Source of the DNA: Alphaproteobacteria bacterium
Lineage (GTDB): Bacteria; Pseudomonadota; Alphaproteobacteria; Bin65
Direction: 5' to 3'
Length of the DNA: 58,246 nt
Assembly: GCA_021776685.1 (NCBI GenBank)
Contig: JAJFFJ010000056.1
Location: forward strand, 1-58,246
Position numbers and translations under genes: made by a program. The stretch's first letter is position 1, and each line of letters opens with the position of its first letter. This document shows positions 1-58,246 of the stretch, piece after piece. The notes beneath the pieces are model-generated. The model did no database searches and had not been told where the DNA came from. It was given only the letters and a program-made list of their open reading frames with translations.

Positions 1-908
1 CCCTGGCGACGCTGGCGCCAGACCTTTCCCGGTCGCGCCTCAAGAGCTTGATTCTGGCCGGCAACGTAACTGAGAGCGGCGGCCGGCGGCGGACGGTAAC
101 GGACCCGGCGGAACGGGTCAAACCCGGCCAGCAGTTTGAAATCACCGTGCCCGATCCGACGCCTGCGGAACCGGCCGCCCAGGCCATGCCCCTGGACATC
201 GTCCACGAGGACGCGGCGGTGATCGTCATCAACAAGCCCCCCGGTCTTGTGGTTCATCCGGCCCCCGGCAACCCGGACCGGACCCTCGTCAACGCGCTCC
301 TCGCCCATTGCGGCGACAGCCTGAAAGGCATCGGCGGCGTCGCACGGCCCGGCATCGTCCATCGCATTGACAAGGACACCAGTGGCCTGATGATCGCCGC
401 AAAGACACAGACGGCGCATACCGGTCTGTCTTCCCAGTTTGCCGACCATTCGATTGTCCGCGCCTATCAGGCGGTGGTGTGGGGAATGCCCCGTCCAGCC
501 AGCGGCCGCATTGAAGGCGATATTGGCCGCAGTCCCACCAACAGGAAAAAAATGGCGGTGGTCCGCAACGGAAAAGCCGCCGTAACACGTTATATGACCA
601 ACAAGACATTCGGAGACCTGGCCACCCTGATGACCTGCCGACTGGAAACCGGACGCACCCACCAGATACGTGTGCACATGACCCATATCGGTCACCCGTT
701 GATCGGCGATACCCTGTATGGCCGCGCACGCCGCCTTCCCAAGGCGACCGATCCCGACATTCGCAAGGTGGTCGATGGCTTTCCCCGACAGGCATTACAT
801 GCTGCCGAACTGGGCTTCGAACACCCGGAAACCGGCCAGAATATGATCTTCACGGCAGAGATGCCTCTTGATCTGCAAGAATTGGCGCAAGCCTTAGAAT
901 CTATCTAA
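1..908 (+). CDS. rluD: Ribosomal large-subunit pseudouridine synthase RluD-type, 5'-truncated by the window
   Basis: Pseudouridine synthase of the RluA/RluD family; RluD acts on helix 69 of 23S rRNA. The reading frame is open from base 3, so the true start lies upstream. The first visible residues (SRSRLKSLILAGNV) look like the end of an S4 RNA-binding domain. The catalytic motif HRIDKDTSG is intact, with the catalytic Asp codon at 369-371. The later RTHQIRVH and HPLIGDTLYG motifs, also typical of the family, are present. It ends with TAA just before rpoH, on the same strand. RluD rather than RluC is inferred from the S4 remnant, the motif set and the common alphaproteobacterial rluD-rpoH order. 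Confidence 0.9.
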   Translation, partial: LATLAPDLSRSRLKSLILAGNVTESGGRRRTVTDPAERVKPGQQFEITVPDPTPAEPAAQAMPLDIVHEDAAVIVINKPPGLVVHPAPGNPDRTLVNALLAHCGDSLKGIGGVARPGIVHRIDKDTSGLMIAAKTQTAHTGLSSQFADHSIVRAYQAVVWGMPRPASGRIEGDIGRSPTNRKKMAVVRNGKAAVTRYMTNKTFGDLATLMTCRLETGRTHQIRVHMTHIGHPLIGDTLYGRARRLPKATDPDIRKVVDGFPRQALHAAELGFEHPETGQNMIFTAEMPLDLQELAQALESI

Positions 909-1065
909 TTTGAGCCACAATCTACTGGTAAACCCCGTATTGCTTGAACAAAACCCGGAGAATCCCAATATGTCCTCTGCCGCCCTTGCTGACGACACCC
1001 AGGAGGGCGCCCAAAACACTGGGGATCCGGCGCCCGAGGGGCCGGAAATGGATGAAGGAACAAAG

Positions 1066-1983
1066 ATGACGAAAATGGCTTTGACGGCGACGATGCCGTC
1101 CATCCCGTCGATCGGCTCTGAAGGCAACCTGTCCGGGTATCTCTCTCAAATTCGCAAATTCCCGATGCTGGAACCGCAAGAGGAATACATGCTCGCCAAG
1201 GCCTGGAGCGAGCATGACGACACCCATGCCGCCCATCGTATGGTCACCAGCCACCTGCGCCTGGTGGCGAAGATCGCTATGGGCTATCGCGGCTATGGCC
1301 TGCCCGTCTCGGAGCTGATTTCCGAAGGCAATGTGGGCATGATGCAGGCGGTCAAGCGCTTCGATCCGGAACGCGGCTTCCGCTTGGCTACCTATGCCAT
1401 GTGGTGGATTCGCGCCTCGATCCAGGAATACATCCTGCATTCCTGGTCGCTGGTGAAGATGGGCACGACCTCGGCGCAGAAGAAACTGTTCTTCAACTTG
1501 CGCAAGATGAAGGGCCGTCTGAAAGCGTTCGAGGAAGGCGATCTGTCGCCGGAGAATGTCACCAAGATCGCTACCGAACTGAGCGTGACCGAAAACGACG
1601 TTGTCCAGATGAACCGCCGCCTGGCTGCTCCCGACCATTCGCTGAATGCGCCTCTGCGCGCCGACAGCGAGGGTGAGTGGCAGGACTGGCTGGTGGACGA
1701 GCAGCAGCCAGACCAGGAAACCCTGGTGGGCGACCAGGAAGAGCTCGACCTGCGCCGCAGCATGCTGAAAGAGGCGATGAAAGTCCTCAACAAGCGCGAG
1801 CTGCACATCCTGACGGAACGCCGGTTGCGCGACGAGCCGCTGACCCTGGAAGAGTTGAGCCAGGAATACGGCATCAGCCGCGAACGGGTCCGTCAGATCG
1901 AGGTTCGCGCCTTCGAGAAACTGCAGAAATCGATGAAAAACATGGTCATCGAGCAGCAGATCGAGGCGGACGCCCCCGCCTAG
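1066..1983 (+). CDS. rpoH: RNA polymerase sigma-32 factor RpoH
   Basis: Heat-shock sigma factor directing RNA polymerase to chaperone and protease promoters. Region 1.2 (LSGYLSQIRKFPMLEPQEEYMLAKAW), region 2 (HLRLVAKIAMGYRGYGLP ... FRLATYAMWWIRASIQEYIL), the RpoH box (QKKLFFNLRK) and region 4.2 (LEELSQEYGISRERVRQIEVRAFEKLQ) are all present. I chose ATG at 1066. GAAGGA at 1054-1059 is a strong ribosome binding site, and the 305-residue product matches the usual ~300. An in-frame ATG at 970, with CCGGAG nine bases upstream, would add 32 low-complexity residues (337 aa) and cannot be excluded. Two starts might both be used. There is no obvious terminator before the converging gene at 2004. Confidence 0.96.
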   Translation: MTKMALTATMPSIPSIGSEGNLSGYLSQIRKFPMLEPQEEYMLAKAWSEHDDTHAAHRMVTSHLRLVAKIAMGYRGYGLPVSELISEGNVGMMQAVKRFDPERGFRLATYAMWWIRASIQEYILHSWSLVKMGTTSAQKKLFFNLRKMKGRLKAFEEGDLSPENVTKIATELSVTENDVVQMNRRLAAPDHSLNAPLRADSEGEWQDWLVDEQQPDQETLVGDQEELDLRRSMLKEAMKVLNKRELHILTERRLRDEPLTLEELSQEYGISRERVRQIEVRAFEKLQKSMKNMVIEQQIEADAPA

Positions 1984-2003
1984 CCCTGGCCTAAGCTTGT
2001 GCG

Positions 2004-2819
2004 TCAGGTGGCCTTCGGGCCGCCTGCCTCGCGCATCGCGCCGCTAATCTCCGTGACAAACGCCAGCGCGCCTGGAATCGATCCCTGACCGGGGACCAGA
2101 CGCTCCGCAATCGCTGTGCCCACCGCCAGGCCGTCCGCCTCTCGCGCCAATGCACCGGCGGTTTCGACAGACCGGATGCCAAAACCGCAGACCACTGGCA
2201 AATCCGTCACCCGCCTGAGGCGCTGCAGCCGGGCGGCAACCTCAGCCACATCGGGCGCAGCGCCGCCGGATTTGCCGGGCGATGCGACGGCGTAGACGAA
2301 GCCGTCCGCTTCAAAGGTATCCCGCATCCAGCCAAGTTCACCGTCCTCCGCATGCGCGATCGGGATCAGCGGAATGCCATGGTCACGCGCCTGTCCCCGC
2401 CACGCCCGCCAGTCATCCCCGGTCGCATCGACGATCAGCGCGGCATCAACCCCTGCTTCCGCCGCGTCTGCGAAGAAGCGGTTCAGCGTGTGCCGGTGCA
2501 GCGTGTCCGCATAGCCCATCGCGACAACCGGGGTGCCCTGATTGGTCTCCCGAAATGCCCGCACCAGATCCAGCGCCATATGCGCGTCGCCACCGGCGGC
2601 GACGGCGCGCTGGTGTGCGCCCTTGATTACCGGTCCATCCAGCCAGGGATTTTTCGACGGCAGGCCCAATTCGATGATGTCGGCCCCCGCTGCCGGCAGA
2701 CCGCGCAGGAGCTCCAGACATCCATCCCGGTCGGGATCGCCCGCGGTCACGAATGCCAGCAAGCCTGCGCGCCCTTCTTGCTGCAGCATGGCGAATCGCC
2801 GATCGAGGCGGGCGCTCAT
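2004..2819 (-). CDS. Divergent tryptophan synthase alpha-like (TrpA-fold) protein
   Basis: 271 residues with a TrpA-type TIM barrel: LLAFVTAGDPD near the N-terminus, GADIIELGLP...DGPVIKGAHQRA, and the phosphate-binding end VCGFGIRSVETAG...ADGLAVGTAIAERL. The Glu of IELG and the Asp of LDGP, which correspond to the two catalytic acids of TrpA, are kept. Several near-invariant motifs are changed: PFSDP reads PSKNP, PDLP(P/L)EE reads VDATGDDW, the APTT turn reads AHAED, and GVTG reads GKSG. No trpB or other trp gene is nearby. It diverges from a CoA-ester lyase gene 77 bases away. It may be a remote housekeeping TrpA or a repurposed paralogue; sequence alone does not decide. Confidence 0.75.
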   Translation of the reverse strand: MSARLDRRFAMLQQEGRAGLLAFVTAGDPDRDGCLELLRGLPAAGADIIELGLPSKNPWLDGPVIKGAHQRAVAAGGDAHMALDLVRAFRETNQGTPVVAMGYADTLHRHTLNRFFADAAEAGVDAALIVDATGDDWRAWRGQARDHGIPLIPIAHAEDGELGWMRDTFEADGFVYAVASPGKSGGAAPDVAEVAARLQRLRRVTDLPVVCGFGIRSVETAGALAREADGLAVGTAIAERLVPGQGSIPGALAFVTEISGAMREAGGPKAT

Positions 2820-2896
2820 CGCCGCGACCCTGCCGCCGCTTGGCAGCCCCCGGTGCGCCTGCTAAACCCGCAAAAACCAGCAATGGAGACGAACCA

Positions 2897-3769
2897 ATGA
2901 CCGACCGCGCGATCCAACCCCGGCGCAGCCTGATTTTCGCGCCGGGCACCCGGCCCGATATGTTCCCGAAGGCGCTGAAGACAGGCGCGGATATCGTGAC
3001 CGTGGATCTGGAAGACGCGGTGGCGCCGGCCCTGAAGCCCGAAGCGCGGGACAAGACCATTGCCATGTTCGCCGAACGCAGCGCCGACGAGATCCCGGAC
3101 GGCGTCGAAGCGGTCGTCCGTATCAATTGTCTGCGCACCGCCGACGGCATGAAAGATGTGATCGCCGTAATCGACAGCCCCAATCCGCCGCCGGCCCTGA
3201 TGATGACCAAGGTCTGTTCGGCGGACGAGGTGCTGATCCTCGACGACGCGCTGGAAGAGGCCGGACACGCCACGCGCCTCCACGTAATTATCGAAACCAA
3301 TGATGGGCTGAATGCCTGCTATGACATCGCACAGTGCAGCGACCGCGTCGACTCCCTGCTCTTCGGCGGCGTCGACATCTCCGCAGAGCTTCGGGCAGAC
3401 CAAACCTGGGAGAACTTGCTCTACGCCCGCAGCCGCGTGGTCAATGCCGCCGCTGGCGCGAAACTGGACCTGATCGATGTGCCCTGGCTCGACCTTGAGC
3501 AGCCCGCCGGCATGACGGAGGAAGCGCGGCGCAGCAAATCACTTGGTTTCACCGGCAAGGCCGCAATCCATCCCAAACAGATCGCGGAACTCAATACAAT
3601 CTTCTCGCCTCAGCCGGATGAAGTAGCCAATGCCAAAGAGATCATTCAGGCCTTTGAAGAGAGCGACACCGGCCTCGTGGTGATCAACGGCAAATTGATC
3701 GAGCGGCCCGTGGTTCGTTCCATGTACCGTATCGTCGCTATTGCCGAGCAGATTTCGGCGCGCGGCTAG
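2897..3769 (+). CDS. HpcH/HpaI aldolase/CitE-family CoA-ester lyase
   Basis: 290-residue member of the citrate-lyase beta/malyl-CoA lyase superfamily. These are Mg-dependent TIM-barrel enzymes that cleave or form (3S)-malyl-CoA, citramalyl-CoA or related thioesters. Family motifs seen: RRSLIFAPGTRPDMF, the metal-binding stretch VTVDLEDAVAP, VRIN, the acidic loop VIIET, FGGVDIS and the C-terminal GFTGKAAIHPKQI. ATG 2897 is chosen because GGAG at 2885-2888 is well spaced and RRSLIF follows directly. An upstream extension would run over the promoter region. The substrate cannot be assigned. The next gene is an MFS carrier 37 bases downstream, possibly co-transcribed. Confidence 0.88.
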   Translation: MTDRAIQPRRSLIFAPGTRPDMFPKALKTGADIVTVDLEDAVAPALKPEARDKTIAMFAERSADEIPDGVEAVVRINCLRTADGMKDVIAVIDSPNPPPALMMTKVCSADEVLILDDALEEAGHATRLHVIIETNDGLNACYDIAQCSDRVDSLLFGGVDISAELRADQTWENLLYARSRVVNAAAGAKLDLIDVPWLDLEQPAGMTEEARRSKSLGFTGKAAIHPKQIAELNTIFSPQPDEVANAKEIIQAFEESDTGLVVINGKLIERPVVRSMYRIVAIAEQISARG

Positions 3770-3806
3770 TGCCGCTGGCCGCAGGGGACATCGGAATGGT
3801 CTCAAA

Positions 3807-5108
3807 ATGACCACGCGGGCTGACGCCCTGGAGGGCCGGTACGTCAAGATCACCGCCCTGGTGCTTGCCCCTTTCAGCGCCGGCTATTTCCTGTCCTACC
3901 TGTACCGGACAGTGAATTCGGTCATTGGCGACCTGTTGCGTGCCGAGTTCAGTCTCAGCAACTCTGACGTAGGCCTGATGACGGCGGCCTATCTGCTGGG
4001 CTTCGGTCTGTTTCAGGTGCCCCTGGGACTGCTGCTGGACCGCTACGGTCCGCGGCGGGTCAACTCTGTGCTGTTGATGATCGCCGCGACTGGCGCGACG
4101 ATATTTGCGCTCAGCACGTCGGCCGTTGGTCTGTTCATCGGTCGGGGACTGATCGGCATGGGCGTCTCCTCGGCGCTGATGTCATCTTTCAAGGCGGTCA
4201 ATCAATGGTATCCCGCCGACCGGTGGGCGGCGATGAATGGCGTCATTCTGGTGATGGGCGGCCTTGGCGCCGTGGTTGGCAGCGAACCGATACAAGCCGC
4301 ATTGACGGTAACTGACTGGCGCACACTGTTTTTTGCGCTGGCCGGAATAACGGCCTTCGTCTCACTGATGATCTTCATTGTCGTGCCGGACCAACGCCAA
4401 CAGGGCGAGCCGGAAACGCTTCGCGATCTCTGGCGCGGAATGGTCAAAGTCTACAGCAGCCGGGCGTTTTGGGGCCTGATGCCAATTGCGTTGACCACCA
4501 TGGGCATTGGCCTGGCGATCCAGGGATTATGGGCGGGGCTTTGGCTCAGCGATGTGGACGGCCTCGACGCGGGCGCCAAGGCGCGGATCCTGCTGTATCT
4601 CAACCTGGGCCTGATGGTGGGCTATTTCGGCACCGGCTTCGCTGCCCAATATGTCCGCCGGCTGACCGGCATCGGCGCGGGTCCCTTCATGCTGTTCCTC
4701 TTGCTGGTCTATTGCGCGGACCAGGGGCTGTTGGTCCTCAACATCTGGCCGGCAAACGGCGTCTTGTGGTTTATCTTTGGCTTGGTATCCGGCGCGGGGT
4801 TACTGTCCTTCCCCATGCTGGCCGCGGCGTTTCCGCTGGCGTATGCCGGTCGCTGCAACACCGCGATCAACCTGTGGATATTCGTCGGCGCCTTCGCGGC
4901 CCAGTTCGGGATCGGCGCCCTGACCGACATGTTTGAACGTCAGCCAAATGGCGCCTACGCGCCTGAAGCCTACCAAACCGCATTCGGCGTCGTTTTAGCC
5001 ATTCAAGTCCTGTCCCTGGTCTGGTACCTCCTGATCTACCGGAGTGGACCAAACATCTCCGGATCGAGCTCCGACGACGCATCGTCCAACAAGACCGAGA
5101 CCGCCTGA
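3807..5108 (+). CDS. Major facilitator superfamily transporter
   Basis: 433 residues with about twelve hydrophobic segments. The loop 2-3 signature reads GLLLDRYGPRRV, close to the MFS consensus G-x3-D-R-x-G-R-R. A second hydrophobic bundle begins near residue 225 after a charged linker (DQRQQGEPETLRDLWRGM). The tail is hydrophilic and Ser/Asp-rich. I start at ATG 3807; the frame is open from 3741 but overlaps the lyase and lacks a better start. It sits between a CoA-ester lyase and a Gfo/Idh/MocA oxidoreductase, so an organic acid substrate is plausible but unproven. Confidence 0.85.
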   Translation: MTTRADALEGRYVKITALVLAPFSAGYFLSYLYRTVNSVIGDLLRAEFSLSNSDVGLMTAAYLLGFGLFQVPLGLLLDRYGPRRVNSVLLMIAATGATIFALSTSAVGLFIGRGLIGMGVSSALMSSFKAVNQWYPADRWAAMNGVILVMGGLGAVVGSEPIQAALTVTDWRTLFFALAGITAFVSLMIFIVVPDQRQQGEPETLRDLWRGMVKVYSSRAFWGLMPIALTTMGIGLAIQGLWAGLWLSDVDGLDAGAKARILLYLNLGLMVGYFGTGFAAQYVRRLTGIGAGPFMLFLLLVYCADQGLLVLNIWPANGVLWFIFGLVSGAGLLSFPMLAAAFPLAYAGRCNTAINLWIFVGAFAAQFGIGALTDMFERQPNGAYAPEAYQTAFGVVLAIQVLSLVWYLLIYRSGPNISGSSSDDASSNKTETA

Positions 5109-5122
5109 ATGAGACAAATACG

Positions 5123-6109
5123 ATGAGCGACAAGGTCAAGGTCGCCGTGGTCGGTGTGGGGTATTTCGGCAATCTTCATGCCCAGAAGTTCGCCGCCTGC
5201 CAGGAGGCGGACCTGATTGCAGTATGCGATACCGACCCGGACAGGGCCGCAACAGCCGCTCAATCACACAATTCCCGGGCCGTGGCGGACTTTCGCGACA
5301 TCATCGACGAAGTCGACGCCGTCAGCATCGTTGTGCCCACCACCGCTCACTTCGAGGTGGCACGCATCTTCTTGGAAGCGGGCAAGGACGTGCTGATCGA
5401 AAAACCGATCTGCGAGACCCTGGAACAGTGCGACGCCCTGATTGAGATCGCCCGGGCCAAGGATCTGATCCTGCAGGTGGGGCATCTGGAGCGGTTCAGC
5501 CCCGCGATCAAAGCGATCAAGGAGGAAGTGGGCGTACCCGGCTATATCGAAAGCGCGCGCATATCGCCTTTCCGCGGCCGCGGTGCCGACACCACGGTCA
5601 TCCTGGACATGATGATCCATGATCTGGACCATGTGGTTTCCATCGCCGGTGCACCGCTGGAAAGCATTGATGCCGTGGGCGTGCCCGTGGCGACGCCGGA
5701 AGAAGACATCGCCAACGCCCGGCTGCGCTTCGCCAATGGCTGCGTCGCGACGGTGACAGCCAGCCGCATCAGCTGGGGGATCAAACGCAACCTGCGGGTC
5801 TTCCAGCGCGACGCCTACATTGTCGCCGACTTCGCGGAAAACAAGATGGTGGTGATGCGCAAGGTCGGCACTGGCGACGGTCCGATGACGTTCAGCGCCG
5901 AAGAAAAAACCTTCGACCAGGTCGACTTGCTGCAATTGCAGGCCGACGCCTTCGTCAAATCCGTCCGTGACCGGACGCCACCGATTGTTTCCGGCGCCGA
6001 TGTGCGCCCGGTTTTGGAAGCAGCCCTCTTGATCACCAATCAGCTGCGCACCTGGCGCAGCAACGTATTGGACAACAACACCACCGCGACCCTGCCGTCC
6101 CGCTGGTAG
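5123..6109 (+). CDS. Gfo/Idh/MocA-family NAD(P)-dependent oxidoreductase
   Basis: 328 residues. The N-terminal Rossmann fold begins VKVAVVGVGYFGNLHAQKF. The family EKP motif appears as DVLIEKPIC, followed by LQVGHLERFSPA and the catalytic-region D-x3-HDLDH (DMMIHDLDHV). The C-terminal half is the usual open beta-sheet domain. Such enzymes oxidise sugars, inositols or sugar nucleotides. Relatives in alphaproteobacteria occur in the lpx (lipid A) region, but no lpx gene is visible here. ATG 5123 lies 14 bases after the MFS gene stop, so the two are probably in one transcript. Confidence 0.87.
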   Translation: MSDKVKVAVVGVGYFGNLHAQKFAACQEADLIAVCDTDPDRAATAAQSHNSRAVADFRDIIDEVDAVSIVVPTTAHFEVARIFLEAGKDVLIEKPICETLEQCDALIEIARAKDLILQVGHLERFSPAIKAIKEEVGVPGYIESARISPFRGRGADTTVILDMMIHDLDHVVSIAGAPLESIDAVGVPVATPEEDIANARLRFANGCVATVTASRISWGIKRNLRVFQRDAYIVADFAENKMVVMRKVGTGDGPMTFSAEEKTFDQVDLLQLQADAFVKSVRDRTPPIVSGADVRPVLEAALLITNQLRTWRSNVLDNNTTATLPSRW

Positions 6110-6168
6110 CGCGGCAGGCAGAACCGGCTATTCGGCAAAAATCAGCGAAACTTCAATTCCGCAGGCGG

Positions 6169-6780
6169 TCAGCCGCGAATATCCCACCAGATGATCGAAA
6201 CCCTCAGGCCTGCCCGCCGGGCTGCTGGATGATTTGACATGAAGGTGCGGCCAGTGCTCAGCGCTTTACCATCTGCCTTGCCAAGCTTCTCCGGCCAGTT
6301 GAGTCGAAGGATCAGATCACGCCCTGCAGAATGATTGCGGGGCGGCTGCACGGTACCACCGCCGTCGCGGCCGAATGTAGAAACCGGCACCGGCTTGCCA
6401 AAGATTTTCTGCACCTGGGCCAGACCGGTGCCGACCCGGATGCCCTGCACCGTCCGCCACTGGCTACGGCTGCGGCTGACGATCACCCACTGCACGCGAT
6501 CGCTGCCCTCGCGAAAATAAACCTCGACCTCATTGCGGGTGCCCGCGTTGATCACCGCGCCCCGCTGTTTCGGCAGATCGCCATGGGGCGGCTGCAGCTG
6601 TTTCACCTGAACATGGCGGCGGCCGTAGATGCGGATCAGGTCTTTCAGCGTGGTCCGGGCGGTAATCGGGCCAAAGCTTTTGCCCGGCACGATCAGAAAA
6701 CTCTTCTCACTGGCAGCCTGGGTGGCGGGTGTGGCTGACACGACCAAGAGGGCCGTCAGGACGGGGATGAACAAACGCAT
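6169..6780 (-). CDS. Hypothetical secreted protein
   Basis: 203 residues with an N-terminal signal peptide (MRLFIPVLTALLVVSATPATQA, cleavage likely after AQA-A). The mature part is basic and looks like a compact beta-rich domain. It has conserved-looking segments SFGPITARTTLKDLIRIYG and GIRVGTGLAQVQKIFGKP. The two KDLxxxYG/VQKIFG segments look like a duplicated motif also seen in other periplasmic proteins, but I do not recognise a named family. It converges with the oxidoreductase at 6109. Periplasmic location is inferred from the signal peptide. Confidence 0.75.
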   Translation of the reverse strand: MRLFIPVLTALLVVSATPATQAASEKSFLIVPGKSFGPITARTTLKDLIRIYGRRHVQVKQLQPPHGDLPKQRGAVINAGTRNEVEVYFREGSDRVQWVIVSRSRSQWRTVQGIRVGTGLAQVQKIFGKPVPVSTFGRDGGGTVQPPRNHSAGRDLILRLNWPEKLGKADGKALSTGRTFMSNHPAARRAGLRVSIIWWDIRG

Positions 6781-6886
6781 CTATGTAATCCTTGGTAAAT
6801 TGCAGGATGAACAGCTCGGGCGAAAACGCCAACGTTATGGAGACACTGCAGGCGAATCGGGGCGATTTTAGGGTCTACAGGTAAAA

Positions 6887-7756
6887 TCAGGCCGCCGCCA
6901 GCTGGTCCCGAAAGAAGGCAACATTTGTGACAAGTCCTGGCAGAAGCCATTGAAACAGGCGAACCACCTCAAGCACTTCCTCATCGGCAGAAGCTGCGGC
7001 CGCTGCGCGGCGCAGCGCATCCCCCGAAAGCCCCCCGGGGTTGGGCAGTCTACGTGCGAGATCCTCGGCGCGGGCATGAACGGTCGCCACAAGCGGCTCA
7101 TATTCCGCCGACTGCACGACGGACTTCAAGTCACTCCAGGCCAGCGCGAAATAGGCTGGCCAACGGGCAAAGGCGCGATAGTCGGTGTTGACGAAGGGAA
7201 GCCCCAGCGTCGCCATCACGTCGTCATAGACTGCCTGGGTCTCCCCGGTGCCATGGTGATATTCCATCAGCACGAAGGGCACGGAAACATTCGGTGCGTG
7301 GCGACCGGTGAAGGGCGTCGCTGCGTCGTCCGCACCTACCTGACCATCTTCGAGCAGAAGGCGGGTCAGGGTCGCCAGCATCAGGTAGGGGAAGTTGCCG
7401 TGGGAAAAAACCTCAACGGTTTCGGAAATCGCCTGCCGCTCAAGTGGCGCAAAGCCCGCAGCTGCCAACCGTTCTGAGACAGGCGGCGGCGCAAGGGTTC
7501 GTGCCTGCTCTTCCGCAAATGTCCTGAGGTCTGCGCAGGCCGCCACCCATTCTTCCGACGCACACAATTCGCGGGCGCTGGCCCAGAGCACATCGAAGAA
7601 ATCGCGATAGTGGGCAAAGGCCATCGTGACCACGCCCATCCACGGCACCTGAAACACCGCTTTCATGTCTTCATAGCGGGTGCGCAGATCCGCGTCGGCG
7701 AGATATTCCGGCACCGGGCGGACTGGCGGCAGGGGATCCGGTTTCAGACGTTGCAT
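6887..7756 (-). CDS. DehI-type haloacid dehalogenase homologue
   Basis: 289 residues resembling group I (DehI) alpha-haloacid dehalogenases, which hydrolyse both D- and L-2-halocarboxylic acids. These proteins are built from two tandem helical repeats, and two are visible here: PEYLADADLRTRYEDMKAVFQVPWMGVVTMAFAHY near the N-terminus and YDDVMATLGLPFVNTDYRAFARWPAYFALAW in the second half. The Asp of NTDYRAFA lies where the water-activating Asp is expected, though I cannot align it rigorously. It diverges from a ferredoxin reductase-like gene at 7892. Activity on haloacids is an inference from fold only. Confidence 0.7.
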   Translation of the reverse strand: MQRLKPDPLPPVRPVPEYLADADLRTRYEDMKAVFQVPWMGVVTMAFAHYRDFFDVLWASARELCASEEWVAACADLRTFAEEQARTLAPPPVSERLAAAGFAPLERQAISETVEVFSHGNFPYLMLATLTRLLLEDGQVGADDAATPFTGRHAPNVSVPFVLMEYHHGTGETQAVYDDVMATLGLPFVNTDYRAFARWPAYFALAWSDLKSVVQSAEYEPLVATVHARAEDLARRLPNPGGLSGDALRRAAAAASADEEVLEVVRLFQWLLPGLVTNVAFFRDQLAAA

Positions 7757-7891
7757 GCTGGATAAACCAAAGGGGAGCTCCTCGCGCTTTTCGCCTGTTT
7801 AGACCGGCCGACGGCATCCGTCGAGCCGCCCTTGGCGCAACCCCGCGCAATTGTGTAGAAGACGAAAGAGACACCCCGGGAGGTCAGGTCG

Positions 7892-9115
7892 ATGAGTGAG
7901 GATTGTTTTGTCATTGTGGGCGCGGGTCATGCCGGTGGCCGGGCTGCGCAGGCCCTGCGCGCCGCCGGCTTCGATGGTCGCGTGGTCCTTGTAGGCGAGG
8001 AAGCGCATGTGCCCTACGAGCGGCCGCCGCTCTCCAAAGAGCTGATCGTCACCGACGCTGGTCTGGAAAAGGTCCGCCTGCATGAGGCCGACTGGTATGG
8101 GGAGCAGAAGATCGAATTGATCACCGGCAATCCCGCAACCGCCCTTGACCCCGACACCCATACAGTCACGCTGGCAGACGGAGCCACCCTGCCATTCACC
8201 AAATGTATGCTGACCACCGGCGCCCGGGTCCGTGAACTGCCCTTGAAGGGCGCGGATCAGGACGGCGTTTTCTATCTGCGCACCATGGACGACAGCGAAG
8301 CGATCCGCAGCCGTCTGGGTGAAGGCGTGAAGGTCGTCGTCATAGGCGGTGGTTTCATTGGACTGGAGATGGCCGGCAGCGCCTGCAAACTCGGCTGCAA
8401 TGTGAGCGTGCTGGAGGTTGCCGACCGGCTGATGGGCCGGAGCGTCGCGCCGGAGATCGGCGAGTGGTTTGCCGCAATGCACCGGGACCGCGGCGTCAAT
8501 CTGCGCCTGGGCGTGGGAATTGACCATATCGAAGGCGACGGGAAGGTCTCCGGCGTCCGGCTTAGTGATGGAGAAACCGTCGCCGCCGATATCGTCGTCA
8601 TCGGCGTCGGTATCATTCCAAACGTCGAATTGGCGGATGCCGCCGGCCTGACCATAGACAATGGGATTGTCGTGGATGGGCAGGGGCGGACGTCCCACCC
8701 GGATATTTTTTCCGCCGGCGATGTCGCCAACCAACCGAACGCCTTCACCGGCCGGCGCCTTCGCCTGGAGAGCTATCAGAATGCGCAGGACCAGGCCCAG
8801 GCGGTCGCCCGCAACATGATGGGCGGAGATGAGACCTATGAGGATTCCCTGTGGGTCTGGTCGGACCAGCACGATGTCAACTTGCAGATGACCGGCGTGC
8901 CGGATGGGTGGGACGAGCTGGTCTGGCGGGGCGATGTGGACAGCGGCAGCTTTATGGTCTTTTACCTGAAGGCCGGCCATATCGTTGCAGTCAACACGAT
9001 CAACAACGGCCGCGAGATGCGCCCGGCCCAACGGCTGATGCAGAGCGGCAAGACATTTACCGCCGCAGAGCTGTCCGATCCGGAGGTCAAACTGCTCAAG
9101 CTGGCCAAATCCTGA
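7892..9115 (+). CDS. NAD(P)H:ferredoxin/rubredoxin reductase-like FAD flavoprotein
   Basis: 407 residues of the putidaredoxin reductase/ThcD type, which pass electrons from NAD(P)H to a [2Fe-2S] ferredoxin or rubredoxin for oxygenases such as cytochrome P450. FAD-binding GAGHAGGRAAQALR lies near residue 10, the NAD-binding fold VVVIGGGFIGLEMAG near 150, and the second FAD motif HPDIFSAGDVA near 270. The last ~80 residues are the reductase C-terminal domain (LWVWSDQHDVNLQMTG). GGGAGG lies upstream of ATG 7892. No ferredoxin or oxygenase gene lies beside it, so its partner is not visible. Confidence 0.9.
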   Translation: MSEDCFVIVGAGHAGGRAAQALRAAGFDGRVVLVGEEAHVPYERPPLSKELIVTDAGLEKVRLHEADWYGEQKIELITGNPATALDPDTHTVTLADGATLPFTKCMLTTGARVRELPLKGADQDGVFYLRTMDDSEAIRSRLGEGVKVVVIGGGFIGLEMAGSACKLGCNVSVLEVADRLMGRSVAPEIGEWFAAMHRDRGVNLRLGVGIDHIEGDGKVSGVRLSDGETVAADIVVIGVGIIPNVELADAAGLTIDNGIVVDGQGRTSHPDIFSAGDVANQPNAFTGRRLRLESYQNAQDQAQAVARNMMGGDETYEDSLWVWSDQHDVNLQMTGVPDGWDELVWRGDVDSGSFMVFYLKAGHIVAVNTINNGREMRPAQRLMQSGKTFTAAELSDPEVKLLKLAKS

Positions 9116-9379
9116 GCCAAATGGTGTGTTTCGACCGATAGTCGCCGGTGAATCTTGTGGATTGCGGGGAGAAGCTACAGATTTTCGGCTAACCGGCTTT
9201 ATGGAAACGAAATTAGGGTGGCTGCGATCGCGGCGGGCGTGGATAACACCGTTGCCAACCCGGTGGACAGCACCACATCTATCACGACAGCGCCGATTGG
9301 GCGCTTGCAGGCGAGAGAAACCTTCCGGCATGTTCAACCTACGAGGCTCGCCGCTGAAGCACCGCCCAGAAGGCGCCCG

Positions 9380-10513
9380 ATGACCGCTCTGCGTTCTCCT
9401 CCCAAACCCGCAACGCGAGCGACGGGCATCCTCCCAGCGCAGGCCCTGCTGCGTGCCGTCAAGGCGGGACAGATCGCGTCAAGGGCGCCGATCGACGACC
9501 CCCAGGTTCAGCCGGCGAGCCTCGACCTCAGACTAGGCGATGTGGCTTACCGGGTACGGGCAAGTTTCCTGCCCGGCCCCGGCGCCACGGTCGAAGACAA
9601 AGTTGACCTCTACGGCCAGTATGAAATTGACCTGCGCGACGGCGCCGTTCTGGAGCGGGGTGGCGTCTATATTGTGCCGTTACAGGAGGCCCTCGACCTG
9701 CCGGAAGATCTGTCCGCCATTGCCAATCCCAAGAGTTCAACCGGGCGGCTCGACATCTTCACCCGGCTGATTACCAACAACTCCGCCGAATTCGACACGG
9801 TGCGCGCCGGCTACCAGGGCGGTCTCTATGCGGAAATCTCTCCCCGCACCTTCTCCATCAAGGTGCGCACGGGCACCCGCCTCAGCCAGCTTCGCATCCG
9901 CCGCGGATCACCAAGGCCCAGCGATGCCGCGCTCAAGCGCCTGCATGAACGTGACCCACTGGTAGACCGCGCGCCGGACGAAACCAACATCACCGAGGGT
10001 AAGCTGGGGGTCAGCATCGACCTCTCTGGCGATCCAGCCACCGGCCTGGTTGGCTATCGCGCCAAACGGGATGCTGGCGTCATCGACTATGACCAGCCGG
10101 GCGCCTACGACCCATTTGAATTCTGGGAACCGATCTACACCCGCAAAACCAAGTCGATCGTGCTCAATCTGGATGACTTCTACATCCTCGCATCCAAAGA
10201 GGCGATTTCCGTGCCGCCGGACCATGCAGCAGAGATGGTCGCCTACGACACCATGGTCGGCGAATTTCGCGTCCACTATGCGGGCTTTTTCGACCCCGGA
10301 TTCGGTCACCGAGAATTTGGCGGCGAAGGCAGCCGGGCTGTGCTGGAAGTGCGCCCCCACGAAGTGCCGTTCATGGTCGAAGATGGACAACTTGTGGGCA
10401 AACTGATCTACGAGCGGATGACAGAGATACCCGACCGCCTCTATGGTCAGGATCTCGGATCCAATTACCAGGCTCAGGGCCTGCGGTTGTCAAAGCACTT
10501 CCGGCAGGATTGA
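9380..10513 (+). CDS. dcd: 2'-deoxycytidine 5'-triphosphate deaminase, long two-domain form
   Basis: 377 residues, about twice the length of E. coli Dcd (~190). The alphaproteobacterial type carries two dUTPase-fold domains in tandem. Domain 1 has QPASLDLRLGDVAYRV and NPKSSTGRLDIFTRLITN, with S-S-T-G-R matching the Dcd active-site serine/arginine segment. Domain 2 repeats the fold with FRVHYAGFFDPGFGH and VPFMVEDGQLVGKLIYERM. It makes dUTP for thymidylate synthesis. Start ATG 9380 gives MTALRSPP; the upstream open frame covers the 264-base gap 9116-9379, in which I see nothing coding. Confidence 0.9.
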   Translation: MTALRSPPKPATRATGILPAQALLRAVKAGQIASRAPIDDPQVQPASLDLRLGDVAYRVRASFLPGPGATVEDKVDLYGQYEIDLRDGAVLERGGVYIVPLQEALDLPEDLSAIANPKSSTGRLDIFTRLITNNSAEFDTVRAGYQGGLYAEISPRTFSIKVRTGTRLSQLRIRRGSPRPSDAALKRLHERDPLVDRAPDETNITEGKLGVSIDLSGDPATGLVGYRAKRDAGVIDYDQPGAYDPFEFWEPIYTRKTKSIVLNLDDFYILASKEAISVPPDHAAEMVAYDTMVGEFRVHYAGFFDPGFGHREFGGEGSRAVLEVRPHEVPFMVEDGQLVGKLIYERMTEIPDRLYGQDLGSNYQAQGLRLSKHFRQD

Positions 10514-10540
10514 CGGGCCACCGCCGAAAAGGCCCTTTCC

Positions 10541-11389
10541 ATGACCGTCACCGATGAAGGCCATCTGGCGCTGTTCTGCGACTTCGAGAACATCGCGCTG
10601 GGCGTGCGTGACGCCAAATACGCCAAATTCGACATCAAACCGGTTCTTGAGCGGTTACTGCTGCGCGGCAGCATTGTAACGAAAAAAGCCTATTGCGACT
10701 GGGAGCGTTACAAGGATTTCAAGCGCACCATGCATGAGGCGGCGTTCGAGCTGATCGACATCCCCCATGTGCGTCAGGCGGGCAAGAATTCTGCCGATAT
10801 CCGCATGGTCGTGGATGCGCTCGACCTCTGCTACACGAAGGAGCATATCGACACCTTCGTGATCATCTCAGGGGACTCGGACTTCTCGCCGCTGGTCTCA
10901 AAGCTGCGCGAGAACGCGAAGACCGTAATCGGCGTTGGCGTAAAGAATTCCACGTCCGACCTGCTGATGAGCAACTGCGACGAGTTCATCTTCTACGACG
11001 ATTTGGTACGTGCAGAGGAAGCGCGTCAGAAACAGCCGGCACGCCAGGCCAAAAGCAGCAACCGAACCAAAAAACCGGCAGCCGCCAAGAAGGCGCCTGC
11101 GGATTCTGCCAGCGCAAAAGACAAAGATGCCCTGCTGCAGGAAGGCATCGACCTGGTGCTGACCACGGTGGAGGCGCTTCAGGCGGACAAGGGTGACACC
11201 GCGCTCATGTGGGGCTCGATGGTCAAACAGACCCTGAAGCGCCGCAAGCCGGGGTTCGACGAGTCCTATTATGGCTACAGGTCTTTCAGCGACCTGCTGG
11301 AGGAAGCCGAGGACCGCGGGTATCTGGACCTGGAACTGGACGAAAAATCCGGCGGCTACGTCATCCGCAAGCTGCATCCAGAAGAGTAG
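10541..11389 (+). CDS. NYN (PIN-like nuclease) domain protein with C-terminal OST-HTH/LOTUS domain
   Basis: 282 residues. The N-terminal NYN/LabA-like domain begins LALFCDFENIALGV. Its acidic residues D14, D95-region (SADIRMVVDALDL) and D113-region (FVIISGDSDFSPLV) fit the metal-binding set of PIN-like nucleases. A Lys/Ala-rich linker (about residues 165-200) leads to a LOTUS/OST-HTH winged helix at about 205-280 (WGSMVKQTLKRRKPGFDESYYGYRSFSDLLEEAEDRGYLDLE). LOTUS domains bind RNA, so an RNA-directed nuclease is likely; this is family knowledge, not shown here. It converges with the small-RNA array that starts 18 bases after its stop. Confidence 0.9.
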   Translation: MTVTDEGHLALFCDFENIALGVRDAKYAKFDIKPVLERLLLRGSIVTKKAYCDWERYKDFKRTMHEAAFELIDIPHVRQAGKNSADIRMVVDALDLCYTKEHIDTFVIISGDSDFSPLVSKLRENAKTVIGVGVKNSTSDLLMSNCDEFIFYDDLVRAEEARQKQPARQAKSSNRTKKPAAAKKAPADSASAKDKDALLQEGIDLVLTTVEALQADKGDTALMWGSMVKQTLKRRKPGFDESYYGYRSFSDLLEEAEDRGYLDLELDEKSGGYVIRKLHPEE

Positions 11390-11406
11390 CCGGCGAGAAA
11401 TCCGGC

Positions 11407-11439
11407 AAAAAAAGCCCCGCCGGAGGGAACCGGCAGGGC
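11407..11439 (-). terminator. Rho-independent terminator of sRNA unit 1
   Basis: On the minus strand a 10-bp stem (11439-11430 with 11423-11414) and a 6-base loop are followed by seven T residues (11413-11407). One C-A position on the plus strand becomes a G-U wobble in the RNA, so the stem is kept. Confidence 0.8.
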
Positions 11440-11490
11440 TGAAGGCTCGGGGAGATCCAACAGGATCGGGAGACGGCTGTGTAAACAGCC
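11407..11490 (-). ncRNA. Predicted small RNA, array unit 1
   Basis: About 84 nt, read leftward from a predicted +1 at 11490. From 5' to 3': hairpin GGCUGU-UUAC-ACAGCC (11490-11475), single-stranded GUCUCCC (11474-11468), hairpin GAUCC-UGUU-GGAUC (11467-11454), UCUCCCC overlapping its end (11455-11449), then a terminator hairpin and a T-run ending at 11407. The body is identical to unit 2 apart from the terminator stem, where a G-U pair replaces G-C. No open reading frame fits. The CUCCC motifs could pair with Shine-Dalgarno sequences. Not matched to any named family from memory. Confidence 0.72.
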
Positions 11491-11540
11491 ACCCACACCC
11501 TAGCCCTGTGACGGGGCGCAAACTGTGATGGCCGTCACAC
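11414..11540 (-). repeat. Near-identical 127-bp repeat, copy 1 (sRNA unit 1 with its promoter)
   Basis: Copy 2 is at 11637-11763. The two differ at about four positions: the first base, one base in the terminator stem and two bases between the palindrome and the -10. The repeat covers terminator, RNA body, -10 and activator site, so duplication copied a whole transcription unit. The ~96 bases between copies are AT-richer and unrelated. Confidence 0.92.
11497..11539 (-). promoter_or_regulatory. CRP-type site and -10 element of sRNA unit 1
   Basis: Palindrome TGTGACGGCCATCACA on the minus strand (11539-11524) matches the CRP consensus TGTGA-N6-TCACA. It is followed by 21 bases and TAGGGT (11502-11497). 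If TAGGGT is the -10, the palindrome centre is at -41.5, the position of class II CRP activation. A further GTCACA half-site lies between them (about 11513-11508). Confidence 0.68.
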
Positions 11541-11629
11541 CTTGCCAAATAAAATTGAAAACCCCGAATATCCGCCGAATTTGAGCGCAGAGGCGCCTGA
11601 TTATGGGCAATTCATGTCCGCCCACGCCC

Positions 11630-11661
11630 AAAAAAAACCCCGCCGGAGGGAACCGGCGGGG
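11630..11661 (-). terminator. Rho-independent terminator of sRNA unit 2
   Basis: Stem CCCCGCCGG (minus strand, 11661-11653) pairs with CCGGCGGGG (11646-11638) around a 6-base loop. Eight T residues follow on the minus strand (11637-11630). Confidence 0.85.
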
Positions 11662-11713
11662 CTGAAGGCTCGGGGAGATCCAACAGGATCGGGAGACGGC
11701 TGTGTAAACAGCC
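11630..11713 (-). ncRNA. Predicted small RNA, array unit 2
   Basis: About 84 nt from a predicted +1 at 11713, read leftward, with the same plan as unit 1. A 5' hairpin GGCUGU-UUAC-ACAGCC starts exactly at +1. Then come GUCUCCC, a GAUCC-UGUU-GGAUC hairpin, UCUCCCC and a perfect 9-bp GC terminator stem with an eight-T run. Near-identity to unit 1 over 127 bases suggests a recent duplication or gene conversion. It lies in an otherwise gene-free stretch on both strands. Confidence 0.74.
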
Positions 11714-11763
11714 ACCCACACCCTAGCCCTGTGACGGCCCGCAAACTGTGATGGCCGTCACAC
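11637..11763 (-). repeat. Near-identical 127-bp repeat, copy 2 (sRNA unit 2 with its promoter)
   Basis: Partner of 11414-11540, with about four differences in 127 bases. No target-site duplication or transposase accompanies it, so a tandem duplication is more likely than an inserted element. Confidence 0.92.
11720..11762 (-). promoter_or_regulatory. CRP-type site and -10 element of sRNA unit 2
   Basis: Palindrome TGTGACGGCCATCACA (11762-11747, minus strand), 21 bases, then TAGGGT (11725-11720). The spacing is identical to units 1, 3 and 4. The predicted +1 at 11713 is the first G of the conserved hairpin. Confidence 0.7.
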
Positions 11764-11777
11764 ATTGGAAAATAAAT

Positions 11778-11811
11778 AAAAAAGACCCCGCCGGCGCGAT
11801 GGCCGGCGGGG
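11778..11811 (-). terminator. Rho-independent terminator of sRNA unit 3
   Basis: A perfect 10-bp stem (11811-11802 with 11795-11786, minus strand) with a 6-base loop is followed by TC and six T residues ending at 11778. Confidence 0.83.
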
Positions 11812-11863
11812 CAAGTTCCGGGGGAGGATCCAAACGGATCGGGAGACGGCTGAATGATCAGCC
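11778..11863 (-). ncRNA. Predicted small RNA, array unit 3 (diverged)
   Basis: About 86 nt from a predicted +1 at 11863. The 5' hairpin is GGCUGA-UCAU-UCAGCC. Against units 1 and 2 a U-A pair has become A-U and the loop has changed, so pairing is kept by a double change. GUCUCCC and a GAUCC-GUUU-GGAUC hairpin are kept, and CUCCCCC follows. The terminator stem is a different, longer GC stem (10 bp, loop changed), also preserved. Conserved structure with altered sequence is strong evidence for a functional RNA. Confidence 0.74.
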
Positions 11864-11869
11864 ATGCAC

Positions 11870-11912
11870 ACCCTACCAAGATGCAGCCCGGCCTTCAGTG
11901 ACCCGGCGCACA
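11870..11912 (-). promoter_or_regulatory. Degenerate CRP-type site and -10 element of sRNA unit 3
   Basis: Minus strand TGTGCGCCGGGTCACT (11912-11897) matches 8 of 10 positions of TGTGA-N6-TCACA. Exactly 21 bases later comes TAGGGT (11875-11870). The site is weaker than in the other units, but the geometry is the same. Confidence 0.58.
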
Positions 11913-11935
11913 CAGGTTGATTTTTTCTGAAGGCC
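11890..11935. repeat. 9-bp inverted repeat flanking the unit 3 activator site
   Basis: GGCCTTCAG at 11890-11898 and CTGAAGGCC at 11927-11935 are perfect inverted repeats 28 bases apart. They bracket the degenerate CRP-type site. They may be a second operator, a cruciform or chance; units 1, 2 and 4 lack them. Confidence 0.6.
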
Positions 11936-11949
11936 CACAGGATCCAGGC

Positions 11950-11980
11950 AAAAAGAAACCCCCGCTCGATTGAGCGGGGG
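11950..11980 (-). terminator. Rho-independent terminator of sRNA unit 4 and probably of the thiolase gene
   Basis: The 9-bp stem CCCCCGCTC/GAGCGGGGG (minus strand, 11980-11972 with 11967-11959) has a 4-base loop. It is followed by TTTC and five T residues ending at 11950. Confidence 0.85.
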
Positions 11981-12009
11981 TAAGGGAGATATGAGGTTCC
12001 AATTGAGGT
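11950..12009 (-). ncRNA. Predicted small RNA, array unit 4 (short, divergent)
   Basis: About 60 nt from a predicted +1 at 12009. The promoter plan is that of units 1-3, but the RNA body differs: the 5' GGCUG hairpin is missing. The AUCUCCCUU motif (11990-11982) is kept ahead of a 9-bp GC terminator stem with a TTTCTTTTT tail. It lies 84 bases after the stop of the thiolase gene on the same strand, with no other terminator between. It can therefore also act as the 3' end of the thiolase mRNA. Least certain of the four as an independent RNA. Confidence 0.58.
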
Positions 12010-12015
12010 GAGCCA

Positions 12016-12058
12016 AACCTACCCCCTTCGCGCCTCCTGAACTGTGACGGCCGTCACA
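12016..12058 (-). promoter_or_regulatory. Perfect CRP-type palindrome and -10 element of sRNA unit 4
   Basis: TGTGACGGCCGTCACA (12058-12043) is a perfect 16-bp palindrome. Exactly 21 bases later comes TAGGTT (12021-12016). The spacing repeats that of the other three units although the sequence between is unrelated. Confidence 0.68.
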
Positions 12059-12093
12059 CCTGAGCGACTATTTTCAACTGCGTTCCAGCCGGA

Positions 12094-13299
12094 TCAGACT
12101 TTCTCAAGCACCATGGAAATGCCCTGCCCTACGCCGATACACATGGTGCAAAGCGCATAGCGGCCGCCACGCTCCTGCAGCTCTCGGGCCGCCGTTGTCA
12201 CCAGGCGGGCACCGGACATCCCCAACGGATGGCCGAGAGCGATTGCGCCGCCGTTGGGATTCACATGCTCGGCATCGTCCGGCACACCCAACATGCGAAG
12301 AACCGCCAGGCCCTGCGCGGCGAACGCCTCGTTCAGCTCGATCACATCCATATCGCCGATTGTGAGGCCGAGTCTGTCGAGCAGCTTCTCCGACGCCGGC
12401 GCCGGGCCGATCCCCATGATCCGCGGCGCGACACCTGCGGTCCCTGCCCCCAGTACCCGCGCCATCGGCGTCAGGCCATGTTTTTCGACAGCGGCGGCTG
12501 ACGCCACAAACATCGCCGCCGCGCCATCATTGACGCCGGAGGCGTTGCCCGCAGTCACCGTGCCGCCGTCACGGAAGGGCGTGCCCAATTTTGCCAGCTT
12601 GTCGATAGTGGTATCGCCTCGGGGGTGCTCATCCGTGTCGACCACCACCGGATCGCCGCGCCGCTGCGGCACGCTGACGGCCACGATCTCCTTCGCCAGG
12701 CGCCCGTTTTCCTGGGCGGCCACGGCCCGTAATTGGCTCCTCAGCGCGAACTGGTCCTGATCTTCCCGGGACACCTGGAATTCCTCGGCCACATTCTCAG
12801 CCGTTTCGGGCATTGAGTCAGTGCCATACTGCTGCTTCATCATCTTGTTGACGAAGCGCCAGCCGATGGTCGTGTCGTGGATCTCCGCATTGCGGCTGAA
12901 GGCCGCCTCCGCCTTGCCCATGACGAAAGGCGCCCGTGACATGCTTTCCACACCGCCCGCGATTGTCAGTTCCGCGTCACCCGCTTTCACCGCATGGGCG
13001 CAATTGGCAACTGCATTCATGCCCGAGCCACAAAGACGATTGACCGTCGCCCCCGGCACCTGCTCCGGCAGCCCCGCTAGCAACAAAGACATTCGAGCCA
13101 CATTGCGATTGTCTTCGCCTGCCTGGTTCGCACAGCCATAGACAAGGTCGTCGATGTCTGCTGCCGAAACCTGGGGGTTGCGCGCGATGAGTTCGCGAAT
13201 CGGTACTGCGCCAAGGTCGTCTGCCCGTACTCCGCTGAGCGCGCCGCCATACCGTCCGATGGGCGTGCGGATCGGATCACAGATAAAGGCGTCGGACAT
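12094..13299 (-). CDS. Thiolase, 3-oxoadipyl-CoA thiolase type (PaaJ/PcaF-like)
   Basis: 401 residues, the usual length for PaaJ/PcaF. Acyl-enzyme Cys lies in NRLCGSGMNAV near residue 90. The C-terminal NEAFAAQ, GGAIALGHPLGMSGAR and CTMCIGVGQG motifs supply the catalytic His and second Cys. The segment YGCANQAGEDNRNVARM is typical of the oxoadipyl-CoA branch. It would cleave 3-oxoadipyl-CoA to succinyl-CoA and acetyl-CoA. PaaI-, PaaH- and PaaG-type genes within 7 kb support a role in aromatic ring degradation, though a general acetyl-CoA acyltransferase is possible. AAGGAA precedes the ATG. Confidence 0.9.
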   Translation of the reverse strand: MSDAFICDPIRTPIGRYGGALSGVRADDLGAVPIRELIARNPQVSAADIDDLVYGCANQAGEDNRNVARMSLLLAGLPEQVPGATVNRLCGSGMNAVANCAHAVKAGDAELTIAGGVESMSRAPFVMGKAEAAFSRNAEIHDTTIGWRFVNKMMKQQYGTDSMPETAENVAEEFQVSREDQDQFALRSQLRAVAAQENGRLAKEIVAVSVPQRRGDPVVVDTDEHPRGDTTIDKLAKLGTPFRDGGTVTAGNASGVNDGAAAMFVASAAAVEKHGLTPMARVLGAGTAGVAPRIMGIGPAPASEKLLDRLGLTIGDMDVIELNEAFAAQGLAVLRMLGVPDDAEHVNPNGGAIALGHPLGMSGARLVTTAARELQERGGRYALCTMCIGVGQGISMVLEKV

Positions 13300-13644
13300 C
13301 GGACAAGTTCCTTCTGGAGGCAGAGTGAAAAAAATTGGTCAGCTACACAATATTCCCCGCCCTGGCCCTTGCGGCAATGGGGCGGCTCGACGCCCCCGAA
13401 GCTCTGGTCGCCTTGATCTAATCCCAGATAGCGCAAAACCCCGAGATTTCTTTGATAGGTGACAAATCAAACGTTTCAACTTGGCGATAACTGTCAAACA
13501 ACCCTGCCTTTGATGGACAAAGCCAGGGATCGCGATTGGGTGAGCCACCTCTGATTCTCAAAGGCGCCTTATAGGCTCGACCCAATACTGACCCCACACA
13601 GCGCGCTTGGGGAAAACGCGCAAATCCAATTTGAAGGTGGGGAA
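13300..13644. other. 345-base non-coding spacer between the divergent thiolase and secreted-protein genes
   Basis: It is AT-richer around 13440-13500. Small open frames here have no ribosome binding site or recognisable motif. A candidate leftward promoter is listed separately; no CRP-type palindrome or hairpin terminator was found in it. Confidence 0.6.
13452..13479 (-). promoter_or_regulatory. Candidate sigma-70-type promoter for the thiolase gene
   Basis: Minus strand TTGAAA (13479-13474), 16 bases, TATCAA (13457-13452). This would give a leader of about 145 nt. It lies in the AT-rich part of the spacer; weak evidence alone. Confidence 0.3.
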
Positions 13645-14133
13645 ATGATTAGACTGGATTACGGCTTTATCTTGTTCGGCGTTCTTGTGCTGATGGTGGT
13701 TTCCGTCAACGAAGGTCTGCGTGCAGATCCTGCGAGGCTCGGCGCGACCGCCACCGGCCAGGTGCGTATCTCTCTGGTCGTGCCGCCAAAATCTCAGCGC
13801 TTGCAACGGACGGAAGCATCAACACCAACTCTGACCGCGGCATCGAACAAGTCGGTTACAGTCGGGCTCAACGACCGGCCGGTCTATTGTTTGCAGGTAC
13901 CGTCTGCTGGATTTCGGGTGGGCTTTGTCAGCGCGACGCACCAGGATGGTCTCTATCTCAGCGGTCGCGCAGGCAGGGTCGCCTATCGACCCACTTACCG
14001 TCACCTGCCTGCCTCCGGCCAATGCCGTGGACAACGGGGCGAGGTTCGGTTGAACGTCAGATCCGGGGGACGCCGGCAACTGGAGGAGGCGCCCCATGCC
14101 GACGTTCTCGTGATGGTGGTTCAGCCAAATTGA
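13645..14133 (+). CDS. Hypothetical small exported protein
   Basis: 162 residues starting MIRLDYGFILFGVLVLMVVSVNEGLRA, a short basic start followed by a hydrophobic stretch that fits a signal peptide or membrane anchor. GGTGGGGAA precedes the ATG. The mature part is beta-rich and basic and contains two Cys (CLQVPSAGFRVGF and SGQCRGQRG) that might form a disulfide. It ends with VLVMVVQPN. No family is recognised. It converges with the regulator gene ending at 14168. Confidence 0.6.
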   Translation: MIRLDYGFILFGVLVLMVVSVNEGLRADPARLGATATGQVRISLVVPPKSQRLQRTEASTPTLTAASNKSVTVGLNDRPVYCLQVPSAGFRVGFVSATHQDGLYLSGRAGRVAYRPTYRHLPASGQCRGQRGEVRLNVRSGGRRQLEEAPHADVLVMVVQPN

Positions 14134-14167
14134 CCGGCAGTTTCGATTGATCCGGGGCTGAACGGTT

Positions 14168-15550
14168 CTAGTCGAATGATAGTTTCGAGGCCGGTGTTTC
14201 CGGCGCAGGATCGACATGGGCGATCAGGTAATCCAGAACCCTCAGGAATGTGCGCAGGTCCTCTGTCGGCAATTCATCGATCATTTCGTCGTTCCGGCGG
14301 CGCAGCACAGGATAGATCTCTTCCCACTTGTCCTCGCCCGCTTCCGTCAGCGTCAGCCACGAAATCCGCCGGTCATGCCGATCCGTAAACTTGTCGACCA
14401 GGCCGTCCTTTTTCAACTTGGTCAGTGTGCGGCTGACCTGCGCCCGGTCCATGAGCGTCTTTTCCGCCGTATCCGAGATCGTCTGCATCCCGTCCTGGCC
14501 CAGCGTTGCGATAATACGCAACTCGGGAACTGACACGTCGAGATTATGCTGCAGCGTTTCGAGCATATTACGCCCGAGCATCAGAGCCACGCGCTGCAGG
14601 CGGTGGCCGATAAACGACTGGTACCGGGGCCGAACGCGCCACTTTCGGCGCTCGCCCGGGGTGGCCTCGGTCTCCTCCGCAGCGCGCAGAACGCCGGTCC
14701 GAAACGCCTCCAGATACGGCGCGATGCCTTTCAGGAAACTTTCGTCATCCTCTGTGGGGAGAAGCGCGAGCGAGGCAGCGACCTGAACATCAAGCCGGCA
14801 TTCGATGATGCGCAACATATGCTCTGGTCTGCGCCCCATGTTCACCGAAAGGCCAGCCCGTACCTTGCGGAGCATCGGGGCCAGCGCCATGCAAAACTTG
14901 GTGTCATCAGTGGTGGCTTCGGTGGCAATGAAATTCTCGATGGAGATCGGCGCGCCTTCGACTTCCAATCGGATTTGCAGCGACTCGGTGGGCCCGGCAT
15001 CTGATTGCTTTCGGCTGGCACGAACAGGTACGTGGTCCGGCAGGGCATCATCGTTTTGCTGAAGTTCGTCGCCCCAATAGATAATTCCAAGGAGCACTTC
15101 GTTGCCGTCGTCGTCGACAACCGGGACCAGGACGCGCTCGGTGACTTGCTCCGTCGCGCCGCACGGGGATAATTCAGCTTGCTGAAAGCTGGGGAGTCCC
15201 TCGATCAGGGCCGTGCTGAACATGGCCCGGGACAAGTCTATCCGATGGGAGGGAAATACGTCTTCAATCAGCTTTCCCGCAATTTCCCGCTGCCAGACTT
15301 CCGTGTGCCTGGCGCCATGCTCGCGCATGCGAAATGTGGGATGCCCTTCGGGCGAAACAGCCCGTTCAATAAGATAGTAGCGTTCAAGGAAATCATCTGG
15401 CGCGAGCGCAAGGATCTCCGACAAGGTCGGCAGCGCATTGCTCGACTCGTAGCAATTGTACCACAACGCGGTGAACGCCGAGATACGCGGGTCTATATCT
15501 GCCCGGCCAAGAAACTCGAGTATCTCGTCGCGATTAAGTTGCGACGCCAT
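14168..15550 (-). CDS. MarR-family winged-helix regulator with long N-terminal PAS-like sensor region
   Basis: 460 residues, about three times a normal MarR protein. Residues ~310-445 form the MarR part: dimer helix YQSFIGHRLQRVALMLGRNML, recognition helix DRAQVSRTLTKLKKDGL near 368-385 and wing DRHDRRISWLTLT near 390-402. Residues ~20-165 look like a PAS-type domain (PTLSEILALAPDDFLERYYLIER...WQREIAGKLIEDVFP...VLVPVVDDDGNEVLLGIIYWG). A middle region (~190-300) is of unknown fold. It lies among phenylacetate-type genes and may sense an aromatic acyl-CoA or acid; that is inference. Upstream is the AT-rich spacer 15551-15770. Confidence 0.78.
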   Translation of the reverse strand: MASQLNRDEILEFLGRADIDPRISAFTALWYNCYESSNALPTLSEILALAPDDFLERYYLIERAVSPEGHPTFRMREHGARHTEVWQREIAGKLIEDVFPSHRIDLSRAMFSTALIEGLPSFQQAELSPCGATEQVTERVLVPVVDDDGNEVLLGIIYWGDELQQNDDALPDHVPVRASRKQSDAGPTESLQIRLEVEGAPISIENFIATEATTDDTKFCMALAPMLRKVRAGLSVNMGRRPEHMLRIIECRLDVQVAASLALLPTEDDESFLKGIAPYLEAFRTGVLRAAEETEATPGERRKWRVRPRYQSFIGHRLQRVALMLGRNMLETLQHNLDVSVPELRIIATLGQDGMQTISDTAEKTLMDRAQVSRTLTKLKKDGLVDKFTDRHDRRISWLTLTEAGEDKWEEIYPVLRRRNDEMIDELPTEDLRTFLRVLDYLIAHVDPAPETPASKLSFD

Positions 15551-15770
15551 TCTCCGGCTCCTGCTTGGCGCCTAGATATTACCGGCGCAGGTTGGTGGGA
15601 ATCCTCGTAACATCTCCTGATACAAAAACCACAAATCCTCCCAAAACCAACATGTCTGCTTCTTGGCGCACTGAACCTATTCATATAGAAACGTCGCGCA
15701 CATACGCGTTTAACGGGTAATTAGTTAATAAAAGGTTAATCACCTATTAGTAGTTACATTTTGTCCGAAA
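15551..15770 (-). promoter_or_regulatory. AT-rich spacer upstream of the PAS-MarR regulator gene
   Basis: 220 bases, unusually AT-rich at 15715-15765, with repeated TTAAT/ATTAG words. Likely carries the regulator's promoter, but no single -35/-10 pair stands out. A TATATG element occurs near 15685 on the minus strand. Confidence 0.35.
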
Positions 15771-16187
15771 TCATTCGCCTTGGGCGCGGATTTCCCGGCT
15801 GAGGTTCCGCAACACGGCGATTGTCGCGCCTTCTTCATCGCGCAACACCACATCGCAGACAGCGCTGCGGCCCTCGACGCTCACAACATGGGCTTCCGCG
15901 GTCAGCACAACCCCCAACATCGCCGGGCGAAGCCAGTTTATCGATGCCTGTTGGGCGACAAAGTTGCGGCCACTGGACCATGCAGCGGTCCCGGCGGCAC
16001 TGTCCGCAAATGCAAAAACCGCCCCGCCGTGGCACACGCCATTGCCGTTGACCATATCTTTGCGAACCGTCATGCGCAGGACAGCCTCGCCACCCTCTGC
16101 GCGCAGGGTCTCAATGCCCAATTCATCCGCGAACCGGCCACCGGCATGCACGTTCAACGGAACCGTGGGAGCCTGAGGCTCAGACAA
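15771..16187 (-). CDS. paaI: PaaI-type hotdog-fold thioesterase
   Basis: 138 residues of the PaaI subfamily, which hydrolyses hydroxyphenylacetyl-CoA and related stalled acyl-CoAs. The signature GNGVCHGGAVFAFADSAAG holds the catalytic Asp of ADSA and the preceding His-Gly-Gly. I chose TTG 16187. It starts MSEPQAPTVPLNVHAGG, gives the normal length and overlaps the stop of the upstream dehydrogenase by eight bases, implying translational coupling. The longer open frame further upstream only overlaps the dehydrogenase out of frame and has no hotdog sequence. Confidence 0.88.
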   Translation of the reverse strand: MSEPQAPTVPLNVHAGGRFADELGIETLRAEGGEAVLRMTVRKDMVNGNGVCHGGAVFAFADSAAGTAAWSSGRNFVAQQASINWLRPAMLGVVLTAEAHVVSVEGRSAVCDVVLRDEEGATIAVLRNLSREIRAQGE

Positions 16188-17877
16188 GGTCGACCTCGAG
16201 TTCCACCTGCGATTCACCCGCCGCCATCCGGCGGAGCAAGGGCGACACCCGGTACCTGGGGTCGTGATAGAAATCGAACAGCGCGTCGAGGACATCGACA
16301 ATTCGCTGACAGCCAACCTCTTGCGCCCAGGCAAGCGGTCCTTTGGGGTAGTTGAGACCCTTGAGCATGGCGGTATCCGCATCCGCTTCAGTACAAACAC
16401 CGAAATAGACCGCATCCGCCGCTTCATTCGCCAGCATGGCGACGATCCTGGTCAGAACCAGCCCGGGCACATCGCGGACCACGGTAACCGTCTTGCCAAT
16501 CGCCTGGAAAAAACCGGCCGCGGCCAGGATCGCCGTCCGGGGCGCATCCTGGGCGGCAGCGATGGTCACTCTGGGCGTGGCTGTATAGTCGAGGCACAGA
16601 TCGTAGAAGACTGTTGGGTTTTCATCCGGTGCGCCCCAACTGTCGGCGTAGGCGGCCACGCCCCGCGACGGCTTCAGGATGGCGCCATCCAACTGGATGG
16701 CGGTTTCCTCATCCGGCCGGTATTCCCGCCAAGGCGTCTCCATATCGAGGTCATCGCTTTCCCCGTTTTGGCCTTCCCCACCCATCTCATCGAGGTTGAT
16801 ATCGTCCATGTCGAAGGGCAACTCGCCGGCATCATAGGCAATCTCGATGCCCGCTTTTTCCGCCAGCTCCGCCAGTTGAGATGCCGGGTCGAAAACCGGC
16901 AGGTCGAGCAACTGACCAATGGAAGGATCCTGGGTCAGGGTGATCCGCTTTGGCCTGGGCCCCTGGGGCGCAACGGCAACCTCGGGCTTTTCCGCGCCGT
17001 CACGATAGTCGTACCAGCCGACGCCCGTTTTCCGGCCAAACCGGCCAGCCGCCACCATTTCCTCCTGCAGCAAGTTCGGCTGATAGCGCGGATCGTAGTG
17101 GAACGCCTCCCAGACCGAGCGGGTGACCAGCAGGTTCACATCAACCCCGATCAGGTCCATCAACTCAAAGGGCCCCATACGAAAGCCGCCGGCATCCTTG
17201 ACGATGGTGTCCAGGGTCGCCGAATCGGTGATGCCCTCCTGAACAAGCCGGAGCGCTTCGCTGTAGAAGGGGCGCGCGATGCGGTTGGCGATAAATCCCG
17301 GTGTGGAAGCCGCATAGACCGGACTCTTGCCCCAGGCGACTGATGTGTCGAACAGGGTTTCCTTGGTGGCGTCATCGGTGGCGAGACCGGTGACCACTTC
17401 CACCAACGCCATCACCGGCGCTGGGTTAAAGAAATGCATGCCCGCAAGACGCTCAGGCCGGTCGAGCGCAGCGGCGATAGCCGTGATCGACAGGGAAGAG
17501 GTGTTGCTGGCCAATATCGCCTCGGCCCCTACGATGCCTTCCAGGTCGCGAAACAGCTCCTGCTTCACATCCAGCCGTTCCAAAATCGCTTCGACAACCA
17601 GACCGGCCGGCGCCAGGTCGGCGAGCGCCGCGGCCGGCTGAACCCGGGCGAGGATCGCATCCCGCTCCGCCGCCTCGATCCTGCCGCGCTCCACCGAGCG
17701 GTCCAGCACCTTGGCGATACCGGCGATACCTTTGTCCACCGCCTCTGCCGCGACATCGAACAAGAGCACCGGATGGCCCGCGGTGGCGGCCACCTGCGCG
17801 ATGCCTGCGCCCATGGTGCCGGCGCCAATTACCGCAACGGTCTTGTCAGCCGAAAGTGCCGTCATTTCTGTATCCAT
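16180..17877 (-). CDS. paaH: 3-hydroxyacyl-CoA dehydrogenase, PaaH type
   Basis: 565 residues. The NAD fold begins VAVIGAGTMGAGIAQ (residues 14-28). Catalytic His148 lies in GMHFFNPAPVM, followed by TPGFIANRIARPFYSEAL and GPFELMDLIGVDVN of the first C-terminal domain. A second dehydrogenase C-terminal domain contains GLVLTRIVAMLANEAADAV and NYPKGPLAWAQEVG, typical of PaaH. In the phenylacetate route PaaH oxidises 3-hydroxyadipyl-CoA. An acidic insert (about 345-390) lengthens it beyond the usual ~500 residues. paaI overlaps its stop. An in-frame ATG at 17865 is an alternative start. Confidence 0.9.
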   Translation of the reverse strand: MDTEMTALSADKTVAVIGAGTMGAGIAQVAATAGHPVLLFDVAAEAVDKGIAGIAKVLDRSVERGRIEAAERDAILARVQPAAALADLAPAGLVVEAILERLDVKQELFRDLEGIVGAEAILASNTSSLSITAIAAALDRPERLAGMHFFNPAPVMALVEVVTGLATDDATKETLFDTSVAWGKSPVYAASTPGFIANRIARPFYSEALRLVQEGITDSATLDTIVKDAGGFRMGPFELMDLIGVDVNLLVTRSVWEAFHYDPRYQPNLLQEEMVAAGRFGRKTGVGWYDYRDGAEKPEVAVAPQGPRPKRITLTQDPSIGQLLDLPVFDPASQLAELAEKAGIEIAYDAGELPFDMDDINLDEMGGEGQNGESDDLDMETPWREYRPDEETAIQLDGAILKPSRGVAAYADSWGAPDENPTVFYDLCLDYTATPRVTIAAAQDAPRTAILAAAGFFQAIGKTVTVVRDVPGLVLTRIVAMLANEAADAVYFGVCTEADADTAMLKGLNYPKGPLAWAQEVGCQRIVDVLDALFDFYHDPRYRVSPLLRRMAAGESQVELEVDLV

Positions 17878-17983
17878 CCTGATGGTTGCCGCCCGTTTTT
17901 AGGGTGTGGGCATGACGCCTACAAGCATCACCCCGCGGCTGCGCTTTGATGACCCAAGCCATCCCTGGCGCTATAACCCATAC

Positions 17984-18658
17984 ATGTGCGGACGATTCCT
18001 GATTACCGACCCCGACGAGGCGCTGCGGCAGCTTTTCGACTATGACGGCCCACCGACGGGGTTTGACGCCAATTACAACGTCGCGCCCACAACCCTGATG
18101 CCGATTGTGCGGCAAGGGACCGAAACCCGGCACCTGCTGTCCCGTGCGCGCTGGGGCCTGATCCCTTCCTGGGCAAAGGATGAGACCATTGCCAGCAAGC
18201 TGATCAACGCCCGGTCGGAAACTCTACTGGAGAAACCATCATACCGCACAGCCTTTCGCCACCGCCGCTGCCTGATCCCCGCCGAAGGGTTCTACGAATG
18301 GCAAGGCCAGGGCAAAGGGCCGAAGCAGCCCTATATGATCGCGTTTGAAGATCGCCAGCCCTTCGCCTTTGCTGGTCTTTGGGAGCGATGGGAAAAAGGG
18401 GACACGCCGGTAACCACCTTCACGATCATCACGACAGAAGCGGCGCCCGCGATCCAGGACATTCACCACCGGATGCCGGTGATCCTGGCGAAAGATCAGT
18501 TTGCAGATTGGCTGGACGTGGGGGGCGTACCCGCGGAGGAAGCCCAACAGCTGCTTGGCCCCTGGGCGGAAGACGGGCTGACCGCATGGCCTGTGAGCAC
18601 CAGGGTCAACAATGTGCGCAACAATGACGCCGACCTCGTAGAGGTGGCGGCGATTTAA
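17984..18658 (+). CDS. SRAP (SOS response-associated peptidase, YedK/HMCES-like) protein
   Basis: 224 residues beginning MCGRF. Cys2 is exposed after Met removal and is the residue that crosslinks to abasic sites in single-stranded DNA, protecting them from error-prone repair. Asn and Glu of the active site appear in NYNVAPT and PAEGFYEW, and the His in HHRMPVIL. The start is decided by the need for Cys2; the in-frame extension to 17906 is therefore rejected. Its stop codon overlaps that of the converging paaG gene. It diverges from paaH by 106 bases. Confidence 0.92.
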   Translation: MCGRFLITDPDEALRQLFDYDGPPTGFDANYNVAPTTLMPIVRQGTETRHLLSRARWGLIPSWAKDETIASKLINARSETLLEKPSYRTAFRHRRCLIPAEGFYEWQGQGKGPKQPYMIAFEDRQPFAFAGLWERWEKGDTPVTTFTIITTEAAPAIQDIHHRMPVILAKDQFADWLDVGGVPAEEAQQLLGPWAEDGLTAWPVSTRVNNVRNNDADLVEVAAI

Positions 18659-19443
18659 GTGCCCTTGAACGCCGGCTTCCGCTTTTCGAGGAAGGCGTTG
18701 ACCCCTTCCAGATAGTCATCGGTATGGCCGCAGATAAATTGCAGGTCGCGTTCCATATCCATCTGGGTGGCCAAATCGTTTTGCAGGGAGGCGTTGAGCG
18801 ATTGCTTCATCAGCCCCAGCGCAACGGTCGGCATGGTCGACAAGCGTTCCGCCAAGGCCTGGGATTCGGACATCAGGTCGTCATCATCGACGCATTTCCA
18901 GATCAAGCCCCAGGCCTCTGCCTGCTCGGCGGGGATCGGCTCCGCCAGCATCGCCATGCCCCGCGCCTTCGCCAGCCCCACAAGGCGCGGCAAGTGAAAG
19001 CTGCTGCCGGCGTCAGGCACCAGCCCCACCCGGGCGAAGGCCTGCAGGAAGGTCGCGGACCGTGCGGCCACGATGATGTCGGAGGCAAGGGCGATACCCA
19101 TCCCGGCGCCAGCCGCCACGCCATTCACCGCCGTGATCACGGGAATGCGGAGCTCGCGCAAATACTTGACCAGCGGGTTGTACCATTTGTCCAGAAACTG
19201 CCGCAGGTCCGGGCGGTTGTTCGCGTCCGGCGGTTCACGCTCCTGCAGGTCCTGACCTGCGGAAAAGCCACGGCCCGCCCCTGTCAGCAGGATCGCGCGG
19301 GTGCCGCCTTCCACCGCTTCCGCCAGGGCCGCACGCAATTCCATGTGCATGGGCACATTGAAGGCGTTCATGCGATTGGGCCGGTTCAGGGTGATCTGGG
19401 TATAGTCACCCCTCGTCTCGCACAGGATCGTCTCGTAAGTCAT
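18655..19443 (-). CDS. paaG: Enoyl-CoA hydratase/isomerase, PaaG type
   Basis: 262 residues, the same length as E. coli PaaG, which isomerises 1,2-epoxyphenylacetyl-CoA to the oxepin. The oxyanion-hole segments GRGFSAGQDLQER and NGVAAGAGMGIALASDI are present. LVPDAGSSFHLPRLVGLAKARGMAML carries the Asp expected in this branch, and WGLIWKCVDDDDL is also PaaG-like. Start ATG 19443 matches the PaaG N-terminus; ATG 19485 would add 14 residues. It follows the amidohydrolase gene by 58 bases on the same strand. Confidence 0.85.
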   Translation of the reverse strand: MTYETILCETRGDYTQITLNRPNRMNAFNVPMHMELRAALAEAVEGGTRAILLTGAGRGFSAGQDLQEREPPDANNRPDLRQFLDKWYNPLVKYLRELRIPVITAVNGVAAGAGMGIALASDIIVAARSATFLQAFARVGLVPDAGSSFHLPRLVGLAKARGMAMLAEPIPAEQAEAWGLIWKCVDDDDLMSESQALAERLSTMPTVALGLMKQSLNASLQNDLATQMDMERDLQFICGHTDDYLEGVNAFLEKRKPAFKGT

Positions 19444-19501
19444 CACAGGCACCGGTTCAGCGATTGGAAGAATCTGCGATAGCATAGCGGCAGGGTCGTC
19501 G

Positions 19502-20533
19502 TCACGCCCCCCTGCCTGCCATAAACCCGTCCAGGAAGGAGACAATGTTGGCGCCGATATCCGGCACATTGTAGCCGCCCTCCTGCACCAGCACTGTCGG
19601 CAGCCCCAATTCGCCCAACGCCTGGGCAATGCGGGCAAAGCCGACCGTGGTCAGCTTGAAGCCCTCAAGCGGATCGTGCTCGTACCCATCCAGCCCCACT
19701 GACACGAACAGAATGTCCGGCGCCCAGGCGCGTACGGCCTGGAGCGCATCATCCAACGCCGCAAGATAGGCGTTGTCGCCTGTCCCCTCAGGCAGCGGTA
19801 GATTCAGATGCGTTCCGGCGCCATCACCCTCCCCCCGTTCCTCCGCATAACCGGCGAAATAGGGATAGTAGTCGTCCGGGTCGCGGTGGAGCGACACGGT
19901 CAGGACGTCGCCCCGGCGATAAAAGATGCCCTGCGTGCCGTTGCCCGCATGCAAATCCATATCGACAATGGCCGGACGGCGGCCCTGCGCCACGGCAGAT
20001 TGGGCGGCAATCGCGACATTGTTCAGAAAACAGAAACCACCGGCGGCGTCATCGAATGCATGGTGCCCGGGCGGACGGCAAACCGCATAAGCCTGGGGCG
20101 CGCCCTCCAGCACATGGCTGGCAGCCGTCAGCGCGACGTTGGCCGCGGCACAGACGGCGGTCCATGTGCCTGGACCAATGGGGCAGGCAAGGTCGGCTGT
20201 GTAATAGCCCACCTGGCCCAGCAGGTTTCCCGGCAGGCCGGACATGTGCCGGCCCGGATGCACGTTGCCGAAGACGTGCTCGGAGGTCATGCCCGCGTCC
20301 ACCCAGCGGCCATGAACTGTTTCCAGAAATCGCAAATAGTCCGCAGAATGGACAGCCGCCCGGGGCGCGGGCCCAAAGTCCCGGGGCGCATCCAGCATCT
20401 CCCCACGGCTCCTTAAAGCCGCTGCAATGGCGTCCGCCCGCTCCGGCACTTCGGGGTAAGGCCTGAATTCACCACCACGGAGAAACTCCCCAGGTGCGTG
20501 ATGTGCATGGTCCTCGGCGTAGATGATCTTCAT
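19502..20533 (-). CDS. Histone deacetylase-like acetylpolyamine amidohydrolase
   Basis: 343 residues, the normal size of bacterial acetylpolyamine amidohydrolases (AphA/APAH), Zn enzymes that remove acetyl groups from acetylated polyamines. CRPPGHHAFDD gives the catalytic His pair. IVDMDLHAGNGTQ and VSVGLDGYEHDPL give the Zn ligands (Asp, His, Asp). The N-terminal MKIIYAEDHAHHAPGEFLRGGE is typical of this branch. ATG 20533 is chosen because this segment begins there. It is probably co-transcribed from the ppiC-argJ-mutT side (74-base gap). Confidence 0.88.
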   Translation of the reverse strand: MKIIYAEDHAHHAPGEFLRGGEFRPYPEVPERADAIAAALRSRGEMLDAPRDFGPAPRAAVHSADYLRFLETVHGRWVDAGMTSEHVFGNVHPGRHMSGLPGNLLGQVGYYTADLACPIGPGTWTAVCAAANVALTAASHVLEGAPQAYAVCRPPGHHAFDDAAGGFCFLNNVAIAAQSAVAQGRRPAIVDMDLHAGNGTQGIFYRRGDVLTVSLHRDPDDYYPYFAGYAEERGEGDGAGTHLNLPLPEGTGDNAYLAALDDALQAVRAWAPDILFVSVGLDGYEHDPLEGFKLTTVGFARIAQALGELGLPTVLVQEGGYNVPDIGANIVSFLDGFMAGRGA

Positions 20534-20607
20534 CGTGTGGGCAATTGCTGGTGGATGCGACTGCACCCTGATACCGGACGGTGCGGAGGGCGTATACGCC
20601 CGCGCGC

Positions 20608-21012
20608 TTACAGCAGGTCCCGCAGCATCGGGATCAGCGGCGCATCCGCCGGCGGCATCGGGTAGTCTCGCAGTTTCAGGGGCGGCACCCATTTGAGAGC
20701 CTGGCCCTCGCACGGAGTGACCACGCCTTCCCAACGCCGGCAAACGAACAGCGGCATCAGCAAATGGAAATCGTCATAGGCGTGGGACGCGAAGGTCAGC
20801 GGCGCCAGACAGGCCTCGGTAACGTCGATGCCCAGCTCTTCATTAAGCTCGCGGATCAGCGCCTGTTCAGGCGTCTCGCCTTCAGCCACCTTCCCGCCGG
20901 GAAACTCCCAGAGGCCAGCAAGATGCTTCCCTTCCGGCCGCTGGGCAATCAGCACCCGCCCATCCACGTCCACCAACGCGGCGGCGGCAACCAGCAACAC
21001 GTCCCGGGTCAT
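20608..21012 (-). CDS. mutT: MutT-type Nudix hydrolase (8-oxo-dGTP diphosphatase)
   Basis: 134 residues. The Nudix box GGKVAEGETPEQALIRELNEELGI matches G-x5-E-x7-REUxEExGU in full. It removes 8-oxo-dGTP from the nucleotide pool. QRPEGKHLAGLWEFPGG is typical of MutT. ATG 21012 (MTRDVLLVAAAAL) gives the normal length; an ATG at 21072 would add 20 residues not seen in the family. It follows argJ by 66 bases, an arrangement common in alphaproteobacteria. Confidence 0.9.
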   Translation of the reverse strand: MTRDVLLVAAAALVDVDGRVLIAQRPEGKHLAGLWEFPGGKVAEGETPEQALIRELNEELGIDVTEACLAPLTFASHAYDDFHLLMPLFVCRRWEGVVTPCEGQALKWVPPLKLRDYPMPPADAPLIPMLRDLL

Positions 21013-21078
21013 TGCTGACCCGCCGGACGCTGGCATGTGGTGACCCCATACCACGACGGTGTCGCGGGCCAAGGTCCG

Positions 21079-22305
21079 TCAGCTGCGATAATCGGCATTG
21101 ATGGTGATATAGCCGTGGGTCAGGTCGCAGGTCCACACCGTCGCCTTGCCCCCACCAATGCCCACATCCACGGACAGATGGATTTCCTGACCTTTCATGT
21201 GGGCCGCCACCGGGGTTTCGTCATAGTCCTGCACCAGTTGGCCATCGCGGGTGATCTGCACGCCGCCAATTTCGACGGACAGCTTGTCCCGGTCCGCTCG
21301 CTCGCCTGCTTTGCCAACAGCCATGACGATGCGGCCCCAATTGGCGTCCTCGCCAGCAATCGCGGTCTTGACCAGGGGTGAGTTGGCAATGGAAAGGCCG
21401 ATGCGTCGTGCGGCGGGATCGCTCTCTGCGCCTGCGACTGCGACGGTAACAAATTTAGTCGCGCCCTCGCCATCGCGCACGATCTGATGCGCGAGGTCGA
21501 TCATCACGGCCTCAAGCGCGCGGCGAAAGTCCGCGAGCGACGGGTCATCCGCGGAGCCCGGCTCAGCATTTCCGGCCGCCGCCGTCGCGCAAAGCAGGAC
21601 GGTGTCGCTGGTTGATGTATCGCCATCGACGGTGATTGAGTTGAACGACCGTTCATTCACATCAGCCAACAGCGACTGCAGCACCGGAGCCGGAATTGCG
21701 GCGTCGGTGAAAATAAAGGCGAGCATGGTCGCCATGTCCGGCGCGATCATGCCGGAGCCCTTGGCGATACCGTTGATCGTCACCGCCACCCCGCCAATCT
21801 CGGCCGTGGCCGTCGCGCCTTTCGCAAAGGTATCGGTGGTCATGATCGCCTGGGCGGCATCAAGCCAGGCATCATCGGACAGGGTCTCGGCAAGCCCCGG
21901 CAGCTTGTCGCCGATGTGGGTGGGCGGCACAGGCACGCCAATCACGCCGGTCGACGCCAGATAGGCTTCTGCCTCATCACAGTCGAACAGGCTCGCAACA
22001 GCGGCCGCGGTTACAACGACAGTCTCGTTGCCGGCGTTTCCGGTGAAGGCGTTGGCATTGCCGGAATTGACCACAATCGCCCGGCCCCGGCCTTCAGCCA
22101 GAATTCGGCGGCACCAGTCCACCGGCGCCGAGGCGCAGAGCGAGCGGGTCAGGACGCCCGCAACTGCGGTGCCCGGCGTGAGTTCAGCCAGGAACAGGTC
22201 CTTTGCGCCGCTGCGTTTCAGACCGCAGGCCCCGCCTGCAATTCTCACGCCCTCGATCGGCGGCATCGCCGGAAACCCATCCGGCGCCAGTGGTGATCTT
22301 TCCAT
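21079..22305 (-). CDS. argJ: Bifunctional ornithine acetyltransferase/N-acetylglutamate synthase
   Basis: 408 residues. ArgJ recycles the acetyl group in the cyclic arginine pathway. It cleaves itself before a Thr, here the Thr of KGSGMIAPDMATMLAF, the conserved autoprocessing site. Other motifs: VVNSGNANAFTG, STGVIGVP, NSITVDGDTSTSDTVL and ANWGRIVMAVGKAG. ATG 22305 (MERSPLAPDGFP) is preferred over an in-frame TTG at 22326. It lies 58 bases after ppiC on the same strand. Confidence 0.95.
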   Translation of the reverse strand: MERSPLAPDGFPAMPPIEGVRIAGGACGLKRSGAKDLFLAELTPGTAVAGVLTRSLCASAPVDWCRRILAEGRGRAIVVNSGNANAFTGNAGNETVVVTAAAVASLFDCDEAEAYLASTGVIGVPVPPTHIGDKLPGLAETLSDDAWLDAAQAIMTTDTFAKGATATAEIGGVAVTINGIAKGSGMIAPDMATMLAFIFTDAAIPAPVLQSLLADVNERSFNSITVDGDTSTSDTVLLCATAAAGNAEPGSADDPSLADFRRALEAVMIDLAHQIVRDGEGATKFVTVAVAGAESDPAARRIGLSIANSPLVKTAIAGEDANWGRIVMAVGKAGERADRDKLSVEIGGVQITRDGQLVQDYDETPVAAHMKGQEIHLSVDVGIGGGKATVWTCDLTHGYITINADYRS

Positions 22306-22363
22306 TGCGCAGCCCCCTGCCGGCAAAGCGCCGGCTGCGCTTCCCGACAGTTTTGTGTTGTGC

Positions 22364-23215
22364 CTACTTCTTCTTAGGTGGCGTCATCGCTGAACCATCC
22401 AAGTTGAAACGTTCGATCTTTGCCTTGGCGCGAAGCCCTTTTACCGCCTCGCCCTGCAGACGTCGCGCCTCGCCACTGCGCAACCGTTCCTTGACCTGCG
22501 CAAACGGGGGGGCGGACTTGCGCCGGCGGTCGACCAACTTGATGACGTGCCAGCCGAACTGGGTTTTCACGGGCGCCTTTGTATGCTCGCCCTTCTTCAA
22601 CGCAAAGGCTGCAGCGGCAAAGGGTTTCACCATCTGGCCCTGCTGGAAATAACCGAGATCGCCACCCTGAGCCTTCGACGGTCCAGTGGAGTGCTTCTTG
22701 GCCAAATCGGTGAACTTCTCGCCTTTGTCCAGCTTTGCGATAATTTCCTGGGCCTCTTTCTTGGTCTTGACCAGAATGTGAGAGGCACGGATTTCCTCGC
22801 CGCCCTTGAAGGTGGACTTGTATTTCTCATAGGCCTTTTTCAGCACGTCGTCTGTGACCAGCTTAGCGGTCATCCGGCGCAGATAAATCTGCGCCACAAT
22901 CCGCGTGATATACTGGGCGACAAGCTGTTTGACCTCTTTGTTGTCCGCAACACCGGCAGCGCGGCCGGCTTTTGCCAGCAGGTGCGTGGTGATGGCGTAG
23001 TCCAACAATGGCCGATACAGACGCTGAATTGGCATCCGGCGAACCCGCGCCGGGAGCGATGCCTGCAACGCCCGCAGATCGGAAAGGCGGATTTTATCGC
23101 CATCAACGGTTGCGACGACAGGGTTTTTCTTGTCGCCTGATGTCTGGGCGCTCACGGGCCCGGCGGCGAAGAGCGTGATCGCCACGGCGGTGATCGCCGA
23201 ACGGAAAATAGTCAT
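22364..23215 (-). CDS. Periplasmic parvulin-type peptidyl-prolyl cis-trans isomerase
   Basis: 283 residues. A signal peptide (MTIFRSAITAVAITLFAAGPVSAQ) is followed by a SurA/PpiD-like helical N-terminal part. A parvulin domain spans about residues 140-235 (EEIRASHILVKTKKEAQEIIAKLDKGEKFTDLAKKHSTGPSKAQGGDLGYFQQGQMVKPF...FGWHVIKLVDRR). The C-terminus is Lys/Pro-rich. It helps outer-membrane and periplasmic proteins fold. ATG 23215 is set by the signal peptide. It diverges from secA across a 339-base spacer, and the pairing of two export-related genes fits. Confidence 0.9.
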   Translation of the reverse strand: MTIFRSAITAVAITLFAAGPVSAQTSGDKKNPVVATVDGDKIRLSDLRALQASLPARVRRMPIQRLYRPLLDYAITTHLLAKAGRAAGVADNKEVKQLVAQYITRIVAQIYLRRMTAKLVTDDVLKKAYEKYKSTFKGGEEIRASHILVKTKKEAQEIIAKLDKGEKFTDLAKKHSTGPSKAQGGDLGYFQQGQMVKPFAAAAFALKKGEHTKAPVKTQFGWHVIKLVDRRRKSAPPFAQVKERLRSGEARRLQGEAVKGLRAKAKIERFNLDGSAMTPPKKK

Positions 23216-23554
23216 TTGCTGGGGATCCTTTAGTGATTTGCGGTGAAAGCGCCGTCCCTGACGCCCGCCTGATCTGACTTCGCGGCCCGCATGGTCGATA
23301 ATGCACAGGGAATGTGGCGATACAAGGAGATCGACGCAATTCACGGCTTCGCGAGAGTGTTGAACCGGCGAGGCTGTATTCGCCTCCAAATCGCCCCAAT
23401 CCGCCGCGGGAGCGGTCGTTGACACCCCTGCCACATCCACCTATCTGTGATCGTAGTCACTTCAGCAAATCGGTGTGTCTGCGAAGGTGCGCTCCGGTCG
23501 GGCCACGCGCGCCATTCATGCCTCCACACCCACATCAAAAACAGGGGTTCCCTC
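23216..23554. other. 339-base spacer between divergent ppiC-type gene and secA
   Basis: Non-coding. It holds a good secA promoter and a CRP-type palindrome (listed separately). Nothing structured is obvious in the half nearest the isomerase gene. Confidence 0.65.
23419..23461 (+). promoter_or_regulatory. secA promoter overlapped by a CRP-type palindrome
   Basis: TTGACA (23419-23424), a 17-base spacer and TATCTG (23442-23447) form a good sigma-70-type promoter, about 100 bases before the secA start. TGTGATCGTAGTCACT (23446-23461) matches TGTGA-N6-TCACA at 9 of 10 positions. Its centre falls near +1, where binding would repress. The half-sites match those in the small-RNA array. Confidence 0.55.
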
Positions 23555-26376
<2,822 letters not shown>

Positions 26377-26380
<4 letters not shown>

Positions 26381-27174
26381 CCGGCTCGCTCCGGCATGAC
26401 CTGGCAGGCGGCGTCCTCACCGTCACATTTGACAACCCACCCGATGGCTATTTCACCGGCGACATGGCCGCGGCGCTGCTCGGCCTGCTGCCGGTCATGG
26501 CGGAAGACGATGTGCGGGCGGTCGTGCTCACCGGCGCGCAGGACGGGGTCTTCATCCGGCACTATTCGGTTGAAGAACTTGCCGGCCTGTCGAACGCGCT
26601 GCGGGCCAAGGGCTTCAGCTTCGATGAAACCACCCCGGTCGATGACCATGCCATGAACCAGGTGGCCCAAGGACTGGAAGCCTTGCCCAAACCGGTGATC
26701 GCCGCGGTCAACGGCACAGCGATGGGCGGCGGCTGGGAACTGGCGATGGCCTGCGACATCCGTATCGCAGAAGCCGGCGCCTACAGTCTGGGCCTCCCCG
26801 AGGTGAACCTCGGCATCCTACCGGGCGCAGGCGGCACCCAGCGGCTGGCCCGGCTGGTCGGTACAGCGCGCGCCCTGGAGATGGCGCTGTGCGGGCGCAC
26901 GGTGACCCCGGACGAGGCCGCGTCGCTTGGCATGGTCCACGAAGTGGCGCCCGATGCCCGGGCCCGGGCACATGAACTCGCCACCGAACTGGCCGGCAAG
27001 CCGCCCAAAGCGGTCGCGCATATCAAGCGGCTTGTCCGTGCATCCTGGTCCGACATTGACGCCGATACCCTGCAGTTCGAAAGCCGGCTGTTCATGGAAC
27101 TGGTGCTGACCGACGAGGCCAACACCCGGATGGCGGAATTCGTCGATGGCAAACGGGACATTCGCGACCGCTGA
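26377..27174 (+). CDS. Enoyl-CoA hydratase/isomerase family protein
   Basis: 265 residues of the crotonase fold. The CoA-binding and oxyanion segments are [18 protein letters not shown] and [46 protein letters not shown] carries the second catalytic Glu of true hydratases. The usual GxxFxAG(A/G)D reads [11 protein letters not shown], so one loop is unusual. GTG 26377 overlaps the secA stop by four bases (GTGA), implying coupled translation. Its substrate is unknown; linkage to secA is not functional in any obvious way. Confidence 0.85.
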
Positions 27175-27357
27175 GGGGCGGCAATCCGGGCAGGGCCCTG
27201 GCTGCCTCGGATTCTGTCTGTAACCGAAAGCCCGCCAGGCAATCGGCCAGTCGTCTGCCACCTGCGTTTTCGCCGGTTCGGCTGTCTTTGCAAAGCCAGT
27301 TCCACGAGAATCGCAGAAATCTTGACTGACACCTCTTGTAAATCAGAGATCCGTCAT

Positions 27358-27377
27358 ATATTAGAATTATTCTAATT
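27358..27377 (+). promoter_or_regulatory. Irr-type iron control element over the katA -10 region
   Basis: ATTAGAATTATTCTAAT (27361-27377) contains TTAGAA-N3-TTCTAA, the core of the Irr box (ICE, TTTAGAA-N3-TTCTAAA) of alphaproteobacteria. It overlaps a probable -10 TATATT (27358-27363), a repressing position, 41 bases before the katA ATG. A PerR/Fur-type 7-1-7 reading of the same bases is also possible. Confidence 0.65.
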
Positions 27378-27417
27378 CTTAAAACACTGATCATTCACCC
27401 GCGAAGGACCCCGCGAC

Positions 27418-28878
27418 ATGTCCGCAGACGCCAAAAAGCCCGACACCATGACCACCACGGGCGGCAACCCGGTTGCCGACAATCAGAACAGCATGAGCGC
27501 CGGCCCGCGAGGGCCCCTGTTGATGCAGGACTATCAGCTTATCGAAAAGCTGGCCCATCAGAACCGCGAGCGGATTCCGGAGCGCGTGGTTCACGCAAAG
27601 GGTTGGGGCGCCCACGGCACATTCACGGTCACCGGCGACATCACCCCCTACACCCGCGCCAAGATTTTTTCAGAAGTCGGCAAGAAAACCGACCTAATCA
27701 CCCGCTTTTCGACTGTGGCGGGCGAAATGGGGGCTGCCGATGCGGAGCGTGACGTTCGCGGATTCTCGGTCAAATTCTATACCGAAGAAGGCAATTGGGA
27801 TGTTGTCGGCAACAACACACCGGTCTTTTTCCTGCGCGATCCGCAGAAATTCCCCGACTTCGTGCACACCCAGAAACGTCATCCCAAAACCAACCTGCGC
27901 TCGCCGGTGGCGATGTGGGATTACTGGTCACAGTCGCCGGAAGCGCTGCACCAGATGACGATTCTTTTCTCGGACCGCGGCCTGCCGCAAACCGTCCGGC
28001 ACATGAATGGCTACGGCTCGCACACCTTCAGCTTCATCAATGCGGCGAACGAGCGGTTCTGGGTGAAGTTCCACTTCAAATCCATGCAGGGCCACAAACA
28101 CTGGACCAATGACGAGGCGGCTGAAGTAGTCGGCCGGACCCGGGAATCAACCCAGGAAGATTTGTTCGGCGCGATCGAGCAGGGCGATTTCCCCAAATGG
28201 CGCCTGTGTGTCCAGGTGATGCCCGAGACCGATGCCGAGACGACCCCCTACAATCCCTTCGACCTCACGATGGTCTGGCCCCATGCCGACTACCCGTTGA
28301 TCGAGGTGGGCATCATGGAACTGAACCGGAATCCCGAGAATTATTTTGCGGAACTGGAGCAAGCGGCCTTTTCGCCGTCCAACATCGTGCCCGGTATTGG
28401 CTTCTCACCGGACCGGGTATTGCAGGCGCGCATCTTCTCCTACGCCGATGCGCACCGCTATCGCCTGGGCACACACTATGAGGCGTTGCCGGTCAATGCG
28501 CCCCGATGCCCGGTGCACCACTATCACAAGGACGGCGCCATGCGGTTCTTCCCCAGCAATCCGAATCCGGACGCCTATTACGAGCCGAACACAATGGGTG
28601 GACCAAAGGAAGATCCGGCTTATGCGGAACCGCCACTGAAGATCTCCGGCGACGCGGACCGCTATGACCATCGCGACGGCACGGATGACTATGCCCAGCC
28701 CCGCGACCTGTTCAACCTGTTTGATGACGGTCAGAAAGCACGTCTGTTCGCAAATATCGCAGGGGCGATGGCTGGCGTGCCGGCGGAAATCCTTGATCGT
28801 CAGCTTGTCCATTTTGACCGGATCGATCCGGCATATGGCAATGGCATCCGGGATGCGCTCGGCAAAGCCGGTAATTAG
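27418..28878 (+). CDS. katA: Monofunctional heme catalase
   Basis: 486 residues, small-subunit (clade 3) size. Catalytic His59 lies in [14 protein letters not shown]. The Asn-containing distal segment is [37 protein letters not shown] is present, and the proximal heme-ligand Tyr lies in [15 protein letters not shown]. It turns hydrogen peroxide into water and oxygen in the cytoplasm. No signal peptide. The gene stands alone with its own AT-rich promoter and an Irr-type box, so iron/heme or peroxide control is likely. Confidence 0.97.
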
Positions 28879-29064
28879 GTCACCGGCTGGCCCGCCCGGC
28901 TGGGACAGTAAAGGGAGCCTTCACTCCCCCTCGTGTTGGCTCTCAGGCTGGCGGTGGGCGCAGGCAATGCGCAAACCGCCAGCACGGGGCCTTCACCACA
29001 GAAATGAAAGGTGACGGTCATCCGCGCGAAACGTAATCAGGATTTCAGTTGAGGGGGCGGCCCC

Positions 29065-30030
29065 CTAGGACAGGCCCTTTTTGCCCATCTCAAGGAACTT
29101 CTCGCGCCGCTTTGCGCGGAGGACGCCGCCGTCAAGGCCGACCAGCTCCTGGAGCGCTGGATCGAGGGCGTTGTCGAGAGCCTCGAAGATTTCATCGCGG
29201 TTGCGGTGGGCGCCACCCAGAGGCTCCGGGACGATGCTGTCGATGACGCCGAGTTCTTCCAGATTCTGCGCGGTCAGCTTGAGCGCATCGGCGGCTGTCT
29301 CCGCCTCATCTGACGTGCGCCAGAGGATCGATGCGCAGCCTTCCGGCGAGATCACCGAATAGACCGCATGCTCCAGCATCAGGACCGTGTTCGTCGCCGC
29401 CAGTGCCATGGCGCCGCCTGAGCCGCCTTCGCCGATGACCACCGCCACCGTCGGCACACGCACGTCGAGACATACTTCGATCGAGCGGGCGATAGCTTCC
29501 GCCTGTCCGCGCTCCTCTGCGCCCTTGCCAGGATAGGCGCCGGAGGTATCCACCAGGGTCACAATCGGTAAACCAAAACGCTCGGCCAGACGCATCAGCC
29601 GCTGGGCCTTGCGATAGCCTTCGGGCCGGGCCATGCCGAAATTGTGCTTCAGCCGGGATTCGGTGTCGTGGCCCTTTTCCGTCCCGATGACCACCACGGA
29701 CGCGCCCCGATACCGGGCGAGTCCGCCGACGATGGCATCATCCTCGCCATAGTTGCGGTCGCCGGAGAGGTGTATGAAGTCGTCGAACAGAGCCTCGATA
29801 TAGTCGAGCGCATGGGGCCGGTCAGGATGGCGGGCGACCAGCACCTTCTGCCATGGCGACAGCTTGGAATAGGTGGTGCGCAGCATGCGCTCCACCTTCT
29901 CCTGCATGCGCGTGACCTCTTCGGAAATATTGAGACCTCCGCCATCGGACAAATGGCGGAGCTCCTCGATTTTCCCTTCGAGCTCGGCAATCGGCTTTTC
30001 AAAATCCAGGAACGTGGGCATGCGCAGCAT
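29065..30030 (-). CDS. accA: Acetyl-CoA carboxylase carboxyltransferase subunit alpha
   Basis: 321 residues. AccA with AccD transfers the carboxyl group from biotin to acetyl-CoA, the first step of fatty-acid synthesis. Family segments: [18 protein letters not shown] at the N-terminus, [71 protein letters not shown] and [43 protein letters not shown] 30030 is used; ATG 30021 ([10 protein letters not shown]) is equally plausible. The 186 bases between katA and accA (28879-29064) show nothing notable. Confidence 0.97.
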
Positions 30031-30130
30031 GTATCACAATCCAACAGGCGAAACCAAGAGGCCGCAGCGCATAAACACCGAAAAACGCGGCGAAACCCAC
30101 ACCCGCCTAACCTAAGGCGAATGACCTAAG

Positions 30131-30149
30131 AAAACGCCAAAATATGGCG
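30131..30149 (-). terminator. Probable Rho-independent terminator after asnB
   Basis: Minus strand hairpin CGCCA-TATTT-TGGCG (30149-30135) followed by TTTTCTT. It lies 53 bases after the asnB stop. The stem is only 5 bp. Confidence 0.5.
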
Positions 30150-30201
30150 GCTTTTAGGACGCCTTATGGAAATATTTCGCCAAAAGGCCGGATCTCCGGC
30201 G

Positions 30202-31968
30202 TCAGGGCCTGAGGATATCCATGGCGCCTTGCCGCGGATCGGCGCCCAGCACGTGTATCTGGTGCCATACTGCGAGGAAGAGCAACGTCCAAGCCGCCAT
30301 CGCAGCATGGCCGCCTGCGCAATCGCCGAACAGGCGCTCCACATCATCTGGTTCGCAGAGGCTGCGCACTGCCGGCTGGGCCGCCACCAGCTTTCCAACC
30401 TGGGAATTGCGGCTGATCCACGGCCCCACGGGGACAGTGAACCCTTTCTTTCGGCCGAACGCATCGGCGGCCGGGCAATTGCCTTGCAGCCAGTGGCGCA
30501 GGACCATCTTTCCCTGATCGCCCGAGACTTTCAAATGGTCCGGCAGGCCGAGACCGAATGCGACCATCCTCCGGTCCACGAAAGGCACCCGACCTTCCAC
30601 ACCGTGAGCCATCAGGCAGCGGTCCAACTTGAGCAGCAGGTCATCGACCAGCCAGCCGCCAAGATCCCACCGCTGTGCGCCCTGAAGCGGCGTCCGCGCG
30701 CTGCGCAAGGCATGCCGTTGCGCTGCCGCCACCGGCTCTCGCCACTGGTTGCCCAGATGCTTTGTCAGCGCCAGTCGGGCGAGCCGTCCTCTCACCCGGG
30801 GTTTCCGTCCGCCCCGCCACCAGGGCCGCTGCAGATAGCGATAACGGCCATAGCCGGCGAAGACTTCGTCGCCGCCCTCGCCGGACAGCACCACCTTGAG
30901 CCCCGCCTTGTTTGCGGCCTGGCCCAGCTTCCAGGTCGGCAGGATGGCGTAGTCCACGGTGGGATCGTCCAGCGCCCAGGCCACCTGGGGCAGCAGGCTC
31001 CAGAATTCATCTTCAGAGAACGCCACCTCGGTATGCTCCGCGCCCAACGCCTCCGCCACCCGGCGGGCTGCAGGCCGTTCGTCATGCACGTCGCCGCCGT
31101 CAAACCCGCAGGTAAAGGTGCGCACCGGCCGGTCGTTCAGACGCGCCATCATCGTGAGCACCGCGGCCGAATCGAGACCGCCCGACAGGAACAAGCCGTA
31201 GGGCACATCGGCCCGCTGGTGGATGCGGACACTTTCCTCGAACAACCCATCGAATTGGGTGACCGCGTCGTCCATGTCGGCGGGCGGACTGACTTCTTCC
31301 GCCGCGTGCTGGACGGTTTCCAGTCCGTCAGCTTGCAGCTTTTCGCCCGCAGAAAGCCGACGTATTCCGGAAAAAACTGTCTGCCGTCCGGTAGTGTGAC
31401 CAAGTTCAACCAGCTGACGCAATCCGTCCGGGCAGACCTCGTTTTCGCTGATATTTGCTGCCTTGAAGGCCCGCGGTTCGGAAGCAAAGGCCAGAAACCG
31501 GGCGTCCTCCCAAACATAGAGGGGCTTAATGCCAAAAGGGTCCCGGGCCAGCCATGTACCGCCAGTGCCCGGCCGATGCAGCGCGAGGGCATACATACCC
31601 CGAAGCGCATCCAGCGCCTCCGAGACACCGTCCCCGCCGTTTTCAAATCGGGCGGCCAGATGAAGAAACGGTTCCAGATCGGATTTTGTCACGCGCTGGG
31701 TATCCGGCGGCAACCCGGCGTCAATTTCCACATAGTTGTAGATTTCACCATTGGCGACCATCACCGCCCCGTCAGGGCCATAGAGTGGCTGATCGCCGGT
31801 TGCCAGATCGATGATCGCCAGGCGGGTATGTATGAGGCCTACGTGGCCGGCCACATAGATGTCAGCACCGTCCGGTCCGCGATGGGACAGCGCGTCGCGC
31901 ATGGCCTCCAGCGCCGTCAGGTCCGGCGCCGTGCCGTCTTTGGTGATGATGCCAGCAATCCCGCACAT
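30202..31968 (-). CDS. asnB: Glutamine-hydrolysing asparagine synthetase (AsnB type)
   Basis: 588 residues. The N-terminal glutaminase begins MCGIAGII, with nucleophile Cys2, then LSHRGPDG, HTRLAIID and MVANGEIYNY. The synthetase domain has the ATP pyrophosphatase loop LFLSGGLDSAAVL, and VLSGEGGDEVFAGYGRY further on. RVPFVDRRMVAFGLGLP is also typical. Members of this group make asparagine or amidate envelope precursors; which applies here is not shown. ATG 31968 is fixed by Cys2. The frame remains open back to the xerD stop 117 bases upstream. Confidence 0.93.
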   Translation of the reverse strand: MCGIAGIITKDGTAPDLTALEAMRDALSHRGPDGADIYVAGHVGLIHTRLAIIDLATGDQPLYGPDGAVMVANGEIYNYVEIDAGLPPDTQRVTKSDLEPFLHLAARFENGGDGVSEALDALRGMYALALHRPGTGGTWLARDPFGIKPLYVWEDARFLAFASEPRAFKAANISENEVCPDGLRQLVELGHTTGRQTVFSGIRRLSAGEKLQADGLETVQHAAEEVSPPADMDDAVTQFDGLFEESVRIHQRADVPYGLFLSGGLDSAAVLTMMARLNDRPVRTFTCGFDGGDVHDERPAARRVAEALGAEHTEVAFSEDEFWSLLPQVAWALDDPTVDYAILPTWKLGQAANKAGLKVVLSGEGGDEVFAGYGRYRYLQRPWWRGGRKPRVRGRLARLALTKHLGNQWREPVAAAQRHALRSARTPLQGAQRWDLGGWLVDDLLLKLDRCLMAHGVEGRVPFVDRRMVAFGLGLPDHLKVSGDQGKMVLRHWLQGNCPAADAFGRKKGFTVPVGPWISRNSQVGKLVAAQPAVRSLCEPDDVERLFGDCAGGHAAMAAWTLLFLAVWHQIHVLGADPRQGAMDILRP

Positions 31969-32085
31969 GGAGCCGGGTGATACGCCAAAGCCGTCGGCGG
32001 CCCAAGCGGGAAGTTGTCCCTGCCGCGGGTCGTAGTGCTCGTCCTCGCGCCCGTTCTCGTGCCCGTCCTCATGCCAGGCGTGGCG

Positions 32086-33027
32086 TCAGTCGGTGTCCTT
32101 GCGGCCCTTTGCCAGTGGGTGATGTTCCTGCACCAGGCTCTTCAGCCGGTCGTCCAGAACGTGGGTGTAGACCTGGGTTGTGGAGATATCCGCATGACCC
32201 AGCATGCGCTGGACGCTGCGCAGATCCGCCCCCCGGTTCAGCAGATGGGTCGCAAAGGCATGGCGCAGCACGTGCGGCGAGACCTTGCGCGGATCAAGCC
32301 CGGCTTCTACCGCCAACTCCTTGAGCAGCTGCCCAAAGCGATGGCGGGTCAGATGGCCGCTGCCCGCCCGCGACGGGAACAGGAATGGTCCGTCGTCGTC
32401 CCCTTTCACATAGCGGGCCCGAACGGACAAGTAGCTCTCGATGGCGCGGCGCGCCGTGTCGTTCAACGGCACCAGCCGTTCCCGCCCGCCTTTACCCAGG
32501 ACGATGATCGCGCGCGGATCGCGGCGCACGGCGGCGACCGGCAGGCTCACCAGCTCAGAAACCCGCAGGCCTGAGGCATAGAGGATTTCCAACAGCGCAG
32601 CGAGGCGCAACCCCTCGGGGCCGGTCCGGGCATGGGCCCGTTCGAGCAGGGCGTCCACATCCGCCTCCGCCAGGAATTTCGGCAAGGGCCGGGTCTGGCG
32701 CGGGGAATCGATGGCGGCAGAGGGATCGTCAACACGGGCCCCTTCCGCATACTGAAATCGGAAAAACTGGCGCAACGCCGACAACCGGCGGGCGGCCGTG
32801 CGCGGGCTCATGCCGGCCGCTTCCTGATCTGCCAGGTAAGCCCGAATGTGTCCGGAATCAGCGGACCCCAGATCACCGCCATTCTGCTGCACGAAACCAG
32901 CGAAATTGCCCAAATCGCGTCGATAGGCTTCCACGGTGTTGCGCGCAGCGCCACGTTCGGCGACCAGCATCTCGAGGAATGGCTCGATCTGCGGCGCATG
33001 GAGGGGTCGTCGGGGAATCTCGTTCAT
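32086..33027 (-). CDS. xerD: Tyrosine recombinase XerD/XerC type
   Basis: 313 residues. An N-terminal SAM-like core-binding domain (PFLEMLVAERGAARNTVEAYRRDLGNFAGFV) precedes the catalytic domain. Its residues: Arg in YASGLRVSELVSL, Lys in IIVLGKGGRERLVPL, His-x2-Arg in HVLRHAFATHLL, His in LGHADIST and nucleophile Tyr in QVYTHV. It resolves chromosome dimers at dif. ATG 33027 lies two bases after the stop of the upstream gene, so the two are coupled. XerD is favoured over XerC by general similarity only. Confidence 0.9.
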   Translation of the reverse strand: MNEIPRRPLHAPQIEPFLEMLVAERGAARNTVEAYRRDLGNFAGFVQQNGGDLGSADSGHIRAYLADQEAAGMSPRTAARRLSALRQFFRFQYAEGARVDDPSAAIDSPRQTRPLPKFLAEADVDALLERAHARTGPEGLRLAALLEILYASGLRVSELVSLPVAAVRRDPRAIIVLGKGGRERLVPLNDTARRAIESYLSVRARYVKGDDDGPFLFPSRAGSGHLTRHRFGQLLKELAVEAGLDPRKVSPHVLRHAFATHLLNRGADLRSVQRMLGHADISTTQVYTHVLDDRLKSLVQEHHPLAKGRKDTD

Positions 33028-33029
33028 GA

Positions 33030-34742
33030 TCAAAGTCCAGCGTCGAGGGCCGCTTCCACCGCGAGCCGTCGGGCTTCGCGGACCAGGCCGACATCCTGCA
33101 AGGCGCGGATCGCGTCATGCAGTTCGGCGGGCGGCACGTGTTTCAGTCTGCGCTCCCCCAGATGCACCAGGGTTAGCATTACTGTCTCCCCGACCTTTTT
33201 CGCTTTGGCGATGGCGCGAACCCCGCGCCATACATCAGACGCCGGTGCCGGCGTCGCATTGCCCCCACTGACGGCCTGCCAGACCGCCTGATCTTTTCCC
33301 GCATCCCCCAGCGCCAGCACCAGACGATGCAGACGCACGACCTGCTGTCGTGGATTTCCACTGTTATGGCGGCTCTGGGCCCGGACCCAGCCCGCCAAAT
33401 CCTGCCGTGTCAGGCGCACATCCGCGCCCCGCGCCAGATGCATCAGAACCCGCAGACGGGCGTAGGCACGCAGGTCGCGGAACGGCGCGTCTCTCAGCAG
33501 CTTGAACCAGGGTAGAGCGGCGGCATAGCCACCGGTGGCGAGGTGTACGCGCGCGATAAGGGCGGCATAGCGGCGGTGCCGTGCAGAAGCCTCAAATTTC
33601 TCGATCAATGGCACGGTCAATGCAGCGGTTGCCTGCCAGTCGCCCGCGGCGAGAGACAGACGCCACCAGGCAGCAAGCACAACCAGGCGCTTGTCTGCGT
33701 CTGTGGCTGATGCGGCGGCTTGATAGAGGGCTGCCCGCGTCCCTGGCCCATAGCCGCTCAGGCTTGCCCGCAGCGCTCCGGCCCGCCGGGCGGCAGGGAC
33801 TTCCTCCAGCTGGTAAATCCGCGCCATTTCCACCGCGTTCAACGCCCCCATCCGATACGCCTTTTCCGCAACGGCAATTCGCCGTTGGACCGGTTTTGCG
33901 TCTGAAAGTGCGATGGCGCGGAGATATGCCGGATGCCGCAGGCGCCGCACTGTTTTTGGCAGGGATATCTTGCCACTGGCAAGCAACGCAACTTCCAGGG
34001 CATCCATCCGATTAAGGCGCAGGTTTTTCACGCCTGAGGGATCGTCCTGGGCCGCCACCAGCATACGGAAACGGCGCGACAGCTTAACGCCCCGCTCAGA
34101 CAACATGCGCATCGCACCCAACGCCCGAAAATGATCGCCGCTCAGCGCGTAGCAGACCGTCAGCGCCCGTTCGGTGAAGGCGCCGGCGCCTGCCTTCAGC
34201 CTGGCCTCCAGTTCCTGGCAACCGGGGCGCGCCTTTTTTGAGAGCATGCGCGCCGACAATAACGCCCGCCGGGCCAAACCATCCTTGAGCGGGGTGCGCT
34301 TGCCCAATGCCACAGCATCCGGCAGTGCCCCCATGGCGTAGAGCAGTTCCAGCCGAAGGCCATTGAGACCTACGCTTCCCCCGTCGCCTCTGCGTGCTGG
34401 AGGTATCGCTGCATGACTGAGCAGCAGACGCCGCGCCAGGTCACGCCGCACCTGTGAGTAAATCGCGACGGGAATATGGGGCAACAGGTTCCGGATAACG
34501 CGGCGGGAAGTGCCCCGCCACATGCCAGCGCCAAATCCGCGATTTCCTTCCAGCGTGCCTGAGCCTTCGCCGCCGGGATTGCCCAGCGGGGTTTCCCTGA
34601 TGCCACGCCCGGAGTCGTCGCCCACTTTCGCGAGACGCAGGGGGCTCGTATTCTCCAACGGATCCGCGGTGGCGGGCACGCTGGCGAACGCGGCGCCCAG
34701 GGCGCCGGCGATGGCAGAAGTCAAAAGGCGGCGGGGATTCAT
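33030..34742 (-). CDS. Large secreted helical-repeat protein of unknown function
   Basis: 570 residues with a signal peptide (MNPRRLLTSAIAGALGAAFASVPATA). A Gly-rich low-complexity stretch follows (DSGRGIRETPLGNPGGEGSGTLEGNRGFG). The rest is Arg/Ala/Leu-rich and helical, with TPR-like pairs such as GALPDAVALGKRTPLKDGLARRALLSARML and ALPWFKLLRDAPFRDLRAYARLRVLMHLARG. No catalytic motif is seen. It is immediately upstream of, and probably co-transcribed with, xerD, and divergent from aroK across 224 bases. A periplasmic scaffold is a guess. Confidence 0.8.
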   Translation of the reverse strand: MNPRRLLTSAIAGALGAAFASVPATADPLENTSPLRLAKVGDDSGRGIRETPLGNPGGEGSGTLEGNRGFGAGMWRGTSRRVIRNLLPHIPVAIYSQVRRDLARRLLLSHAAIPPARRGDGGSVGLNGLRLELLYAMGALPDAVALGKRTPLKDGLARRALLSARMLSKKARPGCQELEARLKAGAGAFTERALTVCYALSGDHFRALGAMRMLSERGVKLSRRFRMLVAAQDDPSGVKNLRLNRMDALEVALLASGKISLPKTVRRLRHPAYLRAIALSDAKPVQRRIAVAEKAYRMGALNAVEMARIYQLEEVPAARRAGALRASLSGYGPGTRAALYQAAASATDADKRLVVLAAWWRLSLAAGDWQATAALTVPLIEKFEASARHRRYAALIARVHLATGGYAAALPWFKLLRDAPFRDLRAYARLRVLMHLARGADVRLTRQDLAGWVRAQSRHNSGNPRQQVVRLHRLVLALGDAGKDQAVWQAVSGGNATPAPASDVWRGVRAIAKAKKVGETVMLTLVHLGERRLKHVPPAELHDAIRALQDVGLVREARRLAVEAALDAGL

Positions 34743-34966
34743 TGAGTAACGCGCACCTGTTAGTGTTATCCCAGCAATTGGGCTATCAATTGGTCACCCG
34801 ACCAGTCTCGCCCAGGCTGAAAAAATCCGTGACTAATTTACGTGCCGGACTAGCTGATCGTTTAACATTCAGAATCATCGGACTACTATGTGGCTATGGC
34901 GAGATTGCGGCGCGCGCACAACCGGCGCGAAAATTCAGTATGGGATAGGCGTCTTAGGGGCGCGGC

Positions 34967-35545
34967 ATGACACCTGATCTGCCGCGGATTCCGTCGTCGT
35001 TGGTGTTGGTCGGCCTTATGGGCGCGGGCAAGAGTTCTGTCGGCCGCAGGCTGGCGCAGAAGCTCGACCTGCCCTTCGTTGATGCGGACCTGGAAATCGA
35101 GAATGCCGCCGGCTGCTCGATCGAGGATTTCTTCGAGCTTTATGGCGAGGATGAATTTCGCGATGGCGAGCGGCGAGTGATCGCGCGTCTTCTGGATGGG
35201 CCGGTACAGGTGATCGCTACCGGTGGTGGCGCCTTCATCACTGAAGAAACCCGCAACAAGATTTCAGAGACCGCAATTTCGATCTGGCTGAAAGCGGATA
35301 TCAGCACCCTGGTCGACCGCGTGTCGCGCCGGGGAGGCCGGCCGTTATTGAAGGACGCCCCGCCTGAGGACGTACTGAACGACCTGATCGAGAAGCGCTA
35401 CCCATTTTATGCATTGGCCGACATCACCGTGGAATCCAGTGATGGCTCCACCTGGGATACTGTCGACCGCGCACTGGACGCGCTGGATCACTATCTGAGG
35501 ACGACCGGTGCGCAACGCAAGTGGGCCACGCGCCCCGATGCCTGA
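34967..35545 (+). CDS. aroK: Shikimate kinase
   Basis: 192 residues. Walker A GLMGAGKSSVGRRLA, the shikimate-binding DADLEIE and FRDGERRVI, Gly-rich IATGGGAF, and the lid Arg in RGGRPLLKD are present. It phosphorylates shikimate for chorismate synthesis. Its 3' end overlaps aroB by eight bases (ATGCCTGA), the usual aroKB operon. Confidence 0.96.
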   Translation: MTPDLPRIPSSLVLVGLMGAGKSSVGRRLAQKLDLPFVDADLEIENAAGCSIEDFFELYGEDEFRDGERRVIARLLDGPVQVIATGGGAFITEETRNKISETAISIWLKADISTLVDRVSRRGGRPLLKDAPPEDVLNDLIEKRYPFYALADITVESSDGSTWDTVDRALDALDHYLRTTGAQRKWATRPDA

Positions 35546-36665
35546 TGACCTATCTCCGGCTGGCGCTGTCCAGGTCGGTCTGGGCAGCCGCAGCTATGAA
35601 ATCCGGATCGGACCGGGTCTGCTTGCGGACGCTGGTTCCGCGATCGTCCCCTTCTGCACGGGTCAGAAGGTCGTCATCATCACTGACGAGACTGTGGCCG
35701 CTCTTTATCTCGAGCATCTGACCGACACTTTGGGCGATGCGGGTATCGCGCACCGGACGATTACCGTCCCATCCGGCGAGGCGAGCAAGGACTTCAGCAC
35801 CTTCGAGCGTGTCGCGGAGGAAGTCATTGGCGGCGGCGTGGAGCGTCGCGATCTCATTGTCGCCCTGGGCGGAGGGGTTGTTGGCGACCTCGCTGGCTTC
35901 GTCGCCAGTGTGGTGTTGCGGGGGATCGACTTTATCCAGATCCCGACCACACTCCTGGCACAGGTAGACAGTTCCGTTGGCGGCAAGACAGCAATCAACT
36001 CCAGCCACGGCAAGAACCTGATCGGCCTGTTCCACCAGCCACGGCTGGTCATCGTCGATACGGATACATTGGACAGCCTGCCCCGGCGTGAGCTGCTTGC
36101 GGGCTATGCAGAGGTGGTCAAATACGGCCTGCTGGGTGACCAGGACTTTTTCGCCTGGCTGGAATCCCATGGCGATGCCCTGCTTGCCGGCGACCCTTCG
36201 GCCCGATCCTACGCGATCCGCGTCTGCTGCGAGGCCAAGGCCCGGATCGTGGCCAAGGACGAAAGGGAAGCGGGCATCCGTGCTCTGCTCAACCTGGGCC
36301 ACACCTTTGGCCATGCGCTGGAGGCGGAAATTGGCTATGGCGGCGGACTGCTTCATGGGGAAGCTGTCGCCTTTGGCATGACGCTGGCTTTCGATCTGTC
36401 CGCCCGGTTGGGCCGTTGCAGCACGGGGGACGCCGACCGCGTTCGTGCTCACCTGGCTGCCGCCGGGCTGCCAATCTCCCTTAAAGAAACCCCCGTGCAA
36501 AATCCCGCTGACGCCGCCGACCGTCTGATCGGCCACATGTGGAGCGACAAGAAGGTCGCCGGCGGCAAGCTCACATTCATCCTTGCTGACGGCATCGGCC
36601 AGGCGGTCGTAACCCAGGATGTCCCGCTGAAGGACGTTCGTGCGGTTTTGCAGGCCGCCGCCTAG
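35538..36665 (+). CDS. aroB: 3-dehydroquinate synthase
   Basis: 375 residues. NAD and substrate motifs: VPSGEASKDFSTFERV, LIVALGGGVVGDLAGFVASVVLRGIDFIQIPTTLLAQVDSSVGGKTAIN, LAGYAEVVKYGLLGD, and the Zn ligands Glu in AGYAEV and His in NLGHTFGHALE and LLHGEAVAFGM. It performs the second step of the shikimate pathway. ATG 35538 is preferred because its overlap with the aroK stop suits coupling; a GTG at 35508 would add ten residues. Confidence 0.96.
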   Translation: MPDDLSPAGAVQVGLGSRSYEIRIGPGLLADAGSAIVPFCTGQKVVIITDETVAALYLEHLTDTLGDAGIAHRTITVPSGEASKDFSTFERVAEEVIGGGVERRDLIVALGGGVVGDLAGFVASVVLRGIDFIQIPTTLLAQVDSSVGGKTAINSSHGKNLIGLFHQPRLVIVDTDTLDSLPRRELLAGYAEVVKYGLLGDQDFFAWLESHGDALLAGDPSARSYAIRVCCEAKARIVAKDEREAGIRALLNLGHTFGHALEAEIGYGGGLLHGEAVAFGMTLAFDLSARLGRCSTGDADRVRAHLAAAGLPISLKETPVQNPADAADRLIGHMWSDKKVAGGKLTFILADGIGQAVVTQDVPLKDVRAVLQAAA

Positions 36666-36715
36666 ACCAAGATGTCCCTTATCCAATCTTCAACCGACAG
36701 CCCAAGGGTTCCGCA

Positions 36716-38035
36716 ATGGTAGAACTCTCGATCATTCTTGCATCCATCGTGGTCCTGTTGCTGTTCTCCGCCTTTTTCTCAGGCTCGGAGACGGCGATGA
36801 CCGCAGTATCCCAACCCCGCATGGCCGAACTTGCTAGGCAGGGCGACAGTCGCGCGGGCGCGGTCACCCGACTGCGCGACCGCAAAGAGCGGCTGATCGG
36901 CGCGATTTTGCTGGGCAACAACCTGGTCAACATTCTGGCTTCCGCCCTGGCAACCAGCCTGTTCATCGGATGGTTCGGCAGTTCAGGTGTGGTCTACTCT
37001 ACCCTGGCGATGACGGCATTGGTTCTGATCTTTGCGGAGGTCATGCCCAAAGCCTATGCCATCCATCATGCGGATCGGGTGGCCCTGAACATCGCGCCCG
37101 TTCTGCGGATCTTCGTCATCGTATTGGCGCCGGTGGCCCACGCGGTGCAGGCGTTTGTAGAAGGCGTGCTGCGTGCATTTGGCATCCAGTTCGACACCAG
37201 CCTTGACGATGTCACGACGGAAGACGAACTGCGGGGTGTCATCCGGATGCACAAGGGACCAGAGCCGGAGGTCGCCCAGGAGCGGGTGATGCTTGCCAGC
37301 ATTCTCGATCTGGACGACGTGGAGGTGGGCGAGATTATGACTCACCGCAGCAACACAACCATGATTGACGCCAGTCGTCCGCCCGCGGCCATTGTCGGCG
37401 ATGTACTGGCCAGCCCCTACACGCGCCTGCCGCTGTATAAAGGGAATGAAGACAACATTGTGGGTGTCCTGCATGCCAAAGAACTGTTCCGCGCCGTCAA
37501 TGCCGCGAAGGACGGCCTGGAGGATCTTGATGTGGCGCGGCTTGCCACTGCGCCCTGGTTCATTCCAGAATCCACCGACCTGCTGGACCAGCTGCGCGAA
37601 TTCCGCCGCCGACGTGAACATTTCGCCCTGGTGGTCGACGAATACGGTACCGTTCAGGGTGTGGTGACCCTGGAAGATATCCTTGAAGAGATTGTGGGGG
37701 AAATCAGCGACGAGCATGACGAGATCGTTCGCGGCGTCCGCCCGCTGGACGATGGCGGTTATCTGGTCAACGGCGACGTCACGATCCGCGATCTGAACCG
37801 GGAACTCGGATGGGAACTTCCAGACGACGGCGCCGCCACGATCGCAGGTCTGGTCATGCATGAAGCACGCCGGATCCCCGAAGTCCGGCAGGTCTTCGCT
37901 TTCCATGGCTTCCGCTTCGAAATCGTGCGCCGCAAAGGACACCAGGTCACCGCCCTTCGGGTCGAGCCGCTGCCGGAAGACAGCATCGTCGGCGAAACGC
38001 CGCACGGCGATGCCCCCCTGGGGGTGAAAGACTAG
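36716..38035 (+). CDS. CNNM/HlyC-CorC family membrane protein (DUF21-CBS-CorC_HlyC)
   Basis: 439 residues. A DUF21/CNNM membrane domain with about four helices (residues ~1-150) opens ASIVVLLLFSAFFSGSETAMTAVSQPRM. A CBS pair follows (about 200-325, including VGEIMTHRSNTTMIDAS and FALVVDEYGTVQGVVTLEDILEEIVGEISDEHD). A CorC_HlyC domain lies at about 345-430 (DGGYLVNGDVTIRDLNRELGWELPDDGAATIAGLVMHEARRIP). Members are linked to Mg/Co efflux. It lies 50 bases downstream of aroB and may share its transcript. Confidence 0.92.
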   Translation: MVELSIILASIVVLLLFSAFFSGSETAMTAVSQPRMAELARQGDSRAGAVTRLRDRKERLIGAILLGNNLVNILASALATSLFIGWFGSSGVVYSTLAMTALVLIFAEVMPKAYAIHHADRVALNIAPVLRIFVIVLAPVAHAVQAFVEGVLRAFGIQFDTSLDDVTTEDELRGVIRMHKGPEPEVAQERVMLASILDLDDVEVGEIMTHRSNTTMIDASRPPAAIVGDVLASPYTRLPLYKGNEDNIVGVLHAKELFRAVNAAKDGLEDLDVARLATAPWFIPESTDLLDQLREFRRRREHFALVVDEYGTVQGVVTLEDILEEIVGEISDEHDEIVRGVRPLDDGGYLVNGDVTIRDLNRELGWELPDDGAATIAGLVMHEARRIPEVRQVFAFHGFRFEIVRRKGHQVTALRVEPLPEDSIVGETPHGDAPLGVKD

Positions 38036-38063
38036 GTTTCAGCCAACGCGAACATCCGGGGGA

Positions 38064-38672
38064 ATGAGAATGCCGCTGTCTGCGCCCGTGGCGCGCGATC
38101 CGCTGCACCGACGCCGCATTGATATGTGCGGCTATATCCGCGAAGACGGCCTGTGGGATATCGAAGGCCATCTGCACGATTCCAAGGCCTATGATCACGA
38201 GACCCGGTGGCGGGGCGACATGCCCGCAGGTACGCCGGTGCATGAGATGTGGATCCGGCTCACCCTGGACGACAATATGATCATCCAGTCCTGTGAATGC
38301 GTGTTCGACAATCACCCTTTCCCGACCTGCTTGAACGCCGCGCCCAATTTCTCCGGGTTGGCGGGCATCAAGATCGGGGTCGGCTGGATGCGCGAAGTGC
38401 GCCGGCGTGTAGGCGGCACCCGTGGCTGCACCCACGTGATCGAAATGCTCAGCCAAGTGGGGACGACCGCCTATCAGACATTCGTCGCCAAACGCCGGGT
38501 CAAGGGCGAAGACGCGAAGAACCCTTTTTCGGACAGCGACAACAAGCCGTTCATGATCGACTCATGCCACGCCATGGCTGCCGACGGCCCGGTGGTGAAA
38601 GAGTCCTGGCCCAAGTGGTACACGGGAGATGATGCCGAGGGCGACGTGGCGGTTGAAAGATCTGCGGAATAG
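38064..38672 (+). CDS. DUF2889 protein
   Basis: 202 residues resembling the DUF2889 family. RDPLHRRRIDMCGYIREDGLWDIEGHLHDSKAYD opens it, MWIRLTLDDNMIIQSCECVFDNHPFPTCLNAAPNFSGLAG follows, and GGTRGCTHVIEMLSQVGTTAYQ near residue 120 includes Cys and His that might bind a metal. Function unknown. It follows the CNNM gene by 28 bases on the same strand. An ATG at 38070 is an alternative start. Confidence 0.8.
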   Translation: MRMPLSAPVARDPLHRRRIDMCGYIREDGLWDIEGHLHDSKAYDHETRWRGDMPAGTPVHEMWIRLTLDDNMIIQSCECVFDNHPFPTCLNAAPNFSGLAGIKIGVGWMREVRRRVGGTRGCTHVIEMLSQVGTTAYQTFVAKRRVKGEDAKNPFSDSDNKPFMIDSCHAMAADGPVVKESWPKWYTGDDAEGDVAVERSAE

Positions 38673-38749
38673 CGATTTGCGCCGCCGTCAGCGTTCCGGC
38701 GGTATTCTACCAGCTGTAGATATTGGCTCTACGGTTGAGCGGGCCGCAG

Positions 38750-39019
38750 TCAGCCTCCACCTGGTGCACTCAGGCTCAAGGCCAACGCATGCACGGGCCC
38801 TGCGAGTTCCGCGGCCAGCGCCTTGTAGACCTTCCGCTGCCGGTCGACACGATTGCAGCCATCGAATGTCGCCGATGTCATGACGACCCGGAAATGCGTC
38901 TCGCCTTCCGGTCGCGCGCCGACATGGCCCTTGTGAAGATGGGATTCATCAATAACTTCCAGCACTTCCGGCGCAAACTCAGCTGTCAGTTTTTCGGAGA
39001 TGGTGTCGGCTACGGTCAT
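38750..39019 (-). CDS. BolA family protein
   Basis: 89 residues with the BolA fold: L-E-V-I-DESHLHKGH near residue 25, HFRVVMTSATFDGCNRVDRQRKVYKAL in the middle and VHALALSL at the end. BolA proteins partner with monothiol glutaredoxins in Fe-S sensing and transfer. The RHR motif common in the family reads RQR, so one possible ligand is missing. His28, His31 and His41-region residues remain. It diverges from the EamA gene by 106 bases. Confidence 0.88.
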   Translation of the reverse strand: MTVADTISEKLTAEFAPEVLEVIDESHLHKGHVGARPEGETHFRVVMTSATFDGCNRVDRQRKVYKALAAELAGPVHALALSLSAPGGG

Positions 39020-39125
39020 GGCTGTTCTGCGTCCGGTTGGCGTGGTGTGTGGGCGGGCAGGATGGTAGTTTGACGCCGCCTGTCAACCCGCCTTTCCGGC
39101 GCTCCGCCACCCCAGGTCTCGCCTG

Positions 39126-40109
39126 ATGGAAGATACGCCCCAACGGCGCGGCCCTACCCCTGCCCGCGTGATTGCGCCGCCGCCCGCAGTTCCGGTCGTA
39201 GTGCCGGTCGTAGTGCCAGTCGCGACCTATGCCACCGCCTATTTTCTGATCGGCACGTTGGTCCTGGTGCGCGGCGTCAACTGGCCCATCATCAAGATCG
39301 GCCTCGACTACATGCCGCCCCTGTGGTTCGCCGCCAGCCGCATGGGCTTGGGGGCGATAACACTTTTTGTCGTCTTGTTGATACGCGGCGATATCAGGGT
39401 GCCGCCAAAAGAGGATTGGCCCATCGTCCTGTCGCTCGGCATCCTGACCATGGCGCTTTATCTGACCCTGGCGCATGTGGCCGTGGGTTTTATCGAGGCC
39501 GGACGAGCCGCAATCCTGGCCTATACGACTCCGCTGTGGGTGGCGCCGGCAGCCGTTATCTTCCTCGGCGAACGGCTTAACATATGGAAAATTTTCGGTC
39601 TTATGGCTGGCATCGCCGGCATTGTCGCCCTGTTCGACCCCCTGGCCTTTGACTGGTCGAAGGAAGACACACTTATCGGCAATGGCATCCTGTTGGTGGC
39701 GGCGATGTGCTGGGCGCTGGCGATCCTGCATGTACGCGTCCACAAATGGCACTCCACGCCCCTTCAACTGGCGCCATGGCTGCTTTTGGTCGGCATGACG
39801 CCTACCTGCATCCTGGCCCTGATACTTGAGCCCGCGCCGCGCTTTGTGTGGGGTTGGGAGATGGGCGCCATTGTGTTCTTCAATGGCTGTATCGCCTCTG
39901 CCTGGGGATCGTGGGCGCTGATCACCGTCAACCGCAGCCTGCCGGCCATATCCACATCGGTGGGCGTCCTGGGAGTGCCGGCGGTTGGCCTGCTGTGCAG
40001 TATCATTCTATTGAACGAGCCGGTAACCGCGTCGCTTCTGGTTGGCGTTTTCCTGATTTTCGCCGGCGTGGCACTGGTGGTGTTTTCAGACCAGCGCCGT
40101 AAACAGTAA
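39126..40109 (+). CDS. EamA/DMT-family transporter
   Basis: 327 residues, ten hydrophobic segments in two EamA repeats. The first covers about residues 35-175 (WPIIKIGLDYMPPLWFAASRMGLGAITL; AAILAYTTPLWVAPAAVIFLGERLN) and the second 185-320 (SVGVLGVPAVGLLCSIILLNEPVTASLLVGVFLIFAGVALV). A Pro/Val-rich run of about 30 residues precedes helix 1. Probably a metabolite exporter; substrate unknown. Confidence 0.87.
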   Translation: MEDTPQRRGPTPARVIAPPPAVPVVVPVVVPVATYATAYFLIGTLVLVRGVNWPIIKIGLDYMPPLWFAASRMGLGAITLFVVLLIRGDIRVPPKEDWPIVLSLGILTMALYLTLAHVAVGFIEAGRAAILAYTTPLWVAPAAVIFLGERLNIWKIFGLMAGIAGIVALFDPLAFDWSKEDTLIGNGILLVAAMCWALAILHVRVHKWHSTPLQLAPWLLLVGMTPTCILALILEPAPRFVWGWEMGAIVFFNGCIASAWGSWALITVNRSLPAISTSVGVLGVPAVGLLCSIILLNEPVTASLLVGVFLIFAGVALVVFSDQRRKQ

Positions 40110-40206
40110 ATCAGGTAACCAACTGTTTCTGGACTGCTGATATAGTTATCCGTTGATCCACAGGGGGCCGCTTGTTTCCACCAGAGCCTGACCACATACT
40201 GAGACC

Positions 40207-40827
40207 ATGCGCAGCAGCCGCAAAATACCACTGGACGATTTCGCCGACCTGACCCGCGCCTATGGGGAACAGGCGGGCGAGGATATCAGCGCGTGCGAAG
40301 TCCCGGGCTGTGAAGCGGCCGCCACCCACCGCGCGCCCAAGTCGCCCGACCGGCTGAATGATTACTACTGGTTCTGCGTCGACCATGTGCAGGCCTACAA
40401 CAAGAGCTGGAATTACTACGCCGGCATGTCCGAGGACGAGGTCGAAGCCCACATCCGAAAAGACACCACCTGGCAACGGCCCACCTGGCGTTTCGGGGAG
40501 CGCGGTGAGACCGGCGACGGCCATGCCCGCGCCCGGGACAAGGTCGAGGATCCCTTCAATGTGCTGGACGATGAGGGTCCTACCCACGAATACGGCCGCA
40601 GCCGCCGCGAACGCGCCGGAGGCCCGCCGGTCAGCCGCGAAGAACACGATGCGCTGGGAGCCCTCGAAATTGATGGTCCCGTGGATGTTGCGACCTTAAA
40701 GGCGCGTTACAAAGCACTGGTAAAACGCTATCACCCGGATGCGAATGGCGGCAGCAAGGAGGCGGAAGAGCGGTTGAAACTGATCAACCACGCTTACACC
40801 ACCCTTAAAAAGCTCTATTCCGACTGA
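40207..40827 (+). CDS. J-domain (DnaJ-like) co-chaperone
   Basis: 206 residues. The C-terminal 70 residues are a J domain with the HPD loop (KRYHPDANGG), helix ALVKRYH and SKEAEERLKLINHAYTTLKKLYSD. The N-terminal part holds Cys/His residues in CEVPGCEAAATHRAP and YWFCVDH that could form a small Zn site. It stimulates a DnaK-type chaperone. In many alphaproteobacteria this gene lies directly before cobS, as here (57 bases). Confidence 0.9.
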   Translation: MRSSRKIPLDDFADLTRAYGEQAGEDISACEVPGCEAAATHRAPKSPDRLNDYYWFCVDHVQAYNKSWNYYAGMSEDEVEAHIRKDTTWQRPTWRFGERGETGDGHARARDKVEDPFNVLDDEGPTHEYGRSRRERAGGPPVSREEHDALGALEIDGPVDVATLKARYKALVKRYHPDANGGSKEAEERLKLINHAYTTLKKLYSD

Positions 40828-40884
40828 TATTCCAATCTCGCCAAGCCCCTTGGCGGGCCCATATCCACGAACGACGACCGATCC

Positions 40885-41889
40885 ATGGCCACATCTACAG
40901 CAGACGCTACCACCGATCCCGAAGCCGGCCTGCCTGACATCAAGGTCTCCGTGCGCCAGACATTTGGTCTGGACACCGACATGGAAGTGCCTGCCTTCAG
41001 TCAGTCCGAAGAGCACGTGCCGCCGATCGACCCGGCCTATCATTTCGACCGGGACACGACCATGGCGATCCTGGCGGGTTTCTCCCACAACCGGCGGGTG
41101 ATGATCCAGGGGTATCACGGCACGGGCAAATCCACCCATATCGAGCAAGTGGCTGCGCGTCTGAACTGGCCCTGCCTGCGCATCAACCTGGACAGCCATA
41201 TCAGCCGCATCGATCTGGTGGGCAAAGACGCGATCGTTCTGCGTGAAGGCAAACAGATCACCGAATTCCGGGAAGGCATCCTGCCCTGGGCGCTGCAGAA
41301 TCCCATGGCGCTGGTGTTTGACGAGTATGACGCCGGCAGGCCGGACGTCATGTTCGTGATCCAGCGCGTGCTGGAAGTGGAAGGCAGGCTGACGCTGCTT
41401 GACCAGAGCCGGGTTATCCGTCCGCACCCCTCCTTCCGCCTTTTTTCGACAGCGAATACGGTCGGCCTTGGCGATACCACCGGCCTCTATCATGGCACGC
41501 AACAGATCAACCAGGGTCAGATGGACCGCTGGAACATTGTCGCGACCCTGAACTATCTGCCCCACGACGACGAGATGAAGATCGTCCTCTCCAAGGTGCC
41601 GGATTACGATACCGAAGAAGGCCGCGCCAAGATCAGCGCCATGGTCTCGGTTGCCGATCTGACCCGGGCAGGCTTTATGGCCGGCGACGTCTCTACCGTC
41701 ATGTCACCGCGGACGGTGCTCACCTGGGCCGAGAATGCGTCCATCTTTGATGACATGGCCTACGCCTTCCGCGTCACTTTCCTGAACAAATGCGACGAGA
41801 CCGAACGCCCCGTGGTGGCCGAATACTACCAGCGCTGCATGGGCAGCGAGCTGCCGGAAAGCATGTTCGCCGCCACTGGCGCGAACTGA
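40885..41889 (+). CDS. cobS: Aerobic cobaltochelatase subunit CobS (AAA+)
   Basis: 334 residues. Walker A reads [16 protein letters not shown] and Walker [75 protein letters not shown] is typical of CobS. CobS and CobT form the chaperone-like ATPase that with CobN inserts cobalt into hydrogenobyrinic acid a,c-diamide in aerobic B12 synthesis. cobN is not in the window. cobT follows 22 bases downstream. Confidence 0.96.
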
Positions 41890-41911
41890 GGCCCGGGAGC
41901 ACGGGCTGTCG

Positions 41912-43789
41912 ATGTCCGAGCACGACCATCCCCTGGAGGAGCTGCGGCTGCTGACCGGCGCCGCGACCCGGGCAATTGCGCACAAACCTGACCTGAACGT
42001 GTCCTTCGCGCCGGAACCGCCGGCGTTGCTGGGTGACGAAGTTCGCCTGACCATGCCCAGCCGTGAGTTCAGCCATCAGGAAATTTCCGAGGCCCGGGGC
42101 CAGGCTGATGCCATGGCTCTGAAGCTGCGCCACCACGACATGGAAACCCATCTGAAGCGCATGCCATCCGGCTCTGCCGCCCGGGAGGTTTACGAAGCCG
42201 TCGAACAGGCGCGTTGCGAGTCCATTGGCGCGCAGCGGATGGCGGGCGTACGCTGGAACATTACCGCGGCTCAGGAACTGCGCTGCCGCGAAGAAGGGTT
42301 CGACCAGGTCACCGAGCGGGACGACACGATGCTGGCCGACGCGATCGGCTTTCTCGCACGTGAAGTATTTACCGGCGAGGCCCCGCCACCCGCCGCCCGC
42401 AAGCTGGTGGACGCGTTCAGACCCTGGGTCGAAGGCAAGGCTTCCAAGGATCTGGCGGCGTTGGCCAGGGTGATGGATGACCAGGACGAATTCTCCAAAC
42501 TGGTTCGGGAGCTGATCAAGGACCTGGATCTGGAGGACGTCGCAGAAGAAGCCCAGGACCAGCAGGACGAAGACAGCGACGACCAGCAGGAATCCGGTGG
42601 CGACAACGACTCTCAAGGCGAGGAGGATTCCGACGCCGCCGCTGAGGCGCAGCTGCCGTCCGAGATGATGGATATGCAGGAGTCCGAGGACGCCGAAGGT
42701 GCGGCGGATGCTCCGGACACCGACTTCATGTCCGAAGCGGGCGACGATGAGCCCGCCGGCCCCGGCGAGGCGCCCCGGCCAGACCAACAGGGCGCCAACC
42801 GCAACGAAAAGGACGCGTACCGCGCTTTCTCCACGGACTTTGATGAGGTTGTCGAGGCGCCAGACCTGTGCGATGCCGACGAACTGACCCGTCTGCGCCA
42901 GAACCTTGATCAGCAACTCAGCCATTTGCAGGGGGTGATCGCCAAATTGGCCAATCGTCTGCAGCGCCGCCTGCTGGCGAAACAGAACCGCTCCTGGGAT
43001 TTCGACCTGGAGGAAGGCCTGCTCGACACCGCGCGCCTCGACCGTGTCGTGACCAATCCGATGATGCCGCTGTCGTTCAAGCAGGAAAAGGACATGGAAT
43101 TCCGCGACACAGTGGTGTCGTTGCTGATCGATAACTCTGGCTCCATGCGCGGGCGGCCCATTTCGGTGGCCGCCATGAGCGCAGACATTCTTGCCCGCAC
43201 CCTGGAACGCTGTGCGGTCAAGGTGGAGATCCTGGGCTTCACGACACGGGCCTGGAAGGGCGGCCAGGCGCGGGAGCAATGGCTTGCAGCCGGCAAGCCG
43301 GTGACGCCGGGACGGCTCAACGATCTGCGCCACATCGTCTACAAACCAGCCGATGCGCCCTGGCGGCGGGCGCGAAAGAATCTCGGCCTGATGCTGCGCG
43401 AAGGCATTCTCAAGGAAAACATCGACGGCGAGGCGCTCTTATGGGCGCACAACCGGCTGATCGGACGCCCGGAACAGCGCCGCATCCTGATGGTCATCAG
43501 CGACGGCGCCCCGGTTGACGACTCAACCCTGAGCGTCAACCCGTCCAACTATCTGGAACAACATCTGCGCGACGTGATTGACTGGATCGAGAGCTACTCG
43601 CCAGTTGAACTGATGGCCATTGGCATTGGCCATGACGTCACCCGCTACTACCGCCGCGCCGTCACCATCGTCGATGCGGAGCAGTTGGGCGGCACCATGA
43701 TGGAAGAGCTCGCATCACTGTTCGACGAGGACCCCAGCAGCACGACTTCGCGGCAGGCCCGGCCGCTTGCCGGCATACGCTCGGTCTGA
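41912..43789 (+). CDS. cobT: Aerobic cobaltochelatase subunit CobT
   Basis: 625 residues. The N-terminal domain is helical. A very acidic linker (about 205-300, rich in Asp, Glu and Gln) precedes a von Willebrand A domain with the MIDAS motif [10 protein letters not shown] and the later D-G-A-P-V-D-D ([14 protein letters not shown]). It partners CobS in cobalt insertion. The acidic linker is normal for CobT. Spacing shows co-transcription with cobS. Confidence 0.95.
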
Positions 43790-43853
43790 CGGCAAGCCCG
43801 CCAAAATTCTGAAAGCCCGTTCAATTTGTCCGATGCACGTCATTTTTCAAATT

Positions 43854-43866
43854 GTTATGTTATAAC
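43854..43866 (+). promoter_or_regulatory. Zur-type operator before znuA
   Basis: GTTATGTTATAAC resembles the Zur core GTTATA-N-TATAAC (11 of 12 positions). It lies 55 bases before the znuA ATG in the 131-base gap after cobT. Zinc-loaded Zur would block transcription here. Confidence 0.7.
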
Positions 43867-43920
43867 GTAATCCGCCGTCGAAACCGGCTGCGGCGTCCCT
43901 TTCAAATCGGGCTTCCATAG

Positions 43921-44868
43921 ATGAGACGCTGGCTCCTGCCTGGATTTGCCGCTTTGATTGCGCCAACCCTGCCGGTTGCCGCGGCGCCGAAGGTGGTTGT
44001 GTCCATCATGCCGTTGCATGGGATCGTTGCGGGGGTCATGGACGGCGTCGGCACACCTTACCTGCTGCTAAAGGGCAACATTTCGCCCCATGCCTTCAGC
44101 CTGCGGCCCTCCCAGGCCCGGCGTCTGCGCAACGCCCACATCATTTTCTGGATCGGGCCCGTCTTTGAGACATCGCTGGCCCGGCCCGTCCGCGTCCTCG
44201 GCAAGAGTGCCCGGGTTGTGGCAATGATGGACCTACCCGGAATGCGCCTGCTGCGCACCCGTCATGGCGGACTGTGGGGCAAGCACGGGCACAGACACGG
44301 GCACGGGCACTCTGTGGTCGGCAAGAACCCTCATAAGACGGCGCGCCACCTGCCCGGCCAAACCGATGGGCATATGTGGCTCGACCCACGGAACGGGCTG
44401 GTCATGGCCCGTGAGATCGCCCGCATCCTCAGCCTCGCCGACCCGCCAAATGCGCCGCGCTATCAGGCCAATCTGAATACGGTACTGGCCCGTATCGCCA
44501 TCGCCGACAAGCGTGCGGCGGAGAGCCTGGCGCCAGTCAAGGGGCGTCCCTTCATCGTCTTTCATGATGCCTATCAATATTTCGAGAAACGCTATGGGCT
44601 GGCCGGACGGGGAGCTGCCACGTTGGAGGGCCGAAGCCCCGGCGCCCGTAGGATCTCCCGCATTCGCCATGAAATTCGCAACCGCCCGATTTCCTGTGTG
44701 CTCACCGAACCCCAATACTCGGCGCGGCTGGCCCGGATGCTCGCAGACGGCACAGCTGCAAAAGTCGGTACAATCGATCCATTAGGATCTGCGCTGAAAG
44801 CTGGGAAAGGCGCCTACGCCCGGCTGATTCTGTCGGTCGCCGCCAGCGTCGCCCGATGTCTCAGATAG
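43921..44868 (+). CDS. znuA: Zinc ABC transporter substrate-binding protein ZnuA-type
   Basis: 315 residues with a signal peptide (MRRWLLPGFAALIAPTLPVAAA). Zn ligands are expected at His of GNISPHAFSLRPSQ, His of GHMWLDP, His of VFHDAYQYFE and Asp of GTIDPLGS. A His-rich loop, typical of ZnuA, lies around residues 118-140 (KHGHRHGHGH). It delivers zinc to a ZnuBC permease in the inner membrane. No znuB or znuC is adjacent. A Zur-type box upstream supports the zinc role. Confidence 0.92.
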   Translation: MRRWLLPGFAALIAPTLPVAAAPKVVVSIMPLHGIVAGVMDGVGTPYLLLKGNISPHAFSLRPSQARRLRNAHIIFWIGPVFETSLARPVRVLGKSARVVAMMDLPGMRLLRTRHGGLWGKHGHRHGHGHSVVGKNPHKTARHLPGQTDGHMWLDPRNGLVMAREIARILSLADPPNAPRYQANLNTVLARIAIADKRAAESLAPVKGRPFIVFHDAYQYFEKRYGLAGRGAATLEGRSPGARRISRIRHEIRNRPISCVLTEPQYSARLARMLADGTAAKVGTIDPLGSALKAGKGAYARLILSVAASVARCLR

Positions 44869-45013
44869 TGGAACCTGTCCAGCGCGAGCCCTATATTTCA
44901 CCTTGCCGGCACAATCCGTGCGGAATGTCCTTCAATTCTTTGACAACCGCCCCTACCTGTGGTCCCTGCCGCCTGACGATCCTCTGTGACCCAAGACACC
45001 TGACGTAAAGCCG

Positions 45014-46555
45014 ATGCGCCGTACCATGCTCCCAAACCTGATTCGACTGATCCTCATTGCCGCAACAGCCGGCATTTTCTGGTCCGCGCCATCCGCTGCC
45101 CAGACCGCTCAGACCAAGGATAAGGCCACAGGCCAAACCAAACGCCTGACCTTCCTGCACATCAACGATGTGTATCAGATCTGGCCCAAACGGGGCGTCG
45201 GCGGCCTCGCAAATCTGGCAACGCTTCTCAACCGGGAGCGCAAACGCGCGCCTAACGCCATCACCACCCTCGGCGGCGATCTGATCTCGCCTTCGCTCCT
45301 GTCGAGCATCACCCAGGGTGCCCATATGATCCGTTTCATGAACCGGCTGCGGCTGGACGCTGCGGTTCTGGGTAACCACGAGTTCGACTTCGGCCTGAAG
45401 GTGCTACTGGCGCGGATCAAGGAATCGAAATTCATCTGGCTGGGCGCCAATGTGCGCGGAAAAGATGACAAGCCCCTGGCCGGCGTGCGCGGCATCTGGC
45501 AGCTCGACATGAATGGCGTCAAGGTCGGCATTATCGGTCTGGTGACGCCCCAGTCGGGGGTCTACATCAAGGGTGACACGCCCGTGAAGTTCGGCGATTT
45601 CATCGCCGCCGCCCGCACTGCTGTGGCGATGCTCCGGAAAGACGGCGCACAGGTCATTGTCGCGCTTACGCACCTGGACATGCGCGAGGATGTGGAACTG
45701 GCGCGGAAGGTTTCAGGCATTCACCTGATCCTGGGCGGCCATGACCATCACGCCATCAACACCATGGCTGGGCGAACGCTGATCATCAAAGCGGGCTCGG
45801 ATGCCGCCTGGCTCGCAGTGGTCGACCTCACAGTGACGCTCCGGAAAGGCAAGAGCCCCATAGTCGTTCCTAGCTGGCGAATGGTGGCGGTACACAAAAT
45901 CCCGCCGGACCCCGAAGTGCTAAATCTTTCCCAATCCTACGAAGACCGGCTGAAAGAACGTCTGGGCAAGAAGATCGGCCGCTTGCGGAGCGGCATGTCC
46001 AGCGAGAGCAACTTCGTGCGCTCCCGCGAGACCGCGATCGGCAACCTGTTCGCCGATGCTGTGCGCGCCAGTGTCGATGCGGATGTGGCATTTCTCAATG
46101 GCGGTGGCATTCGGGGCAACCGGCGCTACAAGGCAGGCCAGTGGCTCACGGCCCGGGATATCCTGACCGAGCTGCCCTTCAACAACAATGTTGTGGTGTT
46201 GGCGGTGCGCGGCAGCGTGCTGAAAGCGGCCATCGAGTATGGCATCTCCGGCAAGAACACTGGGCGGTTTCCGCAGGTTTCGGGCCTCAAGATTTTTTAT
46301 GAACCGATCCGCGGGAAGGGCAGCCAGGTGGTCGCGATCGAGGTCAACAACAAGCCTCTGGACCCCAATCGCACCTATCGCGTCGCGACCATCGACTTCA
46401 TCGCGGATGGCGGCGACGGCTACGCCATGTTCAAAGGCGCGCCGCGCCTGGTCTCCGCCCAGAACGGTCCCCGCATCACCCAGGTGGTGATCAAATATAT
46501 CCGGGCGAAAAAGACCATCCGCCCGGACACCGACGGCCGCATCATCGCGAAGTAG
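45014..46555 (+). CDS. Periplasmic 5'-nucleotidase/UshA-like metallophosphoesterase
   Basis: 513 residues with a signal peptide (LIRLILIAATAGIFWSAPSAAQ). The calcineurin-type metal motifs are LHINDVY, GGDLIS, LGNHEFDFG, ALTHLD and GGHDHH. The C-terminal nucleotidase domain has ETAIGNLFADAVR, NGGGIRGNRRY, LPFNNNVVVLAVRG and IADGGDGYAMF. Probably frees phosphate from nucleotides outside the membrane. The first metal motif has Tyr where His is usual (NDVYQ), so one ligand is replaced. Confidence 0.9.
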   Translation: MRRTMLPNLIRLILIAATAGIFWSAPSAAQTAQTKDKATGQTKRLTFLHINDVYQIWPKRGVGGLANLATLLNRERKRAPNAITTLGGDLISPSLLSSITQGAHMIRFMNRLRLDAAVLGNHEFDFGLKVLLARIKESKFIWLGANVRGKDDKPLAGVRGIWQLDMNGVKVGIIGLVTPQSGVYIKGDTPVKFGDFIAAARTAVAMLRKDGAQVIVALTHLDMREDVELARKVSGIHLILGGHDHHAINTMAGRTLIIKAGSDAAWLAVVDLTVTLRKGKSPIVVPSWRMVAVHKIPPDPEVLNLSQSYEDRLKERLGKKIGRLRSGMSSESNFVRSRETAIGNLFADAVRASVDADVAFLNGGGIRGNRRYKAGQWLTARDILTELPFNNNVVVLAVRGSVLKAAIEYGISGKNTGRFPQVSGLKIFYEPIRGKGSQVVAIEVNNKPLDPNRTYRVATIDFIADGGDGYAMFKGAPRLVSAQNGPRITQVVIKYIRAKKTIRPDTDGRIIAK

Positions 46556-46568
46556 GCAAGCCCCAGGG

Positions 46569-47369
46569 TCAAGCGCGGGCGTCCTCCAACCAGGCGCCCG
46601 TAACTTCATCCGCCGGAAAAAAGCTTTCGATGCGGATTTCCTGGAGCGTGATGTCCTGCGGTGTACCGAAGGTGGTGACCGTGGTGAAAAATGCCAGCCG
46701 CAGGTCGTCCCGCCGGAACATCACCGGCACCAACGGCGCGCCCACAGGCGCATCAGGCGCACCGGCGACAGCTGCCTGAACTGCCGGATCATCCAGGGCC
46801 TTCTCCAGGAACGCTTCCACATCCGGGTGTGCAAGCCCGGCGTCCGCCTCCCGCCGGATACGCGCGATCGACTCGGACGCGACCTCTTCCCAGTTCTCGA
46901 CCACCGAGGACATGGCATCCGAGAACAACAACTCGAGAAATGTGCCGCCAGGAGCCACCGGCGGCGCTGGACCGAAGATCCAGCCCACAAGCCGGTGCGC
47001 CGCCCCGTTGGCCGCCACCAGCTCCCAGCGGGCGTTAAAGACCATTGCTGGCCACGGCTCCTGCTTCTCAAGCATCAGGTCGAGCGCCTGCCGGACCCCC
47101 GCCAATTCGTCACCGCCCAGACTACTTTCGCCGAACCGTTCGGCAAACCCGGCTGAAGTCAGCAGCAGGTTGCGGTCGCGCAATGGCACATCCAGTGTGC
47201 GGGCAAGCTGCAGGACCATCTCCCGGCTAGGCTGCGACCGGCCCGTCTCGATGAAACTGATATGCCGAGCCGAGACATTGGCCCGCAGGCCCAGCTCTAG
47301 CTGGCTCAGGCGTGCAGACTGCCGATATTCCCGAAGGCGGCGGCCAAAGGCTGTGGCGGCATTTGGCAT
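46569..47369 (-). CDS. XRE-family regulator with MmyB-like ligand-binding domain
   Basis: 266 residues. An N-terminal HTH (FGRRLREYRQSARLSQLELGLRANVSARHISFIETGRSQPSREMVLQLARTLDVPLRDRN) is followed by a PAS-like MmyB ligand-binding domain (WPAMVFNARWELVAANGAAHRLVGW...LRLAFFTTVTTFGTPQDITLQEIRIESFFPAD). Such proteins often sense fatty acids. It diverges from a small membrane-protein gene with a perfect inverted repeat between them, a likely operator. Confidence 0.9.
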   Translation of the reverse strand: MPNAATAFGRRLREYRQSARLSQLELGLRANVSARHISFIETGRSQPSREMVLQLARTLDVPLRDRNLLLTSAGFAERFGESSLGGDELAGVRQALDLMLEKQEPWPAMVFNARWELVAANGAAHRLVGWIFGPAPPVAPGGTFLELLFSDAMSSVVENWEEVASESIARIRREADAGLAHPDVEAFLEKALDDPAVQAAVAGAPDAPVGAPLVPVMFRRDDLRLAFFTTVTTFGTPQDITLQEIRIESFFPADEVTGAWLEDARA

Positions 47370-47435
47370 TGGGACGATCCCCTTTTTTCGATGTCGGTCA
47401 TGGGCGGAAATTGCCGGATCGATGGGTCAACAGCG

Positions 47436-47452
47436 ATTACCTCAAAGGTAAT
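47436..47452. promoter_or_regulatory. Perfect 7-3-7 inverted repeat, likely operator of the XRE regulator
   Basis: ATTACCT-CAA-AGGTAAT lies in the 143-base gap between the divergent genes, 67 bases from the regulator start and 61 from the membrane-protein start. Its position and symmetry fit a dimeric HTH regulator controlling both genes. Confidence 0.65.
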
Positions 47453-47512
47453 TGAGATGCCTATCCCGAAAGCAGACCATCAGCCCATCTCAATCCCGTC
47501 AGGAGAATTCTC

Positions 47513-47968
47513 ATGTTCAACTTTTGGCACCGCTGGCTGCAGGCCGGCTACATCATTCTGACCCTGTTCGGACTGGGCTTCGCCTTTCTCGGCACCAGCA
47601 GCCTGTTCGCCCCAACCGTCCAGCCGATCCTGGCCGCATTCTGGGCAGGCGGTGTGATCCCGCCGGAGACCGCGGACTTCGCCTTCTTTGCCTTCGGTCT
47701 GGCCGGCGCATTGACGGCGGCGCTGGGTGAACTCGGCTGGTTCGTCGCCCGTTATGGCATTGCCCAACGCCAGCGGTGGGCGTGGAACGGCCTCCTGGCC
47801 AGCCTGCTGGTCTGGTACGTGCTCGACGGCGCCATCTCGATCTATGTGGGGGCCGCGATCAACCTGGTCTTCAATACGATCTTCCTGGCCATGCTGATCG
47901 TGCCGCTGATTGCCTTGCGGAGCCATCTCAGCACGACCGCGACCCAGGCTCTGCCTGCCGCAGCCTGA
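47513..47968 (+). CDS. Small integral membrane protein of unknown function
   Basis: 151 residues with four hydrophobic segments (about 10-30, 56-76, 88-110 and 112-132). It starts MFNFWHRWLQAGYIILTLFGLGFAFLG; AGGAG lies just upstream. No conserved motif is recognised. It is divergent from an XRE/MmyB regulator and ends in a strong terminator, so it forms a single-gene unit and is probably the regulator's target. Confidence 0.8.
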   Translation: MFNFWHRWLQAGYIILTLFGLGFAFLGTSSLFAPTVQPILAAFWAGGVIPPETADFAFFAFGLAGALTAALGELGWFVARYGIAQRQRWAWNGLLASLLVWYVLDGAISIYVGAAINLVFNTIFLAMLIVPLIALRSHLSTTATQALPAAA

Positions 47969-47989
47969 ACGGTCATCTTGATCCAGGAG

Positions 47990-48024
47990 CGCCCCGCCTG
48001 GCGATCGCCCGGCGGGGCGTTTTT
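47990..48024 (+). terminator. Rho-independent terminator after the small membrane-protein gene
   Basis: A 9-bp stem CGCCCCGCC/GGCGGGGCG (47990-47998 with 48011-48019) with a 12-base loop is followed by five T residues. Confidence 0.85.
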
Positions 48025-48037
48025 GTGGCTGGTCCGG

Positions 48038-48814
48038 CTAACCCAGGTTCTTCTTGTAGAAGTCCGTCGTTCGCCGCCACGCCAGCTTCGACGCCGCCTC
48101 GTTGAAGCGGCCACTGCTAGGATTGGCGAAAGCATGATTGGCCTCGTACCAATGCACTGTCAGCTGGTCCGCCTTGCCGGCCGCTTTCATCGCATTCTGG
48201 AATTTCGCGACCATTGCCCGGTTGATCCATTGATCCTGGGTCGCAAAGTGGCCAAGCACTGGCCCCCTCAGCTTTTTCACCATTTCCGGCGGGCGAATCA
48301 CATGGCCATAGTAGATCACCGTGGCATCCACCGGCGCCGCGATTGACGCGTTCAGGGACCAGCCGCCGCCGAAACACCACCCGACGGTGCCCACCTTGCC
48401 AGTGCTGCGATTATGCCCGCGCAGCCAGTTTACCCAGGCGCCGACAGCCTCGAAACCGGCTTTGGGATTTCTGCTGAATTCCCCCATCAGCTTTCGGGCG
48501 CCCGCTGCCGTCGTTGCTGCCGGCTGGCCATAGAGGTCGGCTGCCAGCGCCACATAGCCCTGCTTGGCGTAGTTGGCGGCCACGGACTTGATCTGGTTGT
48601 TCAGGCCCCACCATTCGTGGACCAGGAGGATCGCCGGCCCCTTGGCCTGGGCAGGCAACGCCAGCGCGCCAGAGATGCTGCGGCCGCTGCCCGTCTTGAT
48701 GGTGACATTCTCCGTGGTGGCGGCAACCGCCTGAGCGATCAACGGGTCCGCCAAAACGGCCGCCAACGGCAGGCTGGACGCGCCTTTCAAGACTGTGCGT
48801 CTCGGGATTTCCAT
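48038..48814 (-). CDS. Exported dienelactone hydrolase-family protein
   Basis: 258 residues. IPRRTVLKGASSLPLAAVLA has a twin-arginine pattern (RRTVLK), so Tat export is likely. The alpha/beta hydrolase has nucleophile Cys in VGWCFGGG, catalytic Asp in FATQDQWI and His in YEANHAF, the dienelactone-hydrolase triad. ILLVHEWWGLN is the oxyanion segment. ATG 48814 is chosen: GGAGG precedes it and the RR motif follows directly. An open frame to 48871 lacks a ribosome binding site. Confidence 0.9.
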   Translation of the reverse strand: MEIPRRTVLKGASSLPLAAVLADPLIAQAVAATTENVTIKTGSGRSISGALALPAQAKGPAILLVHEWWGLNNQIKSVAANYAKQGYVALAADLYGQPAATTAAGARKLMGEFSRNPKAGFEAVGAWVNWLRGHNRSTGKVGTVGWCFGGGWSLNASIAAPVDATVIYYGHVIRPPEMVKKLRGPVLGHFATQDQWINRAMVAKFQNAMKAAGKADQLTVHWYEANHAFANPSSGRFNEAASKLAWRRTTDFYKKNLG

Positions 48815-48954
48815 GGGTCGGTATCCTCCGGGTCTGAAATGGGCGGCCGCTGGCCTCTTGATCGGCTCCAATTTAAACCATGGCGGCCAGCTGCGGCGCG
48901 CAAACGCACACCGTCACGAGGTTGTGACCCCGACCACCTGCGTATATGTGAGTG

Positions 48955-49926
48955 ATGCGCCTGCTGATCCTGCCATTGCTGTGCCTGTGCCTGGCTGCGC
49001 CCCATGGGGCGCGGGCGCAGGCGATATCCCTGTTCAGCCAGACCGTGCCGCTCAATCCCCGCAACGCCGATCAGCTCAACGCCGGGCAATTGATCTATCG
49101 GGGAGGCATCGCACTCCGCTCGACCGATCGGCGCTTTGGCGGCTATTCCGGCCTGCATATCAGCGCCAATGGACGCCGCATGATGGCGGTTTCCGACAGG
49201 GGTACGTGGCTACGGCTCAATCTTCGTTACGAGCGCGCAGGCAAGCTGACCGGCGCCCGGAATGGCCGGATCGGCGCCCTAAAGGGCGTCAGTGGCGCGA
49301 CCCTGCAAGGAAGGTCGGGCGACGCCGAAAGCCTCTCGATGCTGCCGGATGGATCCGTTCTGGTGTCCTTTGAACGCCGTCACCGGCTGCTGCACTATCC
49401 GTCCGGCTCAAACCCCCTCGCAGGCATTCCCCGGCGGTATCCCACGCCACCCGGCCTCGCGGCAGGACCGTCAAACGGCGGTATCGAAACCCTTGTCCAT
49501 GTGGGACGCGGCTATCTCCTTGCCATATCGGAGCGACAGCGCGCCGGTCCGCGTGCCCTGCGCGGCTGGGTAGGCGTCGACGGCGACTGGCAGGACTTCA
49601 ACTATGCGCGCACTGGCAGCTTCCGGCCCACCGATGCGACCCTGTTGCCAAATGGCGACATCCTCGTGCTGGAACGGCGCTTTCTGCTGGGCAAAGGGAC
49701 TGCGATCCGGCTGGTACGGGTGCCGCGCCGCGCCATCGCGCCAGGACGAACCTTGCGGGGCCGGGAGATCGCGCGCATCGCCATGCCAATGACGGTGGAC
49801 AATTTTGAAGGCATCGGCGCGCGCCCGGGCGCCGCCGGCGAGACGCTGATTTATCTGATCTCGGACAACAACTTCAATCCGCTACAGCGGACGTTGCTGA
49901 TGATGTTTTCCCTGAAGGGACGTTAG
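48955..49926 (+). CDS. Exported phytase-like esterase-like beta-propeller protein
   Basis: 323 residues with a signal peptide ([22 protein letters not shown]). It resembles the esterase-like activity of phytase family: [62 protein letters not shown] and [40 protein letters not shown]. These are 6-bladed-propeller-type segments with DxE/DN metal-site patterns. ATG 48955 directly follows a GTG at 48952; either could start. Its stop overlaps the end of converging rpmB. Confidence 0.85.
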
Positions 49927-50270
49927 GCGTCGGCTTCGGCCGGGGCGGCTTCCGCCGCAGCAGTGTCTGACGATACAGCATCGCCATCATTGCCCTGGGC
50001 CTGCAGGATGCGGCGCTTGAGGCGGCGTGCTTCCGTCGGCAGCTTCCGGTCCGGCGTGCCCGTGAGAAAGGCGTCCAGGCCGCCATTCTGCTCTACAGTG
50101 CGGAGACCGGCCGCGGACACCTTCAACCGCACCATGTTGTCCAAAGTCTCGCTGTACAGCGACATTGGCTGAACGTTGGGCAGAAAACGACGGCGGGTGC
50201 GGCGCTTCGAGTGGCTGACATTGTTTCCGGCCTGCACACCCTTGCCGGTGATGTCGCATCGTCTGGCCAT
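49923..50270 (-). CDS. rpmB: 50S ribosomal protein L28
   Basis: 115 residues. The N-terminus [69 protein letters not shown] is L28. The Cys of bacterial CxxC forms is partly lost. The C-terminus has an Ala/Glu/Asp tail ([16 protein letters not shown]) that lengthens it beyond the usual ~78-100 residues, as in other alphaproteobacteria. The upstream leader has two hairpins and a promoter candidate. Confidence 0.96.
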
Positions 50271-50292
50271 GGCTGTATCCTTTCGGGCATTC

Positions 50293-50346
50293 CCGGGCCT
50301 TCAGCCCGGATGGCGGGCTTGCGAGGGTGCCACCGTAATCGGCACC
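50293..50346 (-). promoter_or_regulatory. Two hairpins in the rpmB leader
   Basis: GGTGCC-9 nt-GGCACC (50346-50326) and CCGGGC-TGAAG-GCCCGG (50309-50293) lie in the region between a promoter candidate and the rpmB start. They could serve translational control, as is common for ribosomal-protein leaders, but no known leader motif was recognised. Confidence 0.4.
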
Positions 50347-50433
50347 GTCCCGTTTCCCTGCGGTATCTGATAGCGCGGAACCCGGGAAACCACCTCAAAA
50401 GGCAGGGCAATTCCGGGCGTTGCGCGAGCCGCG

Positions 50434-50462
50434 TAGATATAGCGACAAGGCCAAGCCGTCAA
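50434..50462 (-). promoter_or_regulatory. Candidate rpmB promoter
   Basis: Minus strand TTGACG (50462-50457), 17 bases, TATCTA (50439-50434). TATATC two bases closer is an alternative -10. It predicts a leader of about 155 nt. Confidence 0.4.
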
Positions 50463-50488
50463 GGCCCCGGCGCGCCGTGTCGCAGGCG

Positions 50489-51517
50489 TTATTCGGCTTC
50501 GGCCTGGCCAAGAAAGGCCGCCAGCAAAGCCGATGCTGCCTGGGCGGGGGTGATCTCTCCTGCCGCGACCGCATCCTCCAGAGCCGGCAACCGGCGTTCG
50601 ACCGCCGGATCGCTCCGGAATTCAGCTGTCAGGGTCTCGCCGATCTCGCTCCACATCCACGCCCGCGCCTGACCGGACCGGCGTTCCGGCAGTCCGCCGC
50701 TGGCTTCCCGGGCGTCCTGAAAGCGGCCAACAATGTCCCAAATGTCACTGATTCCCCGGTCCTTCAGCGCCGAACATTGCACCACTTCCGGAGTCCAGTC
50801 GGGATAGGCCGAGGGCATCAATTGAAGCGCATGGGCATATTCGCCGGCGGCACGACCTGCCGCAGCCGCCAGATCGCCATCCGCCTTGTTGACGATCAGC
50901 AGATCCGCCAACTCCATGATACCGCGTTTGATCCCCTGCAGTTCATCGCCGCCGCCGGGCACCAGCAGCAGCAGAAACATATCAACCATGTCCGCAACGG
51001 CAGTCTCCGACTGACCGACGCCGACGGTTTCCACCAGGATCACGTCAAAGCCTGCAGCTTCGCAAAGGAGCATCGCCTCACGGGTCCGGCGGGCCACGCC
51101 GCCCAGGGTCTCGCCCGCCGGTGAGGGGCGGATGAATGCGTCGGGATTGCGCGACAGCTCTTCCATCCGGGTCTTGTCGCCCAGAATTGAACCTCCCGAG
51201 CGCTTGGACGTCGGGTCGATGGCCAGCACCGCCATGCGGTGTCCCTGACCGATCACATGCTGGCCGAATGTCTCAATGAAGGTGGACTTGCCGACCCCCG
51301 GCACCCCGGTGATGCCCAGGCGGATCGATGCGCCGGTGTGGGGCAGCAATGCGGCGAGCAGAGCGGTCGCCGCCGCGCGATGATCGTCGCGGGTGGATTC
51401 AACCAGGGTGATGCCACGCGCGAGTGCGCGCCGGTCACCTGCCAGGATGGCCGGACCCAGATCGCCCACTCGATCGGCCACCCGATCGCCCACATTGCCG
51501 TCAGGCTCGCCGCTCAC
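50489..51517 (-). CDS. meaB: MeaB/ArgK-type GTPase (methylmalonyl-CoA mutase chaperone)
   Basis: 342 residues. G1 loop GITGVPGVGKST, VLAIDPTSKRSGGSILGDKTRM, the Mg region VILVETVGVGQSETAVADMVD and G4 NKAD are the MeaB pattern. It protects and reloads B12-dependent methylmalonyl-CoA mutase. GTG 51517 is chosen because MSGEPDG...ILAGDRRALARGITL aligns with the usual short N-terminus; the frame open to 51619 has no family sequence. The mutase is not in the window, but cobS/cobT (B12 synthesis) are. Confidence 0.9.
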   Translation of the reverse strand: MSGEPDGNVGDRVADRVGDLGPAILAGDRRALARGITLVESTRDDHRAAATALLAALLPHTGASIRLGITGVPGVGKSTFIETFGQHVIGQGHRMAVLAIDPTSKRSGGSILGDKTRMEELSRNPDAFIRPSPAGETLGGVARRTREAMLLCEAAGFDVILVETVGVGQSETAVADMVDMFLLLLVPGGGDELQGIKRGIMELADLLIVNKADGDLAAAAGRAAGEYAHALQLMPSAYPDWTPEVVQCSALKDRGISDIWDIVGRFQDAREASGGLPERRSGQARAWMWSEIGETLTAEFRSDPAVERRLPALEDAVAAGEITPAQAASALLAAFLGQAEAE

Positions 51518-51628
51518 AGCACGAGTCCGGGGACCAGCGAGTAGCTGGCCCAAAACAATGAACAAAATCGGTAATCCGAGATCATGCCCTATCGTTACCA
51601 GACCCGCGGCCTGGTGCAATCCCGCGTT

Positions 51629-53515
51629 TTATTCCGCCGCGGCAGGCGCGCCTTCGCCCACAATTGCCAGGCCGTGCTGCTCCGCCGCCTGGGCTGCTTC
51701 CTGCTGACGGCGCCACATGCTTGCATAGACGCCATCACTTGCCAGCAATGCCTCGTGGCGGCCCCGCTCGACAATACGACCGGCTTCCAGCACCAAAATC
51801 TCGTCGGCATGGATGATGGTGGACAGCCGGTGTGCGATCACCAGGGTGGTCCGGTCAACGGAGACCTGGTCGAGGCTTTTCTGTATTTCCCGCTCCGTAT
51901 GGGTATCGAGCGCGGACGTGGCCTCATCGAACAGCAGAATCTTGGGCTGTTTCAGGATCGTGCGGGCGATCGCCACCCGCTGTTTCTCGCCGCCCGAAAG
52001 CTTGAGACCGCGCTCGCCCACCATCGTCTGATAGCCGTCCGGCATAGCGGCAATAAAGTCGTGCAACTGCGCCATGCGCGCGGCCTCTTCCACTTCCGCC
52101 GTCGTGGCGTCGGGACGACCGTAGGCGATGTTGTAATAGACCGTGTCGTTGAACAGCACCGTGTCCTGCGGGACAATGCCGATGGCCGCGCGTACGCTGG
52201 ATTGCGTGACATCACGGATGTCCTGACCATCAATGGTCACGGCCCCCGCCTGCACATCGTAGAAGCGGAAGAGGATGCGGGACATGGTGGATTTTCCGGC
52301 GCCTGACGGGCCAACAATCGCCACTGTATTGCCCGCTGGAACTTCGAACGAGACGTCATGCAAAATCTGGCGGCGCGACTCGTAGCTGAATTCCACATTC
52401 GCGAACCGGATTGCGCCGTCGCTGACCTGAAGTTCGGGCGCGTCGGGCTTGTCCTCCACTTCCTTGTTCTCTCGCATCAGGCTGAACATGCGCTCCATGT
52501 CCACCAGCGACTGCTTGATCTCGCGGTAGACGAAACCCAGGAAGTTGAGCGGCTGGTAGAGCTGCAGCATGTAGGCGTTGACCATCACGAAGTCGCCGAG
52601 GGTGAGCCGGCCCGCCGCGACGCCCGCGCCAGCCATCCACATCACCGCGGTGAGGCCGAGCGCGATAATCACGCCCTGACCGATATTCAGGAGCGACAGC
52701 GAGGTCTTGGAAATTACCGAGGCGCGCTCGTAACGGCGCAACGACTCATCGTAGCGCCGGGCTTCGTGGTCCTCGTTGCCGAAATATTTGACAGTCTCGT
52801 AGTTCAGCAGGCTGTCGATGGCCTTGGTGTTGGCGGTCTCGTCACTTTCGTTCATCTGGCGGCGGAACTTCATCCGCCATTCGGTCACGAGCGCGCTGTA
52901 GAACACATAGCCGACGACGGTCACGAAGGTGACCAGCGCAAACCAGATGTCGAACAGCACCCATAGGATGCCGCACACCATCGTGATTTCGATCAGCGTC
53001 GGGATAATGTTGAAGAGCATGAAGGAAAGCAGAAACTCGATGCCCTTCGTGCCTCGCTCGATGGAGCGGGAAAGGCCGCCTGTGCGCCGGTCCAGGTGAT
53101 AGCGCAGCGCCAGCGCATGGAGGTGTTGGAAGACCCTCAATGCGACCGTGCGGATCGCCCGGTGCGCGACCTTCGCGAAGACCGCGTCCCGCAGTTCCCC
53201 GAAGGCAACGGACAGCACCCGCGCAAGGCCATAGGCGACCAGCACACCGATCGGCACGGCAATTACCAGATTCTCCGGCGACTTGGTCAGCGCATCGACC
53301 GCTTCCTTGAACAGGATCGGCACGTAGACGATCGCCACCTTGGCCGCCACCAGGAAGACCATGGCGATGGCGACCCGGACGCGCATCTCCGCCCAGCCTT
53401 CCACATCGCGGCCAGGCCACAGATAGGGCATGAGCGTCGCCAGTGCGCGGCGGGCATATCCAGACGGTGCGGGTTCGGGAGATTCGGGACGAGGTGGGAC
53501 CATGGCAGAACACAT
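51629..53515 (-). CDS. Atm1-type ABC exporter (membrane and ATPase domains fused)
   Basis: 628 residues. Six membrane helices (about 40-330), with the Atm1-like segments YVPILFKEAVDAL, HLDRRTGGLSRSIERGTKGIEFLL and DSLLNYETVKYFGNEDHEARRYD. The ATPase has Walker A VGPSGAGKST, signature LSGGEKQRVAIARTIL, Walker B ILLFDEATSALD and the H-loop VIAHRLST. The family exports glutathione-linked sulfur or metal compounds. ATG 53515 gives the usual length; ATG 53503 is possible. Confidence 0.93.
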   Translation of the reverse strand: MCSAMVPPRPESPEPAPSGYARRALATLMPYLWPGRDVEGWAEMRVRVAIAMVFLVAAKVAIVYVPILFKEAVDALTKSPENLVIAVPIGVLVAYGLARVLSVAFGELRDAVFAKVAHRAIRTVALRVFQHLHALALRYHLDRRTGGLSRSIERGTKGIEFLLSFMLFNIIPTLIEITMVCGILWVLFDIWFALVTFVTVVGYVFYSALVTEWRMKFRRQMNESDETANTKAIDSLLNYETVKYFGNEDHEARRYDESLRRYERASVISKTSLSLLNIGQGVIIALGLTAVMWMAGAGVAAGRLTLGDFVMVNAYMLQLYQPLNFLGFVYREIKQSLVDMERMFSLMRENKEVEDKPDAPELQVSDGAIRFANVEFSYESRRQILHDVSFEVPAGNTVAIVGPSGAGKSTMSRILFRFYDVQAGAVTIDGQDIRDVTQSSVRAAIGIVPQDTVLFNDTVYYNIAYGRPDATTAEVEEAARMAQLHDFIAAMPDGYQTMVGERGLKLSGGEKQRVAIARTILKQPKILLFDEATSALDTHTEREIQKSLDQVSVDRTTLVIAHRLSTIIHADEILVLEAGRIVERGRHEALLASDGVYASMWRRQQEAAQAAEQHGLAIVGEGAPAAAE

Positions 53516-53640
53516 AAGCCAAACGCCGCCGCAAACAATCCAAATTCTTCTGCCAAAAGCACACATGCAACGGGCGTCTACAGAGGCTGATCGTGGATGT
53601 TCACCACCGGCTGCGCGTAGGATCATGCGGGAGACCAAAG

Positions 53641-54465
53641 ATGATGAACCCAGCTAAACGCCGGACCCTTGCCGTGTTGCCAGTCCTGGCGCTGGCGCTG
53701 CCTGTGCTGGAGACCGGCGCCAAGGCGGCGCCGCTTCAGCGGACACAATCGATTACTGCCACATGGGTCGTGACCTGGCTGGGCATCCCGGCGATCCGCG
53801 GCCGTTTCCGGATGCAGACCCGTGGCGGCACCTATGAGGCCTGGTTTGCGGCGAAGTCCTTCGGCGCTTTCGATTCGATTCTGAAAATCCGCATGAACTG
53901 GTATGCCAGCGGGCGCGTAAGTGGGCACACCTTCCGGCCAGCTCGTTTTCTGCAGAACTATCGCGACCGCCGGGAAAAGCGCAAAACCCATATGTTCTGG
54001 CGCCCGGGCGGCAAGGTTGAGACCCGCCTGATGCCGCCAGAAAGCCCCGGCAAGCGCAAGAAAGTGGCGCCCGCACTGCAGCGCAATACTGTCGACCCTC
54101 TGTCCGCAATATTGGCGGTTTCCAGCCAGCCCATCAACGGTCGCGCCTGTCACTATACGGCGCGTATCTTCGAGGGCCGCCGGCGGGTTAATGCGCGGCT
54201 GCGGCTGGTCCGGTTCGGCCCGACACCCATCGTTTTCGCGCGCGGCCTGCCGGATCGTGCCTATCACTGCCACCTGTTTGCGGACCGTATCGCCGGCTTC
54301 CGACCCCGTCACATGCAGCGCTTTCCCGGGAAACTGCCGCCGGCGGACATCTGGTTCGTCCGGATGGCCAAAGCGCGACTCTGGATTCCGGTGCGGATTG
54401 AATTCGGCACCCAGTATGGCCGGGTTCGAGCTTTTCTTACCGGGGTTGTAATAAATTCCCCGTGA
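53641..54465 (+). CDS. DUF3108-type exported protein, copy 1
   Basis: 274 residues. The signal peptide (RRTLAVLPVLALALPVLETGAKA) is followed by a beta-rich domain: ATWVVTWLGIPAIRGRFRMQTRGGTYEAWFAAKSFGAFDSILKIRMNWYASGRV, then NTVDPLSAILAV and RLWIPVRIEFGTQYGRVRAFL at the end. This order (membrane-shielded barrel start, DP[LI](S/T)A, PV-x-I-x2-GT) fits DUF3108, function unknown. CGGGAGAC (53628-53635) is its ribosome binding site. A second, distantly similar copy follows. Confidence 0.8.
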   Translation: MMNPAKRRTLAVLPVLALALPVLETGAKAAPLQRTQSITATWVVTWLGIPAIRGRFRMQTRGGTYEAWFAAKSFGAFDSILKIRMNWYASGRVSGHTFRPARFLQNYRDRREKRKTHMFWRPGGKVETRLMPPESPGKRKKVAPALQRNTVDPLSAILAVSSQPINGRACHYTARIFEGRRRVNARLRLVRFGPTPIVFARGLPDRAYHCHLFADRIAGFRPRHMQRFPGKLPPADIWFVRMAKARLWIPVRIEFGTQYGRVRAFLTGVVINSP

Positions 54466-54530
54466 TGCGATGGGAAAGGCTTGGCCCGGACCGACCGCAG
54501 GCCTACCTGTGGCAAAACCGGAGCAAAGCC

Positions 54531-55337
54531 ATGAATAGACTTAAACCCGCATTTGCCGCCGTACCTCTCGCCTGTGCCCTTACCTTTGCGCCTGCAGCCG
54601 CAAACACCGGCGGTCAGCGGCAAGTATCCGTCGAGCTTGTTTTCCTGTGGAAGGGACTCCCGGTCTTCCGCATGAATATCGATGCGGAGATCACGGCCCG
54701 TCGCTATGACGTCAGGACACGCAGCCGGGCGTTGGGGGTCGTTTGGGCCTTTACCCGCTGGACATCGACGTCCCGGGCCGAGGGCCGCGTTGACGGCCCG
54801 CAGCTTCGGCCCGTTCAGTATCTGTCGGATAGCAAGTTCCGGTCGCGGAAAAGCCTGATCTCCCTGACCTATCCCGGCCAGGGCCAGACAGTCACCCGCA
54901 TCACGCCGCCCAAATCCCGCGAGGACTGGACACCCGTGCCTGAGGCGCTCCAGCAGGGCGCGCCGGACCCCTTGACCGCCATCGTCGCAAGGCTACGGCC
55001 CGGTGGCGGAAATCCGTGCAGCTGGTCTGGCGAAGTCTACGATGGCCGCCGCCGCTATCGCCTGAGCTTCCTGCCGGACGGCGAAGACACCCTCAAGAAA
55101 AGCATGTGGAATCGCTATGCCGGCCCTGCCATCCGCTGCAAGGTGATGACGAAGACGATTGCGGGTTGGCACAAGAAGAGCCTCGCCAAGAAAGCCAAGC
55201 CGCGTCCGCCGGCAACCATCTGGTTCGCGCGCTTCAAGGGCATCGGCATGTGGCTGCCGGTCAAACTGGTGGTGCACAGCCGCTGGGGCGAAATCCGCGG
55301 CGAACTCTCGCGCTTCAAGCTGACACCTGCGAAGTAG
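54531..55337 (+). CDS. DUF3108-type exported protein, copy 2
   Basis: 268 residues with a signal peptide (LKPAFAAVPLACALTFAPAAA). The plan matches copy 1: VELVFLWKGLPVFRMNIDAEITARRYDVRTRSRALGVVWAFTRW, PDPLTAIVARL, and IWFARFKGIGMWLPVKLVVHSRWGEIRGELSRF. ATG 54531 is set by GGAG at 54519-54522. The frame upstream is open, but the region overlaps copy 1. The pair looks like an old tandem duplication; identity between them is low by eye. Confidence 0.8.
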   Translation: MNRLKPAFAAVPLACALTFAPAAANTGGQRQVSVELVFLWKGLPVFRMNIDAEITARRYDVRTRSRALGVVWAFTRWTSTSRAEGRVDGPQLRPVQYLSDSKFRSRKSLISLTYPGQGQTVTRITPPKSREDWTPVPEALQQGAPDPLTAIVARLRPGGGNPCSWSGEVYDGRRRYRLSFLPDGEDTLKKSMWNRYAGPAIRCKVMTKTIAGWHKKSLAKKAKPRPPATIWFARFKGIGMWLPVKLVVHSRWGEIRGELSRFKLTPAK

Positions 55338-55364
55338 CGCTGCCACCTGCAGAGATACGCCCTC

Positions 55365-57479
55365 CTACGCCTGGCCAGGCTGGTGGGGTGGCGCTTTGCC
55401 TTCTGCATATTCCAACCGCCGCCGTTCGGAGATCACGTCGAAGTCTTCTGATGGGTCTTCCGCATGGATGCCGTCATCAGCGACGTCATGGGCGGCCATG
55501 ACCGCCGGTCCGTTCTGCAGTTGGTACAGCAGTTCTTCGAACACCCGCCGGCGAACGGTATAGACATCGGCGTCAGTGCCCAGCTCCGCCGGGTCGGGGC
55601 CTTTCGGCGCGTCTGCATCGGCGTCGTGGCCATTTGCGGCATCGGTGGACAGACCATTGCCGTTGGCGCCACTGCCATTTGCGCCATTGCCGTTGGCGCC
55701 ATTGCCGTTTGCGTGACCGTTGCGCCCACCGTTCACATACTCGTCGTCGCCGAAGACCGGCTCCGCCGTCACGCCACTGGTCTGCAGTAGGGGATCGTCA
55801 GCCAATGACGCAACATCCTGGGCGTCATCGGCGTCACCGGCGTCGCCTGCCGCAGGCTTCGGTTTGGGCGGTTTTTGCGACGGCGTGTGCACCATCTTGT
55901 TGAGCGGGCCGGAATAGAGGCCGCTCTTGCGCACCAGAAAGCTGTCCGCCTTCATCTGCCCCTTGTAGCTGACCAAATGATGGGCCATCAGCACATCCAG
56001 CACACCTGACACCAGCGAGGCTGGCGTCGGTTCGGTAAAGCGGCGCATGTCTAGTTTGTCCGGGTCGTGCAGAGGTGGCCCGGTCCAGGCCGCAGGCATG
56101 ATGATGTGATTGCCATGGCGGAAGGCCTTCAACGCCGCGGCCATTGCCGGCCGCAGATTGCGCGGCGGGTTCACCCGGGCGATCACCTCACCAATGATCC
56201 GCTCTGCCCGCACATCACCCCGGCCTTCGCTTGTATAGGCCGCCAGGAAGATCAGGATATCGACGATGGCGCCCACCAGCAGCGGAAACCACCAGATGCG
56301 GAAAGCGGTGTAGCCGGTTGGCAGCACATAAAGGCCGCTACCAGAGCCACCAGAAGCCACAGGCGGGGTCGAGCCGCGTTTGGACTTGTTGCGCACGGCG
56401 CTGACAGAGAGGAATCCGAAGATCGCCGCCGGCACCGCCGCCGCCTCGTCCAGCAGGCGGTAGAAACCAAGGCTGATCACCTCCACCCGGTCGCGCGCGT
56501 TGAACACCACCGGTGGCTTTGGCAAGGCTATGTTCAGGCCATTGATGCGCGTGACCATGGCCCGCGCCTCTGCCTGCAGGAACGGGTCGGGACATCGCTG
56601 GCGCACCACGCGGCCACGATATGTGACCTGCCGGGAAACCGCCCCCCGGTTTACCTGGGTCGTCGCCAGGAATTTGCGGAACGATGCCAGGTCCGCGCCC
56701 AGGCCTTTGCCGCCCTTGGTATTGGACGCGATGATCTTGCGCAGTTCTGTCCACTGCAGGTTCAGTTTGTTGCCCACTTCGAACAGGTTGCCGTTCAGGG
56801 ACGACGGATTGATCTTCTTGATGGCCGCAATACGCGTACGGATCTCCTTCAACTGGGCGTCGAAGCGGCCATTGAAAGACCGGAATGATGCGGCGTCGTC
56901 CAGGCGCAACTGGGTGCGCGGGCCATAGCTCTTTCCGCTGCGGTCGCCGCAGGTGCCGCCCTTGGTCTGCTCAAGATTCGCCATCTTGGTGGCGTGGTCG
57001 TTCATGCGCCCCAGGCCCAATACAAAGGCCGCGTAGTTGGCCTCAAAGTCGGTGAGGGGCTGGAGGAAGTCGCGCATCACCTTGCGGGTATTCTCCACCT
57101 GCAGGCGCTTCGCGGAAAAAGCGTCGAAGTAGAAGCCATAACCAAAGCCGACGCTGATGAAGACGGCGATCACATAGGTAGCCAGCCAGCGCACACGCGT
57201 GAACCGCTTGGTGGCGCGGAAGGCAAAAACCGAGATCAGCAGGATCGCCTGGACCCCGAATGTCAGCATGAAGGCGATGAACCAGGCGGCGATCAGCAGC
57301 AGATAGTCATCCGCGCCAAAGGTCAGAATCCCGCGAAAGCCAAACCAGGTGGTCACGAAACTGACCACGCTGAGCACGATCGCCGCGATCAGCCCGAGAT
57401 GGACGTAGCGCAGATCAGGCGACGAACGGCCAATCAGCCGAGCTTGCTTGCGAATATGTTTTCCAAAAAATTGGGCCAT
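55365..57479 (-). CDS. Large membrane protein of unknown function with Asn-Gly-rich linker
   Basis: 704 residues. Three hydrophobic segments near the start (about 28-46, 58-87, 99-117), a long periplasmic-like domain with two Cys (residues ~120-390), a fourth segment at about 392-415 and a cytoplasmic region. Residues 583-609 are an Asn-Gly/Ala repeat (NGHANGNGANGNGANGSG). The end is acidic and helical. No family is recognised. It is on the same strand as, and just after, the penicillin-binding protein gene, so an envelope role is possible. Confidence 0.8.
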   Translation of the reverse strand: MAQFFGKHIRKQARLIGRSSPDLRYVHLGLIAAIVLSVVSFVTTWFGFRGILTFGADDYLLLIAAWFIAFMLTFGVQAILLISVFAFRATKRFTRVRWLATYVIAVFISVGFGYGFYFDAFSAKRLQVENTRKVMRDFLQPLTDFEANYAAFVLGLGRMNDHATKMANLEQTKGGTCGDRSGKSYGPRTQLRLDDAASFRSFNGRFDAQLKEIRTRIAAIKKINPSSLNGNLFEVGNKLNLQWTELRKIIASNTKGGKGLGADLASFRKFLATTQVNRGAVSRQVTYRGRVVRQRCPDPFLQAEARAMVTRINGLNIALPKPPVVFNARDRVEVISLGFYRLLDEAAAVPAAIFGFLSVSAVRNKSKRGSTPPVASGGSGSGLYVLPTGYTAFRIWWFPLLVGAIVDILIFLAAYTSEGRGDVRAERIIGEVIARVNPPRNLRPAMAAALKAFRHGNHIIMPAAWTGPPLHDPDKLDMRRFTEPTPASLVSGVLDVLMAHHLVSYKGQMKADSFLVRKSGLYSGPLNKMVHTPSQKPPKPKPAAGDAGDADDAQDVASLADDPLLQTSGVTAEPVFGDDEYVNGGRNGHANGNGANGNGANGSGANGNGLSTDAANGHDADADAPKGPDPAELGTDADVYTVRRRVFEELLYQLQNGPAVMAAHDVADDGIHAEDPSEDFDVISERRRLEYAEGKAPPHQPGQA
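55653..55733 (-). repeat. Low-complexity repeat encoding the Asn-Gly-rich linker
   Basis: Imperfect repeats of a 9-base GCCATTGCC/GTTGGCGCC-type unit on the plus strand, within the 704-residue protein. They are in frame and could vary in copy number by slippage. Confidence 0.7.
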
Positions 57480-57508
57480 GGTTGCGGTCTTCCCGGTCTC
57501 TGATCCTG

Positions 57509-58246
57509 TTAACGGTCTCGGCGGGCGATATGCACGCGCCGGACCTTTCGTGTTGCTCGGTTACCGCACCGGGCGAGCCTGCCGTGGCCGAGGCGGTTGA
57601 GCCCCAATCGCAGCAGGCCGGCCAGATGCGGATGTCGAATGTCGTTGCCAATCGTGCGCCGGTGCGGATTGCCGGCGCCGATCATGGCGAAATAGCTGTA
57701 GAAGCGACCGTCCAGCCGCACGGCGCCGGCGGCGAACTTGTCCCGGACGTCTCCGGTATTGGTGGTCGACGTGCCCGTCTTGGCCAGGTGCATGCTCACC
57801 TGGCTGTTGCAATGGGCGGTCACGTCGTTGAGCGCCCTGAAGGTGCCCCGTGGGTGGCTCACCGGCGCACTCAGGACCGTGCGCAGATATTCCCGTGCGG
57901 TGTCCTTGACGAAATAGCGACGATAGCCCTTGAGGCTGCTGCCGGGCGCGGCACGGCGCTTCGCAGTCTCAAAGCCCCGCTCAGCAGACCAGATGCGCAC
58001 ACCATCGATGATATGGGGCAGCGCCGCACGGCCTGCTGCCCCAGAGATCCCGAGGGCGACGGCATGCATCATGCGGTGGCTGGTGCGCGGCGCGCCGGAA
58101 ACGATGCCGAGCGGCAGCGCTTCCTTGAGCATCGCATCCTGCACGCGGCGAAAGCCGAACAGTTTGACCAGCCGGCGGAGCGCGCGTTCTTCCTTGAATG
58201 ACAGGCGGTGGATCAACGGCAGGTTCAGGGACCGGGCAAACACCTG
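57509..58246 (-). CDS. Penicillin-binding protein transpeptidase domain, 5' part outside the window
   Basis: The frame is open to the window edge (58246), so only the C-terminal ~245 residues are seen. They look like a bifunctional penicillin-binding protein: QVFARSLNLPLIHRL, LFGF...EALPLGIVSGAPRTSHRMMHAVA and the KTG box HLAKTGTSTTNTG. The usual following strand reads GRFYSYFAMIGAGNP. The catalytic SxxK and SxN motifs would lie upstream. The C-terminus is basic (RLARCGNRATRKVRRVHIARRDR). Confidence 0.8.
   Translation of the reverse strand, partial: QVFARSLNLPLIHRLSFKEERALRRLVKLFGFRRVQDAMLKEALPLGIVSGAPRTSHRMMHAVALGISGAAGRAALPHIIDGVRIWSAERGFETAKRRAAPGSSLKGYRRYFVKDTAREYLRTVLSAPVSHPRGTFRALNDVTAHCNSQVSMHLAKTGTSTTNTGDVRDKFAAGAVRLDGRFYSYFAMIGAGNPHRRTIGNDIRHPHLAGLLRLGLNRLGHGRLARCGNRATRKVRRVHIARRDR

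Follow-up and report, generated by a model that had tools for sequence, protein, structure and literature searches.

What fills the 704-bp gene-free gap between the stop codons of a thiolase gene and an NYN-domain gene in the alphaproteobacterial genome studied here? The original prediction for the window (the whole stretch of DNA analysed, 58,246 nucleotides) placed four tandem small-RNA (sRNA) genes in this gap, each under its own CRP-type promoter, and recognised no family for them. Whether these units are genuine genes, how they would be expressed and which known sRNAs they resemble are the questions that the locus raises. Judged from its sequence, the region is a real array of sRNA genes.

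Anatomy of the array

The thiolase gene (12094-13299, minus strand) lies upstream of the array, the NYN-domain gene (10541-11389, plus strand) is convergent with it at the other edge of the gap, and a dCTP deaminase gene with DCD_N and DCD_C domains is found at 9155-10513 (plus strand). The NYN-domain protein shows a weak C-terminal OST-HTH/LOTUS match, and within the order a close relative (74%) was found only in genome G001.

Four minus-strand units are indeed present in a row at 11407-12058, and in all four a -10 hexamer stands 21 nt after a CRP-type site and is followed by an RNA body and a terminator hairpin with a T-run. The claim that every unit has a CRP-type palindrome holds in part: the 16-bp palindrome TGTGACGGCC[A/G]TCACA is exact in units 1, 2 and 4, whereas the site of unit 3 is degenerate. 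Units 1 and 2 both carry TGTGACGGCCATCACA as an exact match (11524-11539 and 11747-11762; all unit features are on the minus strand), followed by the hexamer TAGGGT (11497-11502 and 11720-11725) and by RNAs of 84 nt (11407-11490 and 11630-11713) with terminators at 11413-11440 and 11636-11663; the unit 2 RNA runs from a 5' hairpin through GUCUCCC, a second hairpin and UCUCCCC to the terminator, and the unit 1 RNA is near-identical to it. In unit 3, the site TGTGCGCCGGGTCACT (11897-11912) matches 8 of the 10 core bases and is a poor palindrome, yet the spacer to TAGGGT (11870-11875) is again exactly 21 nt; its RNA of about 86 nt (11778-11863) consists of the 5' hairpin GGCUG..CAGCC, GUCUCCC, the hairpin GAUCC..GGAUC, CCUCCCCC and the terminator (11785-11812). 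Unit 4 has the palindrome TGTGACGGCCGTCACA (12043-12058), the hexamer TAGGTT 21 nt after it (12016-12021) and an RNA of about 60 nt (11950-12009) with UCUCCC, a weak or absent 5' hairpin and a terminator at 11958-11981. These predicted lengths agree with the 60-86 nt proposed originally, and the proposed 5' ends (11490, 11713, 11863 and 12009) are the same +1 positions that follow from the promoter geometry.

The suggested gradient of divergence is also evident from sequence comparison. Units 1 and 2 show 95% identity over 148 nt, units 1-3 have a common 54-nt core at 81-100%, and unit 4 keeps the promoter and terminator of the other units with a body that is almost entirely different. The predicted RNAs of units 1, 2, 3 and 4 fold 5.3, 5.4, 4.7 and 3.8 s.d. 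better than shuffles, respectively. A small-peptide reading of the units was rejected, because no convincing start site or reading frame was found in the unit RNAs.

Promoter geometry and the CUCCC motif

CRP-type palindromes with at most three mismatches have nine matches in the window versus 2.06 expected, and none of 100 shuffles reaches nine. With the hexamer set as -12 to -7, the palindrome is centred at -41.5, where TGTGA-N6-TCACA is exact in units 1, 2 and 4 and degenerate in unit 3; this is the class II CRP position in E. coli. To the four window units we aligned one dispersed unit of the same genome (C76), four units of G003 and three of G001. The succession of 16-bp site, 21 nt, hexamer and 6 nt is exact in 12 of these 12 units, a count that is not fully independent given two near-copy pairs (units 1/2 and two G001 units) and a +1 alignment and geometry read off the same 12 units. 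Two features never vary: A at position -11 and TCAC in the right half-site. No -35/-10 sigma-70 promoter was found in the array region, as is expected if the promoters are activator-dependent; TAGGGT is a weak -10, and G001 units 2 and 3 read CACAAA at the hexamer. Moreover, the predicted +1 in units 1-3 is the first base of the hairpin GGCUG-N6-CAGCC, and 11 of the 12 units have a helix of 5 bp or more that begins no more than 3 nt away from the predicted +1; offsets of at least 3 nt give at most 4 units, and shuffles give a mean of 1.25 and a maximum of 5.

Candidate regulators are cNMP-binding Crp-like proteins encoded by the genome, among which the C71 regulator combines a cNMP-binding domain with RETVAR in the recognition helix, close to RE(T/M)VGR, a motif that is reported for the main cluster of Crp proteins (PMC10127613). 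When the promoter pattern was relaxed, more CRP + 21 + TAGG sites came to light in the same genome, in front of protein genes, so the layout is not unique to sRNAs. Such sites stand at L096:1448, L097:1942, L099:1943 and L100:2011 (C48, C65, C82 and C138); several of the genes behind them have signal-peptide-like starts, and none of the three tested has a Pfam match. These protein genes probably belong to the same regulon as the sRNA units. An isolated near-perfect CRP-type site, TGTGATCGTAGTCACT, is located at 23446-23461 of the window, upstream of a plus-strand gene.

The RNA bodies have a conspicuous motif in common. Between +1 and the terminator of the 12 units, CTCCC occurs 22 times versus 4.4 in shuffles (0 of 2000 reach 22), an enrichment of about five-fold; CUCCC could stem from C-rich RNA, and the shuffles preserve base composition. 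Units 1-3 carry it twice, flanking the second hairpin GAUCC-N4-GGAUC, and the corresponding second hairpin of the C76 unit reads UUCCAU-CCCG-AUGGAA. The complement of CUCCC, GGGAG, is a ribosome-binding-site sequence.

Distribution in relatives and a second body type

The dispersed unit, a fifth outside the array (G000:C76:5485-5609; L095:1986-2110, minus strand), has a perfect CRP site, 21 nt, TAGGCT, a CUCCC body and a terminator, and lies about 470 bp from an FAA-hydrolase gene. The pattern of CRP site, 21 nt, TANNNT and CTCCC was found at four places in this genome (0 for the reversed-pattern control) and once each in 2 of 384 other genomes of the class. A covariance model (R2) was trained on window units 1-3, the unit at C76 and one from G003; it recovered unit 4, which had been left out of it, at 39.6 bits, and in relatives it detected three further G003 units at 33-37 bits, none of them in the model; another model, R1, was discarded because it had paired promoter bases. 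When the whole class was searched with R2, matches also fell on true alpha-r8 genes and on ordinary terminators. Among 60 relatives, a search by plain DNA similarity gave mostly terminator look-alikes but led to the G001 array and an RNA in G007. Across 84,980 species genomes, the body pattern in its exact form had a single match, inside a Gemmatimonadetes multicopper-oxidase-like gene, which we judged to be due to chance.

The array of G003, a member of the sister genus, comprises four units between an orthologous thiolase gene (75% identical) and an orthologous dCTP deaminase gene and is thus syntenic with the array in the window, where the NYN gene intervenes between array and deaminase. 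The NYN gene is absent from this interval in G003. In the seven genomes of genus g3 that were read, no array was found beside the thiolase gene. Sequence comparison and the covariance models show that promoter geometry is kept in relatives, and so are the hairpins, whose conservation the original prediction had set as a test; the RNA sequences themselves have diverged strongly.

A second body type, in which a terminator follows a single long hairpin whose loop is C-rich (CUCCCC), is found behind the same kind of promoter in G001, G003, G005 and six g3 genomes. Its loci include L183-L188 (genus g3), L033:5780-6315, L145 and L189. It is present in a single copy in genus g3, is located upstream of a gene for glucose/sorbosone dehydrogenase in G007, G008 and G010, and forms three tandem copies upstream of such a gene in G001, where the gene was recognised by eye. 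Its stem shows compensatory changes across genera (G-C to A-U and C-G to U-A), with 93% of cells paired; shifting the partner by 1-3 columns lowers this proportion to 21-47%. Within the order, a model of this type (R3) detects it in 9 of 11 genomes; two of these, G003 and G004, had no part in building the model. R3 also scores 45-46 bits on window units 1 and 2, where its own stem is broken, and this score therefore comes from the promoter, CUCCC and terminator. Common descent of the two bodies is thus not supported by this match. Counting this genome and both body types, an sRNA of this plan is found in 10 of the 11 genomes of the order.

Outside the order, the same plan seems to recur in two single RNAs, each from another family of the class: G284 has a CRP site, 21 nt, TAGGGT and a hairpin with CUUCCCCC (L172:1501-1624), and G320 has a CRP site, 21 nt, CATCTT, CCCUCCUCCC and a terminator (L190:1501-1610). 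It is conceivable, and we put it forward tentatively, that Alphaproteobacteria have a class of anti-Shine-Dalgarno sRNAs wired to CRP, whose conserved part is the promoter together with a short pairing motif, and that the folds around this part turn over freely, with at least two folds in one promoter cassette in one order and further single cases in two other families (G284 and G320).

Proposed action and relation to known sRNAs

Unit anatomy, promoter geometry, the match between predicted start and hairpin, the enriched motif, and both conservation and synteny in other genera make it likely that the four units are independently transcribed sRNA genes, each activated by cAMP-CRP at a class II position and blocking ribosome binding via CUCCC. 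We infer their transcription, CRP binding, cAMP response, a role of Hfq and their targets as follows. A cAMP-CRP-type regulator at -41.5 would stand in for the -35 element and activate each unit, so that all units would be switched on together at high cAMP levels, a state that probably goes with a poor carbon supply. Each RNA of 60-86 nt would begin with a stable 5' hairpin (except in unit 4) and end with its own terminator; both may guard the RNA, which would expose one or two C/U-rich CUCCC motifs. Through CUCCC the RNAs would then base-pair with target mRNAs at GGGAG-type ribosome-binding sites, with Hfq as the probable platform, and repress translation of the targets; the copies may set the dose or divide the targets.

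When the window and the loci of relatives were scanned with Rfam, no family reached its gathering score, which agrees with the earlier failure to recognise one. The analogy drawn originally with AbcR and cuckoo RNAs is apt for function; the nearest match in sequence is a family that it did not name, alpha-r8 (RF00519; MmgR of Sinorhizobium, SisA-D of Caulobacter). We consider it unlikely, though worth weighing, that the units are divergent alpha-r8 members that were tandemly expanded and placed under CRP control. RF00519 scores 30.2, 25.0 and 24.8 bits on units 2, 3 and 1 and 28.3 bits on the C76 unit, aligning with the hairpin, CUCCC, ACUU and terminator, and R2 conversely matches true alpha-r8 genes, with 16.5 bits on the one of this genome. 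Alpha-r8 RNAs are also about 75-85 nt long, have a hairpin, a CUCCC-type anti-SD stretch and a rho-independent terminator, the last being present in the units too, and are multicopy and sometimes adjacent (PMC12559287). All unit scores nevertheless stay below the gathering score of 41 bits, and low-score RF00519 matches occur in 13 of 14 control genomes, so weak matches mean little. The single-stranded 10-mer UUUCCUCCCU that follows a weak hairpin in alpha-r8 is absent from the units, which carry UCUCCCC, CCUCCCCC or UCUCCCU in its stead, and units 1-3 have an extra 5' hairpin. Nor is the array next to a gene for N-formylglutamate amidohydrolase, the neighbour of one alpha-r8 copy in most species; its neighbours are the thiolase and NYN genes. 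Moreover, a true alpha-r8 gene exists elsewhere in the genome, at C102; it scores 53 bits, contains the 10-mer UUUCCUCCCU and lacks a CRP site in front. RF00519 exceeds its cut-off in 9 of the 11 genomes of the order, in support of assigning the organism to the Alphaproteobacteria. The SisA-D promoters have no common motif (PMC12559287), in contrast to the common CRP class II promoter of the array units. In another family, G213:C95 (L178:1301-1610) carries two tandem alpha-r8-like genes with a UUUCCUCCCU-type 10-mer, about 195 nt apart.

It is far less probable that the four RNAs, instead of coming from four promoters, are cut out of a single long transcript. The alphaproteobacterial tandem anti-SD RNAs CcsR1-4 are cut by RNase E from the ccaF1 transcript (PMC10253847), and the thiolase gene lies upstream of the array on the same strand. 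However, a separate terminator and a separate CRP/-10 arrangement are found in each unit, and in units 1-3 this arrangement agrees with the position of the 5' hairpin. Cuckoo RNAs, CcsR and alpha-r14 NfeR1 resemble the array in a repeated unpaired anti-SD motif, divergent stems and a tandem or multicopy arrangement, but in those RNAs CCUCCUCCC stands in the loop of every hairpin, and it is absent from the four window units. CcsR is processed from a DUF1127 operon and NfeR1 is under LsrB/NtrC, unlike the array units, beside which no DUF1127 gene was found (the neighbours again being thiolase and NYN). It is scarcely credible that the array holds no functional RNAs and that its repeats serve as CRP decoys or are terminator remnants of duplication. 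Units 1 and 2 did arise by recent duplication, and palindromes of the CRP type are able to titrate a regulator, but the 21-nt spacing, -10, 5' hairpin, CUCCC and terminator are kept in diverged copies and in other genera, and one stem shows compensatory changes.

On the preferred reading of four CRP-activated sRNA genes, the array has a wider meaning. In enterobacteria, CRP controls sRNAs such as CyaR, and in the open-access literature we found CRP-dependent sRNAs described by that name only from enterobacteria. Tandem anti-Shine-Dalgarno sibling sRNAs are already a known kind in Alphaproteobacteria; if true, the array would add several sibling alphaproteobacterial sRNAs that share a single CRP promoter layout and exist alongside a separate alpha-r8 gene. 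With one to five copies and varied RNA bodies behind one promoter, it belongs to a natural series that makes testable why bacteria keep sibling sRNAs and whether promoter and pairing motif can stay conserved while an RNA fold is replaced.

Among known systems, AbcR1/AbcR2 (alpha-r15) are likewise sibling sRNAs encoded in tandem within a single intergenic region, and they have two CU-rich anti-SD motifs (PMC7143759), but they are 114-120 nt long, and the AbcR1 promoter has an LsrB binding site (PMC10746234). Alpha-r15 gave no match in the Rfam scans at the gathering score or at E<=10 (37 weak matches). AbcR, NfeR1 and SisA are precedents in this class for anti-SD pairing (PMC7143759, PMC10746234, PMC12559287). 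The nearest functional precedent for CRP activation is CyaR of enterobacteria, a CRP-cAMP-activated sRNA listed with anti-SD sRNAs (PMC9002310, PMC3927594), which differs in being a single gene of unrelated sequence and in whose family no Rfam match of the window falls. Membership in alpha-r8, AbcR or the cuckoo RNAs fails on the defining features, and a likeness in the predicted mode of action remains. From these comparisons we read the units as a new, fast-evolving, lineage-specific sRNA group outside Rfam, which would act like CyaR and AbcR.
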